Below, one piece after another: positions 1 to 45,346 of a stretch of 45,346 bases of DNA (positions are counted from its first letter, which is position 1; every line of letters begins with the position of its first letter). The notes under the pieces are model-generated. The model ran no database searches. It was not told the DNA's origin and worked only from the letters and a program-made list of their open reading frames with translations. The position numbers were made by a program, and so were the translations under genes. Source of the stretch: Ignavibacteriales bacterium (GTDB lineage Bacteria; Bacteroidota; Ignavibacteria; Ignavibacteriales; Ignavibacteriaceae); assembly GCA_012517155.1 (NCBI GenBank), contig JAAYVN010000049.1, positions 1 through 45,346 of the forward strand. Reading direction: 5' to 3'.

Positions 1-2368
1 AGATCTCATCGTTACAGAACTTATCCAGAGATTTCCCGGAAACCGCTTCGATTACTTTACCCATGGTAATCATGCCAAGGTCGCTGTATACAGTTTTGGT
101 GCCCGTGGTATATTCCAGCGATGTGCTGTAAATATCACTAATCACCTGATTTGCGGTGGAATATTTTTTATGAAAAGGTTTAAACGATGGTAATCCGCTG
201 TTATGCAGCAGGAGGTTTTTTATTCTAACTTCATCCTTACCGTGAGAAGCAAATTTCGGGATATACTTTGAAACCTTATCCTCGAGGTTAAATAATCCCC
301 GGTGAACACATATCATTGCGGCAGTGGTAGTGGCGATAACCTTGGTGACCGAAGCGAGATCAAAAATAGTGTTCACTTCCATCTTCGGGGATTTTTTATC
401 ATAAGTAAAATTTCCATATGCCTTTTCGTGAACAATTTTACCGTCTTTAACAACCAGCAGAACAGCTCCGGGGAAAGCAGTATCAGCGATTGCCGTTTTG
501 AATATCTGGTCGAGTTTTTTCAGCTGTTTCAACTGTGATGATTTGAGAGATTGCGGAGAGTGAGTCAGAATAGATTTTTGAATATTCAGAGATGTACCTG
601 AAACATAACCGGTATTGGGAATAGAGACAGGGAGTTTTCCAGATATCTCCTGTTCACCAAATAAAGCCTGAGCCAGTGCCCTTTCAGAGGGAGTGTTATC
701 CCCGTAACTGCAGATATAGGCATCCACTTCCGGATAACCTGAAAGGAAGTAGGGATTGCCATGTGACAAGAGAACAACAGGTTTTTTAAGATCAATAACA
801 GCCTTAATCAATTCATCCTGCGCAGAAGACAAATTAAGATTTCCCTTGCCATCCTTTATCCGAATATAAACAGAGAGGAGAATCTGACCGGCATCTTTCA
901 AGGAATCCAGAAGCAGCGGGGTATTCTTTTTATCATAATTGGAAGGAACGTAAAATGATTTTATGCTTTCTATTCTGTCTGTGAGATAGGATGAAAATTT
1001 TTGCGATGTGCCGATATTCTCATTATCATTCAGGGCAATATGGAATATCTTCTTATCCGGAGCGGGAGCAACAGGAATAATATTCCCGTTATTTTTCACC
1101 AGCGTAATAGATTTCTCTGCTATTGTTCTTGCGAGAAAGTGATATTCTGCCCTGCCTATATTTTTTTTAGTAATTCCGAGATCGATAGGAGTATATTTAT
1201 CCAGTCCGCTCCACCTTTTAGCGATAAGGATTTTTTTTACGGATTGATCAATACGCCCGATTGAGATCCTACCGCTATTGAAAGCCTCGAGGAGAGCACT
1301 ATATGTGTCTATATCGGACTCCGGGAAGAGAAGACAGTCATTACCCGCTTCAAATGCGAGTACGGCAGCCTCTCCGGGCGAATAGTTTTTAGTAATTGAA
1401 TACATATTAAGGGCATCAGTGACCACCAGACCGGTAAACTTAAGTTCGTTTCTTAAGAGTCCGGTAATAATATTTTTTGAAAGCGAGGCGGGGTAAAGGA
1501 TTTCCTTATCGTAGGATTTGATTCCGAGGTGTCCGACCATTACCGAGATAACCCCATGTTTTATATTGGAACTAAAAGGTTTCAGTTCCACTGCTTTCAA
1601 TTCTTTTTTGGAGAGATCAAGCACAGGGAGAGAGCTGTGAGAATCAATATTAGTATTGCCATGACCGGGGAAATGCTTGGCAGTAGCAATAATCCCCCCT
1701 TTTTGAAGTCCGTAAATATAAGCATCGGAAAGACGTGTAACAAGAAGGGGATCCTCGCCGAATGAGCGGGTATTAATAATAGGATTCAGCGGGTTATTAT
1801 TGACGTCAGAGACCGGGGCATAATTCTGGTGTATTCCAAGGGCTTTAGCTTCTCCGGCAATAATCTCAGCCATTCTGCGGGTTAGTCTGACATCATCAGC
1901 CGCACCCAGAGCCATCATTGTAGGGAATGCAGTTCCGCCAGGAATCCTCTGAGTAACACCGTTTTCGAAGTCAGCAGAAAAAAGGAGAGGAATAGCAGAA
2001 AGGGACTGGAGTTCGTTGATCAAATTAACCTGCTCCTCAACTGCGCCTCTGAAAAGACAGAAACCACCAACTTTATATTTTTGGACCAGTTCTTTCAGAC
2101 GTTCATATTCTTTTCCCTCTTTGGAAAAGTTACGGGCAGATGCATAAGGAAAGATAAGCTGACCTATCTTTTCCTCGACAGTCATTTTTTCCATAAGCTG
2201 AACAACCCAAGGATCATCATCGACGGAAAAAATCTTCACGTCGTGAAACTTGAGAATTGCGTCATCCTCACCGGGGAGTATTTCTTTTAACATTCCGTTA
2301 TAATAATAACCGAAGAATGAAAAAATAACAACTACAAAAAGTACAAACCTTGCAATTCGAAATTTCAT
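1..2368 (-). CDS. GH3 beta-N-acetylhexosaminidase (NagZ-like) fused to serine beta-lactamase-type domain, partial
   Basis: Glycoside hydrolase family 3 enzyme, probably removing N-acetylglucosamine from muropeptides, with a penicillin-binding/class C beta-lactamase fold attached. The start is the ATG at 2366-2368, followed by a single N-terminal hydrophobic segment (about residues 5-22), so it is exported or membrane anchored. The GH3 part shows KHFPGHGNT near residue 235-243 and VTDALNM with the nucleophile Asp at about 318. A GH3 C-terminal-like region follows. The second domain contains SVTK (the SxxK active-site motif, about 303-360 on the DNA) and YSDLG (the Tyr motif, about 90-105). The 3' end runs off the window after 789 codons, so any KTG-like motif is not visible. 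It lies 12 bp after the AmpG-like gene, which supports cell-wall recycling. Substrate is inferred. Confidence 0.88.
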   Translation of the reverse strand, partial: MKFRIARFVLFVVVIFSFFGYYYNGMLKEILPGEDDAILKFHDVKIFSVDDDPWVVQLMEKMTVEEKIGQLIFPYASARNFSKEGKEYERLKELVQKYKVGGFCLFRGAVEEQVNLINELQSLSAIPLLFSADFENGVTQRIPGGTAFPTMMALGAADDVRLTRRMAEIIAGEAKALGIHQNYAPVSDVNNNPLNPIINTRSFGEDPLLVTRLSDAYIYGLQKGGIIATAKHFPGHGNTNIDSHSSLPVLDLSKKELKAVELKPFSSNIKHGVISVMVGHLGIKSYDKEILYPASLSKNIITGLLRNELKFTGLVVTDALNMYSITKNYSPGEAAVLAFEAGNDCLLFPESDIDTYSALLEAFNSGRISIGRIDQSVKKILIAKRWSGLDKYTPIDLGITKKNIGRAEYHFLARTIAEKSITLVKNNGNIIPVAPAPDKKIFHIALNDNENIGTSQKFSSYLTDRIESIKSFYVPSNYDKKNTPLLLDSLKDAGQILLSVYIRIKDGKGNLNLSSAQDELIKAVIDLKKPVVLLSHGNPYFLSGYPEVDAYICSYGDNTPSERALAQALFGEQEISGKLPVSIPNTGYVSGTSLNIQKSILTHSPQSLKSSQLKQLKKLDQIFKTAIADTAFPGAVLLVVKDGKIVHEKAYGNFTYDKKSPKMEVNTIFDLASVTKVIATTTAAMICVHRGLFNLEDKVSKYIPKFASHGKDEVRIKNLLLHNSGLPSFKPFHKKYSTANQVISDIYSTSLEYTTGTKTVYSDLGMITMGKVIEAVSGKSLDKFCNDEI

Positions 2369-2380
2369 AATACCGGATGA

Positions 2381-4177
2381 TTATTCTTTTTTCTTTTTAC
2401 CGAATTCAGGATCAATATTCAGCATCCTGACAATAAAGAAGCCCGGGATCATGGTAAGCAAAATCCAGACAAAGAAGAGCTGATAACCAATTTGTTCCTG
2501 AATCCATCCGCTTATCATTCCGGGTATCATCATACTCAGCGCCATAAATCCTGTAGTAATTGCAAAGTGAGCTGTTTTATGAGTTCCTTGCGAGACGTAA
2601 ATCATATAGAGCATATAAGCGGTGAACCCGAAACCATATCCGAACTGCTCCCCAAAAACGCAAGCATTTATTATGATAAAATGATCCGGCTGTGCATATG
2701 CCAGGTAGATATAAAGGACGTGGGGAATATTTATTGCCATGAACATCCACCAGAGCCATTTTTTAAGTCCGTCTTTTGCGGCAACAAATCCTCCAAGCAA
2801 ACCGCCAAGGGTCAACCCGATTATTCCAACCGTACCATAAACAAATCCTACTTGTCCGGTGGTAAGTTCCAGCCCTCCGGCACTCCTGGGGTCAAGCAAG
2901 AAGGGGGATGCAAGTTTAACGAGCTGTGCTTCGCCAAACCGGTAAATTAAAAGGAAGGTAATAACGAGCCAGATTTTTTCCTTAGTGAAAAAGAGTGCGA
3001 AAGTTTTGAAGAATTCCTGGAATATACTTTTTGCACTTCCTCCTGCAAGAACAGGCTTGTCTGACTGTGGATAAGGAAGGATAAATTTATGATAGAGGAA
3101 AAATCCTAAAAAGAGTGCGGTAATAAGAAAGAAAGTGTAAGACCATGCTTTAGGGATATCACCTGAGCGCGCCTGGAACAATGCAGATGAAACTGTTCTC
3201 AGGCGGTGGTCAATCTGTACAAGAGCAAGTGCGGGTTTATCCCAGTTACTGCTGTTGAAGACAAACCGCGTTCCTTCCAAGAGGTTAAAACTTTTATCGC
3301 CACTTTCCCTGTCGAGAGTAACTACCTGTTCGGTGCCTTCTTCGGGACTTTGGTTAAGTGAGATGTATAAAAGCGCAAAATTTCCAACCTCAACAGTCTT
3401 GTCCGATTCCGAAAGAGGTTGTATTTTATGTGGCTCTGCATTCTTACCATAAAAACCGTGATCAAAATTCCATTTTTGCACATATTGCAGGGCGGAATCG
3501 AGTGCGAATTTATTGTTTTTATTTGTCGAGATATTCGTAGAGACCGAATTTATGTATAGCGACTGCTGAAGTGCATTCCTTTTAAAAGTCAATTCTGAAG
3601 GAGCCGGGTTATTTACTATTTCAGTATTTGGTTTTGAATGGAGAGTAAGATCAACCGGTTGAAGACCTGTTGTGGTTTCAAAATATCCGGCGATGATTAT
3701 CAAGATACCCTGTCCCACAATCATGGCAATCCGGTAGAAAGTACTGCGAATACCAACAAAGAAAGTCTGGTCATGCTCAGAAAGTCCTATCATGTAGAAT
3801 CCATCTGCAGCGATATCATGAGTTGCGGAGCTGAATGCAAGCAACCAGAAAAATGCAAGCGTATATTGTACAAAATTTGAAGCAGGAATTGTGAAAGCCA
3901 CACCTGCAAGACCTGCACCCACAATCAGCTGCATAATTACAATCCACCATCTTTTAGTCCTGAATATATCTACGAATGGTGACCAAAGAGGCTTAATAAC
4001 CCAGGGCAGATAAAGCCAGCTCGTATAGAGGGCTATTTCAGTATTAGAAAGACCAAGCCGTTTGTAGAGAATTACAGAAACGGTCATAACCACAACATAA
4101 GGGATACCCTCAGCAAAATAGAGTGAAGGGACCCAACTCCAGGGATTTCTATATTCTTTCTTTCCAAAAAACATCAT
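2381..4177 (-). CDS. AmpG-like MFS permease with large extracytoplasmic insert
   Basis: Major facilitator superfamily membrane protein of the AmpG/muropeptide permease type, 598 residues. The N-terminal half resembles AmpG in its first five helices, and SATHDIAADG (about residues 117-126) matches the conserved acidic motif region of that family. A hydrophilic stretch of about 180 residues (roughly 166-345) separates the two helix bundles, which makes the protein about 100 residues longer than E. coli AmpG. The C-terminal half resumes with several membrane helices and ends in a Lys-rich tail. It sits 32 bp after the amino-sugar kinase and 12 bp before the GH3 gene, as expected for uptake of GlcNAc-anhydromuropeptides or free amino sugars. 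The substrate is inferred from family and context. Confidence 0.85.
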   Translation of the reverse strand: MMFFGKKEYRNPWSWVPSLYFAEGIPYVVVMTVSVILYKRLGLSNTEIALYTSWLYLPWVIKPLWSPFVDIFRTKRWWIVIMQLIVGAGLAGVAFTIPASNFVQYTLAFFWLLAFSSATHDIAADGFYMIGLSEHDQTFFVGIRSTFYRIAMIVGQGILIIIAGYFETTTGLQPVDLTLHSKPNTEIVNNPAPSELTFKRNALQQSLYINSVSTNISTNKNNKFALDSALQYVQKWNFDHGFYGKNAEPHKIQPLSESDKTVEVGNFALLYISLNQSPEEGTEQVVTLDRESGDKSFNLLEGTRFVFNSSNWDKPALALVQIDHRLRTVSSALFQARSGDIPKAWSYTFFLITALFLGFFLYHKFILPYPQSDKPVLAGGSAKSIFQEFFKTFALFFTKEKIWLVITFLLIYRFGEAQLVKLASPFLLDPRSAGGLELTTGQVGFVYGTVGIIGLTLGGLLGGFVAAKDGLKKWLWWMFMAINIPHVLYIYLAYAQPDHFIIINACVFGEQFGYGFGFTAYMLYMIYVSQGTHKTAHFAITTGFMALSMMIPGMISGWIQEQIGYQLFFVWILLTMIPGFFIVRMLNIDPEFGKKKKE

Positions 4178-4209
4178 AACTCCGATTTTGTAAATTATTC
4201 AAGTATAAA

Positions 4210-5139
4210 TTAATTAAGAAAACCTCTTTGCTCCATACCTACAATCAGGGCACCCTGAGCAGGATTAAGTTCAGGTCTGACAACTTTAACATTCGGATAT
4301 TCAGTAATGATTTTATCCTGCAGTGCATTGGAGTAGATATTCCAGTTAGTCAGCAAACTACCGATAAAAACGAGTTTCATTTCACGCGTTTGCAATTTTG
4401 CGTACATTGATTTAATATGCAGAGTAAGTTCCTCAACCTCATCAATCAGGATATAGCGTGACACAAGATCTCCTTCGTTTGCCGTATCAATAACCACTTT
4501 ACCGAATGATGCTATATCAAAGTTTTTTTTATAGATAAGCGTGATCAGATCATCTAGGGAATTGATATTATACATTGTCTGTAATTTCAGGGCAAGTTTT
4601 GTTTCATTACCCCTGCCATCGAAAGCGCGGGCAACTGCAGTAAGACCTTTTTTCCCAAGTGAGTATCCTGAACCCTCGTCACCAATAAAGCGGCCAAATC
4701 CGCCAACCCTGTGGATACTACCCTGAGAATCTTTACCAAACATAATTGAACCGGTACCTGCAATAAGGATGCTACCCGGCTTTCCTGAGAAAGCTCCTTC
4801 GAGAGCTGCAAGGGCATCGCTAATTACATAAAAGTGGTTGATGGTAATATTCTTTGATTTGCAATATTCAATAAAATCCTTCTCAAGGGTCTCTGCGTCA
4901 GTTCTTCTTCCCGCACCAGTGGTACCAAGAACAACCGACTCAATATCCTCAAAGCCGATATTAAGCGTCTCCGCGCATTGTTTAAGGAGCGAAAGAAGAG
5001 TTTCGGAGACAACCTGCGTACCGATCATGATAAAATTAGAGGGTCCGCCAAAACATTCGAAAAGAAATTCTTTATTCTGGTTTGCTATCACGCAATGGGT
5101 CTTAGTTCCACCACCGTCAATTCCAACAAAATACTTCAT
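4210..5139 (-). CDS. BadF/BadG/BcrA/BcrD-family N-acetylglucosamine/N-acetylmuramate kinase
   Basis: Cytoplasmic ASKHA-fold sugar kinase, 309 residues, typical of the GlcNAc kinase branch of the BadF/BadG family. The phosphate-binding loop DGGGTKT lies at residues 8-14, the second phosphate loop AGTGS at 127-131, and the glycine-rich GDEGSGYSLG signature at about 153-162. It would phosphorylate GlcNAc, MurNAc or glucosamine from ATP after import. It is first in a transcription unit with the AmpG-like permease and the GH3 enzyme, so wall-derived amino sugars are the most likely substrates. The downstream NagB-like gene at 29-31 kb could use the 6-phosphate product. The exact sugar cannot be read from the sequence. 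Confidence 0.88.
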   Translation of the reverse strand: MKYFVGIDGGGTKTHCVIANQNKEFLFECFGGPSNFIMIGTQVVSETLLSLLKQCAETLNIGFEDIESVVLGTTGAGRRTDAETLEKDFIEYCKSKNITINHFYVISDALAALEGAFSGKPGSILIAGTGSIMFGKDSQGSIHRVGGFGRFIGDEGSGYSLGKKGLTAVARAFDGRGNETKLALKLQTMYNINSLDDLITLIYKKNFDIASFGKVVIDTANEGDLVSRYILIDEVEELTLHIKSMYAKLQTREMKLVFIGSLLTNWNIYSNALQDKIITEYPNVKVVRPELNPAQGALIVGMEQRGFLN

Positions 5140-5215
5140 AACGAAATCCGATTTATTCTACAAACTAACTTTTAAAGATATGGAAATTAATCGGAAAAAT
5201 AAATCAAAGAAGCGG

Positions 5216-5244
5216 TAAAAAGTTACTGCTAAAAAAGCAGTTAC
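5216..5244 (-). terminator. Intrinsic terminator after the MoxR gene
   Basis: On the minus strand, a 9-bp stem with one A-A mismatch (GTAACTGCT / AGCAGTAAC) and a TTTTT loop is followed by TTTTT. It overlaps the stop codon of the MoxR gene and separates the foldase-MoxR unit from the recycling cluster. Confidence 0.6.
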
Positions 5245-6236
5245 ATAGATGCCAGTTTCTCGATTACTGTTACCGAATTAATTCCCTCTGCTTCTGCGTT
5301 AAAATTTGTAATAATTCTATGGCGAAGAACCGGAATAAGTGCATCCTGAACATCAGAGATGTTAGGACTAAATCGGCCTTCAATAATTGCTTTTGCCTTT
5401 GCGGCAAGGATTAAATACTGGGAAGCACGCGGACCGGCGCCCCATCTAATCCATTGTTTGATAAAGTCGGGAGAGGTTTCAAGTGCAGGTCTGGTTTTTG
5501 TTACGATATTAACAGCGTATTCAATCACATTATCCGCCACGGGCACTTTCTTAACCAGATCCTGGAATTGAATTATTTGCTCGGCCGAAAGGACCTTTAC
5601 GGGATTGGGAACGTAATTACTTGTGGTCGAACGGACTATTTCAACCTCTTCCTTTACCGATGGATAATCCAGCCATAGATTGAACATGAACCTGTCCAGT
5701 TGAGCTTCCGGGAGGGGGTAAGTTCCTTCCTGTTCGATCGGGTTCTGAGTTGCGAGAACAAAGAACGGAGGAGCAAGCGGATATGTTTTCCCTGCGATAG
5801 TTACGTGATGTTCCTGCATGGCTTCGAGAAGGGCCGACTGGGTTTTGGGAGGTGTCCTGTTAATTTCGTCAGCAAGAATAACATTTGCAAAAACGGGTCC
5901 GGAGATAAAGCGGAATTCCCTTTTCTTTGAAACAGGGTCCTCATCAATAATATCCGTTCCCGTAATGTCGTTGGGCATAAGATCCGGTGTAAACTGAATT
6001 CTATTGAACTTAAGATCAAGCACGCTTGCGAGAGTTTTAATCAAAAGAGTTTTAGCAAGACCGGGAACACCAACGAGCAGGCAATGTCCTCTGGAAAAGA
6101 GAGAAATGAGAAGCTGGTTGATTGCCTTATCCTGACCGATAATAGCCTTAGCAATTTCGCTTTTTATCTTTTTAACAGAGTCAGCGAGTTCCTCAACTAA
6201 TTTGACATCGTCATAATTATCGTGTTTACTTTCCAA
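5241..6236 (-). CDS. MoxR-family AAA+ ATPase
   Basis: AAA+ ATPase of the MoxR class, 331 residues. Walker A is GVPGLAKT (56-63) and Walker B is ILADEIN (120-126). The lid domain motif GASPRAS-like (here WGAGPRASQYL) follows in the C-terminal third. MoxR proteins act as chaperones that assemble or activate protein complexes, usually beside DUF58 and von Willebrand factor A genes. Here no such partner follows: the gene ends in a hairpin terminator. It lies 11 bp after a SurA-like foldase, so it appears to be the last gene of the envelope-folding operon. Its client is unknown. Confidence 0.92.
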   Translation of the reverse strand: MESKHDNYDDVKLVEELADSVKKIKSEIAKAIIGQDKAINQLLISLFSRGHCLLVGVPGLAKTLLIKTLASVLDLKFNRIQFTPDLMPNDITGTDIIDEDPVSKKREFRFISGPVFANVILADEINRTPPKTQSALLEAMQEHHVTIAGKTYPLAPPFFVLATQNPIEQEGTYPLPEAQLDRFMFNLWLDYPSVKEEVEIVRSTTSNYVPNPVKVLSAEQIIQFQDLVKKVPVADNVIEYAVNIVTKTRPALETSPDFIKQWIRWGAGPRASQYLILAAKAKAIIEGRFSPNISDVQDALIPVLRHRIITNFNAEAEGINSVTVIEKLASM

Positions 6237-6247
6237 ATTATTTCCTA

Positions 6248-7519
6248 TCAGATTTTAATTTCCCAATAAATTTTATTTTTTATTTCCTGAATCCACGTCT
6301 GATAAAGATTCTGTTTTTTATACTCGTCAGCGAATTTCTTGAGTTCCTGAAAATCTATTTCTAGACTTGGTTGATGCTGAGGGATCCGTTTCTCGAGAAA
6401 GATGACATGATAACCGTATGTATCAACGCCATAATCAACGCGCTTCGGATAGCTGATCTCTCCTTCTTTCATTTTTGAAACTGCATCGAGAAGGGATTTA
6501 TCGAGCTGACTCAGATAAAAACTGCCAAGTTCACCACCGAGAGCGGCAGTATTCTTATCATCACTATATTTTTTGGCATAGTAAGAGAAAGTATTAAACT
6601 TTCTTACCACACTATCTCGAACGTCGGTGAGACGCTGAATAACATCCAGGTCAGCTTCATCATCAGACTTAAGTTTTACAAGAATATGACGGGTTTTAAT
6701 TGCCTCTCCCCTTCTCTCAAGCAACTGTATGATGTGGAAACCAACCGGGGACTCAACTATTCCGGAAATTTCTCCTTCCTTCAGGGCAAACGCAGCGGAT
6801 TCGAATTCGGGATAGAAGACCCCTTTTTTAACAAAACCGAGATCACCACCATGAACAGCGCTTGCCGGATCATCAGAATATTTCTTAGCCAGTTCGCTGA
6901 AGTCCTCTCCACCTTTAATGGAGTCAAGAATCGATTCTATTTTTGTTCTGAATTTCTGTTTGAGAGCAGAAGATAATTTAGGATTCATGTAAATGTGAGA
7001 GATCTGAACTTTTTCCGGGATTACACCAAGACTATCCTTGTATGTAATGAAGAATTCCTCAATTTCCCGCTGTGAAGCTTCCACCATACCGAATTTCTTT
7101 TCCCGCATTCTTTGAACCATCAGATTTTTGCGAACATCATCTCTGAGTTCGCGTTTGATCTTTTCAAGCGGCATTCCATATGCTTCTTCGACTTTTTCTT
7201 TTGAACCGTACTGCTGAATAAAGACATTCATCTGGTAGTCAATCTGGCGTGAAACTTCTTCCTCTGTAACAAATACAGAGTCGAAATTAGCCTGTGCATA
7301 GACAAGTTTCTCCTCGATAATGGCATTGAGAATCTGCTCCCGAAGAGCTGGATTGTCCGGGCTGATCTTTCTTTGCTGGGCAACCATATTGACCTGAAAG
7401 TCCAGTTCGCTCTGGAGTATGTATTCGTTATCCACAACAGCTACAATTTTGTCCAAAACCTGCTGAGGGTGCAGAACCGCGAAGAGGGAAAGAAACAAAA
7501 CAAATAATTTAATTTTCAA
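6248..7519 (-). CDS. SurA-like periplasmic peptidyl-prolyl isomerase/chaperone
   Basis: Exported foldase of 423 residues with a cleavable N-terminal signal (about 1-19, ending before QQVLDKIVAVV). A SurA N-terminal domain covers about 20-150, and two parvulin-type (PPIC) rotamase domains cover about 172-270 and 275-380. The domain order matches SurA, which escorts outer-membrane beta-barrel proteins and provides prolyl isomerase activity in the periplasm. It is the third of three consecutive foldase genes, 29 bp after the small lipoprotein and 11 bp before MoxR. SurA-type function is inferred from domain order; client specificity may differ, given the neighbouring paralogues. Confidence 0.9.
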   Translation of the reverse strand: MKIKLFVLFLSLFAVLHPQQVLDKIVAVVDNEYILQSELDFQVNMVAQQRKISPDNPALREQILNAIIEEKLVYAQANFDSVFVTEEEVSRQIDYQMNVFIQQYGSKEKVEEAYGMPLEKIKRELRDDVRKNLMVQRMREKKFGMVEASQREIEEFFITYKDSLGVIPEKVQISHIYMNPKLSSALKQKFRTKIESILDSIKGGEDFSELAKKYSDDPASAVHGGDLGFVKKGVFYPEFESAAFALKEGEISGIVESPVGFHIIQLLERRGEAIKTRHILVKLKSDDEADLDVIQRLTDVRDSVVRKFNTFSYYAKKYSDDKNTAALGGELGSFYLSQLDKSLLDAVSKMKEGEISYPKRVDYGVDTYGYHVIFLEKRIPQHQPSLEIDFQELKKFADEYKKQNLYQTWIQEIKNKIYWEIKI

Positions 7520-7548
7520 CTGATTCCTTTTTTAATTATATAATATTT

Positions 7549-8349
7549 TTACTTGATTTCTATATCATATTTAGAGTATAAAGAGTTTGAGTATTCTTCG
7601 AGAAGTTCTTTGGATCTCCATTCCCTGTAGATTCTTTCAACATCGTTTTTAACCTCCTCGAATTCAGGACTTGATCCCGCACCGTAGAACTTAATCAGTT
7701 TTACCACAGTAAATAAATTGTCCCCCTCAGCAAAGACGGGAGATATTTCCCCCGGATTCATCCCTAAAATCATCCGCATTAGCGCACCTTTGGCAAGATC
7801 GTGCTGACAGATGATCGAAGAAGATAATTCTTTCAACAAAAGAGAGGAATCCCGCTTAATGATCGTAAGGGCTGCTGACCAGTCCCCATCGACAGCCGAG
7901 TTTCTGAATTCCCATGCTTTTGAATAATCTTGAAGAGTAATCATATTTATCAAGCGGGAATCTTCAGAAAATGTAAAGAGTTCTTTTTTTTCAAGGAAGA
8001 AAGCCCTGAGTTCGCTATCGGTGGGAACAATTTTATTCTGAGCAAGATATTTTTTTATCCAGAAGGCGTTGACCAGTTCACGGGTTGCTTTATCTAGAAT
8101 TCTTTTCAGTTCAGGATCATCCTGTACATTGTTATCAAGTGCCTCCATGTAGTAAAGTTCAGAGTTTATCCAGTTCTTGATATAGGCATTGCGGTTAAGG
8201 GAGTCATTCGATACGTGCGCATTTATCTCTTCATCAGTGAGATAGTTATCCTCCACCCGGACGCGGTAAGATTTATCGGAATGATCTCCATTGCATCCGA
8301 TCAAGGAGAGGGCTAAAAAAAACGATATGACCAGAGATAGTGAGCGCAT
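7549..8349 (-). CDS. SurA/PpiD-like lipoprotein, apparently lacking an intact PPIase core
   Basis: Predicted lipoprotein of 266 residues. The signal peptide ends in a lipobox with the modified Cys at position 19 (SLIGC). The rest is charged and mostly helical: an N-terminal part with a 'TDEEINAHV' start and a SELRAFF-type segment resembles the SurA/PpiD chaperone arm. The C-terminal part has only weak similarity to a parvulin domain (NLFTVVKLIKF resembles the final strand), and the usual HILV and GGDLG motifs are absent. It sits between two clear PPIases, 49 bp and 29 bp away. It is probably a chaperone-only paralogue. Without the context I would have called it a hypothetical lipoprotein. Confidence 0.75.
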   Translation of the reverse strand: MRSLSLVISFFLALSLIGCNGDHSDKSYRVRVEDNYLTDEEINAHVSNDSLNRNAYIKNWINSELYYMEALDNNVQDDPELKRILDKATRELVNAFWIKKYLAQNKIVPTDSELRAFFLEKKELFTFSEDSRLINMITLQDYSKAWEFRNSAVDGDWSAALTIIKRDSSLLLKELSSSIICQHDLAKGALMRMILGMNPGEISPVFAEGDNLFTVVKLIKFYGAGSSPEFEEVKNDVERIYREWRSKELLEEYSNSLYSKYDIEIK

Positions 8350-8365
8350 TACAGATAAAAATCAA

Positions 8366-8392
8366 GCCGGATGAGGAGTGAACTCATCCGGC
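8366..8392 (-). terminator. Intercistronic hairpin, possible attenuator
   Basis: A perfect 10-bp inverted repeat (GCCGGATGAG / CTCATCCGGC) with a 7-base loop. On the minus strand it is followed by TTGATTTTTATC. It lies in the 49-bp gap between the large PPIase gene and the small lipoprotein. The weak T-run suggests partial termination or 3'-end protection rather than a full stop. Confidence 0.6.
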
Positions 8393-8398
8393 AATTGA

Positions 8399-10384
8399 TT
8401 ATTTCTCCTTAAAAGCTTCGGATAGTTTATCGTAATGATAAACAGGTTTATATAATTTTTTTAAGTTATTTATATATTCTTCCTCCAGGCGCTTACTTTC
8501 AAATTCCTGGAAAGCACCACTGACTTCTGCTTTAGCTTCCTCAAATGTTTTTGTTCTTGCAGGATCTTTCATGATCAACTTCACGATTGAAAATCCACCT
8601 GAGTTCTTAAACGGAGCCGAGTAATCGCCGGGTTTTCTGAGTTTATTTGCTTCCACGGCAATTTCAGCAGAGTTTGCATCGAGAAGATCGAAGACACCTT
8701 TTTTATCCTTGAATCCGGGGCGTTCAGTGTAATTAGCTGCGAGAGTATCGAATTCCGCACCATTTTCAAGAAGAGTGTAGTAGTGATTAATTAAAGAATC
8801 CTTACGAGAGAAAATTTCAGCGAATTTAACTCTGTCGGCAAATTTATATTTATCGGGATCTTTCTGCCAGAATTCATATAGTTTTACCGAGTCAATATTA
8901 ATTTTGGACCAAACTTCTTCTTCCTGAAGTTTGAAAATGTAGATACCATTGCGGTAGTCTTCCATAAGTTCTTTGAACTCGGGGAATTTCTGATCGAGTG
9001 TAAGGGCATCGTGATCGAGAGCAATATCGCCGCTGGTCTTTTTAATTGCACTTTCAAGAGTTGGGCGATCAATCAGTTTGTTGGAGAACTCGTAATTTTC
9101 CTGTGTTTTCTCAATCAGTTCAGTAAGGGAAACAGGTTCCTTGTTCAGATTGTATACGGCGGAATCACCTAACTCGTTTTTCAGTTCACTTTCAAAATAT
9201 GATTTACCTATTCTTACGGAATCATGTCTTGCAGCTATTTTATCAATAAAATTCTCATTAATCGCAAATGCAAAGTTTGATTTTATATTATTGATATACT
9301 CCTCGTACTCCTGATTATATCGGGTTTGTTTGTAGAGACGTTTGAGTTCTTCCTTATCTTCTTCGAAAGTCGGATAAGGTTTAATATCTGTAACTTTAAT
9401 TATGTGATAGCCATAGTTAGTTCTTACCGGCTCTGAAATCTGTCCAAGTTTAAGGTTGAATACAGCCTCGTCGAATTCCTGAACCATCTGGCGGCGCTGG
9501 AAGTAATTCAGGTCACCACCTTTATCTTTAGAACCCTGATCATCCGAGTACTGAGCAGCCAGCTCTTCGAAATTTCCACCTTGTTTAAGAAGCATTGCAA
9601 CGGAATCAATTCTTGCCCGGGAGTTGGAAGAATCAACTTCACCGGCCTCGTTATAAAAGTCCACCATAATATGGCTTGCGCGGATTTGCGGAACACGGTT
9701 CTGCTTATCGGTAACCTTAATAATATGAAATCCGTACCGGGTTTCAACAACTTTGGGGTAAACTTCGCCAACAGATGTATTGTAAGCAGCTTCTTCAAAT
9801 TCCGGAATTATCATGCCGGCTGTAATAAAATAGATATCCCCTCCTTTGGTTTTTGAGAAGTTATCGTCGGAGTACTCTGCGCAAAGAGTATCAAAGTTCT
9901 CACCGTTCTTAATTCTATCTAAAATGTTCTGCGCCTTTAACATTGCGGTTTCCTTGCCTGTGGAATCAGGACGAATCATAATATGGGCTACACGCAGTTC
10001 ATATTTTCTTTGTTCATAGAGTTTTTTAATACCGGGCTCGACGAGAGTTTTTTCAATACCGTAAGTAACGCCAACTTTTTTCTTGTAATCCATCAATTCG
10101 TTTTGGAGCTCTTCATTCTGGCCGAAACCGCGAATTTCAGCATCACGAAGTTTCATTCTGAAGTTAACGAAAAGGTCGAGGAAGTTTTTGTAATTGGTTT
10201 GCGGATCGGTAGAATTTTTTTCTATTGTTCCGGCATTTTTGCTATAAGCTTTTTCGAACTCACCCATGGTGATTTTTTGTCCTGTGTACTCAGCAACAAT
10301 TATCTCCGAGTGTTTTGGAGAACATGAGAAAAAGAGTACCGAAACTGTAACAATAAAGAATGAACTAAACAAGAATTTATTCAT
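8399..10384 (-). CDS. Large PpiD/SurA-type peptidyl-prolyl isomerase lipoprotein
   Basis: Lipoprotein foldase of 661 residues, lipobox Cys at 21 (LFFSC). After a helical N-terminal region come two clear parvulin domains: about 132-228 (HIMIRP start, GGDIYF, YGFHIIKV end) and about 236-335 (HIMVDF start, GGDLNYF, YGYHIIKV end). A central helical linker follows, then a degenerate third parvulin-like region at about 515-610, ending GGFSIVKL. The architecture fits an inner- or outer-membrane-anchored periplasmic foldase. It is the first gene of the foldase-MoxR unit, with about 280 bp upstream that hold no gene. Its size exceeds E. coli PpiD and SurA because of the extra domain. Confidence 0.9.
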   Translation of the reverse strand: MNKFLFSSFFIVTVSVLFFSCSPKHSEIIVAEYTGQKITMGEFEKAYSKNAGTIEKNSTDPQTNYKNFLDLFVNFRMKLRDAEIRGFGQNEELQNELMDYKKKVGVTYGIEKTLVEPGIKKLYEQRKYELRVAHIMIRPDSTGKETAMLKAQNILDRIKNGENFDTLCAEYSDDNFSKTKGGDIYFITAGMIIPEFEEAAYNTSVGEVYPKVVETRYGFHIIKVTDKQNRVPQIRASHIMVDFYNEAGEVDSSNSRARIDSVAMLLKQGGNFEELAAQYSDDQGSKDKGGDLNYFQRRQMVQEFDEAVFNLKLGQISEPVRTNYGYHIIKVTDIKPYPTFEEDKEELKRLYKQTRYNQEYEEYINNIKSNFAFAINENFIDKIAARHDSVRIGKSYFESELKNELGDSAVYNLNKEPVSLTELIEKTQENYEFSNKLIDRPTLESAIKKTSGDIALDHDALTLDQKFPEFKELMEDYRNGIYIFKLQEEEVWSKINIDSVKLYEFWQKDPDKYKFADRVKFAEIFSRKDSLINHYYTLLENGAEFDTLAANYTERPGFKDKKGVFDLLDANSAEIAVEANKLRKPGDYSAPFKNSGGFSIVKLIMKDPARTKTFEEAKAEVSGAFQEFESKRLEEEYINNLKKLYKPVYHYDKLSEAFKEK

Positions 10385-10668
10385 TAATAATCTCCGATTT
10401 TGATGTTTAATATTAAAATAAGTGAATGTTAAAAATTAAAAAATTCTAAACTGTATGTTAGTTAAGAAACGCAAAAAAAACAAGGCAAAAGGGAGAAACT
10501 AAACAGGTTTTGAGAAAGCAGGGGGAAAGAAGAAGATAATAATAGTAGGTGGAGGGGAATCAGCCTGAGGACGGGATCAGATGGGCTGACATGAGCAGGA
10601 AAATTTTCTGTTATTATTTAGAAATCCTTATGTTTTGAAGCAATTCAGGCGATTTTCATATAAAAAAA

Positions 10669-11008
10669 TCAAATCTTGAGGAGGGATTTTTGCCAAATCT
10701 CAGGTGTATATCCTATTGTGACCAGGTTTTTGAATCTGACAACCGGAGTGCGAATAAGAAGGGGGTCAGCAAGGAGTTCTTCGATTATGTCGTGTTTAAT
10801 AAATTCAAGGTTTCTTTCCCTGTATCGTTTTCCCTTTTTATTGATAACATCTTCCGGAGAATAGAAGCGAAGAATATCGTCAAGTTCTTTTTTGCTGACA
10901 CCTTTTATGGTAAGGTCGCGATACTGGAACTGTATTCTTCTTTCTTTAAAGTAGCGCTCTGCTTTGTTTGAGTCAGAGCATTTTTTTACGCCAAAAATCT
11001 GAATTTCC
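10669..11008 (-). CDS. ArsC/Spx-family thioredoxin-fold protein (TTG start, first base at 11010)
   Basis: Small cytoplasmic protein of 113 residues of the ArsC/Spx/YffB family. It has a beta-alpha start IQIFGVKKCSDS with a single Cys at 11 in a CxxS motif, a YRDL segment at about 30-33 and an RTPVVRF segment near residue 90 that matches the arsenate reductase/Spx core. It lacks the CxxC of Spx, so it may be a reductase or a non-catalytic member. The start codon is TTG at 11008-11010, placed directly after the TAA stop of the sigma-54 regulator with GAGG just upstream, so translation is probably coupled. It is the last gene of the PhnD-kinase-regulator operon. A role in redox or arsenate handling would be speculative. 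Confidence 0.82.
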
Positions 11009-11010
11009 AA

Positions 11011-12378
11011 TTAATCCTCACTACTTTTATTTCGAGAAATAGCGAGTCGTTCGATTTTGCCGGTCAGGGTAGTGCGAGGAATTTTTAGGAGACGTGCAGC
11101 ATTTGTAATATTATTATCCGTCTGAAGCAGAGCCCAGTTAATAATATCAGCTTCCTTGGCAGAAATAAATTCATCGAATGAACCGGAGAAGGATGTTTCA
11201 GCCTGAGTCAGATTTACATCTTTTTTTGAAGCCGGAAGATCCAGGAGAGTGAGGTCGATTTCACCTGAATATGAGAGGGCGATCATACGTTCTACAATAT
11301 TTTCAAGTTCCCGGACATTGCCATACCAGTCGTAATCAATAAGTTTCTGCCAAATACCCGGAGTAAGACAACTGAGTTTTTCTTCTGATGAATGTTTACG
11401 GAAAAAGTATTTAACCAGTGGGACGATATCGTCTTTCCTGTCCCTTAGCGGTTTTATTTTCAGAGGAATGATGTTCAATCTATAAAAAAGATCTTCTCTG
11501 AACTTTTTCTCATCCACCTTTTTCTTGAGATCAATTTTTGTGGCGCAAATAATCCGGACATCAAGAGAAAAAACTTCGGATCCGCCAACTCGGGTAAACT
11601 CCCTTTCCTGAATAACACGAAGGAGTTTGACCTGCATGTACATTGGAAAATCATCGATATCATCAAGAAAGATTGTTCCTTTATTTGCGCGTTCAAAGTA
11701 ACCTCGGTGTCTTTTCAGTGCACCCGTAAATGAGCCTTTTTCGTGTCCGAAAAGTTCGCTTTCGAGGAGTGATTCAGGAATACTTGAGCAACTTACAGTG
11801 ACGAAATTTTCGTTTTTACGCGGGCTCAAGTTGTGAAGAGTGCGTGCGACAATTTCCTTTCCGGTACCGCTCTCACCTTCTATTAATATGGTAAAGTCGT
11901 TTTGAGCAATATGACGTATCGTTTCTCGAAGTTTTTGAGTTTCTTTGGAGTTTCCGACAATCGACCGGTCCTGAAGGAAGTGAATTTTATTTTTAAGTTC
12001 TGTATTCTCGGTAATAACGGACTGGAGTTGGCGTATGTTACGTAATACTGCAATTAGTTTTTCTGGAGAAAATGGTTTAGTAAGGTAATCGTATGCCCCC
12101 ATTTTAAGAGCCTGTACTGCAGTCTCGACAGTAGCATAAGCAGTAATTAAAATAACTTTGGAGTCAGGATTTTTAGTTAAGACATGTGAGAGTATATCTA
12201 ATCCGTTGGCGTCGGGAAGTCTGAGATCGGAAATCACGATTTCAGGAAGTTGCGAGTCAAAAATAGAAATGCCTTTTGCTCCTTCATCAGCAGAAAAGAC
12301 CTCAAAGCCTTCCTTTGTAAGAGTATTACCAAGAGAAATGCGGGTTATTTTTTCGTCTTCAATTATGAGTACTTTCAT
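11011..12378 (-). CDS. NtrC/AtoC-type sigma-54-dependent response regulator
   Basis: Three-domain regulator of 455 residues, counted from the ATG at 12376-12378; an in-frame TTG lies 12 bases upstream, but the ATG begins the receiver strand MKVLIIEDE. The receiver has the phospho-acceptor Asp at 51 and a KPF Lys at 101. The AAA+ domain has Walker A GESGTGKE (168-175), the sigma-54 contact loop as GSFTGA (215-220, usually GAFTGA) and Walker B GTIFLDD. A Fis-type helix-turn-helix lies at about 415-450. Such proteins bind upstream dyads and open sigma-54 promoters after phosphorylation. The start overlaps the kinase stop by 20 bp. A matching promoter and tandem dyads lie 2.9 kb away in front of the phosphate operon. 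Confidence 0.95.
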   Translation of the reverse strand: MKVLIIEDEKITRISLGNTLTKEGFEVFSADEGAKGISIFDSQLPEIVISDLRLPDANGLDILSHVLTKNPDSKVILITAYATVETAVQALKMGAYDYLTKPFSPEKLIAVLRNIRQLQSVITENTELKNKIHFLQDRSIVGNSKETQKLRETIRHIAQNDFTILIEGESGTGKEIVARTLHNLSPRKNENFVTVSCSSIPESLLESELFGHEKGSFTGALKRHRGYFERANKGTIFLDDIDDFPMYMQVKLLRVIQEREFTRVGGSEVFSLDVRIICATKIDLKKKVDEKKFREDLFYRLNIIPLKIKPLRDRKDDIVPLVKYFFRKHSSEEKLSCLTPGIWQKLIDYDWYGNVRELENIVERMIALSYSGEIDLTLLDLPASKKDVNLTQAETSFSGSFDEFISAKEADIINWALLQTDNNITNAARLLKIPRTTLTGKIERLAISRNKSSED

Positions 12379-13840
12379 CGGAGTTTCCAATCGGTAAAAT
12401 TACAGTAAAAGTAGTTGAAACACCAGGGGTACTTTCAACTAGTATCTTGCCATTATGGGCGGTTACGATATCCAGCGATGCGGAGAGACCCAGGCCGGTT
12501 CCCACACCCAGTTCTTTAGTGGTATAAAATGGCTCGAAAATATCTTTAAGATTTTCCGGTTTAATCCCTATTCCATTGTCTTTAACGGAGAAAAGGATAT
12601 TTTGCTGATCCATAAAATCGGTACGTATTTCTATAAACCCTTCCGTTTCGATTGCGTCCAGACTATTAAGCAGGAGGTTCATAACTACTTCTTGAATCAA
12701 GTGATAATCTCCGTACATCGAAGGAAGAAGTTCGTTGAGACGTGTACGAATAGTTAATTTTTTGTCTTTAATCCGGTAATCAAAGAGAGTAATGACTTTC
12801 TGGATAGTATCGTTTATATTGATCAAGTAATCGGTTCGTGATTGCTGACGAGCAAAACCAAGAAGTTTTTTGACAATCGTTTCTATATTAGTAATACCCT
12901 CATCAATAAGTGAGAGGTAATCCCGGTTTTGTTGAACGTTCTCCGGTTCGCGATTAATTGCATATAGGCAGGATTTAATACCATTCAATGGATTATTTAT
13001 CTGATGAGCTACACCGGCAGCAAGTCTTCCAATAGAAGCCAGTTTTTCAGCCTGATAAATTTGTCTTTGTGCTTTTTCGAGTTGGAGTTTTGAATTATTC
13101 AGGCGCTCTGTAAGAAGCCTGAAATGATGATATAAAAAACCGACTTCATCATCTTTAACTGGCAGAGAGATATCATAGCCGGAAATAAGATCGATTTTAT
13201 CAATCTCCAGAACTAGTTTATCCAGAGAAGAAGTTAAGCGATTGATAGATATAAAAAGAATTATCAGGACAATAAGAGTAACGGAAACAGTTGCACCAAG
13301 AAGAATAAAGAAAAGTGAGCGCAATTCATTTCTAAGAGGTTCGGCATCAAAACCGATAATTGCGGCACCCCAGAATTTATTAGCAAAATTGAACGGGAGT
13401 TTGACTTCATTCACCCAGCCAAACTTTGAATCATCGACAATCCGAACAATTTCAGCAGATAACTCAACGGGTTCAAACTTTAGATTTTCATCCGAGGCGA
13501 TTTTCTGTTCGGAAGTCAAGAAACGATTAATTATGCGATTGCCGACTTTATCAAAAATCACGACATATTTAACATTGCGCAAACGGTTTATAAAGTTATC
13601 TATGTATGTTTCAAGGATGTTATCCTTCTGAAAAGTGGATTTTTCCTCAAAAATAAGGGCATCGACAACTGTAACTGCAAAAGTATTCGAGATTGAACGG
13701 ACAGTCTCCGATTCGTTATGGATAATGTTTTTCCGCCACTGGAGTAGGAATATCAGTGATATAAGAAGCATTAGGAAAACGATTACGAAGGCGGTAACTC
13801 CAAGAATTTTTGTACTAAGGTGTGATCTGAACTTATTCAT
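12359..13840 (-). CDS. Membrane sensor histidine kinase (NtrB-class partner)
   Basis: Histidine kinase of 493 residues. Two membrane helices (about 12-34 and 176-199) bracket a periplasmic sensor of about 140 residues, followed by a HAMP segment (200-250) and a short coiled coil. The H-box is AAGVAHQINNPLNG with the phospho-His at 279, the N-box is NLLLNSLDA, and the ATP site has DNGIGI (421-426) and GTGLGL (447-452). It overlaps the PhnD-like gene by 4 bp (ATGA) and the response regulator by 20 bp, so the three are translated together. The natural reading is that the PhnD-like protein presents a ligand to its periplasmic domain. The ligand is not visible in the sequence. Confidence 0.95.
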   Translation of the reverse strand: MNKFRSHLSTKILGVTAFVIVFLMLLISLIFLLQWRKNIIHNESETVRSISNTFAVTVVDALIFEEKSTFQKDNILETYIDNFINRLRNVKYVVIFDKVGNRIINRFLTSEQKIASDENLKFEPVELSAEIVRIVDDSKFGWVNEVKLPFNFANKFWGAAIIGFDAEPLRNELRSLFFILLGATVSVTLIVLIILFISINRLTSSLDKLVLEIDKIDLISGYDISLPVKDDEVGFLYHHFRLLTERLNNSKLQLEKAQRQIYQAEKLASIGRLAAGVAHQINNPLNGIKSCLYAINREPENVQQNRDYLSLIDEGITNIETIVKKLLGFARQQSRTDYLININDTIQKVITLFDYRIKDKKLTIRTRLNELLPSMYGDYHLIQEVVMNLLLNSLDAIETEGFIEIRTDFMDQQNILFSVKDNGIGIKPENLKDIFEPFYTTKELGVGTGLGLSASLDIVTAHNGKILVESTPGVSTTFTVILPIGNSDESTHN

Positions 13841-14778
13841 TTAACCCGTCCGCTGATATTACGGATAACCTTATAGTCTGAATCAGATGCGGATTCAAAT
13901 CCAAAAACAAACTCATAATCCCAGTCCTTAGTGATTTGGAGGCGATCGGGATTATTTTTATTTATAACAAGCAATGCTGATTTGATTGCATTAACTACCG
14001 AGTCTGATTTACCCGGGACTGCAACTAGAGGTGAGGTTGGGATAGGATCGGAATAGGCGATAATCCTGAGACCTTTCTGAGAAGCATTTTTAATTAGATA
14101 TTCACGAGTAACACCAACATCCGAGTACCCTTTGAGAACACTGTAAATAACGCTCTGGTGATGTGGAAAATAATCGATAGCAACAAAATCATCTTCACTC
14201 ATTCTAAGCTTGGGAAGTTCGTATTTCAGTAACCAGTTTACGGAAAAAGATTCCTTTGACGGAAGAGCGAGTCGTTTTCCCTTAATCATACTGACAGAAG
14301 AGATATGACTATTCTGTCTTACAAATATAACAGAACGGGAATAGGGGCGGAAGTTTTCATTTAATGGTTTAAGGAAAGGAATTATTCCATGTTCACGGTT
14401 TGCGCGGACGTACACATAAGAACCGAGGAAAGCAGCGGTAACCTCCCCTTTTATTAACATATTTACTGCATCTTGATAATCGCTGCTAAGTTTCAATTCA
14501 AAAAGATAAGGAGTTTTTGATGAAATATAGTCAAGAAGGGGTTGATAACCCCTGAAGATAATGTTTGGAGGATAACGGGAAATGACACCTATATATACAA
14601 CCGGCTTTGAGGAATCCACTGCATTCTTATTGGAAACATGCGTGTGACGATATACCTCACCGGAGATATCCAGCACATAATTATAGAAGACAACTGTAAA
14701 AACAACGGACGTGAGGAGAAGGATAAAAAGCCTTATTTTTGCCTGTCTGGAGAACATTTTGTCTATTATTTTAAACAT
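13837..14778 (-). CDS. PhnD-like phosphate/phosphonate-type solute-binding protein, membrane anchored
   Basis: Periplasmic binding protein of the PhnD/phosphate-phosphite-phosphonate family, 313 residues. An uncleaved-looking N-terminal helix (about 16-37) is followed by a two-lobed fold: VYIGVISRYPP at the first strand, DAVNMLIKGEVTAAFLGSYVYV in the first lobe and DVGVTREYLIK in the second. ABC-transporter PhnD proteins normally sit with PhnC and PhnE; here neither is present. Instead the gene is first in an operon with a kinase and regulator, overlapping the kinase by 4 bp, so it probably acts as a sensor subunit rather than in uptake. The ligand could be phosphate, phosphite, a phosphonate or an unrelated anion. 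Confidence 0.88.
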   Translation of the reverse strand: MFKIIDKMFSRQAKIRLFILLLTSVVFTVVFYNYVLDISGEVYRHTHVSNKNAVDSSKPVVYIGVISRYPPNIIFRGYQPLLDYISSKTPYLFELKLSSDYQDAVNMLIKGEVTAAFLGSYVYVRANREHGIIPFLKPLNENFRPYSRSVIFVRQNSHISSVSMIKGKRLALPSKESFSVNWLLKYELPKLRMSEDDFVAIDYFPHHQSVIYSVLKGYSDVGVTREYLIKNASQKGLRIIAYSDPIPTSPLVAVPGKSDSVVNAIKSALLVINKNNPDRLQITKDWDYEFVFGFESASDSDYKVIRNISGRVK

Positions 14779-14973
14779 CAGTTGAGTTAATTGAAAAAAT
14801 TTAATGCGAGAATTTACGAATTTATTAACGAACAGACAAGACAGGTGAAAATTCGGGGAACTTTATTTGACTAATGTCTGATAGACTTAAAAGCAAGTTT
14901 ACTTAAAAATTATAATAATTTGCGGATATGCTACTCTTTTTCGGAATAATTGACTTCATAAAGCTAAAAAATA

Positions 14974-15171
14974 TTACGATTTAACTAAATTATACGCAAA
15001 AAGAAATAGGAAGACCGCGGAGATTGAAACCACAATGTAAAAGACCTTTGCTACAAATGAGTTTTCTTTTTTCTCTCTTTTAATATTCTTAACCGGATCT
15101 TTTTCGAAGTGATCTGCATCATAATCTCCATCAAGAATATTCCATTTTCCAGTCGGCAATACTTTTCTCAT
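14974..15171 (-). CDS. Small single-pass membrane protein, unknown function
   Basis: Hypothetical protein of 65 residues: an acidic and basic N-terminal half (DGDYDADHFEKD) and one C-terminal membrane helix (about 42-62), giving a tail-anchored topology. The ATG at 15169-15171 has AGGA seven bases upstream, which supports a real gene. It lies between the PhnD-like gene and the plus-strand phosphate operon, on the minus strand, 195 bp upstream of the PhnD gene. I do not recognise a family. Its position would allow it to be the first gene of the signalling operon if transcription crosses the gap. Confidence 0.6.
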   Translation of the reverse strand: MRKVLPTGKWNILDGDYDADHFEKDPVKNIKREKKENSFVAKVFYIVVSISAVFLFLFAYNLVKS

Positions 15172-15263
15172 ACAATCCTATAATTTAACTTGATAATAAG
15201 ACAACTTGCCTTTATACTATTAAGTTCCTTCACTTTGATAATTCTTCAAGAAAGATGCTTCAG

Positions 15264-15279
15264 TGTGATAAAAATCATA
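15264..15279. promoter_or_regulatory. Possible CRP/FNR-family site
   Basis: TGTGA-N6-TCATA resembles the CRP/FNR consensus TGTGA-N6-TCACA with one mismatch. It lies in the intergenic region between the divergent units, about 180 bp upstream of the first CYTH gene. No CRP/FNR gene is in the window, so this is a weak call. Confidence 0.3.
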
Positions 15280-15303
15280 CAATGTAACAAATAACCGAAT
15301 TGA

Positions 15304-15341
15304 TGACGGAATATGGTCAAAAGTGCGACTAAATTTCGTCA
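15304..15341. promoter_or_regulatory. Tandem dyads, candidate binding sites for the NtrC-type regulator
   Basis: Two inverted repeats share the form GAC-N8-GTC followed by A: TGAC-N8-GTCA at 15304-15319 and CGAC-N8-GTCA at 15326-15341. Their centres (15311.5 and 15333.5) are 22 bp apart, about two helical turns, so both would lie on one face of the DNA. They are centred roughly 105 and 83 bases before the start expected from the downstream sigma-54-like element, the usual distance for upstream activating sequences. The cognate regulator would be the one encoded at 11011-12378; that pairing is inferred. Confidence 0.55.
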
Positions 15342-15390
15342 ACAACAGATCTGAAGTGTTGATTTTTTCCCCAAAACGATATTTTTTTTA

Positions 15391-15406
15391 TGGCACATAG
15401 TTTGAA
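15391..15406 (+). promoter_or_regulatory. Sigma-54-type (-24/-12) promoter candidate for the phosphate operon
   Basis: TGGCACATAGTTTGAA matches the sigma-54 consensus TGGCACR-N4-TTGCW at all positions except GA in place of GC at -12, with correct spacing. The predicted start near 15416 leaves a leader of about 30 bases before the ATG at 15445, which has AGGA eight bases upstream. A sigma-54-dependent regulator is encoded nearby, and tandem dyads lie upstream. I saw no convincing sigma-70 or Bacteroidota-type promoter at a better position. Confidence 0.6.
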
Positions 15407-15444
15407 TTAAATTATTTATTTAATAATCAATAACAGGAAATTCA

Positions 15445-16029
15445 ATGGCAGAAATAATTCCACGATGGGAATGGAGAACATTCCAAAATGATCTAGGGAA
15501 ACCAGAATTAAATATCCGCTCGTATACCGAAGAAAAGACTCGTGAGAGTTCGGAAGTATATATATTATCAGAAGTTAGCATGGACAATACAAAAATACGG
15601 GACGGTTTAATGGATATAAAGACACTTCAGCAGGTTAATGAGAACCGACTTGAACTTTGGTTACCAATTATGAAAGGTCAGTTTCCCTTACCTGCAGCAG
15701 AAATTGAGAAAGTTTTTAAGTGTTTCAGAGTCTCACTTTCAAAGAATCTAAAAGAAGCCTACACTTACGAAGAATACTTGAATGAACTTATTAAACCATC
15801 GAAACTGCTTAAAGCTGTTAATGTTCATAAAAAGAGAACGGGTTTTACAATCGATGGAACGATTGTGGAAATTGCGGAAGTTACCGTTGACGGAAAAGTA
15901 ATCAGAACTGCTGCAGTTGAACATGCAGATCCTGATTTGGTCTTTTCAGTAGTACAAAAGCTGGAACTTGATATGTTCCCCAATATTAACTATCTGCGCG
16001 GATTAAAAAATATGATTGGAATGAAGTAA
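15445..16029 (+). CDS. CYTH-like (triphosphate tunnel fold) protein, divergent
   Basis: Cytoplasmic protein of 194 residues that looks like a divergent CYTH/triphosphate tunnel metalloenzyme. The N-terminal IPRWEWRTF replaces the canonical ExExK. A DNTKIRDGLMDIKTL strand pair, the KKRTGF segment and VEIAEVTVDGKVIRTAAVE with alternating acidic and basic residues recall the tunnel strands. The end PNINYLRGLK is distinctive. It starts the operon and is followed after 10 bp by a canonical CYTH protein. The family assignment rests on pattern and on the neighbour; activity is uncertain because the metal-binding ExExK is not intact. Confidence 0.7.
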   Translation: MAEIIPRWEWRTFQNDLGKPELNIRSYTEEKTRESSEVYILSEVSMDNTKIRDGLMDIKTLQQVNENRLELWLPIMKGQFPLPAAEIEKVFKCFRVSLSKNLKEAYTYEEYLNELIKPSKLLKAVNVHKKRTGFTIDGTIVEIAEVTVDGKVIRTAAVEHADPDLVFSVVQKLELDMFPNINYLRGLKNMIGMK

Positions 16030-16039
16030 GGAGATAAAA

Positions 16040-16504
16040 ATGGGAAAAGAAATAGAACGCAAATTTTTGGTTAAATCAGATGCCTGGAAAAAACTGAGTA
16101 CACCTACTTTCTACAGGCAAGGTTATCTTTCAAGCGTCAAAGAAAGAACTGTTAGAGTAAGGACCGTTGGGACAAAAGGATTTCTGACAATAAAGGGACC
16201 CACGGTTGGAATAACAAGAAGTGAATTTGAATACTCAATACCGGTTGAAGATGCAAATGCAATGCTGGATAATCTATGTGAAAGGCCATTAATAGAAAAA
16301 AACCGTGCGGTTGTTGAGTATAAAGGGTTGAAATGGGAATTAGATGAATTTTTTGGTGATAACGAAGGACTGGTGATCGCAGAGGTTGAACTCAGCGACG
16401 AAAATGTAAAAATTGAAATTCCGGAATGGATTGGAGACGAGGTATCCGGAGATCCGAGGTATTTTAATTCAAATCTAACAAAGAATCCATTCAAAACCTG
16501 GTAA
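16040..16504 (+). CDS. CYTH-domain triphosphatase family protein
   Basis: Canonical small CYTH protein of 154 residues. The N-terminal EIERKFLV gives the ExExK motif (Glu4, Glu6, Lys8). Further tunnel elements are RVRTVGTKGFLTIKGP, SEFEYSIP, KWELDEF and GLVIAEVEL, each with the alternating charges that bind triphosphate and metal. Family members hydrolyse inorganic triphosphate, thiamine triphosphate or short polyphosphate, and a few are adenylate cyclases. AAGGAGATAAAA immediately before the ATG is a strong ribosome-binding site. Being second in an operon with phosphate transporters favours tripolyphosphate or another phosphorus-rich substrate. Confidence 0.92.
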   Translation: MGKEIERKFLVKSDAWKKLSTPTFYRQGYLSSVKERTVRVRTVGTKGFLTIKGPTVGITRSEFEYSIPVEDANAMLDNLCERPLIEKNRAVVEYKGLKWELDEFFGDNEGLVIAEVELSDENVKIEIPEWIGDEVSGDPRYFNSNLTKNPFKTW

Positions 16505-16518
16505 AAATAAACTAGCAA

Positions 16519-18108
16519 TTGGAAAAGGACCAAAATACTAAAAGAACGGATGGAATTACAGCCGAAGAAAACGGGAACGGAAACGGCGAAAATCTGGATG
16601 AACTGTTAGATCTTGACAAGCACAGGTTATCAGTAATTCCCACCAAAAAGTCTACGCCAACCGAAAGATGGATGAAGTACTTGGGATTTCCTGTTGCTAT
16701 AGTATTATTCATCTGGCTATATTATATGCCTGCGCCGGCTGGGCTCTCATCATCAGGACAGGCTGTAATTGCAAGTTTTATATTTGCGCTTGTGCTTTGG
16801 ATCTCAGAAGCAATACCAACCCATGTGACTTCTCTGCTATTAATGGTAATGCTCGTATTCCTGGATGGATGGGGTATGAAAAATGTACTTGGAGTACTGG
16901 GATTTGATGTAATATGGTTGAACGTTATGGCATTTATTCTAAGTTCGCTTCTGGTCAAAACCAATATTGCTAAGAGAATAGCTTTAACCTTAATAGTGAA
17001 ATTTGGACATAGTGCCTTGCCGATGTTACTTGCATTTATCCTGCTTCAACTTGCATTAGCTCCTTTGATTCCGGCTACTGCGGCCAGAACCGTGATAACA
17101 CTGCCAATTATGTTAATAGTTGCGGCAATCTATGGCTCGACCTCAGAAAAGGCAAATAATTTTGGAAGAAATCTTTTTCTACAAAATTTAATAAGTATAA
17201 ACATTTTTTCTTCAGGTTTTATGACCGGTAGTACAGCCAATTTAATAGCCATAGCCTTTATCTTTTCGATGTCCGGACATAAGGTTTACTACACAGATTG
17301 GATGTTTGCAAATTTACCGGTGGTTCTCGCGACGATGTTATTAGCCTGGATATTGGGTCCGAAACTATTATTCAAACTTCAGAAAAAGGAAAATAAGCCA
17401 GCTGTAAAAGGGGGAATTGAAGTGATGAAAAAACAGTTGACCGATATGGGGAAAATGAGCAAACTTGAGATAAAGGGAGCATTAATTTTCGGTTTGGTGA
17501 TTTTTCTGTGGGTAACCGACCGTTTTCATATGAGTATGTTTGGGTTTGAAGTAAATGCAGTTATGGCTGCCATGGTGGGGGGAATTATAACTTTAATGCC
17601 GAAAGTCGGAATACTTAAGTGGAATGAAGCCGATATACCGTGGCATCTGATGTTGTTCAGTGCTGGCGCTTATGCAGGAGGACTTGCATTAAATGATACC
17701 GGAGCTGCAACCTGGGCAGTTCAATCATTATTTACAATAATAAATTTTGATAAGAATGTTAATTTCTGGGTGCTCTATACAGTTGTAATCGCAGTCATGA
17801 TGTATTCACATCTTGTTTTTACTTCAAAAACTATGAGAACTATTATATTAATTCCGTTCATTATTGCCTTGGCGAATGAGTTGGGAATTGACCCAATCGC
17901 TCTTGCACTCCCGGCAGCATTCACAATTGACTGGGTAGTGGGACTGCCAATCAGCGCAAAACCAAATGTTATTCTTTTTACGACAGGGCAGTATTCAGTA
18001 CTGGACAACCTGAAGTATTGTATAATAATAGCTACTATCGGAGTTGTGCTTCTAGTTATAGCCGGGATGACCTGGTTCAGCTTTTTAGGAATAACACCAT
18101 CGCTGTGA
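16519..18108 (+). CDS. DASS/SLC13-family anion:sodium symporter
   Basis: Polytopic transporter of 529 residues with about eleven to twelve helices, of the divalent anion:Na+ symporter family. GSTANLI (about 237-243) and the C-terminal ISAKPNVI correspond to the two substrate/sodium loops usually written SNT. A charged N-terminal tail of about 50 residues (Asn-Gly-rich, ENGNGNGEN) precedes the first helix. The start is TTG at 16519, with an in-frame stop just upstream; an internal ATG at codon 52 is an alternative. DASS members carry dicarboxylates or sulfate, and fungal relatives carry phosphate. Placement between CYTH genes and a PiT permease suggests phosphate or a related anion. Confidence 0.9.
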   Translation: MEKDQNTKRTDGITAEENGNGNGENLDELLDLDKHRLSVIPTKKSTPTERWMKYLGFPVAIVLFIWLYYMPAPAGLSSSGQAVIASFIFALVLWISEAIPTHVTSLLLMVMLVFLDGWGMKNVLGVLGFDVIWLNVMAFILSSLLVKTNIAKRIALTLIVKFGHSALPMLLAFILLQLALAPLIPATAARTVITLPIMLIVAAIYGSTSEKANNFGRNLFLQNLISINIFSSGFMTGSTANLIAIAFIFSMSGHKVYYTDWMFANLPVVLATMLLAWILGPKLLFKLQKKENKPAVKGGIEVMKKQLTDMGKMSKLEIKGALIFGLVIFLWVTDRFHMSMFGFEVNAVMAAMVGGIITLMPKVGILKWNEADIPWHLMLFSAGAYAGGLALNDTGAATWAVQSLFTIINFDKNVNFWVLYTVVIAVMMYSHLVFTSKTMRTIILIPFIIALANELGIDPIALALPAAFTIDWVVGLPISAKPNVILFTTGQYSVLDNLKYCIIIATIGVVLLVIAGMTWFSFLGITPSL

Positions 18109-18112
18109 CGTT

Positions 18113-18835
18113 ATGATTAAGTTAATTTACATATTAGTGATGGTTTTTTTCGCCTCTGCAAGCGGCCAAGTGATTAACCACTTTAAGGAAAAAATTTATC
18201 TTAGTGAAAACGGAAAGACGGAAGTCAATTGGGAAATTGAATATATAAATGAGTCACACGCAGAGAGATTATTATTACCTTGGAATTTTAATGATGCAAA
18301 ACTATCTGATGAAATTGAATACAGTTATGAAAAAGATAAGGGGAAGGAGCTAAAAGGAGAATTAGTAAATATTAACTCGAATTATTTTGTATCAGTGCTT
18401 TTAGACTCTACTCAAACAAGATTAAAACTTGAGATCGAATTCGAGATTGAGGATTTTTTCAATATTTCAGAACAAAAAAAGAAAGATTTTGGTAATTACA
18501 GTATAAAAGTTGTTTTTGCAAACAGTTGTGTTGCTAGAATCAAAAAGTATGAATCATCAATATTTTTGCCTGAAAAATATCTGGTTAGCGCTGTAACAGA
18601 ATCTCTTCCTGAACAAAAATCGGAAGAGTCAATCCCACCATATAAACTCTTCAGAGAAAATGGTAAAAACGGAATAAAACTGACTGCCGAGGAGGTTAAA
18701 CTAGGTGGAAATACATTATTGGAATTCAAATTTAAATCTGAAGAAAAAAGTAATATCTTTTTAATTATTCTGATAGTCTCAGGAATACTTTACTTAGTAT
18801 TTTTCAGAGATATTCTTAAAAGCGGAAAGAAGTAG
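18113..18835 (+). CDS. Unknown exported protein with C-terminal membrane anchor
   Basis: Protein of 240 residues that I do not recognise. It has an N-terminal signal (about 1-18, ending ASGQ), an extracytoplasmic region of about 190 residues rich in charged beta-strand-like segments, and a C-terminal helix (about 214-233) followed by a basic tail, giving a type I membrane topology. It begins four bases after the DASS stop, and its TAG stop overlaps the GTG start of the DUF47 gene, so it is translationally linked to both. It may be an accessory subunit of one of the transporters. Confidence 0.8.
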   Translation: MIKLIYILVMVFFASASGQVINHFKEKIYLSENGKTEVNWEIEYINESHAERLLLPWNFNDAKLSDEIEYSYEKDKGKELKGELVNINSNYFVSVLLDSTQTRLKLEIEFEIEDFFNISEQKKKDFGNYSIKVVFANSCVARIKKYESSIFLPEKYLVSAVTESLPEQKSEESIPPYKLFRENGKNGIKLTAEEVKLGGNTLLEFKFKSEEKSNIFLIILIVSGILYLVFFRDILKSGKK

Positions 18836-19473
18836 TGTTTTTTAATAAAACAAAAAAAATAGAAGCCCAGATCGATGAATATCTTGATTTAGTGGTAAAA
18901 GGAGGACTGGTTTTTAAGCTGGGATTAAGATCATATATTGAAAACAGAGAGGCAGAATTTGAAGGGCATTTAACAGACCTGCGGAATATAGAAGAACGAG
19001 CTGATGAATTAAGAAGAAATATCGAAATAAAGTTATATACTAGAACATTAATCCCGGAGTCAAGGGGCGATGTTTTAGGTCTGTTGGAAAGTTGTGATAA
19101 GGTTCTAAACATAACCACGGAAACATTATTAGAATTCTCCGTTGAGATACCAAAAATTTTGCCCGAACTCTATTCCGGATTTATACAACTTGGTGATATG
19201 GCCGTAAATTGTATTGAAAATACGGTAAGGGGGATAAGATCTTATTTTAAAAATATTGATGCCGTAAGAGATTATATTATTAAGGTGCAATTCTATAAGA
19301 AAGAAACTAATAAAATTGCAGAAGGGATAAAGAGAACTGTTTTCCGCACCGATAATAGATTGAGTGAGAAAATTCACATACGTTATTTTTCATTTCATAT
19401 TGAAAGAATAGCCGAAGAGTCAGAGGATGTATGTGACAGATTGAGCATTGCAACGATTAAAAGGTTTGAATAG
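18835..19473 (+). CDS. DUF47 (PhoU-like) protein
   Basis: All-helical cytoplasmic protein of 212 residues of the DUF47/PhoU-like family, companions of PiT phosphate permeases. The pattern of acidic heptads, including NIEERADELRRNIE (about 50-63) and ERIAEESEDVCDRL near the C-terminus, supplies the metal-binding E/D-rich motifs of the fold. The start is GTG at 18835, overlapping the previous stop (TAGTG), and the stop lies two bases before the permease start. It probably regulates the permease. In the second PiT system of this window, a comparable domain is fused to the permease. Confidence 0.92.
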   Translation: MFFNKTKKIEAQIDEYLDLVVKGGLVFKLGLRSYIENREAEFEGHLTDLRNIEERADELRRNIEIKLYTRTLIPESRGDVLGLLESCDKVLNITTETLLEFSVEIPKILPELYSGFIQLGDMAVNCIENTVRGIRSYFKNIDAVRDYIIKVQFYKKETNKIAEGIKRTVFRTDNRLSEKIHIRYFSFHIERIAEESEDVCDRLSIATIKRFE

Positions 19474-19475
19474 AT

Positions 19476-20948
19476 TTGAGTCTTTCAGTATGGTTTTTTA
19501 TATGCAGCGGTCTTTTTCTAGGTTGGTCATTAGGTGCTAATCATGCAGTAAATGTTTTTGGTACTGCAGTTACTTCGAGAATGCTTAAGTTCAAAACGGC
19601 AGCATTAATAGGAGGAATATTTGCAGTTCTTGGCGCGATATTAAGCGGAGGGGGCACAACAGAGACATTAAACAATCTTGGGGGAATAAATGCTATAGCG
19701 GGAAGTTTTACAGTAGCTCTTGCAGTCGGAATTTCAATAACCTGGATGACAAAAGCCAAGCTACCTGTTTCTACTTCGCAAGCTGTAATAGGCGCGATTA
19801 TAGGTTGGAATTTATTTACTGGAACACCCACTGACTTATCCTCGCTCTTTAAGATATTTATTAGTTGGGTTATAAGTCCTGTAATAGCTGGCATATTTGC
19901 TTTTTTAATTTTCGTTCTGATAAAAAAAACAATATTAAAGCAGCGTATTCACTTGTTATTACTTGACAATTACACAAGAACTGGATTAATTGTAGTAGGT
20001 GCGCTCGCTTCTTATTCGCTGGGCGCAAATAATATAGCGAATGTAATGGGGATGTTTGTATCGGCTTCAGGATTTGAGGATATCTTAACTCCGTACTTTA
20101 CAATTTCCGGTACACAGCAGTTATTTTTTCTGGGAGGTGTTTCGATTGCCGCAGGTATGATGACCTATGGCGAAAAAGTAATGGCAACGGTAGGAAAAGA
20201 TTTATATAAAATCTCCCCCATTACAGGATTTACTATTGTTTTAGCCGAGTTCCTTGTCCTGACAATGTTTACATCAAAGGAACTTGAGAGTGTTCTTATT
20301 AGTTTGAATTTACCAACGATACCGTTAGTGCCTCTATCCACTACCCAGGCATTTATAGGAGCAGTTATCGGAGTTGGTCTGGCAAAAGATCCTGCATCAA
20401 TTAACTTTCGGGTATTCAGGAAAATCACTCTTGGTTGGGTGCTTGCACCATTAATAGCAGGAATAATTTCTTTTGTATCCCTGTTTTTCGTTCAGAATGT
20501 GTTTGAGCAGAAAGTTATTAATCCTGTGCCTTACAGAATCAGTGATTCTGTTCTTGATAAGTTAAAAAGTGATGGTGTGCCTACTCAGTCAATTTTAGAT
20601 ATGAAAGGTATAGAATTCGATAACAAAAAAACATTCAGGAATGAGCTTTTAGAAAGATATGATTTTAATAATTCACAGTTATTTATTCTCTTTAAATATG
20701 CTATAGTAGACTCATTCTATATTGATACTTTAAAGTTAAGCAATGATATCAAAGCGGAATTGACCGCAGCTCAGTTTGAAAAAATTAAATCACTGCAAAA
20801 CAGATCATTCAGTTATAAACACGAGTTTGAGAAGAGTCTATTCCACAGGGATTCCATATGGAACGATACAAGGAACAGATTTTCCGAAAAAGAAACTAAA
20901 GGAAGAAAAAATAAATTGGAACAAATATTCAGAATTAATACATTTTAA
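19476..20948 (+). CDS. PiT-family inorganic phosphate permease with C-terminal soluble extension
   Basis: Phosphate:cation symporter of 490 residues. The two inverted PiT repeats are clear: GANHAVNVFGTAV (20-32) with VSTSQAVIGAIIG (98-110), then GANNIANVMG (183-192) with LSTTQAFIGAVIG. In the usual signature the residue after GAN is Asp; here it is His in the first repeat and Asn in the second. Helices end near residue 355, and a charged helical tail of about 135 residues follows. The start is TTG, two bases after the DUF47 stop, with AAAAGG upstream. The transported ion is probably phosphate, but the altered signature leaves room for another anion or cation. Confidence 0.92.
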   Translation: MSLSVWFFICSGLFLGWSLGANHAVNVFGTAVTSRMLKFKTAALIGGIFAVLGAILSGGGTTETLNNLGGINAIAGSFTVALAVGISITWMTKAKLPVSTSQAVIGAIIGWNLFTGTPTDLSSLFKIFISWVISPVIAGIFAFLIFVLIKKTILKQRIHLLLLDNYTRTGLIVVGALASYSLGANNIANVMGMFVSASGFEDILTPYFTISGTQQLFFLGGVSIAAGMMTYGEKVMATVGKDLYKISPITGFTIVLAEFLVLTMFTSKELESVLISLNLPTIPLVPLSTTQAFIGAVIGVGLAKDPASINFRVFRKITLGWVLAPLIAGIISFVSLFFVQNVFEQKVINPVPYRISDSVLDKLKSDGVPTQSILDMKGIEFDNKKTFRNELLERYDFNNSQLFILFKYAIVDSFYIDTLKLSNDIKAELTAAQFEKIKSLQNRSFSYKHEFEKSLFHRDSIWNDTRNRFSEKETKGRKNKLEQIFRINTF

Positions 20949-20978
20949 ATAACTAATTATTCATTTAATGGAGAAAAC

Positions 20979-22217
20979 ATGAAAAAAATACTTATGCTTC
21001 TTGTAATTTTTGCTTTTGCTGTAAATGCACAGGACTCGAAGGTTCCCGGAGGTGATTATAAAGCTCCCCTGAAATCAGAGATCAGAAATGGTAAAATGAT
21101 TTTTGCCAGTGATGACGGCAAATTTAGCTGGTGGTTTGATGCCAGAATACAGTTTGATGCTGCAATGTATTTCGAGAATAAAAATCCGTTAAGCAACGGT
21201 TCCCTTTTCAGACGAAATACTTTTGCAGTTAAAGCCACTTTGTGGGAGGACTGGCAGGCTGAATGGGATATTGATGTTTCGGAAAATGTACTTGATCTTA
21301 GAGATATGTTCATTAAATATTCATTCCCCGGTACCAATTTATCTCTTAGAGCCGGTAACTTTAAGGAACCAATTGGCATGGAGCGATTGAACAGTTCAAG
21401 GTTACTGACTTTCCTTGAGAGAACAGCTATCACAAATGCTATCGCATTGGGAAGAAGAGCTGGTTTTGAAGCAAGATACTTTACTGATTATGGACAGATA
21501 ACGGCTGCGATAATGGGACATGAATTGGGAACAAAAATCGACAAAGGGACTCAGGACGAGGGTTTCTCAACAAATTTACGTTTGTCCTTAGCACCAATAA
21601 ACAAACATGGATTTAATTTGCATGTTGGTGCAGCTGGCTCATACAAGATCCCGGAAGTAACCGCTGAAGTTGGGAAAAATGGTATAGAAATAAATGCACG
21701 AACTGAATCTTATGTGTTCGATCCTAAATTTTTACATACCGGTGATATTCTTAATGTTAACTACTACAATCGTTATGGACTTGAATTAGCTTTTATTACC
21801 GGACCATTATTAGTATACGGCGAATGGCTTGGTACTTCCATCTACAGATGGGATCTCCCGACAGTGAATTTAAGAGGCGGATATGCAACCGCATCTTATA
21901 TGTTAACTGGTGAAACCCGTTATTATTATGTCGACGAGGGTGAAATTGGTGCCCCGGAAGAACCAAAAAGCAAATGGGGTGCACTTGAACTGGCAGCCAG
22001 ATTCAGTTATACGAACTTAAATGATATACCTGCTGGAATAAAGGGTGGAATGTCGCGTCAGTATATGTTTGGTCTGAACTATTATCCAAATATGAACATA
22101 AAATTGCAATTCAACTATTCAATACTTAACCTTGATGAATTTGCAACAAGCAAGGGAAGACTCAACGGAGATGACGATCATTCTTTTGTACAAATGAGAT
22201 TCCAGGCATCATTATAA
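20979..22217 (+). CDS. OprO/OprP-type phosphate-selective porin
   Basis: Outer-membrane beta-barrel of 412 residues, porin O/P family. It has a signal peptide of about 17 residues (ending VNAQ), then amphipathic strands with the family's recognisable FRRNTFAVKATLWEDWQAE and LRAGNFKEPIGMERL segments, and an aromatic C-terminal residue pattern (HSFVQMRFQASL). OprP is a Pseudomonas porin induced by phosphate starvation. GGAG precedes the ATG at eight bases. It is 30 bp after the PiT gene, the largest gap in the operon so far, and together they form a complete outer- and inner-membrane route for the anion. Confidence 0.92.
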   Translation: MKKILMLLVIFAFAVNAQDSKVPGGDYKAPLKSEIRNGKMIFASDDGKFSWWFDARIQFDAAMYFENKNPLSNGSLFRRNTFAVKATLWEDWQAEWDIDVSENVLDLRDMFIKYSFPGTNLSLRAGNFKEPIGMERLNSSRLLTFLERTAITNAIALGRRAGFEARYFTDYGQITAAIMGHELGTKIDKGTQDEGFSTNLRLSLAPINKHGFNLHVGAAGSYKIPEVTAEVGKNGIEINARTESYVFDPKFLHTGDILNVNYYNRYGLELAFITGPLLVYGEWLGTSIYRWDLPTVNLRGGYATASYMLTGETRYYYVDEGEIGAPEEPKSKWGALELAARFSYTNLNDIPAGIKGGMSRQYMFGLNYYPNMNIKLQFNYSILNLDEFATSKGRLNGDDDHSFVQMRFQASL

Positions 22218-22229
22218 AAAGGAGTTAAT

Positions 22230-23141
22230 ATGAAAAAGAATTTAATTTTAATTTTAGCAATTTTTTCAATAATATTCATGTCGTGCTCACGGGATAATCC
22301 TAATCCGGTTGTTCCACCAGCACCGCCTTCAATCATTGTCAAGATTAATGAAGTCTATTCACGAGGAACAACAGATGCTCCGGATTGGATTGAGATATTC
22401 AACAGTAGTACTATAGCAGTGGATTTATCCGGATACAAGATTTATGATGCGGGTGGATTGACAAGTGCAAAGCCAAAGAAAGAAATACCCGCAGGTACGG
22501 TATTACAGCCAAACAGCTGGTTTGTTATAGTGGTTGATGATACAACCGCTAGTGGGTTTGGACTTTCCTCGGGTGGTGAGACTGTATACTTGGATAATGC
22601 CAGTGGTACTATGATTGATTCGCTTATGTTTCCAGCCTTGGGAACGGATACTTCTTATGGAAGAAAACCTGATGGCAGCAATACATTGGAAAAGCTCTTC
22701 CCTTTTACAAAGGGAACGGCTAACGGTACAGGTAATACTCAAAAGATTATTGTTTTAAACGAAGCTTACAGCCGTGGAACAACAGAAGCTCCGGATTGGG
22801 TGGAAATTTATAATGCTTCTGATTTTTCGGTAGATATTAGTGCTTACAAAATTTATGATCCGGGTGGACAATCAGGTGCAAAGGAAAAGAAGGGGTTCCC
22901 TGCAGGAACAGTAATTCCAGCAAAAGGTTGGTTTGTTATTGTTGTTGATGATGCTTCGGCTAGCGGATTCGGACTTTCAAGTGCTGGCGATCAAATCTGG
23001 CTTGAAGATGGTACGGGTACAAAAATTGATTCTGTTTCTCATCCGGCTATGGATATTAACCAGTCGTATGGTAGATATCCTGACGGTTCGGCTAATTGGA
23101 AGCTTAGTCCTATGAGTCGCGGAACAGCAAATAATCCCTAA
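22230..23141 (+). CDS. Lipoprotein with two lamin-tail domains
   Basis: Lipoprotein of 303 residues, lipobox Cys at 19 (FMSC), followed by a Pro-rich linker (NPVVPPAPP). Two lamin-tail domains (LTD) cover about 36-165 and 172-300. Each starts with a NE-Y-SRGTT-APDW-EI-N motif, has a GYKIYD or AYKIYD strand and a DDT/DDASASGFGLSS stretch, and ends with SYGR-PDGS. LTDs are Ig-like beta-sandwiches used for surface or ligand attachment; in bacteria they are often attached to secreted nucleases and phosphatases. No enzyme domain is present. It is 12 bp after the porin. Its own repeats and those of the third gene downstream are very similar, indicating duplication. Confidence 0.9.
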   Translation: MKKNLILILAIFSIIFMSCSRDNPNPVVPPAPPSIIVKINEVYSRGTTDAPDWIEIFNSSTIAVDLSGYKIYDAGGLTSAKPKKEIPAGTVLQPNSWFVIVVDDTTASGFGLSSGGETVYLDNASGTMIDSLMFPALGTDTSYGRKPDGSNTLEKLFPFTKGTANGTGNTQKIIVLNEAYSRGTTEAPDWVEIYNASDFSVDISAYKIYDPGGQSGAKEKKGFPAGTVIPAKGWFVIVVDDASASGFGLSSAGDQIWLEDGTGTKIDSVSHPAMDINQSYGRYPDGSANWKLSPMSRGTANNP

Positions 23142-23145
23142 AAGG

Positions 23146-23925
23146 ATGAATTTAAGTTCAGAACATACTTACTCTGGTATCCGGTTCATTATCCTTGTTG
23201 CATCATTATTGCTAATTGCTGGTTGCAACAGAGATGAACCGGGTACTATTCCCCCACCAGGCCCTGTTGTAAAGGGACTTGAGATAGTTTCCACACTTTC
23301 AATAAGTGTTTCGGAACCGTCAGCGCTTGCATTTAACCATATTGATTCAACTCTATACACAGTATCGGACGGAAACGCCGCTTATTACAAATTTAATTTT
23401 AACGGAATGATACTTGCAACAATTCCTATCTCGGGTTCAGATCTTGAGGGTATTGTTTTATCTCAAAACTGTGATACGATCTATGTGGTGCAGGAAGCAA
23501 AGCAACTTGTAACCGCCTTTAGACCCGATGGCACATTGCTTAATTCATTTCCCGTGAAAGTAGCAACAAGCATTAGCTCAAGTCTTGAAGGTATCACCAT
23601 TGATAATCACGGTAATCTGGTTGTAATTAATGAAAAGGACCCAATGATGGTTCTTAAATTTAATAAAACCTCAGAAATATTTAGAAAAACGCTATCTTAT
23701 TCTTTAGATATTTCCGATATTTGTTATGACAAATTAACTAATTGTTTTTGGATAGTTAGTGATGAATCAAGAACCGTATTAAAACTATCTGAGACATTTG
23801 AGTTGATAGCCACCTATACCATTAATGTTCCCAAAGCAGAAGGAATTCTGGTTTTAGGAGATAAGATTTACATAGTTAGTGATTCAGAATCGAAAATGTA
23901 CGTTTTTAAGAAACCATCAAATTAA
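23146..23925 (+). CDS. SdiA-regulated-type beta-propeller lipoprotein
   Basis: Lipoprotein of 259 residues, lipobox Cys at 27 (LIAGC), with a Pro-rich linker. The body is a beta-propeller of the SdiA-regulated (YjiK-like) family: repeated blades such as EPSALAFNHIDSTLYTVSD, GSDLEGIVLSQNCDTIYVV and SSLEGITIDNHGNLVVINE carry Asp and Glu at the central pore. The family is a structural relative of phytase-type propellers, but catalytic function is not established, and I see no diagnostic phytase residues. It starts four bases after the LTD lipoprotein, so the two are translated together. A role in phosphate ester binding or hydrolysis is a hypothesis. Confidence 0.85.
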   Translation: MNLSSEHTYSGIRFIILVASLLLIAGCNRDEPGTIPPPGPVVKGLEIVSTLSISVSEPSALAFNHIDSTLYTVSDGNAAYYKFNFNGMILATIPISGSDLEGIVLSQNCDTIYVVQEAKQLVTAFRPDGTLLNSFPVKVATSISSSLEGITIDNHGNLVVINEKDPMMVLKFNKTSEIFRKTLSYSLDISDICYDKLTNCFWIVSDESRTVLKLSETFELIATYTINVPKAEGILVLGDKIYIVSDSESKMYVFKKPSN

Positions 23926-23950
23926 TATTTATTTACTTAGGAGCACAGAT

Positions 23951-25093
23951 ATGAAGATTTCATACTTTTTAACTTTTTTAATTGCTGTAATTATCAGCAA
24001 TGTTTCTTTATCACAGGTAGTGATGAATGAGGCTTATTCACGTGGAATCCCAACAGATCCTGATTGGATTGAGATTTTCAATAATTCAGAAACGTCTCTG
24101 GATATAACCGGATATAAAATTTACGACAGTGGTGGACTAGCCGGCACGAAACCGAAAAAGCTGTTCCCTGCAGGTTCAGTTATACCTGCAAAAGGATTTC
24201 TTCTAATCGTAACAGACGATAGCGACGCAAGCGGATTTGGCATATCATCAGGTGGTGAAACCGTATGGCTCGAAAATGCTTCGGGAACCTTAATAGACAG
24301 TTTGGTAATCATGGCTATGTCTGAAACACAGTCGTGTAGTAGATATCCTGACGGCGGAACTGCTGTATTGGTTGATTTAATAACCAAGGGTATTACAAAC
24401 AATCGGGTTCTTATGAATGAAACTTATTCACGAGGAGTTCCAACCGATCCTGACTGGATTGAGATATTTAATCCGTCTTCTGCTTCGCTTGACATAACTG
24501 GTTATAAAATCTATGATAATGGTGGACAAGCAGGAACAAAACCAAAAAAATTATTTCCAGCAGGTTCTATCATCCCCTCAAAAGGATTCTTAGTTATTGT
24601 CACCGATGATGCTGATGCAAGTGGATTTGGTATTTCTTCAGGCGGCGAGAAAGTTTGGTTTGAAGATGCGAATGGTGTATTAATTGACAGCGTACAAATT
24701 GCTGCAATGGATACTAATCAATCTTTCGGTAGAAATCCTGACGGAGCATTTGCATGGATGTTGTTAAGTCCAAGAACCCCTGGTTCCTCGAACGTACTAA
24801 CTGATTTGGAGGATGAGGTTTCAGAAGTGAAACAATTCAAGCTTAACCAGAACTACCCGAATCCCTTCAATCCGACAACTACAGTAAGTTATTCATTGAA
24901 TGTTGGCAGCTTTGTTTCGCTAAAGGTTTTTGATATCCTGGGAAATGAAGTATTAAACTTGTTTAACAAACAACAGGATGCTGGAGATTACAAGATTATA
25001 TTTGACGGCAAAGGTCTATCCAGTGGAGTATATATTGTACGTTTAGAAGCCGGTACAAATGTTAACATAATTAAAATGAATCTAATAAAGTAA
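23951..25093 (+). CDS. T9SS-secreted protein with two lamin-tail domains
   Basis: Secreted protein of 380 residues. The ATG at 23951 (GGAG nine bases upstream) begins a good signal peptide (about 1-21); a longer frame reaches back to 23879 but lacks a signal. Two lamin-tail domains follow (about 24-150 and 155-280), close relatives of those in the LTD lipoprotein, with the shared NE-YSRG-PTDPDWIEIFN start. The C-terminus is a type IX sorting domain (about 300-380) with LNQNYPNPFNP and GLSSGVYIVRLEAG. It is the last gene before the terminator and is probably anchored to the cell surface. No catalytic residues are seen. Confidence 0.9.
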   Translation: MKISYFLTFLIAVIISNVSLSQVVMNEAYSRGIPTDPDWIEIFNNSETSLDITGYKIYDSGGLAGTKPKKLFPAGSVIPAKGFLLIVTDDSDASGFGISSGGETVWLENASGTLIDSLVIMAMSETQSCSRYPDGGTAVLVDLITKGITNNRVLMNETYSRGVPTDPDWIEIFNPSSASLDITGYKIYDNGGQAGTKPKKLFPAGSIIPSKGFLVIVTDDADASGFGISSGGEKVWFEDANGVLIDSVQIAAMDTNQSFGRNPDGAFAWMLLSPRTPGSSNVLTDLEDEVSEVKQFKLNQNYPNPFNPTTTVSYSLNVGSFVSLKVFDILGNEVLNLFNKQQDAGDYKIIFDGKGLSSGVYIVRLEAGTNVNIIKMNLIK

Positions 25094-25103
25094 TTCCATA
25101 CTA

Positions 25104-25138
25104 GATTAAAGGCGGGGAAACCCGCCTTTGATTTAATC
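25104..25138. terminator. Bidirectional terminator between convergent genes
   Basis: A perfect 9-bp stem, AAAGGCGGG / CCCGCCTTT, with a GAAA tetraloop (25108-25129), extended by GATT/AATC outside. It ends the plus-strand phosphate operon and overlaps the stop of the minus-strand M28 peptidase, so it probably serves both. Confidence 0.85.
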
Positions 25139-26648
25139 ATTTAACAATGTTTTCTTTTTTATATTTCTTTCCGCCAATCTCTACTATACTCTCAATCGCA
25201 AGATCAACAAGACTCTTTAATAGCATATAGTTGATTGTTTCAGGGGTATCACTTAATTTGTGAAGATGGGTGTAACTATATGATGATGCAAAATAAAGTG
25301 ATGGAATTTCAACATTATGAAAAGCGGTAGCATCTGCACCTCCCCCGTTCCAGGTTCTTTCAATTACTACATTTCTGCCTGATTTATCCTTATTCTTAAC
25401 TATACTCCATAAAACCGGACAGCTAAATCCATTCCCAACCTGTAAACTGTCACCATGACCCACACAATCAAAATTGAACATTGCAGTAATTTGTTCATGA
25501 GGTACAGGAGAGTTTTCGACGAAAAAAGTGCTTCCATTCAATCCCTGCTCTTCGGCGGAGAATAAAACAAAGATTAATGTTCTTTTAAGTTCTTCTTTGC
25601 GTCTCGAAAGAATCCTTGCAATTTCAAGTACCGCTGCACTCCCCGATGCATTATCGTTAGCACCCCTGAAAATCACCTCATCTCCCTGGCTACCCACATG
25701 ATCGAGATGAGCTCCGATAACAATATATTCGTTTTTCAAGACCGGATCACTCCCCTCTAGAAAGCCTACCACATTCATAGTCCTGGCCTCACTGAGATAA
25801 TTGGTCGCAACATTTATACCTGTTTCAGTCGGAAGTTCAAGAGAAAAAGGTTTTTTTGTTGAGTCTATTATGGACTGCAATTCTGAGAGTGTGAATTCAG
25901 TTCCCGAAAAAAAGTCAGGAGTTATGGCAAGTTCCATGTGCAATTGTGGGAATTTTTCGTTCTGAATCCCCTCACCATGAAATACGCTTCCAATCGCTGA
26001 TTGTGGTGATGTAATATTAGGTGATGATACAAATATGATTCCAACAGCCCCATTCAATTCTGCTAATGCTGCCTTTTCACGAGGACTGCCACTTCCCCAA
26101 TTTTGATCATTTATTCTCCAAATTGGTTGCTGTTTAAAAACTATAACTACTTTATCCCTGACATCTATGCTGGCATAATCGTCATAACCGAGATCAGGTC
26201 TTGAAATACCATACCCGCAGAAGACCGTTTTCTTGTCTGGAAAATTGGCTGAACCGGTAAAGCCTCTAAAAATATAATCTCTACCTAGTTTGTAATTTAT
26301 CTTCTTTTTGTCCAGAATTGAGTAAAATTCACTCCCATTAAGAATTTGATTTGTTTCAACATAAAAGTATTGAAAAAATCCGGAATCACTTAGAGGTAAT
26401 AGGCCAAATTCACGGAATTTGTCCGCACAATAATTTGCCGCTTTATTATACCCATTCTGCCCTGGTAATCTTCCTTTCAATTCATCTTCACACAGAAAAT
26501 CTATTGTTGTTTTTAGTTCTTTTTCATCTGACTTTGTGTCTTGCCCGAATAACTGAAATGAGATAAGTATATAAATTATTGAAAAAAAACTCCTTACCTT
26601 TCTCAGGATTAAAAAAGATTTTTGAGACCTAAAATAACTGAAACTCAT
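25137..26648 (-). CDS. M28-family zinc aminopeptidase with PA-domain insert
   Basis: Exported metallopeptidase of 503 residues. An N-terminal hydrophobic segment (about 18-35) ends near LFGQ. A protease-associated-type segment occupies about 125-250. The M28 catalytic core shows the di-zinc ligands: His314 and Asp316 in GAHLDH, Asp332 in NDNASG, Glu366/Glu367 in SAEE, Asp394 in FNFD, and a C-terminal His in the YTHLH stretch. It probably removes N-terminal residues from peptides in the periplasm or outside. It begins 6 bp after the neighbouring GDNDTYP protein, with which it shares a transcription unit. Confidence 0.92.
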   Translation of the reverse strand: MSFSYFRSQKSFLILRKVRSFFSIIYILISFQLFGQDTKSDEKELKTTIDFLCEDELKGRLPGQNGYNKAANYCADKFREFGLLPLSDSGFFQYFYVETNQILNGSEFYSILDKKKINYKLGRDYIFRGFTGSANFPDKKTVFCGYGISRPDLGYDDYASIDVRDKVVIVFKQQPIWRINDQNWGSGSPREKAALAELNGAVGIIFVSSPNITSPQSAIGSVFHGEGIQNEKFPQLHMELAITPDFFSGTEFTLSELQSIIDSTKKPFSLELPTETGINVATNYLSEARTMNVVGFLEGSDPVLKNEYIVIGAHLDHVGSQGDEVIFRGANDNASGSAAVLEIARILSRRKEELKRTLIFVLFSAEEQGLNGSTFFVENSPVPHEQITAMFNFDCVGHGDSLQVGNGFSCPVLWSIVKNKDKSGRNVVIERTWNGGGADATAFHNVEIPSLYFASSYSYTHLHKLSDTPETINYMLLKSLVDLAIESIVEIGGKKYKKENIVK

Positions 26649-26654
26649 AAATCA

Positions 26655-27845
26655 TCACTTTTGCTTATCATTAAAATAATCGTTATAATAATTCATTATT
26701 TTTCTCTTTTCCGAAATTCTAAAAGCCATTTCTTTCATTTTTTTTGCCTGCAGATCATTCCCTTTCTTGCTGTAATATTCGAATAGTTGTGCAAAAACTG
26801 GAATATAATTCAGATTAAGCATCTCAACAACTCCGGAAGAAATATCGTAATAGAAACTCTGCTCCAAATAGTCAAGAAACCATTTATTCTCATAGTTGTC
26901 CACAAGAATTTCTGTACCATCTTTAGGTTGTTCATCATACTTAAATGTCAATCCTGTTAAACTCAGATTGTCGTTTTTATCTTCGTACAATGTCTGATCT
27001 AGCGTAATGCTGAAGTAAATATTTTTTCCGGCTTGAATTGATCCGTTAAGAACCTTATTAAGAATCACCTTCCTTAGATCCAGATAATAATTTTCAGGAT
27101 TGCTGAATTCACGATAGTCTATTTCAGGATCTCCGAGATCAAATTCCTCAAAAATCTTTTTTCTGTAAATATCGATCATTAGAAGATTAATATTTAAGAT
27201 AACAACATCAGATCTTATTCCGAAAACTCTTTGTAGCATGATCGGGGGATAGGTATCGTTGTCTCCATTTGTTATGATGATGCTGTTTTTTTCTGTTGAA
27301 TTTAACAAATTGTAACTCCAATTAAGTATACCGGGGGACATTTCTCCCATTTCATACCATTTTCGGAAAAAGAAATTCGTTTTAGCTGTATCCCTCCTGG
27401 TTTCATAAAAACCTGCGAGATCATCTATTAATTCTTCTCTCTCCGGTCCCAATTCATATGCTTTAAGTAGATTTATTTCAAACTCATCATCAAAAGTTCT
27501 CTCAGTGTATATCTTTAAATAGTAGTACTCAAAAGTCCCATTTATATTGTTTTCTGCTTCTTGGAATATTTCTTCAAAGTTTTTCATCCAGGGAATTTTT
27601 ATTTTTGCATAGTTTTCCGGAAATATGATTTTAGCCATTCGGTTTGCAGTGTAGTAATTAAGCCATGCATCAGCATCTTCCGGATTATCATCTAATACTT
27701 TCTTCCATTCCCGGGCTGCGTTTACATACCAGTCAAATGTGTTAAGTTGTTTCACATAGGAATATACTTTGGGTGGCCTTTGAGCGAAAAGTGACTCTGC
27801 AAAAATAATCGTAATTATCAGGACAATATTTGAAAGCGTTTTCAT
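26655..27845 (-). CDS. Exported helical-repeat protein with GDNDTYP motif (DUF2723 C-terminal-like)
   Basis: Protein of 396 residues with a signal peptide (about 1-21, ending LFAQ). The N-terminal half has TPR-like helices (WKKVLDDNPEDADAWLNYY and similar). The central NGDNDTYPPIMLQRVFGIR (193-211) closely resembles the conserved soluble segment that follows the membrane part of Bacteroidota DUF2723 proteins; here it stands alone without the membrane region. The C-terminus has further helices. It is the first gene of a pair with the M28 peptidase, right after a terminator. Function unknown; DUF2723 relatives are protein O-mannosyltransferase-like. Confidence 0.8.
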   Translation of the reverse strand: MKTLSNIVLIITIIFAESLFAQRPPKVYSYVKQLNTFDWYVNAAREWKKVLDDNPEDADAWLNYYTANRMAKIIFPENYAKIKIPWMKNFEEIFQEAENNINGTFEYYYLKIYTERTFDDEFEINLLKAYELGPEREELIDDLAGFYETRRDTAKTNFFFRKWYEMGEMSPGILNWSYNLLNSTEKNSIIITNGDNDTYPPIMLQRVFGIRSDVVILNINLLMIDIYRKKIFEEFDLGDPEIDYREFSNPENYYLDLRKVILNKVLNGSIQAGKNIYFSITLDQTLYEDKNDNLSLTGLTFKYDEQPKDGTEILVDNYENKWFLDYLEQSFYYDISSGVVEMLNLNYIPVFAQLFEYYSKKGNDLQAKKMKEMAFRISEKRKIMNYYNDYFNDKQK

Positions 27846-27872
27846 ATAAAAATCCTTTCTTTTAATCTATCT

Positions 27873-27901
27873 AATAAAAAAGAGACGCATCAAACGTCTC
27901 T
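27873..27901 (-). terminator. Intrinsic terminator downstream of tRNA-Ser
   Basis: On the minus strand, a 7-bp stem AGAGACG / CGTCTCT with a 7-base loop is followed by a run of six T. It lies 11 bp past the tRNA 3' end and separates it from the next gene. Confidence 0.8.
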
Positions 27902-27911
27902 CTTATTTCTG

Positions 27912-27998
27912 CGGAAAGTGAGGGATTCGAACCCTCGGTACCATTACTGATACACACGCTCTCCAGGCGTGCCAGTTCAACCACTCCTGCAACTTTCC
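27912..27998 (-). tRNA. tRNA-Ser (anticodon GGA)
   Basis: Class II tRNA of 87 bases including the discriminator G. The acceptor stem GGAAAGT pairs with ACTTTCC. The anticodon stem is CACGC / GCGTG around loop CTGGAGA, giving anticodon GGA for serine UCC/UCU codons. The long variable arm (GTATC / GGTAC) fits serine, and the T arm is GAGGG-TTCGAAT-CCCTC. CCA is not encoded. Confidence 0.96.
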
Positions 27999-28095
27999 TG
28001 ATATTTTTTAAAATATTACTCACAAATATAAACTTATTTCTGTTCTTCTCAAAACCTTAAGGAAAACCCGTATTTAACAATTAATAAATTTCACA

Positions 28096-29106
28096 TCATT
28101 CTTCAAGAAAACAAGAAATCTCTTTTGAGACCCGCGCCATCTCACAACTTATTGCTCCGTGTCCGCAATTGTTTTCAAGTATAAGTAATTTACATTTTAA
28201 AGCAGAAGCAAATTCAATTGCCGGAGCCGGATTAACCACATGATCAGTAGCACTTACTATTACGAATACTCCTGCTTTAGTTCTTTTCGCAACTTCTTCA
28301 ATCGTTCTGTCGCCTGGCATATTATACTTCACTATTGCATCCAGTTGAACTATTGAATTTTCAATGGTAAATACTTCGTTTCCGGGTTTCCCGGTAATTC
28401 CTTCAAAGAAACTTACAAAATCTTTTCTCGGGGTTTTTTCGTTTCGAAAATCCGGAGTATTTGCATTTATTGAAAAATAGATATCCCTTATAAGATGAAG
28501 ATCATTCTCGGGATAGTGATTTCTGATTCCGCTTTTAAGTATCTCTGACAATCCTTTAAAGAATAGAAGATCATAAGATGTCGGTTGTGGCGTTCCTAAA
28601 TATGGTATTGCTCGCTGCATGAAATCAGGATAGGCGTTTAACCATTCAAAAACTTGTAATCCTCCCATTGAACCACCCACTATACACTTAACTTTCTTAA
28701 GTCCAAGTTTTTCGGTAAGCAATTTGTATTGTGAATTAACCATATCCAGTATACTGATGGGGGGAAAAGATTTCATCGGATAATTTGACGGAGAAGTGGA
28801 AATGCCATTTCCAAGAGCATCAATTGCAATAATATAGTAATTCGAACTATCCACAATCTTATTTTTCCCAATTAACGATGCGAGATGCTGAGTTGTCCCG
28901 CCGAAAAATGTTGGATAAACGATAATATTATCTTCCTTCTCATTGATTTGACCAAAAGTGCGGTATCCTATACGACAACTATAAAGTGTATCCCCGCTGG
29001 TTAAAGGAAGATTACCTATATCGGCAAATACTTGCTCACTCTGACTCCACAAGCAGCCAGATGTAAAATGTATAACCAGTAAAACCACGCTCAGCATTTT
29101 TATCAT
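28096..29106 (-). CDS. Exported alpha/beta hydrolase of the homoserine acetyltransferase (MetX) family
   Basis: Alpha/beta hydrolase of 336 residues. The N-terminus is a hydrophobic signal (about 1-22); a TSGC at its end might be a weak lipobox. The oxyanion region YPTFFGGTTQH, the nucleophile elbow GGSMGG (about 143-148), the acid near SATDHVV and the His in NCGHGAI match the MetX-like fold, and IGYRTFGQ near the N-terminus is typical. MetX enzymes are cytoplasmic, so an exported homologue is more likely an esterase or acyl hydrolase than part of methionine synthesis. It starts 18 bp after the NagB/PIG-L gene and is the last of that operon. Confidence 0.85.
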   Translation of the reverse strand: MIKMLSVVLLVIHFTSGCLWSQSEQVFADIGNLPLTSGDTLYSCRIGYRTFGQINEKEDNIIVYPTFFGGTTQHLASLIGKNKIVDSSNYYIIAIDALGNGISTSPSNYPMKSFPPISILDMVNSQYKLLTEKLGLKKVKCIVGGSMGGLQVFEWLNAYPDFMQRAIPYLGTPQPTSYDLLFFKGLSEILKSGIRNHYPENDLHLIRDIYFSINANTPDFRNEKTPRKDFVSFFEGITGKPGNEVFTIENSIVQLDAIVKYNMPGDRTIEEVAKRTKAGVFVIVSATDHVVNPAPAIEFASALKCKLLILENNCGHGAISCEMARVSKEISCFLEE

Positions 29107-29124
29107 ATTGTCATCCTGTAAATT

Positions 29125-31458
29125 TTATTTGCTTTCCGTCAATTTCTTGAGTTCAGTTGACCTTTGATAGAATTCCTGCAATGTCAGTTCTTTCAAATAA
29201 ACCATTCCGTGTGTAGCTCGGACTCTGGGTGAAGGATTATTTATAAAATATTCTTTCCCGAGGCAAGTGCTGATTATCTGATACTGTTCCACCTGTATTG
29301 TCTGCGCTAACCTGCAGAAAGGACCGTCATATTCATAGCTAGGGAAGCTTGCGGCTTTCTGCGATCCATAACTATACATAAATACATCATTCATAATTGC
29401 GAAGGAATTAAGACTCACCGGAACGTAAATATTTGCTTCGGCAGGATGGAATCGGTACCATACATTCCTGTATCCCCAGATTTTCATATTCGATATATCC
29501 GCTTCTTTTTCGTACAACTGAAGCGCTGCTGCTATTGTTTGAAGCACTTTGTAATGTGTGTCGGGCCCGCTCCCTTCCGGATCAAGCGCAACTGTTACAA
29601 TACTCGGTTTTGTCTTTCTTAGTAAATTAAGAACCGGTAAAACATCACGGTCTATCTCTGGATTTTCAGTGAAAATCTCTCCCTGATAAAATCCAAGTCG
29701 CATATGAATCACGCTCTCAGATCTGAATCCAAAATACCCCCAAACAAGTTCTTCCTCCCATTCGCGAAGCATGCCTTTGAGTCTCTGAACATGGGGGATA
29801 TCCTTTTTACCCGGGTATTGTGTTGAAAAGTAGTTAATCAACTCATCCACTCTGTCCTTAAGATATGTGATGTTGTCCTCTTCATAAATCTCGATTACAT
29901 TTCTCAGTAATCGTCTGCATACTGCTTCGTTCTTTAGCGTCCTGCTATGTGCAGCCAGTCCGTCAAGATATAGATTCACATCCCGGACCTTTCCCTCAAC
30001 AAATTCTGGATCAAAGTACCGTGTCTGAAATCTGTTCTGAAATTCATGAGAATCTAATTGATGCCTTAATTCTCTCATTAATTCCAGCATATAGGCATTT
30101 GTAACAGCTGTAAAACCGCTTGTTAGTGTAAGGAAATAATGGGTGTTGCTGGGATTGCGAACTAAATGATTTATGTATGGAAGATATCCCAACGTAATAT
30201 CATCATGATGTGGACCGGTATGTAGAATTGTTGCATTTTCAACTAGTGCCATACCCCTTTCAAAATATGATATTATTGCATTATAAATTTTTCTGCTGAC
30301 TTCTGAGGCCGTCATGCCGGTTTTTTCGAGTACCAGTTTTGCAAACCTATCTGACTCATAATCTTTTTCAGTAAGCTCAAGAAGTGATTTCTTTTTTTCC
30401 ATGCAGAGATTTATTATACCCCTCTCTATAGAACCTTCTGATATTGGATTTTCAAGTTTGAAATCATGGTACCTTCTTTCATAGAGTCTTAATGCTGCTC
30501 CGTGAGTCAGATAGAATCTGGCATTATCAAGATTTTGTAAAACTGTGGCGGGATAAAGATTATTAATGCTGTTCTCAACCGATTCTCTGATAATCTTCGA
30601 TTTTGCCTCGCCCGCTGCAATAATTATTGCAGTAGCATCCTCTTTATATGTAATAGTCGCCAAACCTATAGTAATTACCAGCCTGTTCCTGGCTATTTCA
30701 ATTCCTCCGAGATCCGATGCGGCGGCAGCTTGCGTTTCGTAATTTGTGTACATCAATCTGGTCGTTGAGAAATGGTCACTCCCCTTAATGTTAAAACCTA
30801 TATGCCCATCTGGTCCTATTCCCCCAAGGAAGAATCCAATCCCCCCCAATTCACGAATTTTTCTCTCATATTCAGAGCAGTACTCATCCACTATCTCAAT
30901 CGTTCTTTTTTGTAGCCTTTCAAGTCTGTTGGTTGCTAACCTTATTCTTAGACTTAAGTCAACTTTTTTATCGGGAAATATCTCGTCAATCGGTAAGTTT
31001 TCAGCTGTTCCAATTTTATTAACATTAATCAGCAATGCTTTTTTAACATCAAACCCAAGATTATGAAAGTAATACTTTTGTATATAATAATAAAAACTAT
31101 TATGTTGAAAAGAATCTATTGGGTAAAATTCGTCAATCTGCACAAAATGTAGCGATTCCATCTGTGGACTTACTGAAGGATCTATTCCCGCTTCTGTCAG
31201 ATGCTTTTTAGCTTCATCGCTCCCCCAGTTTTTTATAAAATATCCCACCCACTTAATAAAGTGCTCCGGAGTTTTTCCTGTCGGAAGACTCACCACCCCT
31301 CCAGGATTTTGTTGAACCCATTCAATAAATCTAAGCGCAGTTAATTTACCAAGCTCCGGAAAGTTTCCCACTTGTATTATAGGCATCTTCTCAGTGGGTT
31401 TGTACATGAGTTCTTTCCCTGATTTATCAAGATAATACTGCTCAACTTTCGATAACAT
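29125..31458 (-). CDS. Glucosamine-6-phosphate deaminase-like / PIG-L (LmbE) deacetylase fusion
   Basis: Bifunctional-looking protein of 777 residues. The N-terminal half (about 1-360) is a NagB/6-phosphogluconolactonase-type isomerase with SLPTGKTP (57-64), the acidic VQIDEFYP and GGIGPDGHIGFN (212-223). The C-terminal half carries a PIG-L deacetylase-type metal motif as TGPHHDD (414-420, normally HPDD). NagB converts glucosamine-6-phosphate to fructose-6-phosphate and ammonia; PIG-L enzymes deacetylate GlcNAc conjugates. A joint protein could take N-acetylated amino-sugar phosphate to fructose-6-phosphate. It would complement the kinase and permease at 2-5 kb. It sits 20 bp after fmt, an unexpected operon partner. 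Confidence 0.88.
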   Translation of the reverse strand: MLSKVEQYYLDKSGKELMYKPTEKMPIIQVGNFPELGKLTALRFIEWVQQNPGGVVSLPTGKTPEHFIKWVGYFIKNWGSDEAKKHLTEAGIDPSVSPQMESLHFVQIDEFYPIDSFQHNSFYYYIQKYYFHNLGFDVKKALLINVNKIGTAENLPIDEIFPDKKVDLSLRIRLATNRLERLQKRTIEIVDEYCSEYERKIRELGGIGFFLGGIGPDGHIGFNIKGSDHFSTTRLMYTNYETQAAAASDLGGIEIARNRLVITIGLATITYKEDATAIIIAAGEAKSKIIRESVENSINNLYPATVLQNLDNARFYLTHGAALRLYERRYHDFKLENPISEGSIERGIINLCMEKKKSLLELTEKDYESDRFAKLVLEKTGMTASEVSRKIYNAIISYFERGMALVENATILHTGPHHDDITLGYLPYINHLVRNPSNTHYFLTLTSGFTAVTNAYMLELMRELRHQLDSHEFQNRFQTRYFDPEFVEGKVRDVNLYLDGLAAHSRTLKNEAVCRRLLRNVIEIYEEDNITYLKDRVDELINYFSTQYPGKKDIPHVQRLKGMLREWEEELVWGYFGFRSESVIHMRLGFYQGEIFTENPEIDRDVLPVLNLLRKTKPSIVTVALDPEGSGPDTHYKVLQTIAAALQLYEKEADISNMKIWGYRNVWYRFHPAEANIYVPVSLNSFAIMNDVFMYSYGSQKAASFPSYEYDGPFCRLAQTIQVEQYQIISTCLGKEYFINNPSPRVRATHGMVYLKELTLQEFYQRSTELKKLTESK

Positions 31459-31478
31459 AATTATTCCTTTGTAAATTT

Positions 31479-32387
31479 TTAGTTCTGAATAAATCTAAAT
31501 CCTCTTAAAAACTCTTCTATTGGCATTCTTTTTCTTCCTTCTGCCTGTATTTCTAAAATGCTAACTGCTCCTTTTTCACAACCTATTATCAGTTCCTCCT
31601 TTGATTGATAAATCTTAAAAGGTTCTGATATGTAGAGTGGAATATTCTCTGTCTTAAATACTTTAAATACCTTCCCCTCATAATCGAAATAAGCAGCCGG
31701 ATATGGAGAAAGTCCTCTTACTAAATTGTGCACCTCAGTAGAACTTTTGGTCCAGTTAATCCTCATAATTTCTTTTGATATCTTTGGTGCGGGAGTGGCA
31801 ATCTTATCATCCTGTTTTAGAAGCTTATATTCCCCTTTTTCGATTGACTCAATAGTTTCAATTACTGCCTCTCTTCCGATATCAATAAGTTTATCATGAA
31901 GCGTGGCGAAATCATCCATAGGCTCTATTGCAATCTTTTTCTGAATAATAATATTTCCCGTATCTACTTTTTGCTCAAGCCTAAAAGTTGAAACCCCCGT
32001 TTCATTTTCACCATTGATAATGGCCCACTGTATTGGTGCAGCTCCTCTGTACTTGGGAAGCAGCGATGCATGCAAATTAAAGGAGCCATTCTTGGGCATT
32101 TCAAAAACTTCTTTCGGGAGAATTCTATAGGCAACTACTACAAATAGATCCCCATTTAAACTTCTTAGCTCTTTAATAAATATGGGATCGTTAAGACTAA
32201 CAGGTTGTAATACCCTCAAACCATTCTCTAAAGCAAACCGCTTAACTTCCGATTCAGTAATTTTTAATCCGCGCCCCCTTTCCTTGTCCGGTACGGTAAC
32301 CACTCCAACAACTTTGTGGGGAGTTTTAAGTATTTCATCAAGAATTTTTACAGCAAATTCCGGAGTGCCAAAGAATACCAGATTCAT
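31479..32387 (-). CDS. fmt: Methionyl-tRNA formyltransferase
   Basis: Cytoplasmic enzyme of 302 residues that transfers the formyl group of 10-formyltetrahydrofolate to initiator Met-tRNA. The start MNLVFFGTPEFA, the folate-binding and catalytic loop FNLHASLLPKYRGAAPIQ (Asn and His of the formyltransferase active site) and the later Asp in VDTGNII are all diagnostic. The C-terminal domain is the tRNA-binding OB-like domain, and total length is normal. It follows def after 17 bp, the classic def-fmt pairing. Confidence 0.97.
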   Translation of the reverse strand: MNLVFFGTPEFAVKILDEILKTPHKVVGVVTVPDKERGRGLKITESEVKRFALENGLRVLQPVSLNDPIFIKELRSLNGDLFVVVAYRILPKEVFEMPKNGSFNLHASLLPKYRGAAPIQWAIINGENETGVSTFRLEQKVDTGNIIIQKKIAIEPMDDFATLHDKLIDIGREAVIETIESIEKGEYKLLKQDDKIATPAPKISKEIMRINWTKSSTEVHNLVRGLSPYPAAYFDYEGKVFKVFKTENIPLYISEPFKIYQSKEELIIGCEKGAVSILEIQAEGRKRMPIEEFLRGFRFIQN

Positions 32388-32404
32388 TTTAAGGACTTCC
32401 TTTA

Positions 32405-32950
32405 TTATTTGTCTGTTACAGGGTACTCAAAATCAAGCGATCGGTTTTTTATTTTCTTCAGCATTCGTTTTATTTTCTTCTGCATATCCGGATCCAAACG
32501 GTCTGTAAAATAAATTCCATTTAAATGATCATATTCATGTTGAATCACTCTCGATACCACGTCCCCCGCTTCCATAACCCTATCTACTAAATCTTTATCC
32601 TGATACTCAATTCTGATTTCTTTTGGCCGTATAACTTTCGATCGTATAAAGGGTAGACTAAGACATCCCTCCTCTATATCTACCGTCTCTTCACTCGATT
32701 CTGAGATTCTAGGATTTAACATTATGATTGGTTTAACTTTCTCATAACCGTCTACGGGGGATACATCTATTACGAAAAGGGAGATGTTTGCCCCGACCTG
32801 ATTTGCCGCTAGACCAATTCCATCAGCATTTCGCATTGTCTCGAACATGCTATCTATGAATTTAACTAGCTGATCGTTTACTTTTGTGATCCGCTTGGTT
32901 TTTTTCTCCAGAACCGGATCCCCATAAAGATTTACTGGTATTATTCCCAT
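32405..32950 (-). CDS. def: Peptide deformylase
   Basis: Metalloenzyme of 181 residues that removes the N-formyl group from nascent proteins. All three motifs are present: GIGLAANQ (about 44-51), EGCLSLP with the metal Cys (about 93-99), and QHEYDHLNG with the two His ligands and catalytic Glu (about 137-145). It is the first gene of a four-gene run with fmt, the NagB/PIG-L fusion and the MetX-like hydrolase; the gap to the copper ATPase upstream is 73 bp. Confidence 0.97.
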   Translation of the reverse strand: MGIIPVNLYGDPVLEKKTKRITKVNDQLVKFIDSMFETMRNADGIGLAANQVGANISLFVIDVSPVDGYEKVKPIIMLNPRISESSEETVDIEEGCLSLPFIRSKVIRPKEIRIEYQDKDLVDRVMEAGDVVSRVIQHEYDHLNGIYFTDRLDPDMQKKIKRMLKKIKNRSLDFEYPVTDK

Positions 32951-33023
32951 TTATGTCTGTTATTTAGATTTTAAATTGAAAGATAATATAAAGTGGGGAA
33001 TATTCAAAATCCATGACTCTGCT

Positions 33024-35255
33024 TCACTCGAGACTTTTCTTTTTTAGCCTTAATGAGTTGGATATTACACTTACTGAACTAAAAGCCATTGCAAAAGCCG
33101 CAATCATTGGATCTAATAATCCCATAAATGCTAATGGAATTCCGATTACATTATAAATGAATGCCCAGAAGAGATTCTGTTTAATTGTTCTTATTGTATT
33201 CTTGGATAGCTTTATTGCCATCGGTAGATATCTGAGTTCCCCTTTTATCAATGTCAGATCCGAGGTCTCAATGGCTATATCTGTCCCCGTTCCCATCGCA
33301 ATTCCTACATCGGCTGCAGCAAGTGCAGGAGCATCATTTATTCCATCGCCTACCATGCCGACAATTTTCCCCTGAGTTTTAATTTCAAAAATTTTTCCGG
33401 CTTTGTCTTTTGGTACAACTCCGGCGTAGACTCTGTCAATTTCTAAATCGGTTGCAATCTTTTTGGCATTGGATGAATTATCGCCGGTTATCATTACTGG
33501 TTCAATATTCATTTTTTTTAATTTCTTTATCGAAACTTTTGCATCATTTTTGACAACATCTTCCATAATGAAAGTCCCTGCCAGAGTTCCATCAATAGCT
33601 ACGATAATGCTTAATCCCTCCATCTCATGCCCTAAATTTGCAATTATTTCTTCTTTCTCGACTCCTTCGGAAATAAGTAATGAGATGTTCCCTATTATTA
33701 CCTTCTTATTGTCAACTGTTCCTTGAAGCCCCGATCCTGGTGTTTCCTTAATATCAAAAGGCTCAAAAAGCTGAAGGTTTTCTTCTTTAGCTTTTTTTAG
33801 AATTGCACCGGCAACTGGATGGATGGATCTGCTCTCTAAACTCGCAGAAATTTGTAAAAGTTTTTCCTCAGTGAATTTATTGAGAACTTTCACCTTTATG
33901 ATTTTCAACCTTCCTTCAGTTAATGTACCCGTTTTATCAAAAACTAAAGTGTTTATATCCTTTATTCTCTCGAGACTTTCAGCATTTTTGATTAATATTC
34001 CGTTAGCTGCTCCTTTTCCGGTACCCACAATTATTGCTGTGGGCGTTGCGAGTCCAAGAGAACAAGGACAAGCAATTATTAGTACCGAAATAAAGTTAAT
34101 CATTGAAGGTGTGAATTCTGCACCTAATATTAAAAAATGAAATCCAAATGCTGAAAAGGCTACTAATATCACTGCTGGTACAAAGTATTGAGCAATTTTG
34201 TCTGCTAAACTCTGAATGGGTGCCTTGCTTCCTTGAGCCTCTTCTACCATTCTGATTATCTGAGCCAGAAAAGTTTCTTTCCCCACAGCCGTTGCCTTAA
34301 ACTCTAATGCTCCATTTATATTTATTGTACCCCCGGTTACTTTATCTCCTTCATTTTTGTGTACAGGAATACTCTCACCGGTAATCATGGATTCATCAAT
34401 CTCCGACTCTCCCCGTAAAATTACTCCGTCAACTGGAACTCTCTCTCCTGGTCTTAGAATTATTATATCTCCATGCTTTACTGAGTTAACCTCTATCTCA
34501 TATTCAGTATCTTCCCTTTTTATTCGTGCTGTTTTGGGCTGCAGACCTACTAGTTTCTTAATCGCATCGCCTGTTTTTAACTTGGACCTATACTCCAGAA
34601 ATTTTCCCATTAAGATGAGTGTGATTATTGTTGCTGAAGTATCGAAATACAAATGCAATGAGGCATTATGTATTCCAAGCAATCCAGGCGAAAATAAGAT
34701 TATACTGCTGTATAAATAAGCCGTGCTTGTCCCAACCGCTACAAGCGTATTCATATCAGAAGTAAATTTTCGCAGAAGTCTAAAGGCACTTACATAAAAT
34801 CTTCTCCCTGGATAAAACATTATCACTGTTGTACATAAGAAAAGAAAATAATTCGTTTCTTGTACAGGAACTCTCGCTGCAAATCTCTCGTTCATTAGCA
34901 GCATACTCAGAACCATAACAGGAATTGTCAGGACTACACTTATGTAAAACTCCTGTTTTAGTTCGCGTAAATACTTTTCTTTTCTTTCGGTGTTTATATC
35001 GGTTTGATAATTCTCATCTGTTTTGGGCGGAATAATCATTTTATATCCCGCTTCTGATATTACTTTTGCAATATCATCGATTGAAATGCTCTCTGTCTTT
35101 AGTGTAAAGCTTATATTTTCAGTGGCAAGATTAACATTTATACCTTCAATACCGTAAATCTTTTTAACGGTATTTTCAACCCTTCTAACGCAACTTGCGC
35201 ATGTCATGCCTTCAATTTGAAAAGAAAAGTTTTTCTCGTTGCTTTCTGCTTTCAT
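33024..35255 (-). CDS. copA: Copper-exporting P1B-type ATPase
   Basis: Inner-membrane Cu(I) ATPase of 743 residues. One N-terminal HMA domain has the metal motif GMTCASC (16-22). The core follows with TGES (292-295), the copper channel CPC (396-398), the phosphorylation loop DKTGTLT (Asp440), and a GDGIND hinge near residue 650. CPC and the single HMA indicate monovalent copper or silver. It begins 27 bp after a 66-residue HMA chaperone on the same strand, which probably delivers copper to it. The pair is a compact copper-resistance unit; no regulator is adjacent. Confidence 0.95.
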   Translation of the reverse strand: MKAESNEKNFSFQIEGMTCASCVRRVENTVKKIYGIEGINVNLATENISFTLKTESISIDDIAKVISEAGYKMIIPPKTDENYQTDINTERKEKYLRELKQEFYISVVLTIPVMVLSMLLMNERFAARVPVQETNYFLFLCTTVIMFYPGRRFYVSAFRLLRKFTSDMNTLVAVGTSTAYLYSSIILFSPGLLGIHNASLHLYFDTSATIITLILMGKFLEYRSKLKTGDAIKKLVGLQPKTARIKREDTEYEIEVNSVKHGDIIILRPGERVPVDGVILRGESEIDESMITGESIPVHKNEGDKVTGGTININGALEFKATAVGKETFLAQIIRMVEEAQGSKAPIQSLADKIAQYFVPAVILVAFSAFGFHFLILGAEFTPSMINFISVLIIACPCSLGLATPTAIIVGTGKGAANGILIKNAESLERIKDINTLVFDKTGTLTEGRLKIIKVKVLNKFTEEKLLQISASLESRSIHPVAGAILKKAKEENLQLFEPFDIKETPGSGLQGTVDNKKVIIGNISLLISEGVEKEEIIANLGHEMEGLSIIVAIDGTLAGTFIMEDVVKNDAKVSIKKLKKMNIEPVMITGDNSSNAKKIATDLEIDRVYAGVVPKDKAGKIFEIKTQGKIVGMVGDGINDAPALAAADVGIAMGTGTDIAIETSDLTLIKGELRYLPMAIKLSKNTIRTIKQNLFWAFIYNVIGIPLAFMGLLDPMIAAFAMAFSSVSVISNSLRLKKKSLE

Positions 35256-35282
35256 TTAACTGTTCCCCGGTTACTGATCTCT

Positions 35283-35483
35283 TTATTTAAGAAAAAATCC
35301 GGCTTCCTCCACTGCCTTTTTAATTTCTTCGTTTTTTCCTTCCGGATTATTTGTCTCTATCACTGCTTTTCCGATTTCAACATTCAATATCTTTATTCCG
35401 GAAATTCTTCCAAGTTCTTTTGTTAATGCCATTACACAATGACTGCACGACATTCCGCTTATTTTTAATTCAATTTTTTCCAT
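35283..35483 (-). CDS. HMA-domain copper chaperone
   Basis: Small protein of 66 residues consisting of one heavy-metal-associated ferredoxin-like fold. The metal motif is GMSCSHC (about 10-16), with the standard I-L-V-E---A pattern of the later strands. It has no signal peptide, so it acts in the cytoplasm, carrying Cu(I) to the ATPase encoded 27 bp downstream. A preceding AAGAGGATAAG supplies a strong ribosome-binding site. Confidence 0.92.
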   Translation of the reverse strand: MEKIELKISGMSCSHCVMALTKELGRISGIKILNVEIGKAVIETNNPEGKNEEIKKAVEEAGFFLK

Positions 35484-35527
35484 CTTATCCTCTTTTCTGT
35501 AAAAATAAAAACACTATTTCCAGCGGT

Positions 35528-37807
35528 TTAGTTCTCCTCCTCATCGTTTCCGTTTTCATCTGTTTTTTTAGAGGCTATTAGGTTGTTCTTTAAGGCATTG
35601 GTGAGGTTAACGCTGTGCGTCATTATATTTTCACAATCAGAAATCACTTCAAGGAAAAGCAGACTGTTTTTTGTACTGTCTATATTCTTTTTTATTCTGT
35701 CAACTTGACCTTTATCAAGTTTTTGAATTAATTTCCTGAATTCAGGTAATTTGTCTTGTGTTAAATCATATTTTAAAAGTTTATCCGTTACCAGTATTTC
35801 AGTTTCTACTTTGAACACATCTTCCATAAATTTCCGCATATCTTTCAGTTCCTCGGACTGTACCTTCCCGGGAGAGCTGTGATTATTGTCAATATGCTCA
35901 TAACATCTTGCGGTAAGCGCCTTCAGATTTGAAGAGATACCTTTTAAAGAGGCAACGAGTTTTCCGTATCTTCGCTCCTCCTTAATCTCATCTTCTTTCA
36001 GTATTCTTACCTCCTTGAATAAATTAGACATTAATAAGTTCGAAAACTTGCCTAATTGCTTTGCATCCTTTACTAGATTTTTTAATGAATTTCTGTCTCC
36101 ATCAATAAGTCCCTTAATACACTCCTTAACTATATTGTTGGTCCCCTCAATATACTTCGCCATTTCTGCGGCGTTGGTTTTATATATCTCAACACTCGTT
36201 GTGTTTTCATCTATTTTTGTTACATTCTCATATTCACTCTCTTCCTTAACTCTTTTTTTATGAATAATATGAGTACGGTAAATTGTGAATAATCCTAATA
36301 TTACCAATGCGATCACGGCATATAATTTACCGAAGTATAATACGGTGACGAAAACCCCGGAGATTAAGGAAGCAAATAATGCGGTAAAAAACCATCCCCC
36401 TATAACTGTAAGTACTCCGTTAACCCTGTAAACAGCACTCTCGCGCCCCCAGGACCTGTCCGAAAGTGATGTCCCCATTGCCACCATGAATGTCACATAA
36501 GTTGTAGAGAGCGGAAGTTTAAGTGATGTGCCAAATGAGATCAGCGCTGCTGATACCATCAAATTAACAGAAGCCCTTAGTAAATCAAATGCCGGCGGCT
36601 CCTCCCCGGGTAATGTTTTTACTACCGCCTTGTTTAAATCAAATCTTTTGTTTACCCAGGTGTGCATTGATACCGGAGTTACTTTTTTAACCAACTCAAC
36701 AAGTGAGATCATCATTCTTACCACCTGTCTGGATAAAGTCGATGATTCAAATCTCTCGAATCCTTCCCCTTGCCTTCCTAAATTTACTTCTGTTTTTATT
36801 ACTGTTCGGGATTTTTTTGATATCCATAATGTTACCATCATTACTATCCCCGAACCTATAAGGAATAAACTATTAAGATGGACCGGTTCTAATAAAGCTT
36901 CCATCGTCATTCCCATAAATCCTGGATTCCCTTGTGCAATAAGGAAAGAACTGTAACCTGCTAAAGGAACTCCTATAAAATTAACTAGATCATTTGCCGC
37001 AAATGCTAGCGCCAGGGCAAATGTTCCCATTAAAACTATCGGTTTAAGTATGTTTACCCTTGTGAATAATGTAAGGAATTGAAGTAACACACTCCAGAAT
37101 AAAAAACTATAAATTAAAATATCTAATGTATGTGTCTGTATCCACTCAATATTCGCTGCACTTAAAAAAGTAGCTCCTTTAGCCCCTTTTAATAAAATAA
37201 AATAAGTTATGAATGTTAATGCAAATCCGCCGAAAAGTCCCCCATACCTTTTTATCTTGCTTTCATAATCAAATGTAAATGTCATTCTTACAAAATATTG
37301 TATTAACCCGCCTACGCTGAATGCAATTACCACTGATATTAAAATTCCAAAAATTATTGCAAGTGCTTTGGCTGTGTTGATATATTCTAAAAGATTGGAT
37401 ATTGGCTCGCCGGTAGACGCTATTTTTATTATTGACATGCCTACAGCAGCTCCTATCAAGCCAAATACTAGCGATACCGTTGTTGAGGTGGGCAATCCGT
37501 AGGTATTAAAAAGATCCAGTAGTAATACATCGGTCAGCATAACTGCCAGAAAAATAATCATGACTTCAGGGAAAATAAACATTTCAGGATTAAATATTCC
37601 CTTTCTTGCTACTTCCATCATTCCGCTCGAAAAAAGCACTCCAATAAAAACACCTAAACTTGCTACTGTCAGCACTACCTTTAGTGGAGCTGCTTTCGAA
37701 CCTATCGATGAATTCATGAAGTTTACGGCATCGTTTGCAACCCCTACTGTTAAATCCGATACAGCTAAGATGAATAATACTATCACTATAATCAGAAATA
37801 ATTCCAT
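35528..37807 (-). CDS. PiT-family phosphate permease fused to PhoU-like domain
   Basis: Phosphate permease of 759 residues. The first PiT repeat carries the canonical Asp in GVANDAVNFMNSSIGS (22-37), and the second contains AANDLVNFIGVPLAG. About a dozen helices span residues 1-515. A long helical cytoplasmic domain (about 515-759) follows, resembling PhoU/DUF47. It is therefore a fused version of the DUF47-PiT pair at 18.8-20.9 kb, and the two systems may differ in affinity or regulation. It is on its own transcription unit, 102 bp from its upstream neighbour, and shows no sigma-54-like element. Confidence 0.92.
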   Translation of the reverse strand: MELFLIIVIVLFILAVSDLTVGVANDAVNFMNSSIGSKAAPLKVVLTVASLGVFIGVLFSSGMMEVARKGIFNPEMFIFPEVMIIFLAVMLTDVLLLDLFNTYGLPTSTTVSLVFGLIGAAVGMSIIKIASTGEPISNLLEYINTAKALAIIFGILISVVIAFSVGGLIQYFVRMTFTFDYESKIKRYGGLFGGFALTFITYFILLKGAKGATFLSAANIEWIQTHTLDILIYSFLFWSVLLQFLTLFTRVNILKPIVLMGTFALALAFAANDLVNFIGVPLAGYSSFLIAQGNPGFMGMTMEALLEPVHLNSLFLIGSGIVMMVTLWISKKSRTVIKTEVNLGRQGEGFERFESSTLSRQVVRMMISLVELVKKVTPVSMHTWVNKRFDLNKAVVKTLPGEEPPAFDLLRASVNLMVSAALISFGTSLKLPLSTTYVTFMVAMGTSLSDRSWGRESAVYRVNGVLTVIGGWFFTALFASLISGVFVTVLYFGKLYAVIALVILGLFTIYRTHIIHKKRVKEESEYENVTKIDENTTSVEIYKTNAAEMAKYIEGTNNIVKECIKGLIDGDRNSLKNLVKDAKQLGKFSNLLMSNLFKEVRILKEDEIKEERRYGKLVASLKGISSNLKALTARCYEHIDNNHSSPGKVQSEELKDMRKFMEDVFKVETEILVTDKLLKYDLTQDKLPEFRKLIQKLDKGQVDRIKKNIDSTKNSLLFLEVISDCENIMTHSVNLTNALKNNLIASKKTDENGNDEEEN

Positions 37808-37909
37808 ACTTTTCCTTTTTTTGTATAATTCAGTTTACAAATTTAACAAATCATCCTTTTTTTACCCCCGGTCCAATGTTAAGGAATTGTTAAGAAATTT
37901 TTGGCATTC

Positions 37910-38803
37910 TTAAAAATAAAGTCCGTAATAAATTGCTGAAGGACTAAATCTTATCGTAGGTGCTGGCAAATGTACAGCATTTAATAGATCCAGTAATGTG
38001 TACCAAAATGTCCCCTCTTTAGGTTTGAATACTTTCATGAAATCATAATCTAACGCAATATACCACTCTTCTCTTCCCAGTCCCCTCTTATTGTTTTTCA
38101 CGTCATGATTCCAGTTTCCGTCAGAATGAAATATCCCGTTCACACCATATCCTAATGCTATATTAAGCCAGTCAGGATAGTACTCCTTTATCGCTTCTGG
38201 TAGAAATTCGTGAACATTTATTGTTAGCCAGTAAGTCGTCCCCTCATAATCATTAATGAAGTCATTCACAAATTTCTGTTCTAAATCGCTTGATGGATGA
38301 TAGCTGTATTTTAAATTAAAATTTTGTAATAATGGAAACTCTCTCTGAAGCGTCGGATAAAAAGCTCCTATCGTGTTCGCTCCAACATCCGGCCAGCTGA
38401 ATCCCCAGTTTTCAAAATATGCATCGTATAATTCGATCTGAAATTGCATCAGCCACGCAATTCCGGCAGATGACCAGTTTGCTTCCTTCTCCCCCATATT
38501 CGTCCATCGCGCAGTATGATATATTAGCTTGTTGTAAAGCATCGTCATGTGTGCATGTCCAGTTTTATCCAAATTTAATTTTGCATTGTACCAGTCGTTG
38601 AATGTGTGCCACTTTACTGTTCCGTATTTGTACCATGCTTCCTTTGCATAAAACCAGACACCTGCATCAACTGCTGCAAGTGCCGTTCCTGCAACTGCAA
38701 ATCTCCCCCACTTAATCCCCTCACTCGAATCTGCTTCCTGAGAATAAACCTTAAGAACACATAATAAAACCATTTGTATCCCCAGTATTACCCGTATAAG
38801 CAT
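37910..38803 (-). CDS. DUF2279 family exported protein
   Basis: Protein of 297 residues with a signal peptide (about 1-21, ending VYSQ). The segment FNDWYNAKLNLDKTGHAHMTMLYNKL matches the DUF2279/YfiM family, where an Asp-Lys-x-Gly-His motif precedes a helical region. Several hydrophobic helices follow, ending in an aromatic C-terminus typical of outer-membrane strands. Function is unknown in the family. It is the second gene of a pair, nine bases after the T9SS carboxypeptidase stop. Confidence 0.8.
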   Translation of the reverse strand: MLIRVILGIQMVLLCVLKVYSQEADSSEGIKWGRFAVAGTALAAVDAGVWFYAKEAWYKYGTVKWHTFNDWYNAKLNLDKTGHAHMTMLYNKLIYHTARWTNMGEKEANWSSAGIAWLMQFQIELYDAYFENWGFSWPDVGANTIGAFYPTLQREFPLLQNFNLKYSYHPSSDLEQKFVNDFINDYEGTTYWLTINVHEFLPEAIKEYYPDWLNIALGYGVNGIFHSDGNWNHDVKNNKRGLGREEWYIALDYDFMKVFKPKEGTFWYTLLDLLNAVHLPAPTIRFSPSAIYYGLYF

Positions 38804-38812
38804 AATCGATAA

Positions 38813-41494
38813 CTATTTCATAAGCGTGAATTTTTTCACTGCTGAGTATCCTCCGGCTTTCAGTTCATAGAAGTACACTCCGCTTGAGAACTTTGTACCA
38901 TCAAATTGAAATGTGTATTTACCTGCTGATTGCACCTCATTAACCAATTCACTTACCTTATTTCCCAGTATATCATAAATTTTTATGCTTACGTAACTCT
39001 CTTTGGGCAATTGATAATTTATCATTGTTACCGGATTGAATGGATTAGGATAGTTCTGCCCCAAATAATACTCAGTGATTCCGGAATACTCAACTTCCAC
39101 GGTATTAAATACTTGAACACTACCGTCAAAATCAATTTGTCTCAAACGATAGCTGTTTAATCCGTTTCTTGCTTCCTTATCTATGTAGGAGTAAGTTCTT
39201 TCTTCTGCTGTTGTTCCGCTTCCCTCGACAGATCCGATTTTTTCCCATCCTCCACTTACATTCTTGCGCTCAATTTCAAAACCACTGTTGTTTGTTTCGG
39301 AGGCTGTTGCCCATCGTATTTCAACCCCGTCTGTTAAGGCTTCCGCCGTAAAACTCAACAGTTCCACCGGTACAACACTGTACATATAAATACCAATATC
39401 ATCCACATACCACCCGTCTTTGTGTATAGAGCCGTCTGATCTGAGTTGAAACATTAACTTGATTTGTTTGCCGGTGTATGCGTTAAGATCAATGTTCTCT
39501 TTTACCCAGTTTGCTTTTGTGCCATCATACAACGGTTCGCCAGCCGGCTGGAATGAGCCTTGTCCTGGTTCCGTATATGTTCCTGATAATGGTGTCCAGG
39601 TTGTTCCGTTGTTTGTACTTATTTTTACTTGTCCATAATCCCAGTTGCTCTCAATATCATATTTCGTCCAGAAAGATAAGATCGGTCTGTTCATACCTGT
39701 TAGATCAATCGCATCCTTTTGTGTCATGGTTACCGTTGCACTGGCAACATAGTTTCCTGAAGGACTGTCCGTATAACTGTTCGGTGATGAATAGAAACTT
39801 GCAGTTGTGATACCCCATTGTGGGGTCGAAGGCGTTGAGGTTATCGTCCATTTTATCGCTGGATTGTTGGTAGTGTCATTAAAAACATATGTCGGTGTAC
39901 CAATAATTAACTTTACGGTATCCAGACTCATTTCAACTCCGTTAATACTTACACGGACACCGAGTTTAACCTCAGTCCCTGCTGGTACTCCTTCAACAAT
40001 ATGAAAATTAACAGGAGTTACTAAGTCATATATTGTTCGCCCCTGAACTGAGTCAATATTCACTCCTGTAGTGTTTATGGTGGCGTAGGGACTAAATGAT
40101 AATGCTTCTATTTGTAAATTGCGCCCTGTCGAGAGTCCTTTATTCTTTAACTGGACAAATAATTTTGGATTGTCTCCGGGATTAAAATACTGCCTGTCAA
40201 AAGAATAATTATTAAGTTTTACATATTCTCCGGCTACCCACGAGTAATAAAGATTCATGCCCAAATTGTCCATTACTAATGGATATATCCTTGCTTGTGG
40301 TGCCCAGAACCCATCACTTGATGTACCGACTTCAGGAGTCATTGCAAATATTTTGCCTCTGTTTGCATCTCCGTCGTATAAGAAATCATCACTGTTCCCT
40401 CGTGTTGAGTATCCTACGGTTTGCATGTCTGTCCCCGGCTCATATCCGTTAAATGCTATCATATCTGCAGCAAATTCTCTGAAAATTAGCGAATCTGGTG
40501 TCTCCCTGCTCAATGCACCGTATGGATATATCAATAAATTACTGTATGTATGGTAAAATAAACTGGTCTTTATATTTCTTCCCGCAACAAAATCACGAAT
40601 CCCTTGAGTTTCAGGCTCGGAAAATGGCGTTGGACCCCGGTAGGTATCTGAGGAAGGTGTGGTACTTGATCCTCCGTTTGGTGCGTTCCAGTATGCTTCG
40701 GGACCATAGTTCCTGTTCAAATCTATCCCATAGCTCCCGCCATTGTTTCTCCTGTTCTTTCTCCACATTCCCCCTCCGCTTGGATTTGTGCTTCTGTTGT
40801 ACTCGTACCCGTCAGGATTGCATACCGGAATAAAATATATTTGCCTGTTATCTACTAAATATTTAGTCGACGGATTGGTAGCATACGTCTCAAGTAAATA
40901 ATACATATAATATATAACCGACATCATACCCGCTGGTTCTCTCGCATGCGTCAGACCTGTATAAAGCGCTTCGGGTTCCTCTTCATCTACGTTTGGGTTA
41001 TCTGATATCTTTACCATATAAATCGGTCTGTTCTCCACACTGTATCCTATAGGTACCTTCGTCGTAATTAGATTTGGGAATCGTATTTTCATACTGTCCA
41101 GATGTGCATTCACTTCCTGCAAAGTAAGATGCCCCCCCATAGTCCCGAATCCAAAACCCTCAACACCATTTATTTCTTTACTTTTGGTCTTAAAACTATT
41201 TACTTCTGCTTCGGTTAGTTTCGGCAACTTGGTGTAATAGTCAAACCAGTCATCAATCATTACCTCAACTGGGAATTTTATCAGTGAAAGGGCTGCGAAC
41301 TCCTCATCACTCACATAAAATATTAATTTATTCTCTTTCGTTAATACTGCATGTTCTAAATCAAAATCAAATTGCGCTAGCTCTTGTATGTCCTTTTTAG
41401 GGTCGGTTAAAGTCAGGCTTACTTGCTTGTAATTCTGTCCGGACAAATTTGTTACCGTCAAAAATATTATTAAAGCAGAAATATATATTCTCAT
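38813..41494 (-). CDS. T9SS-secreted M14 zinc carboxypeptidase
   Basis: Secreted metallocarboxypeptidase of 893 residues. A signal peptide (about 1-19) precedes a propeptide-like region to about 115. The M14 catalytic domain follows, with zinc ligands His183 and Glu186 in HAREP, His315 in FYHTYSN and the catalytic Glu388 in TPEVG; RNYG and DLNRN substrate segments are also present. Beta-sandwich regions occupy about 410-720, a fibronectin-like EIRWATASETNNSGFEIER segment follows near 750, and the type IX sorting domain closes the protein with NYPNPFNP and SSGVYFYELKAGG. It probably digests external peptides for nutrition. Confidence 0.93.
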   Translation of the reverse strand: MRIYISALIIFLTVTNLSGQNYKQVSLTLTDPKKDIQELAQFDFDLEHAVLTKENKLIFYVSDEEFAALSLIKFPVEVMIDDWFDYYTKLPKLTEAEVNSFKTKSKEINGVEGFGFGTMGGHLTLQEVNAHLDSMKIRFPNLITTKVPIGYSVENRPIYMVKISDNPNVDEEEPEALYTGLTHAREPAGMMSVIYYMYYLLETYATNPSTKYLVDNRQIYFIPVCNPDGYEYNRSTNPSGGGMWRKNRRNNGGSYGIDLNRNYGPEAYWNAPNGGSSTTPSSDTYRGPTPFSEPETQGIRDFVAGRNIKTSLFYHTYSNLLIYPYGALSRETPDSLIFREFAADMIAFNGYEPGTDMQTVGYSTRGNSDDFLYDGDANRGKIFAMTPEVGTSSDGFWAPQARIYPLVMDNLGMNLYYSWVAGEYVKLNNYSFDRQYFNPGDNPKLFVQLKNKGLSTGRNLQIEALSFSPYATINTTGVNIDSVQGRTIYDLVTPVNFHIVEGVPAGTEVKLGVRVSINGVEMSLDTVKLIIGTPTYVFNDTTNNPAIKWTITSTPSTPQWGITTASFYSSPNSYTDSPSGNYVASATVTMTQKDAIDLTGMNRPILSFWTKYDIESNWDYGQVKISTNNGTTWTPLSGTYTEPGQGSFQPAGEPLYDGTKANWVKENIDLNAYTGKQIKLMFQLRSDGSIHKDGWYVDDIGIYMYSVVPVELLSFTAEALTDGVEIRWATASETNNSGFEIERKNVSGGWEKIGSVEGSGTTAEERTYSYIDKEARNGLNSYRLRQIDFDGSVQVFNTVEVEYSGITEYYLGQNYPNPFNPVTMINYQLPKESYVSIKIYDILGNKVSELVNEVQSAGKYTFQFDGTKFSSGVYFYELKAGGYSAVKKFTLMK

Positions 41495-41535
41495 GCCACT
41501 TTCCTATTTAAAATTACACTCTTTATATACAAATA

Positions 41536-41578
41536 AATAAAAAAGTCCCTTACTAATTCTCATCAATAAAGGACTTTT
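41536..41578 (-). terminator. Intrinsic terminator after the T9SS propeller gene
   Basis: On the minus strand, AAAAGTCC pairs with GGACTTTT (8 bp, extended by TTTA/TAAG-type pairing), followed by TTATTTATT. It ends the gene at 41596-43011 and lies upstream of the M14 carboxypeptidase. Confidence 0.7.
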
Positions 41579-41595
41579 ATTCTGATTCATCTCTT

Positions 41596-43011
41596 TTACT
41601 TCATTAACATCATTTTTTTGCTGATTGTGCCTGAATTCGTGATTAACGAATAATAGTAAACACCGCTTGATAAGTCGGATGCATCAAATACCTTCGAGTA
41701 GTTTCCTGCGCTCATGTAAGTATCAACTAGCGTTGAAACTACCTGCCCTAGTGAATTCGTAACAATCAGTTTAACATTCGTTCCTGATGGTATTGAATAA
41801 CTGATTTGTGTCATAGGATTGAATGGATTCGGATAGTTCTGGTTTAATTGGAAATCGGTTACCTTCGCTACACCCTCGTTCACATCACTTGGCACTGTAT
41901 ACTTGAATTTATAAACGGTTCTCATTCCGTAATCTGAAACGTAAGCTGTCAAACCGTCTTTTGTTAATGCAACATCACTTGGCATTCCAAAAGGCGCACC
42001 GGCTGGATCTGGGTTATTTGGATCAGTGGCTGACGGTAACTCATCCTTAAAATCAGCAAAATTGATCGTAACCTCAAATGCCTTTACCCACTTCCTCGTT
42101 GAATCACTCCCGGCAACCCATAATCTGTTATCTTTATCAACTGTTATCCCGTAAGGTATAAATCTGTCAAAAGCTAAATAGCTGTTCTGGTCTATTACTC
42201 TTGTCCCGGTATATGTCCCCGGACTTGATTGCGTTCCCCCTGTCCAACTTGCTATTCCTCCTGTTTGCTGGGTTGATGAGTAAGAATTCCTGGAAGTAAA
42301 AAACGGTGTCTCTGGAGAATTATAATCTCCGTCCGGCAATGCCGCAACATCCCTTATTACATCAAATCCTCCGGTATTCGGTCCCCCTGGCTCTCCCCCA
42401 TATTGCGCAGGTGGCACATAGGAACCATAGCTTGGTGTTGTAACGGTTCTGTTATAACTATACATCCTCACACTTGTTCCTCCAAATGGCATACCCACTA
42501 TTAAGAATGTGTCCCTTGTCATTCCTCCACCCATTATATAAGTCCCGTATCCTGCCCCGAAAACATTGAAACCAAACTTCTCAACTAGATTTGTATCCTT
42601 GTTAGTATAGCGATATACTGATGCAACCGTATTAGGCGGAAAATGTGGATACGGAATTGAATTAACCACAAACACACTGTTCCCGATTGTTGCTATACCT
42701 CTTATCGCTCCTACAAAACCGAGTAGTGAATCTGAATCACCGTTTTCATCGTAATCAATGAACTTGGTTAATTCTGTAGCATTGGAATCAGCATAAAATA
42801 CCGCATTCCTCCCGCTTACGGATAAAACCTTTGACGACACCACCCATACATTCCCCCCTTCATCAACACTTATTAAGTACGGGGATACATGCCCGGTATC
42901 TGCTACAGGAAATTTTACTTCCCCCACATATTGCCATGAGGGTTCCTGAGCAAAAAGCAGTCCGGAAAAAATAACCAGACTGAATATTACTGCTGTAATT
43001 TTTGTTTTCAT
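41596..43011 (-). CDS. T9SS-secreted beta-propeller (NHL-like) protein
   Basis: Secreted protein of 471 residues, signal peptide about 1-21 (ending LLFAQ). The middle is made of repeated beta-strand blades with the NHL-like patterns NVWVVSSK, GIATIGNSVFVVNS, NRLWVAGSD and DVALTKDGLTAYVSDYG. The last 90 residues are a type IX sorting domain with LNQNYPNPFNP and DLSSGVYYYSLI. Such proteins often bind a ligand or act as surface scaffolds; there is no catalytic motif I can name. It has its own terminator. Confidence 0.88.
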   Translation of the reverse strand: MKTKITAVIFSLVIFSGLLFAQEPSWQYVGEVKFPVADTGHVSPYLISVDEGGNVWVVSSKVLSVSGRNAVFYADSNATELTKFIDYDENGDSDSLLGFVGAIRGIATIGNSVFVVNSIPYPHFPPNTVASVYRYTNKDTNLVEKFGFNVFGAGYGTYIMGGGMTRDTFLIVGMPFGGTSVRMYSYNRTVTTPSYGSYVPPAQYGGEPGGPNTGGFDVIRDVAALPDGDYNSPETPFFTSRNSYSSTQQTGGIASWTGGTQSSPGTYTGTRVIDQNSYLAFDRFIPYGITVDKDNRLWVAGSDSTRKWVKAFEVTINFADFKDELPSATDPNNPDPAGAPFGMPSDVALTKDGLTAYVSDYGMRTVYKFKYTVPSDVNEGVAKVTDFQLNQNYPNPFNPMTQISYSIPSGTNVKLIVTNSLGQVVSTLVDTYMSAGNYSKVFDASDLSSGVYYYSLITNSGTISKKMMLMK

Positions 43012-43111
43012 CTATACCTCTTCCAATTAGTTAATTTGTAAATATCATTAATATTAAAAATACATAAAAAAACCGTCTTCTCAAATACAAAATTTTAACA
43101 GGTTTCGTTTT

Positions 43112-43783
43112 TTAAAAAAACACTTTCCCGGTTTCAATATCATAGAAAGCAGTTACTATCTTGATACTGCCTGAATCTACAAGCTCCTTAATAATGGGAC
43201 TTTTGTTCAGTATATCCGTAACCGTGTTTTGCATACTCAGCTTTGCTGTCTCCTCAACCAGGTCACTTCTGCTTCTGTCTTCAGGAATAAAGGGCTTTAT
43301 CTGATTTAACAACTGGGTTAGATTTCCTGCATCTGCCTCCTTAATAGCTCCTTTTACGGCACCACAATGGCTGTGCCCCATTACCACTATTAGTTTCGCA
43401 GTCGAGAATTTTACTGCATATTCCATACTTCCGAGTACATTTTCATCCTCAATATTCCCGGCATTTCTCACCACAAAGATCTTTCCAATCCCCTGATCAA
43501 AAAGTATCTCAGGAGGAACTCGCGAGTCCATACATGTTAGAATAACCGAATGAGGCTTCTGCTCTTCCTTTGTTTTTTCGATTTGCTCAGCATAATTGGT
43601 GTTCGCTAATTTGCCCGCAAGAAATCTTTCATTTCCCCTTTTAAGTTCATCAATAGCTCCATCCGACGTGACTATTTCTCTTTCCTCGCTTTTCCCCTCC
43701 CCCTCATTCTTTAGTTCCTCGCTGCAGGAATATATCAAAAACATTAAAACTAATAATACTGGGAGATATTTTATTGTCTTCAT
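43112..43783 (-). CDS. Beta-class carbonic anhydrase, lipoprotein
   Basis: Zinc enzyme of 223 residues converting CO2 and bicarbonate. The N-terminus is a lipoprotein signal with Cys20 (IYSC) and a Glu/Lys-rich linker, so it is exported, unlike most beta-CAs. The active site has Cys84, Asp86 and Arg88 in CMDSR, and His137 and Cys140 in GHSHCGAVKG. It follows the DUF389 gene after 12 bp, so the two are co-transcribed. A periplasmic CA next to a membrane protein suggests inorganic carbon handling at the envelope. Confidence 0.93.
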   Translation of the reverse strand: MKTIKYLPVLLVLMFLIYSCSEELKNEGEGKSEEREIVTSDGAIDELKRGNERFLAGKLANTNYAEQIEKTKEEQKPHSVILTCMDSRVPPEILFDQGIGKIFVVRNAGNIEDENVLGSMEYAVKFSTAKLIVVMGHSHCGAVKGAIKEADAGNLTQLLNQIKPFIPEDRSRSDLVEETAKLSMQNTVTDILNKSPIIKELVDSGSIKIVTAFYDIETGKVFF

Positions 43784-43795
43784 ATTTGACCTCGT

Positions 43796-45115
43796 TTATT
43801 CGTATATTACTCTTACATTTTCGCTGTTAAGTCGTTTTTTAAGCCAGTTACTCACTTTAATCCTGTCGCCGCTTCCAAGTCCTCCCTTTAGTGATATCAC
43901 AACAACTATGCTCTTTAAAGGTTCAGATTCCGGATCTCTGAAAAAATGAGTGTCTGAATATCCGCAACCGGTAACCTGTGGATATAAACTCTTTAACTCA
44001 CTTAATAGCACCTTCCCAAAATCCTTTTGCTTTCTTACACTGTCGACCTTAGCTTGGTTTATGCCCAAAGCAGTATTTAAACTATTAATTTTCTCCCGTA
44101 ATTTATTTACTTCATTCGTCTTCTCATCCAGACTCGAAAATGAAATTCCCTGCTCTATTATCACCTGTGCATCCTGTAATCCAAAATCACCCGTCTTTTT
44201 AACAATTGCCTTGTTTTGTTCGGTGGTCAATTGGTTTCCACCGTAAACTAATAGAATTTTTTCTTTCTTCGGGTCAATTTCACTCTTTAGTAAATAATTT
44301 CCCTCAAAAAGACTTACATTCGAAATATACTGACTTGCGCTTTGTGTGAATTTTTCCTGTTGAATTAATTGATAACCAAAATAAATGCTCGGCAATACTA
44401 CAATGGCAATAACCACTGATATCATCTTGTTGATCTTATTCTTCTTTGCCTCTTCAATTGCACTTCTGATCGGAAACTTTAATAATTGCGAAATCCACAA
44501 AGAAGCAAGCGCAATAAAAATTGTATTTATCGTGAATAAATAAATAGCACCGAAAAAATAGCTTACCTGCCCTGTCGCTATACCATAACCTGCCGTGCAA
44601 AGCGGTGGCATCAATGCCGTTGCGATTGCAACCCCCGGGATCACGTTCCCCTTTTGTTTGCTGCTGATTGCTACTATTCCTGCAAGTCCGCCAAATAATG
44701 CAATCAATACATCATATATAGTTGGACTCGTCCGGGCAAGCAACTCGGAATGCGCCGTGGATATTGGACTTAATGCAAAATAAGCAGTTGATGCAGTCAA
44801 ACTCGCAACCACAGCAAATGAATAATTCTTTACTGACAGCCTGAACAACTCCCAGTCATAAATTGCAATCCCGTACCCCATTCCATTGATTGGTCCCATC
44901 AATGGCGAAATGAGCATCGCACCTATTATTACTGCGGTAGAATTCATATTAAGTCCCACTGAAGCTACCACAATAGCAAATATTAGTATCCAGAGATTGG
45001 TCCCCTTAAAAACCACCCCCTTCTTTATCTCCTCATGGATCGAATCGAAATTCTCCAGTTCCGTATCGAGATTAAAAAAATGAATTACTTTCCTTATAAC
45101 TAATGCTGCTTTCAT
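43796..45115 (-). CDS. DUF389 family membrane protein
   Basis: Polytopic protein of 439 residues. Residues about 40-270 hold about seven membrane helices with the family's strongly conserved AVIIGAMLISPLMGPI (60-75) and GVAIATALMPPLC (about 165-177) segments. The C-terminal 170 residues are soluble, with a coiled-coil-like stretch (SSLDEKTNEVNKLREKINSL) and a mixed alpha/beta end. Its function is unknown in the family. It is first in a two-gene unit with an exported carbonic anhydrase; bicarbonate or CO2 transport is a reasonable hypothesis. Confidence 0.9.
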   Translation of the reverse strand: MKAALVIRKVIHFFNLDTELENFDSIHEEIKKGVVFKGTNLWILIFAIVVASVGLNMNSTAVIIGAMLISPLMGPINGMGYGIAIYDWELFRLSVKNYSFAVVASLTASTAYFALSPISTAHSELLARTSPTIYDVLIALFGGLAGIVAISSKQKGNVIPGVAIATALMPPLCTAGYGIATGQVSYFFGAIYLFTINTIFIALASLWISQLLKFPIRSAIEEAKKNKINKMISVVIAIVVLPSIYFGYQLIQQEKFTQSASQYISNVSLFEGNYLLKSEIDPKKEKILLVYGGNQLTTEQNKAIVKKTGDFGLQDAQVIIEQGISFSSLDEKTNEVNKLREKINSLNTALGINQAKVDSVRKQKDFGKVLLSELKSLYPQVTGCGYSDTHFFRDPESEPLKSIVVVISLKGGLGSGDRIKVSNWLKKRLNSENVRVIYE

Positions 45116-45153
45116 ATTACACTATTATCTTTAAATTAAATATAGCTCTCGTC

Positions 45154-45346
45154 CTATACATGCTGATCAAATAAAATCCTGTTCCCGTCCGGATCTGTCA
45201 CGAAGAAACTCCCCCCGCCCGTCTTCGTCTCCTCACTCTCCATTTCAATTCTTATCCCTTTTCCTCTTAATTCTTCTTTAATATCCTTTACCCCCTTAAA
45301 CGATTCCAGTGTATTGCATTGCTGATCCCAGCCCGGATTAAAAGTA
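45154..45346 (-). CDS. VOC/glyoxalase-family protein, 3' fragment
   Basis: The last 64 codons of a gene whose start lies beyond the window. The ending FFVTDPDGNRILFDQHV with a TAG stop at 45154-45156 is the terminal strand of vicinal oxygen chelate (glyoxalase/bleomycin resistance) proteins, including the metal-binding position. NPGWDQQCNTLE and EELRGKGIRIEME precede it. Substrate cannot be inferred. The neighbouring DUF389 gene starts 39 bp after the stop. Confidence 0.85.
   Translation of the reverse strand, partial: TFNPGWDQQCNTLESFKGVKDIKEELRGKGIRIEMESEETKTGGGSFFVTDPDGNRILFDQHV

Follow-up and report, generated by a model that had tools for sequence, protein, structure and literature searches.

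Which regulator controls the phosphate-type uptake operon at 15445–25093 of this DNA, and to which signal does it respond? According to the usual description, bacteria control phosphate through PhoBR, which reads the flux via Pst. A sequence-only reading of the window, i.e. the whole stretch of 45,346 nucleotides analyzed here, had proposed a sigma-54 promoter with NtrC-type sites in front of the operon. With both motifs conserved in relatives, this is still the best reading of the region. We consider it probable that the operon is controlled from 15304–15406 by a sigma-54 phosphate (oxyanion) switch of three components, similar to AioXSR.

Operon and adjoining regulatory genes

Ten genes lie in tight series on the plus strand (15445–25093). 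The first, CYT1 (15445–16029), gave no Pfam or NCBIfam match. Its model (pLDDT 92.8) has a predicted CYTH/triphosphate-tunnel-like fold, with 24 Foldseek hits at E ≤0.001 (best 6.8e-6, TM-scores of about 0.3–0.6), which appear to be CYTH/TTM proteins. Ten of the 16 other aligned CYT1 sequences were 74–80% identical and six 36–40%. It is followed by genes for a CYTH-domain protein (PF01928, 16040–16504), a DASS/SLC13-type sodium-coupled anion symporter (16519–18108), a protein without family match (18113–18835), a PhoU_div (DUF47) protein (18835–19473), a PiT-family inorganic phosphate transporter (PHO4, 19476–20948), and an OprP-type phosphate-selective porin O/P protein (20979–22217). Three genes named by eye as lamin-tail-like, beta-propeller-like, and lamin-tail-like complete the series (22230–25093), and other loci contain relatives of the first two. 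"Phosphate operon" is a fair name on the grounds of these protein families, not of experiment. The nine operon proteins scanned included no member of the ars, molybdo-oxidase, ptx, or phn enzyme families, and an Rfam search gave no match. Counting CYT1 by its predicted fold, the operon is headed by two CYTH-type proteins. Elsewhere in the window, a second, larger membrane protein encoded on the minus strand (35528–37807) appears PiT-like by eye.

The regulatory module comprises three genes on the minus strand, including a PhnD-type sensor, and as such did not figure in the sequence-only reading. The NtrC-type response regulator (11011–12378; PF00072, PF00158, and PF02954) consists of a receiver, a sigma-54 AAA+ domain with a GSFTGA loop, and a Fis-type helix-turn-helix. 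GAFTGA or GSFTGA was present in 12 of 13 aligned regulators, and the locus L033 has GAFTNA. The sensor histidine kinase (12359–13840) and the PhnD-type periplasmic binding protein (PF12974, 13837–14778) complete the module; the N-terminal helix of the latter is likely a membrane anchor. The sensor gene adjoins the kinase and regulator genes, not ABC transporter genes. Sigma-54 itself is encoded in the genome (rpoN; PF04552, C6:6071–6544, E 2.3e-58), and the protein contains ARRTVAKYRE, the RpoN box.

A 65-codon open reading frame with one hydrophobic stretch, noted by eye, is located between the sensor gene and the promoter region (14974–15171, minus strand). The gap between sensor gene and operon measures 666 bp in the window and 266–381 bp in 11 of 13 measured relatives, the others having 662 (L040) and 823 bp (L041). 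Given the larger gap, this reading frame may be an insertion in the window.

The sensor and its ligand

Compared with solved structures, the sensor family profile scored highest with ArrX (96 bits, E 2e-26), followed by PtxB (81), AioX (51), and PhnD (48). Similarly, the sensor model (pLDDT 85.6) had its best Foldseek match in ArrX 6x8w, a Y138A mutant (E 6.5e-23). ArrX of Chrysiogenes arsenatis (PDB 6x6b, 6x8w) is the closest solved protein in both sequence and fold, with an identity of approximately 25% to the window sensor. A search of plasmids with the sensor matched 686 records, and the 30 listed among these were 24–29% identical.

Pocket positions were derived from the AioX residues listed in the available text of PMC5908839 and were mapped via the ArrX alignment, not directly to AioX. 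Y101, S179, H207, and D220 of the sensor were invariant in 14 sensors, and S177 and Y146 were kept in most of them, with Phe at 146 in several. The position of Cys106, which binds arsenite in AioX, is a glycine (Gly119) in all 14, and the window sensor protein has no cysteine anywhere. The ligand is most likely phosphate or a close oxyanion.

It is possible, if somewhat doubtful, that the same switch responds to arsenate, arsenite, phosphite, or phosphonate; the operon would then serve inducible uptake or oxyanion discrimination. The nearest solved sensor, ArrX, prefers arsenate about 150-fold (Kd 1 µM, compared to 150 µM for phosphate; excerpts of PMC5908839), and PtxB, a phosphite protein, ranks second in the profile comparison. 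The glycine at the Cys106 position and the cysteine-free window sensor argue against such a ligand; arsenite is the only ligand bound by AioX and ArxX according to the same excerpts (PMC5908839). The uptake genes are furthermore of phosphate type, and the operon proteins scanned are free of the enzyme families named above. As the cysteine is missing and no arsenic molybdoenzyme was found among the nine operon proteins scanned, the window sensor was not filed with the arsenic sensors.

The predicted control region and its conservation

The two GAC-N8-GTC dyads and the -24/-12 element described from the sequence alone were found in place. Dyad 1 (TGAC-N8-GTCA, 15304–15319; core GACGGAATATGGTC, 15305–15318) and dyad 2 (CGAC-N8-GTCA, 15326–15341; core GACTAAATTTCGTC, 15327–15340), neither assigned to a strand, are predicted response-regulator sites that start 22 bp apart. 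They fit the family dyad at 8/10 and 9/10 positions, dyad 1 being the weaker copy. The predicted sigma-54 element TGGCACATAGTTTGAA follows on the plus strand (15391–15406; GG-N10-GA, TGGCAC-N5-TTGA), with GG at 15392–15393, ten bases between, and the -12 G at 15404. In the published consensus, mrNrYTGGCACG-N4-TTGCWNNw, the -24 GG and the -12 GC are ten bases apart (PMC2725144, in excerpt). The window element has the GG and the G, and an A in place of the -12 C, which counts against the promoter. The first ATG of the operon, at 15445, lies 3' of the element. Assuming a start 12 nt past the -12 G, near 15416, the dyad centers would be at about -104 and -82, which is the usual range for NtrC-type activator sites.

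The earlier estimate of one six-base dyad per 4,096 positions ignored composition and had to be dropped: dinucleotide shuffles gave a mean of 5.1 GAC-N8-GTC dyads per window, compared to two present, both of them here. TGGCACATAGTTTGAA is the sole -24/-12 match in the window with at most one mismatch; with at most two mismatches, 23 matches were found vs. 24.2 by chance, i.e. no enrichment. The tandem pair dyad-N8-dyad occurs a single time in the genome of 3,285,886 bases, at this promoter. Rarity within the window alone is insufficient, and the decisive support comes from the relatives.

A search of 146 relatives, the window genome counted, detected CYT1 in 17, and 17 regions were read (the window and L027–L042). 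In 14 of these regions, sensor gene and operon are divergent; L042 begins at a contig end, and the regions L037 and L038 are without regulator genes. When species genomes were searched with the sensor profile, 21 named loci were obtained, 11 of which were duplicates of known ones. Here, 18 had the divergent sensor gene, and the remaining three were cut by contig ends. At phylum level, the sensor was detected at E 1e-40 in 11 of 395 genomes, and it was divergent in six of six regions. The three sets of loci overlap. The 21 named loci are labeled Ignavibacteriaceae, Ignavibacteriales, Ignavibacteria, Melioribacteraceae, Chlorobiota, Bacteroidetes/Bacteroidota, Balneolales, Candidatus Krumholzibacteriota, and, in one case, plain "bacterium".

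Fifteen upstream regions served to define the motifs; the sensor gene is visible in 14, and the other, L042, is cut by the contig end. In these 15, the dyad GACGA-N4-TCGTC was present at a score of at least 8/10 in 15 of 15 regions, with 30 sites (dinucleotide shuffles: mean 0.8, maximum 5). A sigma-54 score of at least 8/10 within the last 120 nt was reached by 13 of 15 regions and by 0.5% of mononucleotide-shuffled regions; L027 and L033 scored 7. The same thresholds were applied to 12 further loci that played no part in setting the motif. Duplicates (the 11 of 21 named loci, L102, and L103) were counted once, the close relatives L065 and L066 as two, and L068 and L079 were excluded because their promoter side is off the contig (dyads are present in both). 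Ten of these 12 loci showed the dyad (shuffle mean 1.7, maximum 7), L075 and L106 being the misses, and ten the sigma-54 element (shuffle mean 0.9, maximum 4), with L070 and L104 both at 7. L106 has GGC-type dyads. Absence of the dyads from relatives would have spoken against the sequence-only reading; they are instead conserved. That the motifs in window DNA arose by chance, from AT-rich intergenic sequence fitting both, is a reading taken up below.

The window and most relatives have a pair of tandem palindromes ahead of a -24/-12 element. In L077, a locus from another phylum (Krumholzibacteriota), GGCGAAATTTCGCC is followed after 22 bp by a second, weaker copy and then by GGGGCATGGGGCTTGC, while L027 has a single clear dyad near the promoter. 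The 22-bp phased spacing proposed from the sequence is thus correct for the window and is not fixed in relatives, where successive dyads start 18, 19, 20, or 22 bp apart, or 40–41 bp apart with a degenerate middle copy. The distance from the dyads to the -24 box also differs among species. Similarly, the form GAC-N8-GTC was recovered, and its six bases proved too short a description: the family dyad is GRCGA-N4-TCGYC.

The whole layout, a dyad of at least 8 sited 40–170 nt before a sigma-54 score of at least 8, was scanned in 29 loci (1,061,246 strand positions). Twenty of the 28 matches were at this promoter and in operon direction, covering 20 of the 27 promoter-bearing loci; eight were elsewhere, two of these in the same gap, facing the regulator genes. 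Across 27 promoters, the -12 G and A at +4 were found in all, T at +11 in 26, and C or T at +3 in 24 and 3, respectively, columns that were favored by choosing elements by best score and requiring GG. The base after the -12 G was A in 10, C in 9, G in 4, and T in 4. The one departure from the consensus that the sequence-only reading had pointed out, A for C at this base, is therefore ordinary among these promoters. The relaxed second -12 base may reflect this promoter set or the RpoN of these lineages.

Homologous upstream regions without a divergent sensor gene were kept as negatives: L037, L038, and L030b, the last being an additional gene copy in a regulator-bearing genome. None of the three had a dyad of at least 7 or a -24/-12 score of at least 8. 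In the genomes G080 and G121, listed as 100% complete, a genome-wide search at E 1e-10 detected no sensor gene, and both motifs are missing before CYT1. These genomes retain homologues of CYT1, the CYTH protein, the DASS symporter, and the porin; PiT was not seen in these regions. In L039, L040, and L041, CYT1 is similarly distant (36–40% identity), yet the motifs are present. In the genome G031, a second CYT1-CYTH pair lies past the response regulator (L030:6737–7795), with an upstream region free of dyads and of a -24/-12 element.

The dyads could instead serve another regulator, with a sigma-70 promoter as the main promoter of the operon and the adjacent regulator acting elsewhere. We regard this as improbable. 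A sigma-70-like pair, TTGATA-17-TATACT, is indeed found in the same gap (15190–15218), and such pairs are no commoner in the window than chance (37 vs. 37.1 expected). Dyads and -24/-12 elements co-occur beside the regulator genes and are both gone in the sensor-less L037 and L038, and the genome has no other copy of the tandem pair. Furthermore, regulator and dyad vary together. After the conserved PR-[TSG]-T-[LF] of the recognition helix, 11 loci have Arg and 14 have T, N, S, K, or V, and G at the second dyad base was found in 23 of 38 half-sites in the Arg loci vs. 2 of 44 in the rest; L041 and L079 have the Arg and no G half-sites. A tree for which the helix was left out traces the covariation to approximately one or two independent changes and leaves several forks open, so that the covariation supports a regulator-dyad contact without proving it. 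A chance origin of the motifs is very improbable, as their conservation in the defining and the further loci is far above that in shuffles, even if the window alone shows no enrichment of either motif.

Targets beyond this promoter were also considered. A wider regulon could not be called, since dyads with at most three mismatches occur genome-wide at 18 places, compared to 32 for a control pattern. A perfect dyad at C138:25219 was rejected as a second target because it is located inside an open reading frame and no nearby -24/-12 score exceeds 7/10. In ten genomes, perfect dyads occur at eight places, four at this promoter (G006, G101, and G113) and four away from it, and the reversed control pattern outnumbers the dyad in several genomes.

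An element resembling TTGGWAY...TTTTT, pointing towards the sensor gene, was observed in 17 loci (L027–L036, L039, L063–L066, L074, and L104) with a mean score of 6.41, compared to 4.78 (sd 0.34) in mononucleotide shuffles. It does not stand out in the window (best 6/10). In the relatives, it is perhaps a second promoter, weak and sigma-54-like, from which the regulator genes are transcribed. In strain NT-26, the aioXSR operon is driven from RpoD and RpoE2 promoters (PMC6011840, in excerpt).

The proposed switch and known systems

In the favored scheme, the operon at 15445–25093 would be transcribed from a sigma-54-dependent promoter whose control region is 15304–15406. The PhnD-type protein (13837–14778) would bind phosphate or a close oxyanion and cue the kinase, the ligand-bound form turning the operon either on or off, and the kinase would phosphorylate the NtrC-type regulator (11011–12378). 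This regulator would occupy both dyads and, once phosphorylated, remodel the RpoN-RNA polymerase at 15391–15406. The scheme corresponds to that of AioXSR, except that its target is a phosphate uptake operon and not arsenite oxidase.

The likeness to AioXSR and ArxXSR lies in the trio of PhnD-type sensor, histidine kinase, and NtrC/AtoC-type regulator (excerpts of PMC3834237, PMC5908839, and PMC6011840). The promoter layout is shared as well: AioXSR-controlled promoters have tandem palindromes before a -24/-12 element, and all 12 aioBA operons with aioXSR are reported to have two palindromes, which are absent without aioXSR (PMC3834237, as far as its text was available). In contrast, the target here is a phosphate-uptake operon and not a molybdoenzyme, the arsenite-binding cysteine of AioX is replaced by glycine, and the loci are labeled Ignavibacteriales, Melioribacteraceae, Chlorobiota, Balneolales, Bacteroidota, and Krumholzibacteriota. 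The putative ArxR site is unlike the dyad described here, and ArrX differs in keeping the cysteine and in its partner ArrR, which is CitB-like and has no AAA+ domain (both from partial text of PMC5908839). No account of such a system was found in the portions of the open-licence PMC literature at hand. Whether these loci represent a PhoBR/Pst-independent pathway, in which the PhnD-type protein reads external phosphate, shared by several lineages including Krumholzibacteriota and with a sister or ancestral-type function to AioX, ArxX, and ArrX, is in our estimate an even question. If so, they would provide a second logic for external phosphate sensing, suggest how Pst-less bacteria regulate uptake, and constitute a possible evolutionary source or sister of the arsenic sensors.

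The Pho regulon (PhoBR, PstSCAB-PhoU) also governs phosphate transport and porin genes. PhoB is an OmpR-type regulator that acts with sigma-70, whereas the regulator adjoining this operon is NtrC-type with sigma-54. The genome (listed as 99.65% complete) gave no hits for PstC or PhoU, for which the controls were positive in 14 of 14 and 13 of 14 genomes. A PstC- and PhoU-negative genome thus has, next to a PiT-type operon with a predicted sigma-54 promoter, a sensor of the type known for arsenic oxyanions. PstC status was rejected as a divider of genomes with and without the module. Strong PstC matches were obtained in seven of 14 module genomes (G006, G007, G016, G031, G039, G072, and G122), intermediate ones in G101 and G113, and weak or none in G000, G025, G061, G112, and G138, so the module is not simply a Pst replacement. 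The PhoB model gave 40 matches in the genome, all under its cut-off of 296.2, which is weak evidence for absence as only two of 14 control genomes pass this cut-off. The best match (212.8 bits) is an OmpR-type regulator at C100, beside a kinase, and PhoBR-like control may therefore operate elsewhere in the genome.
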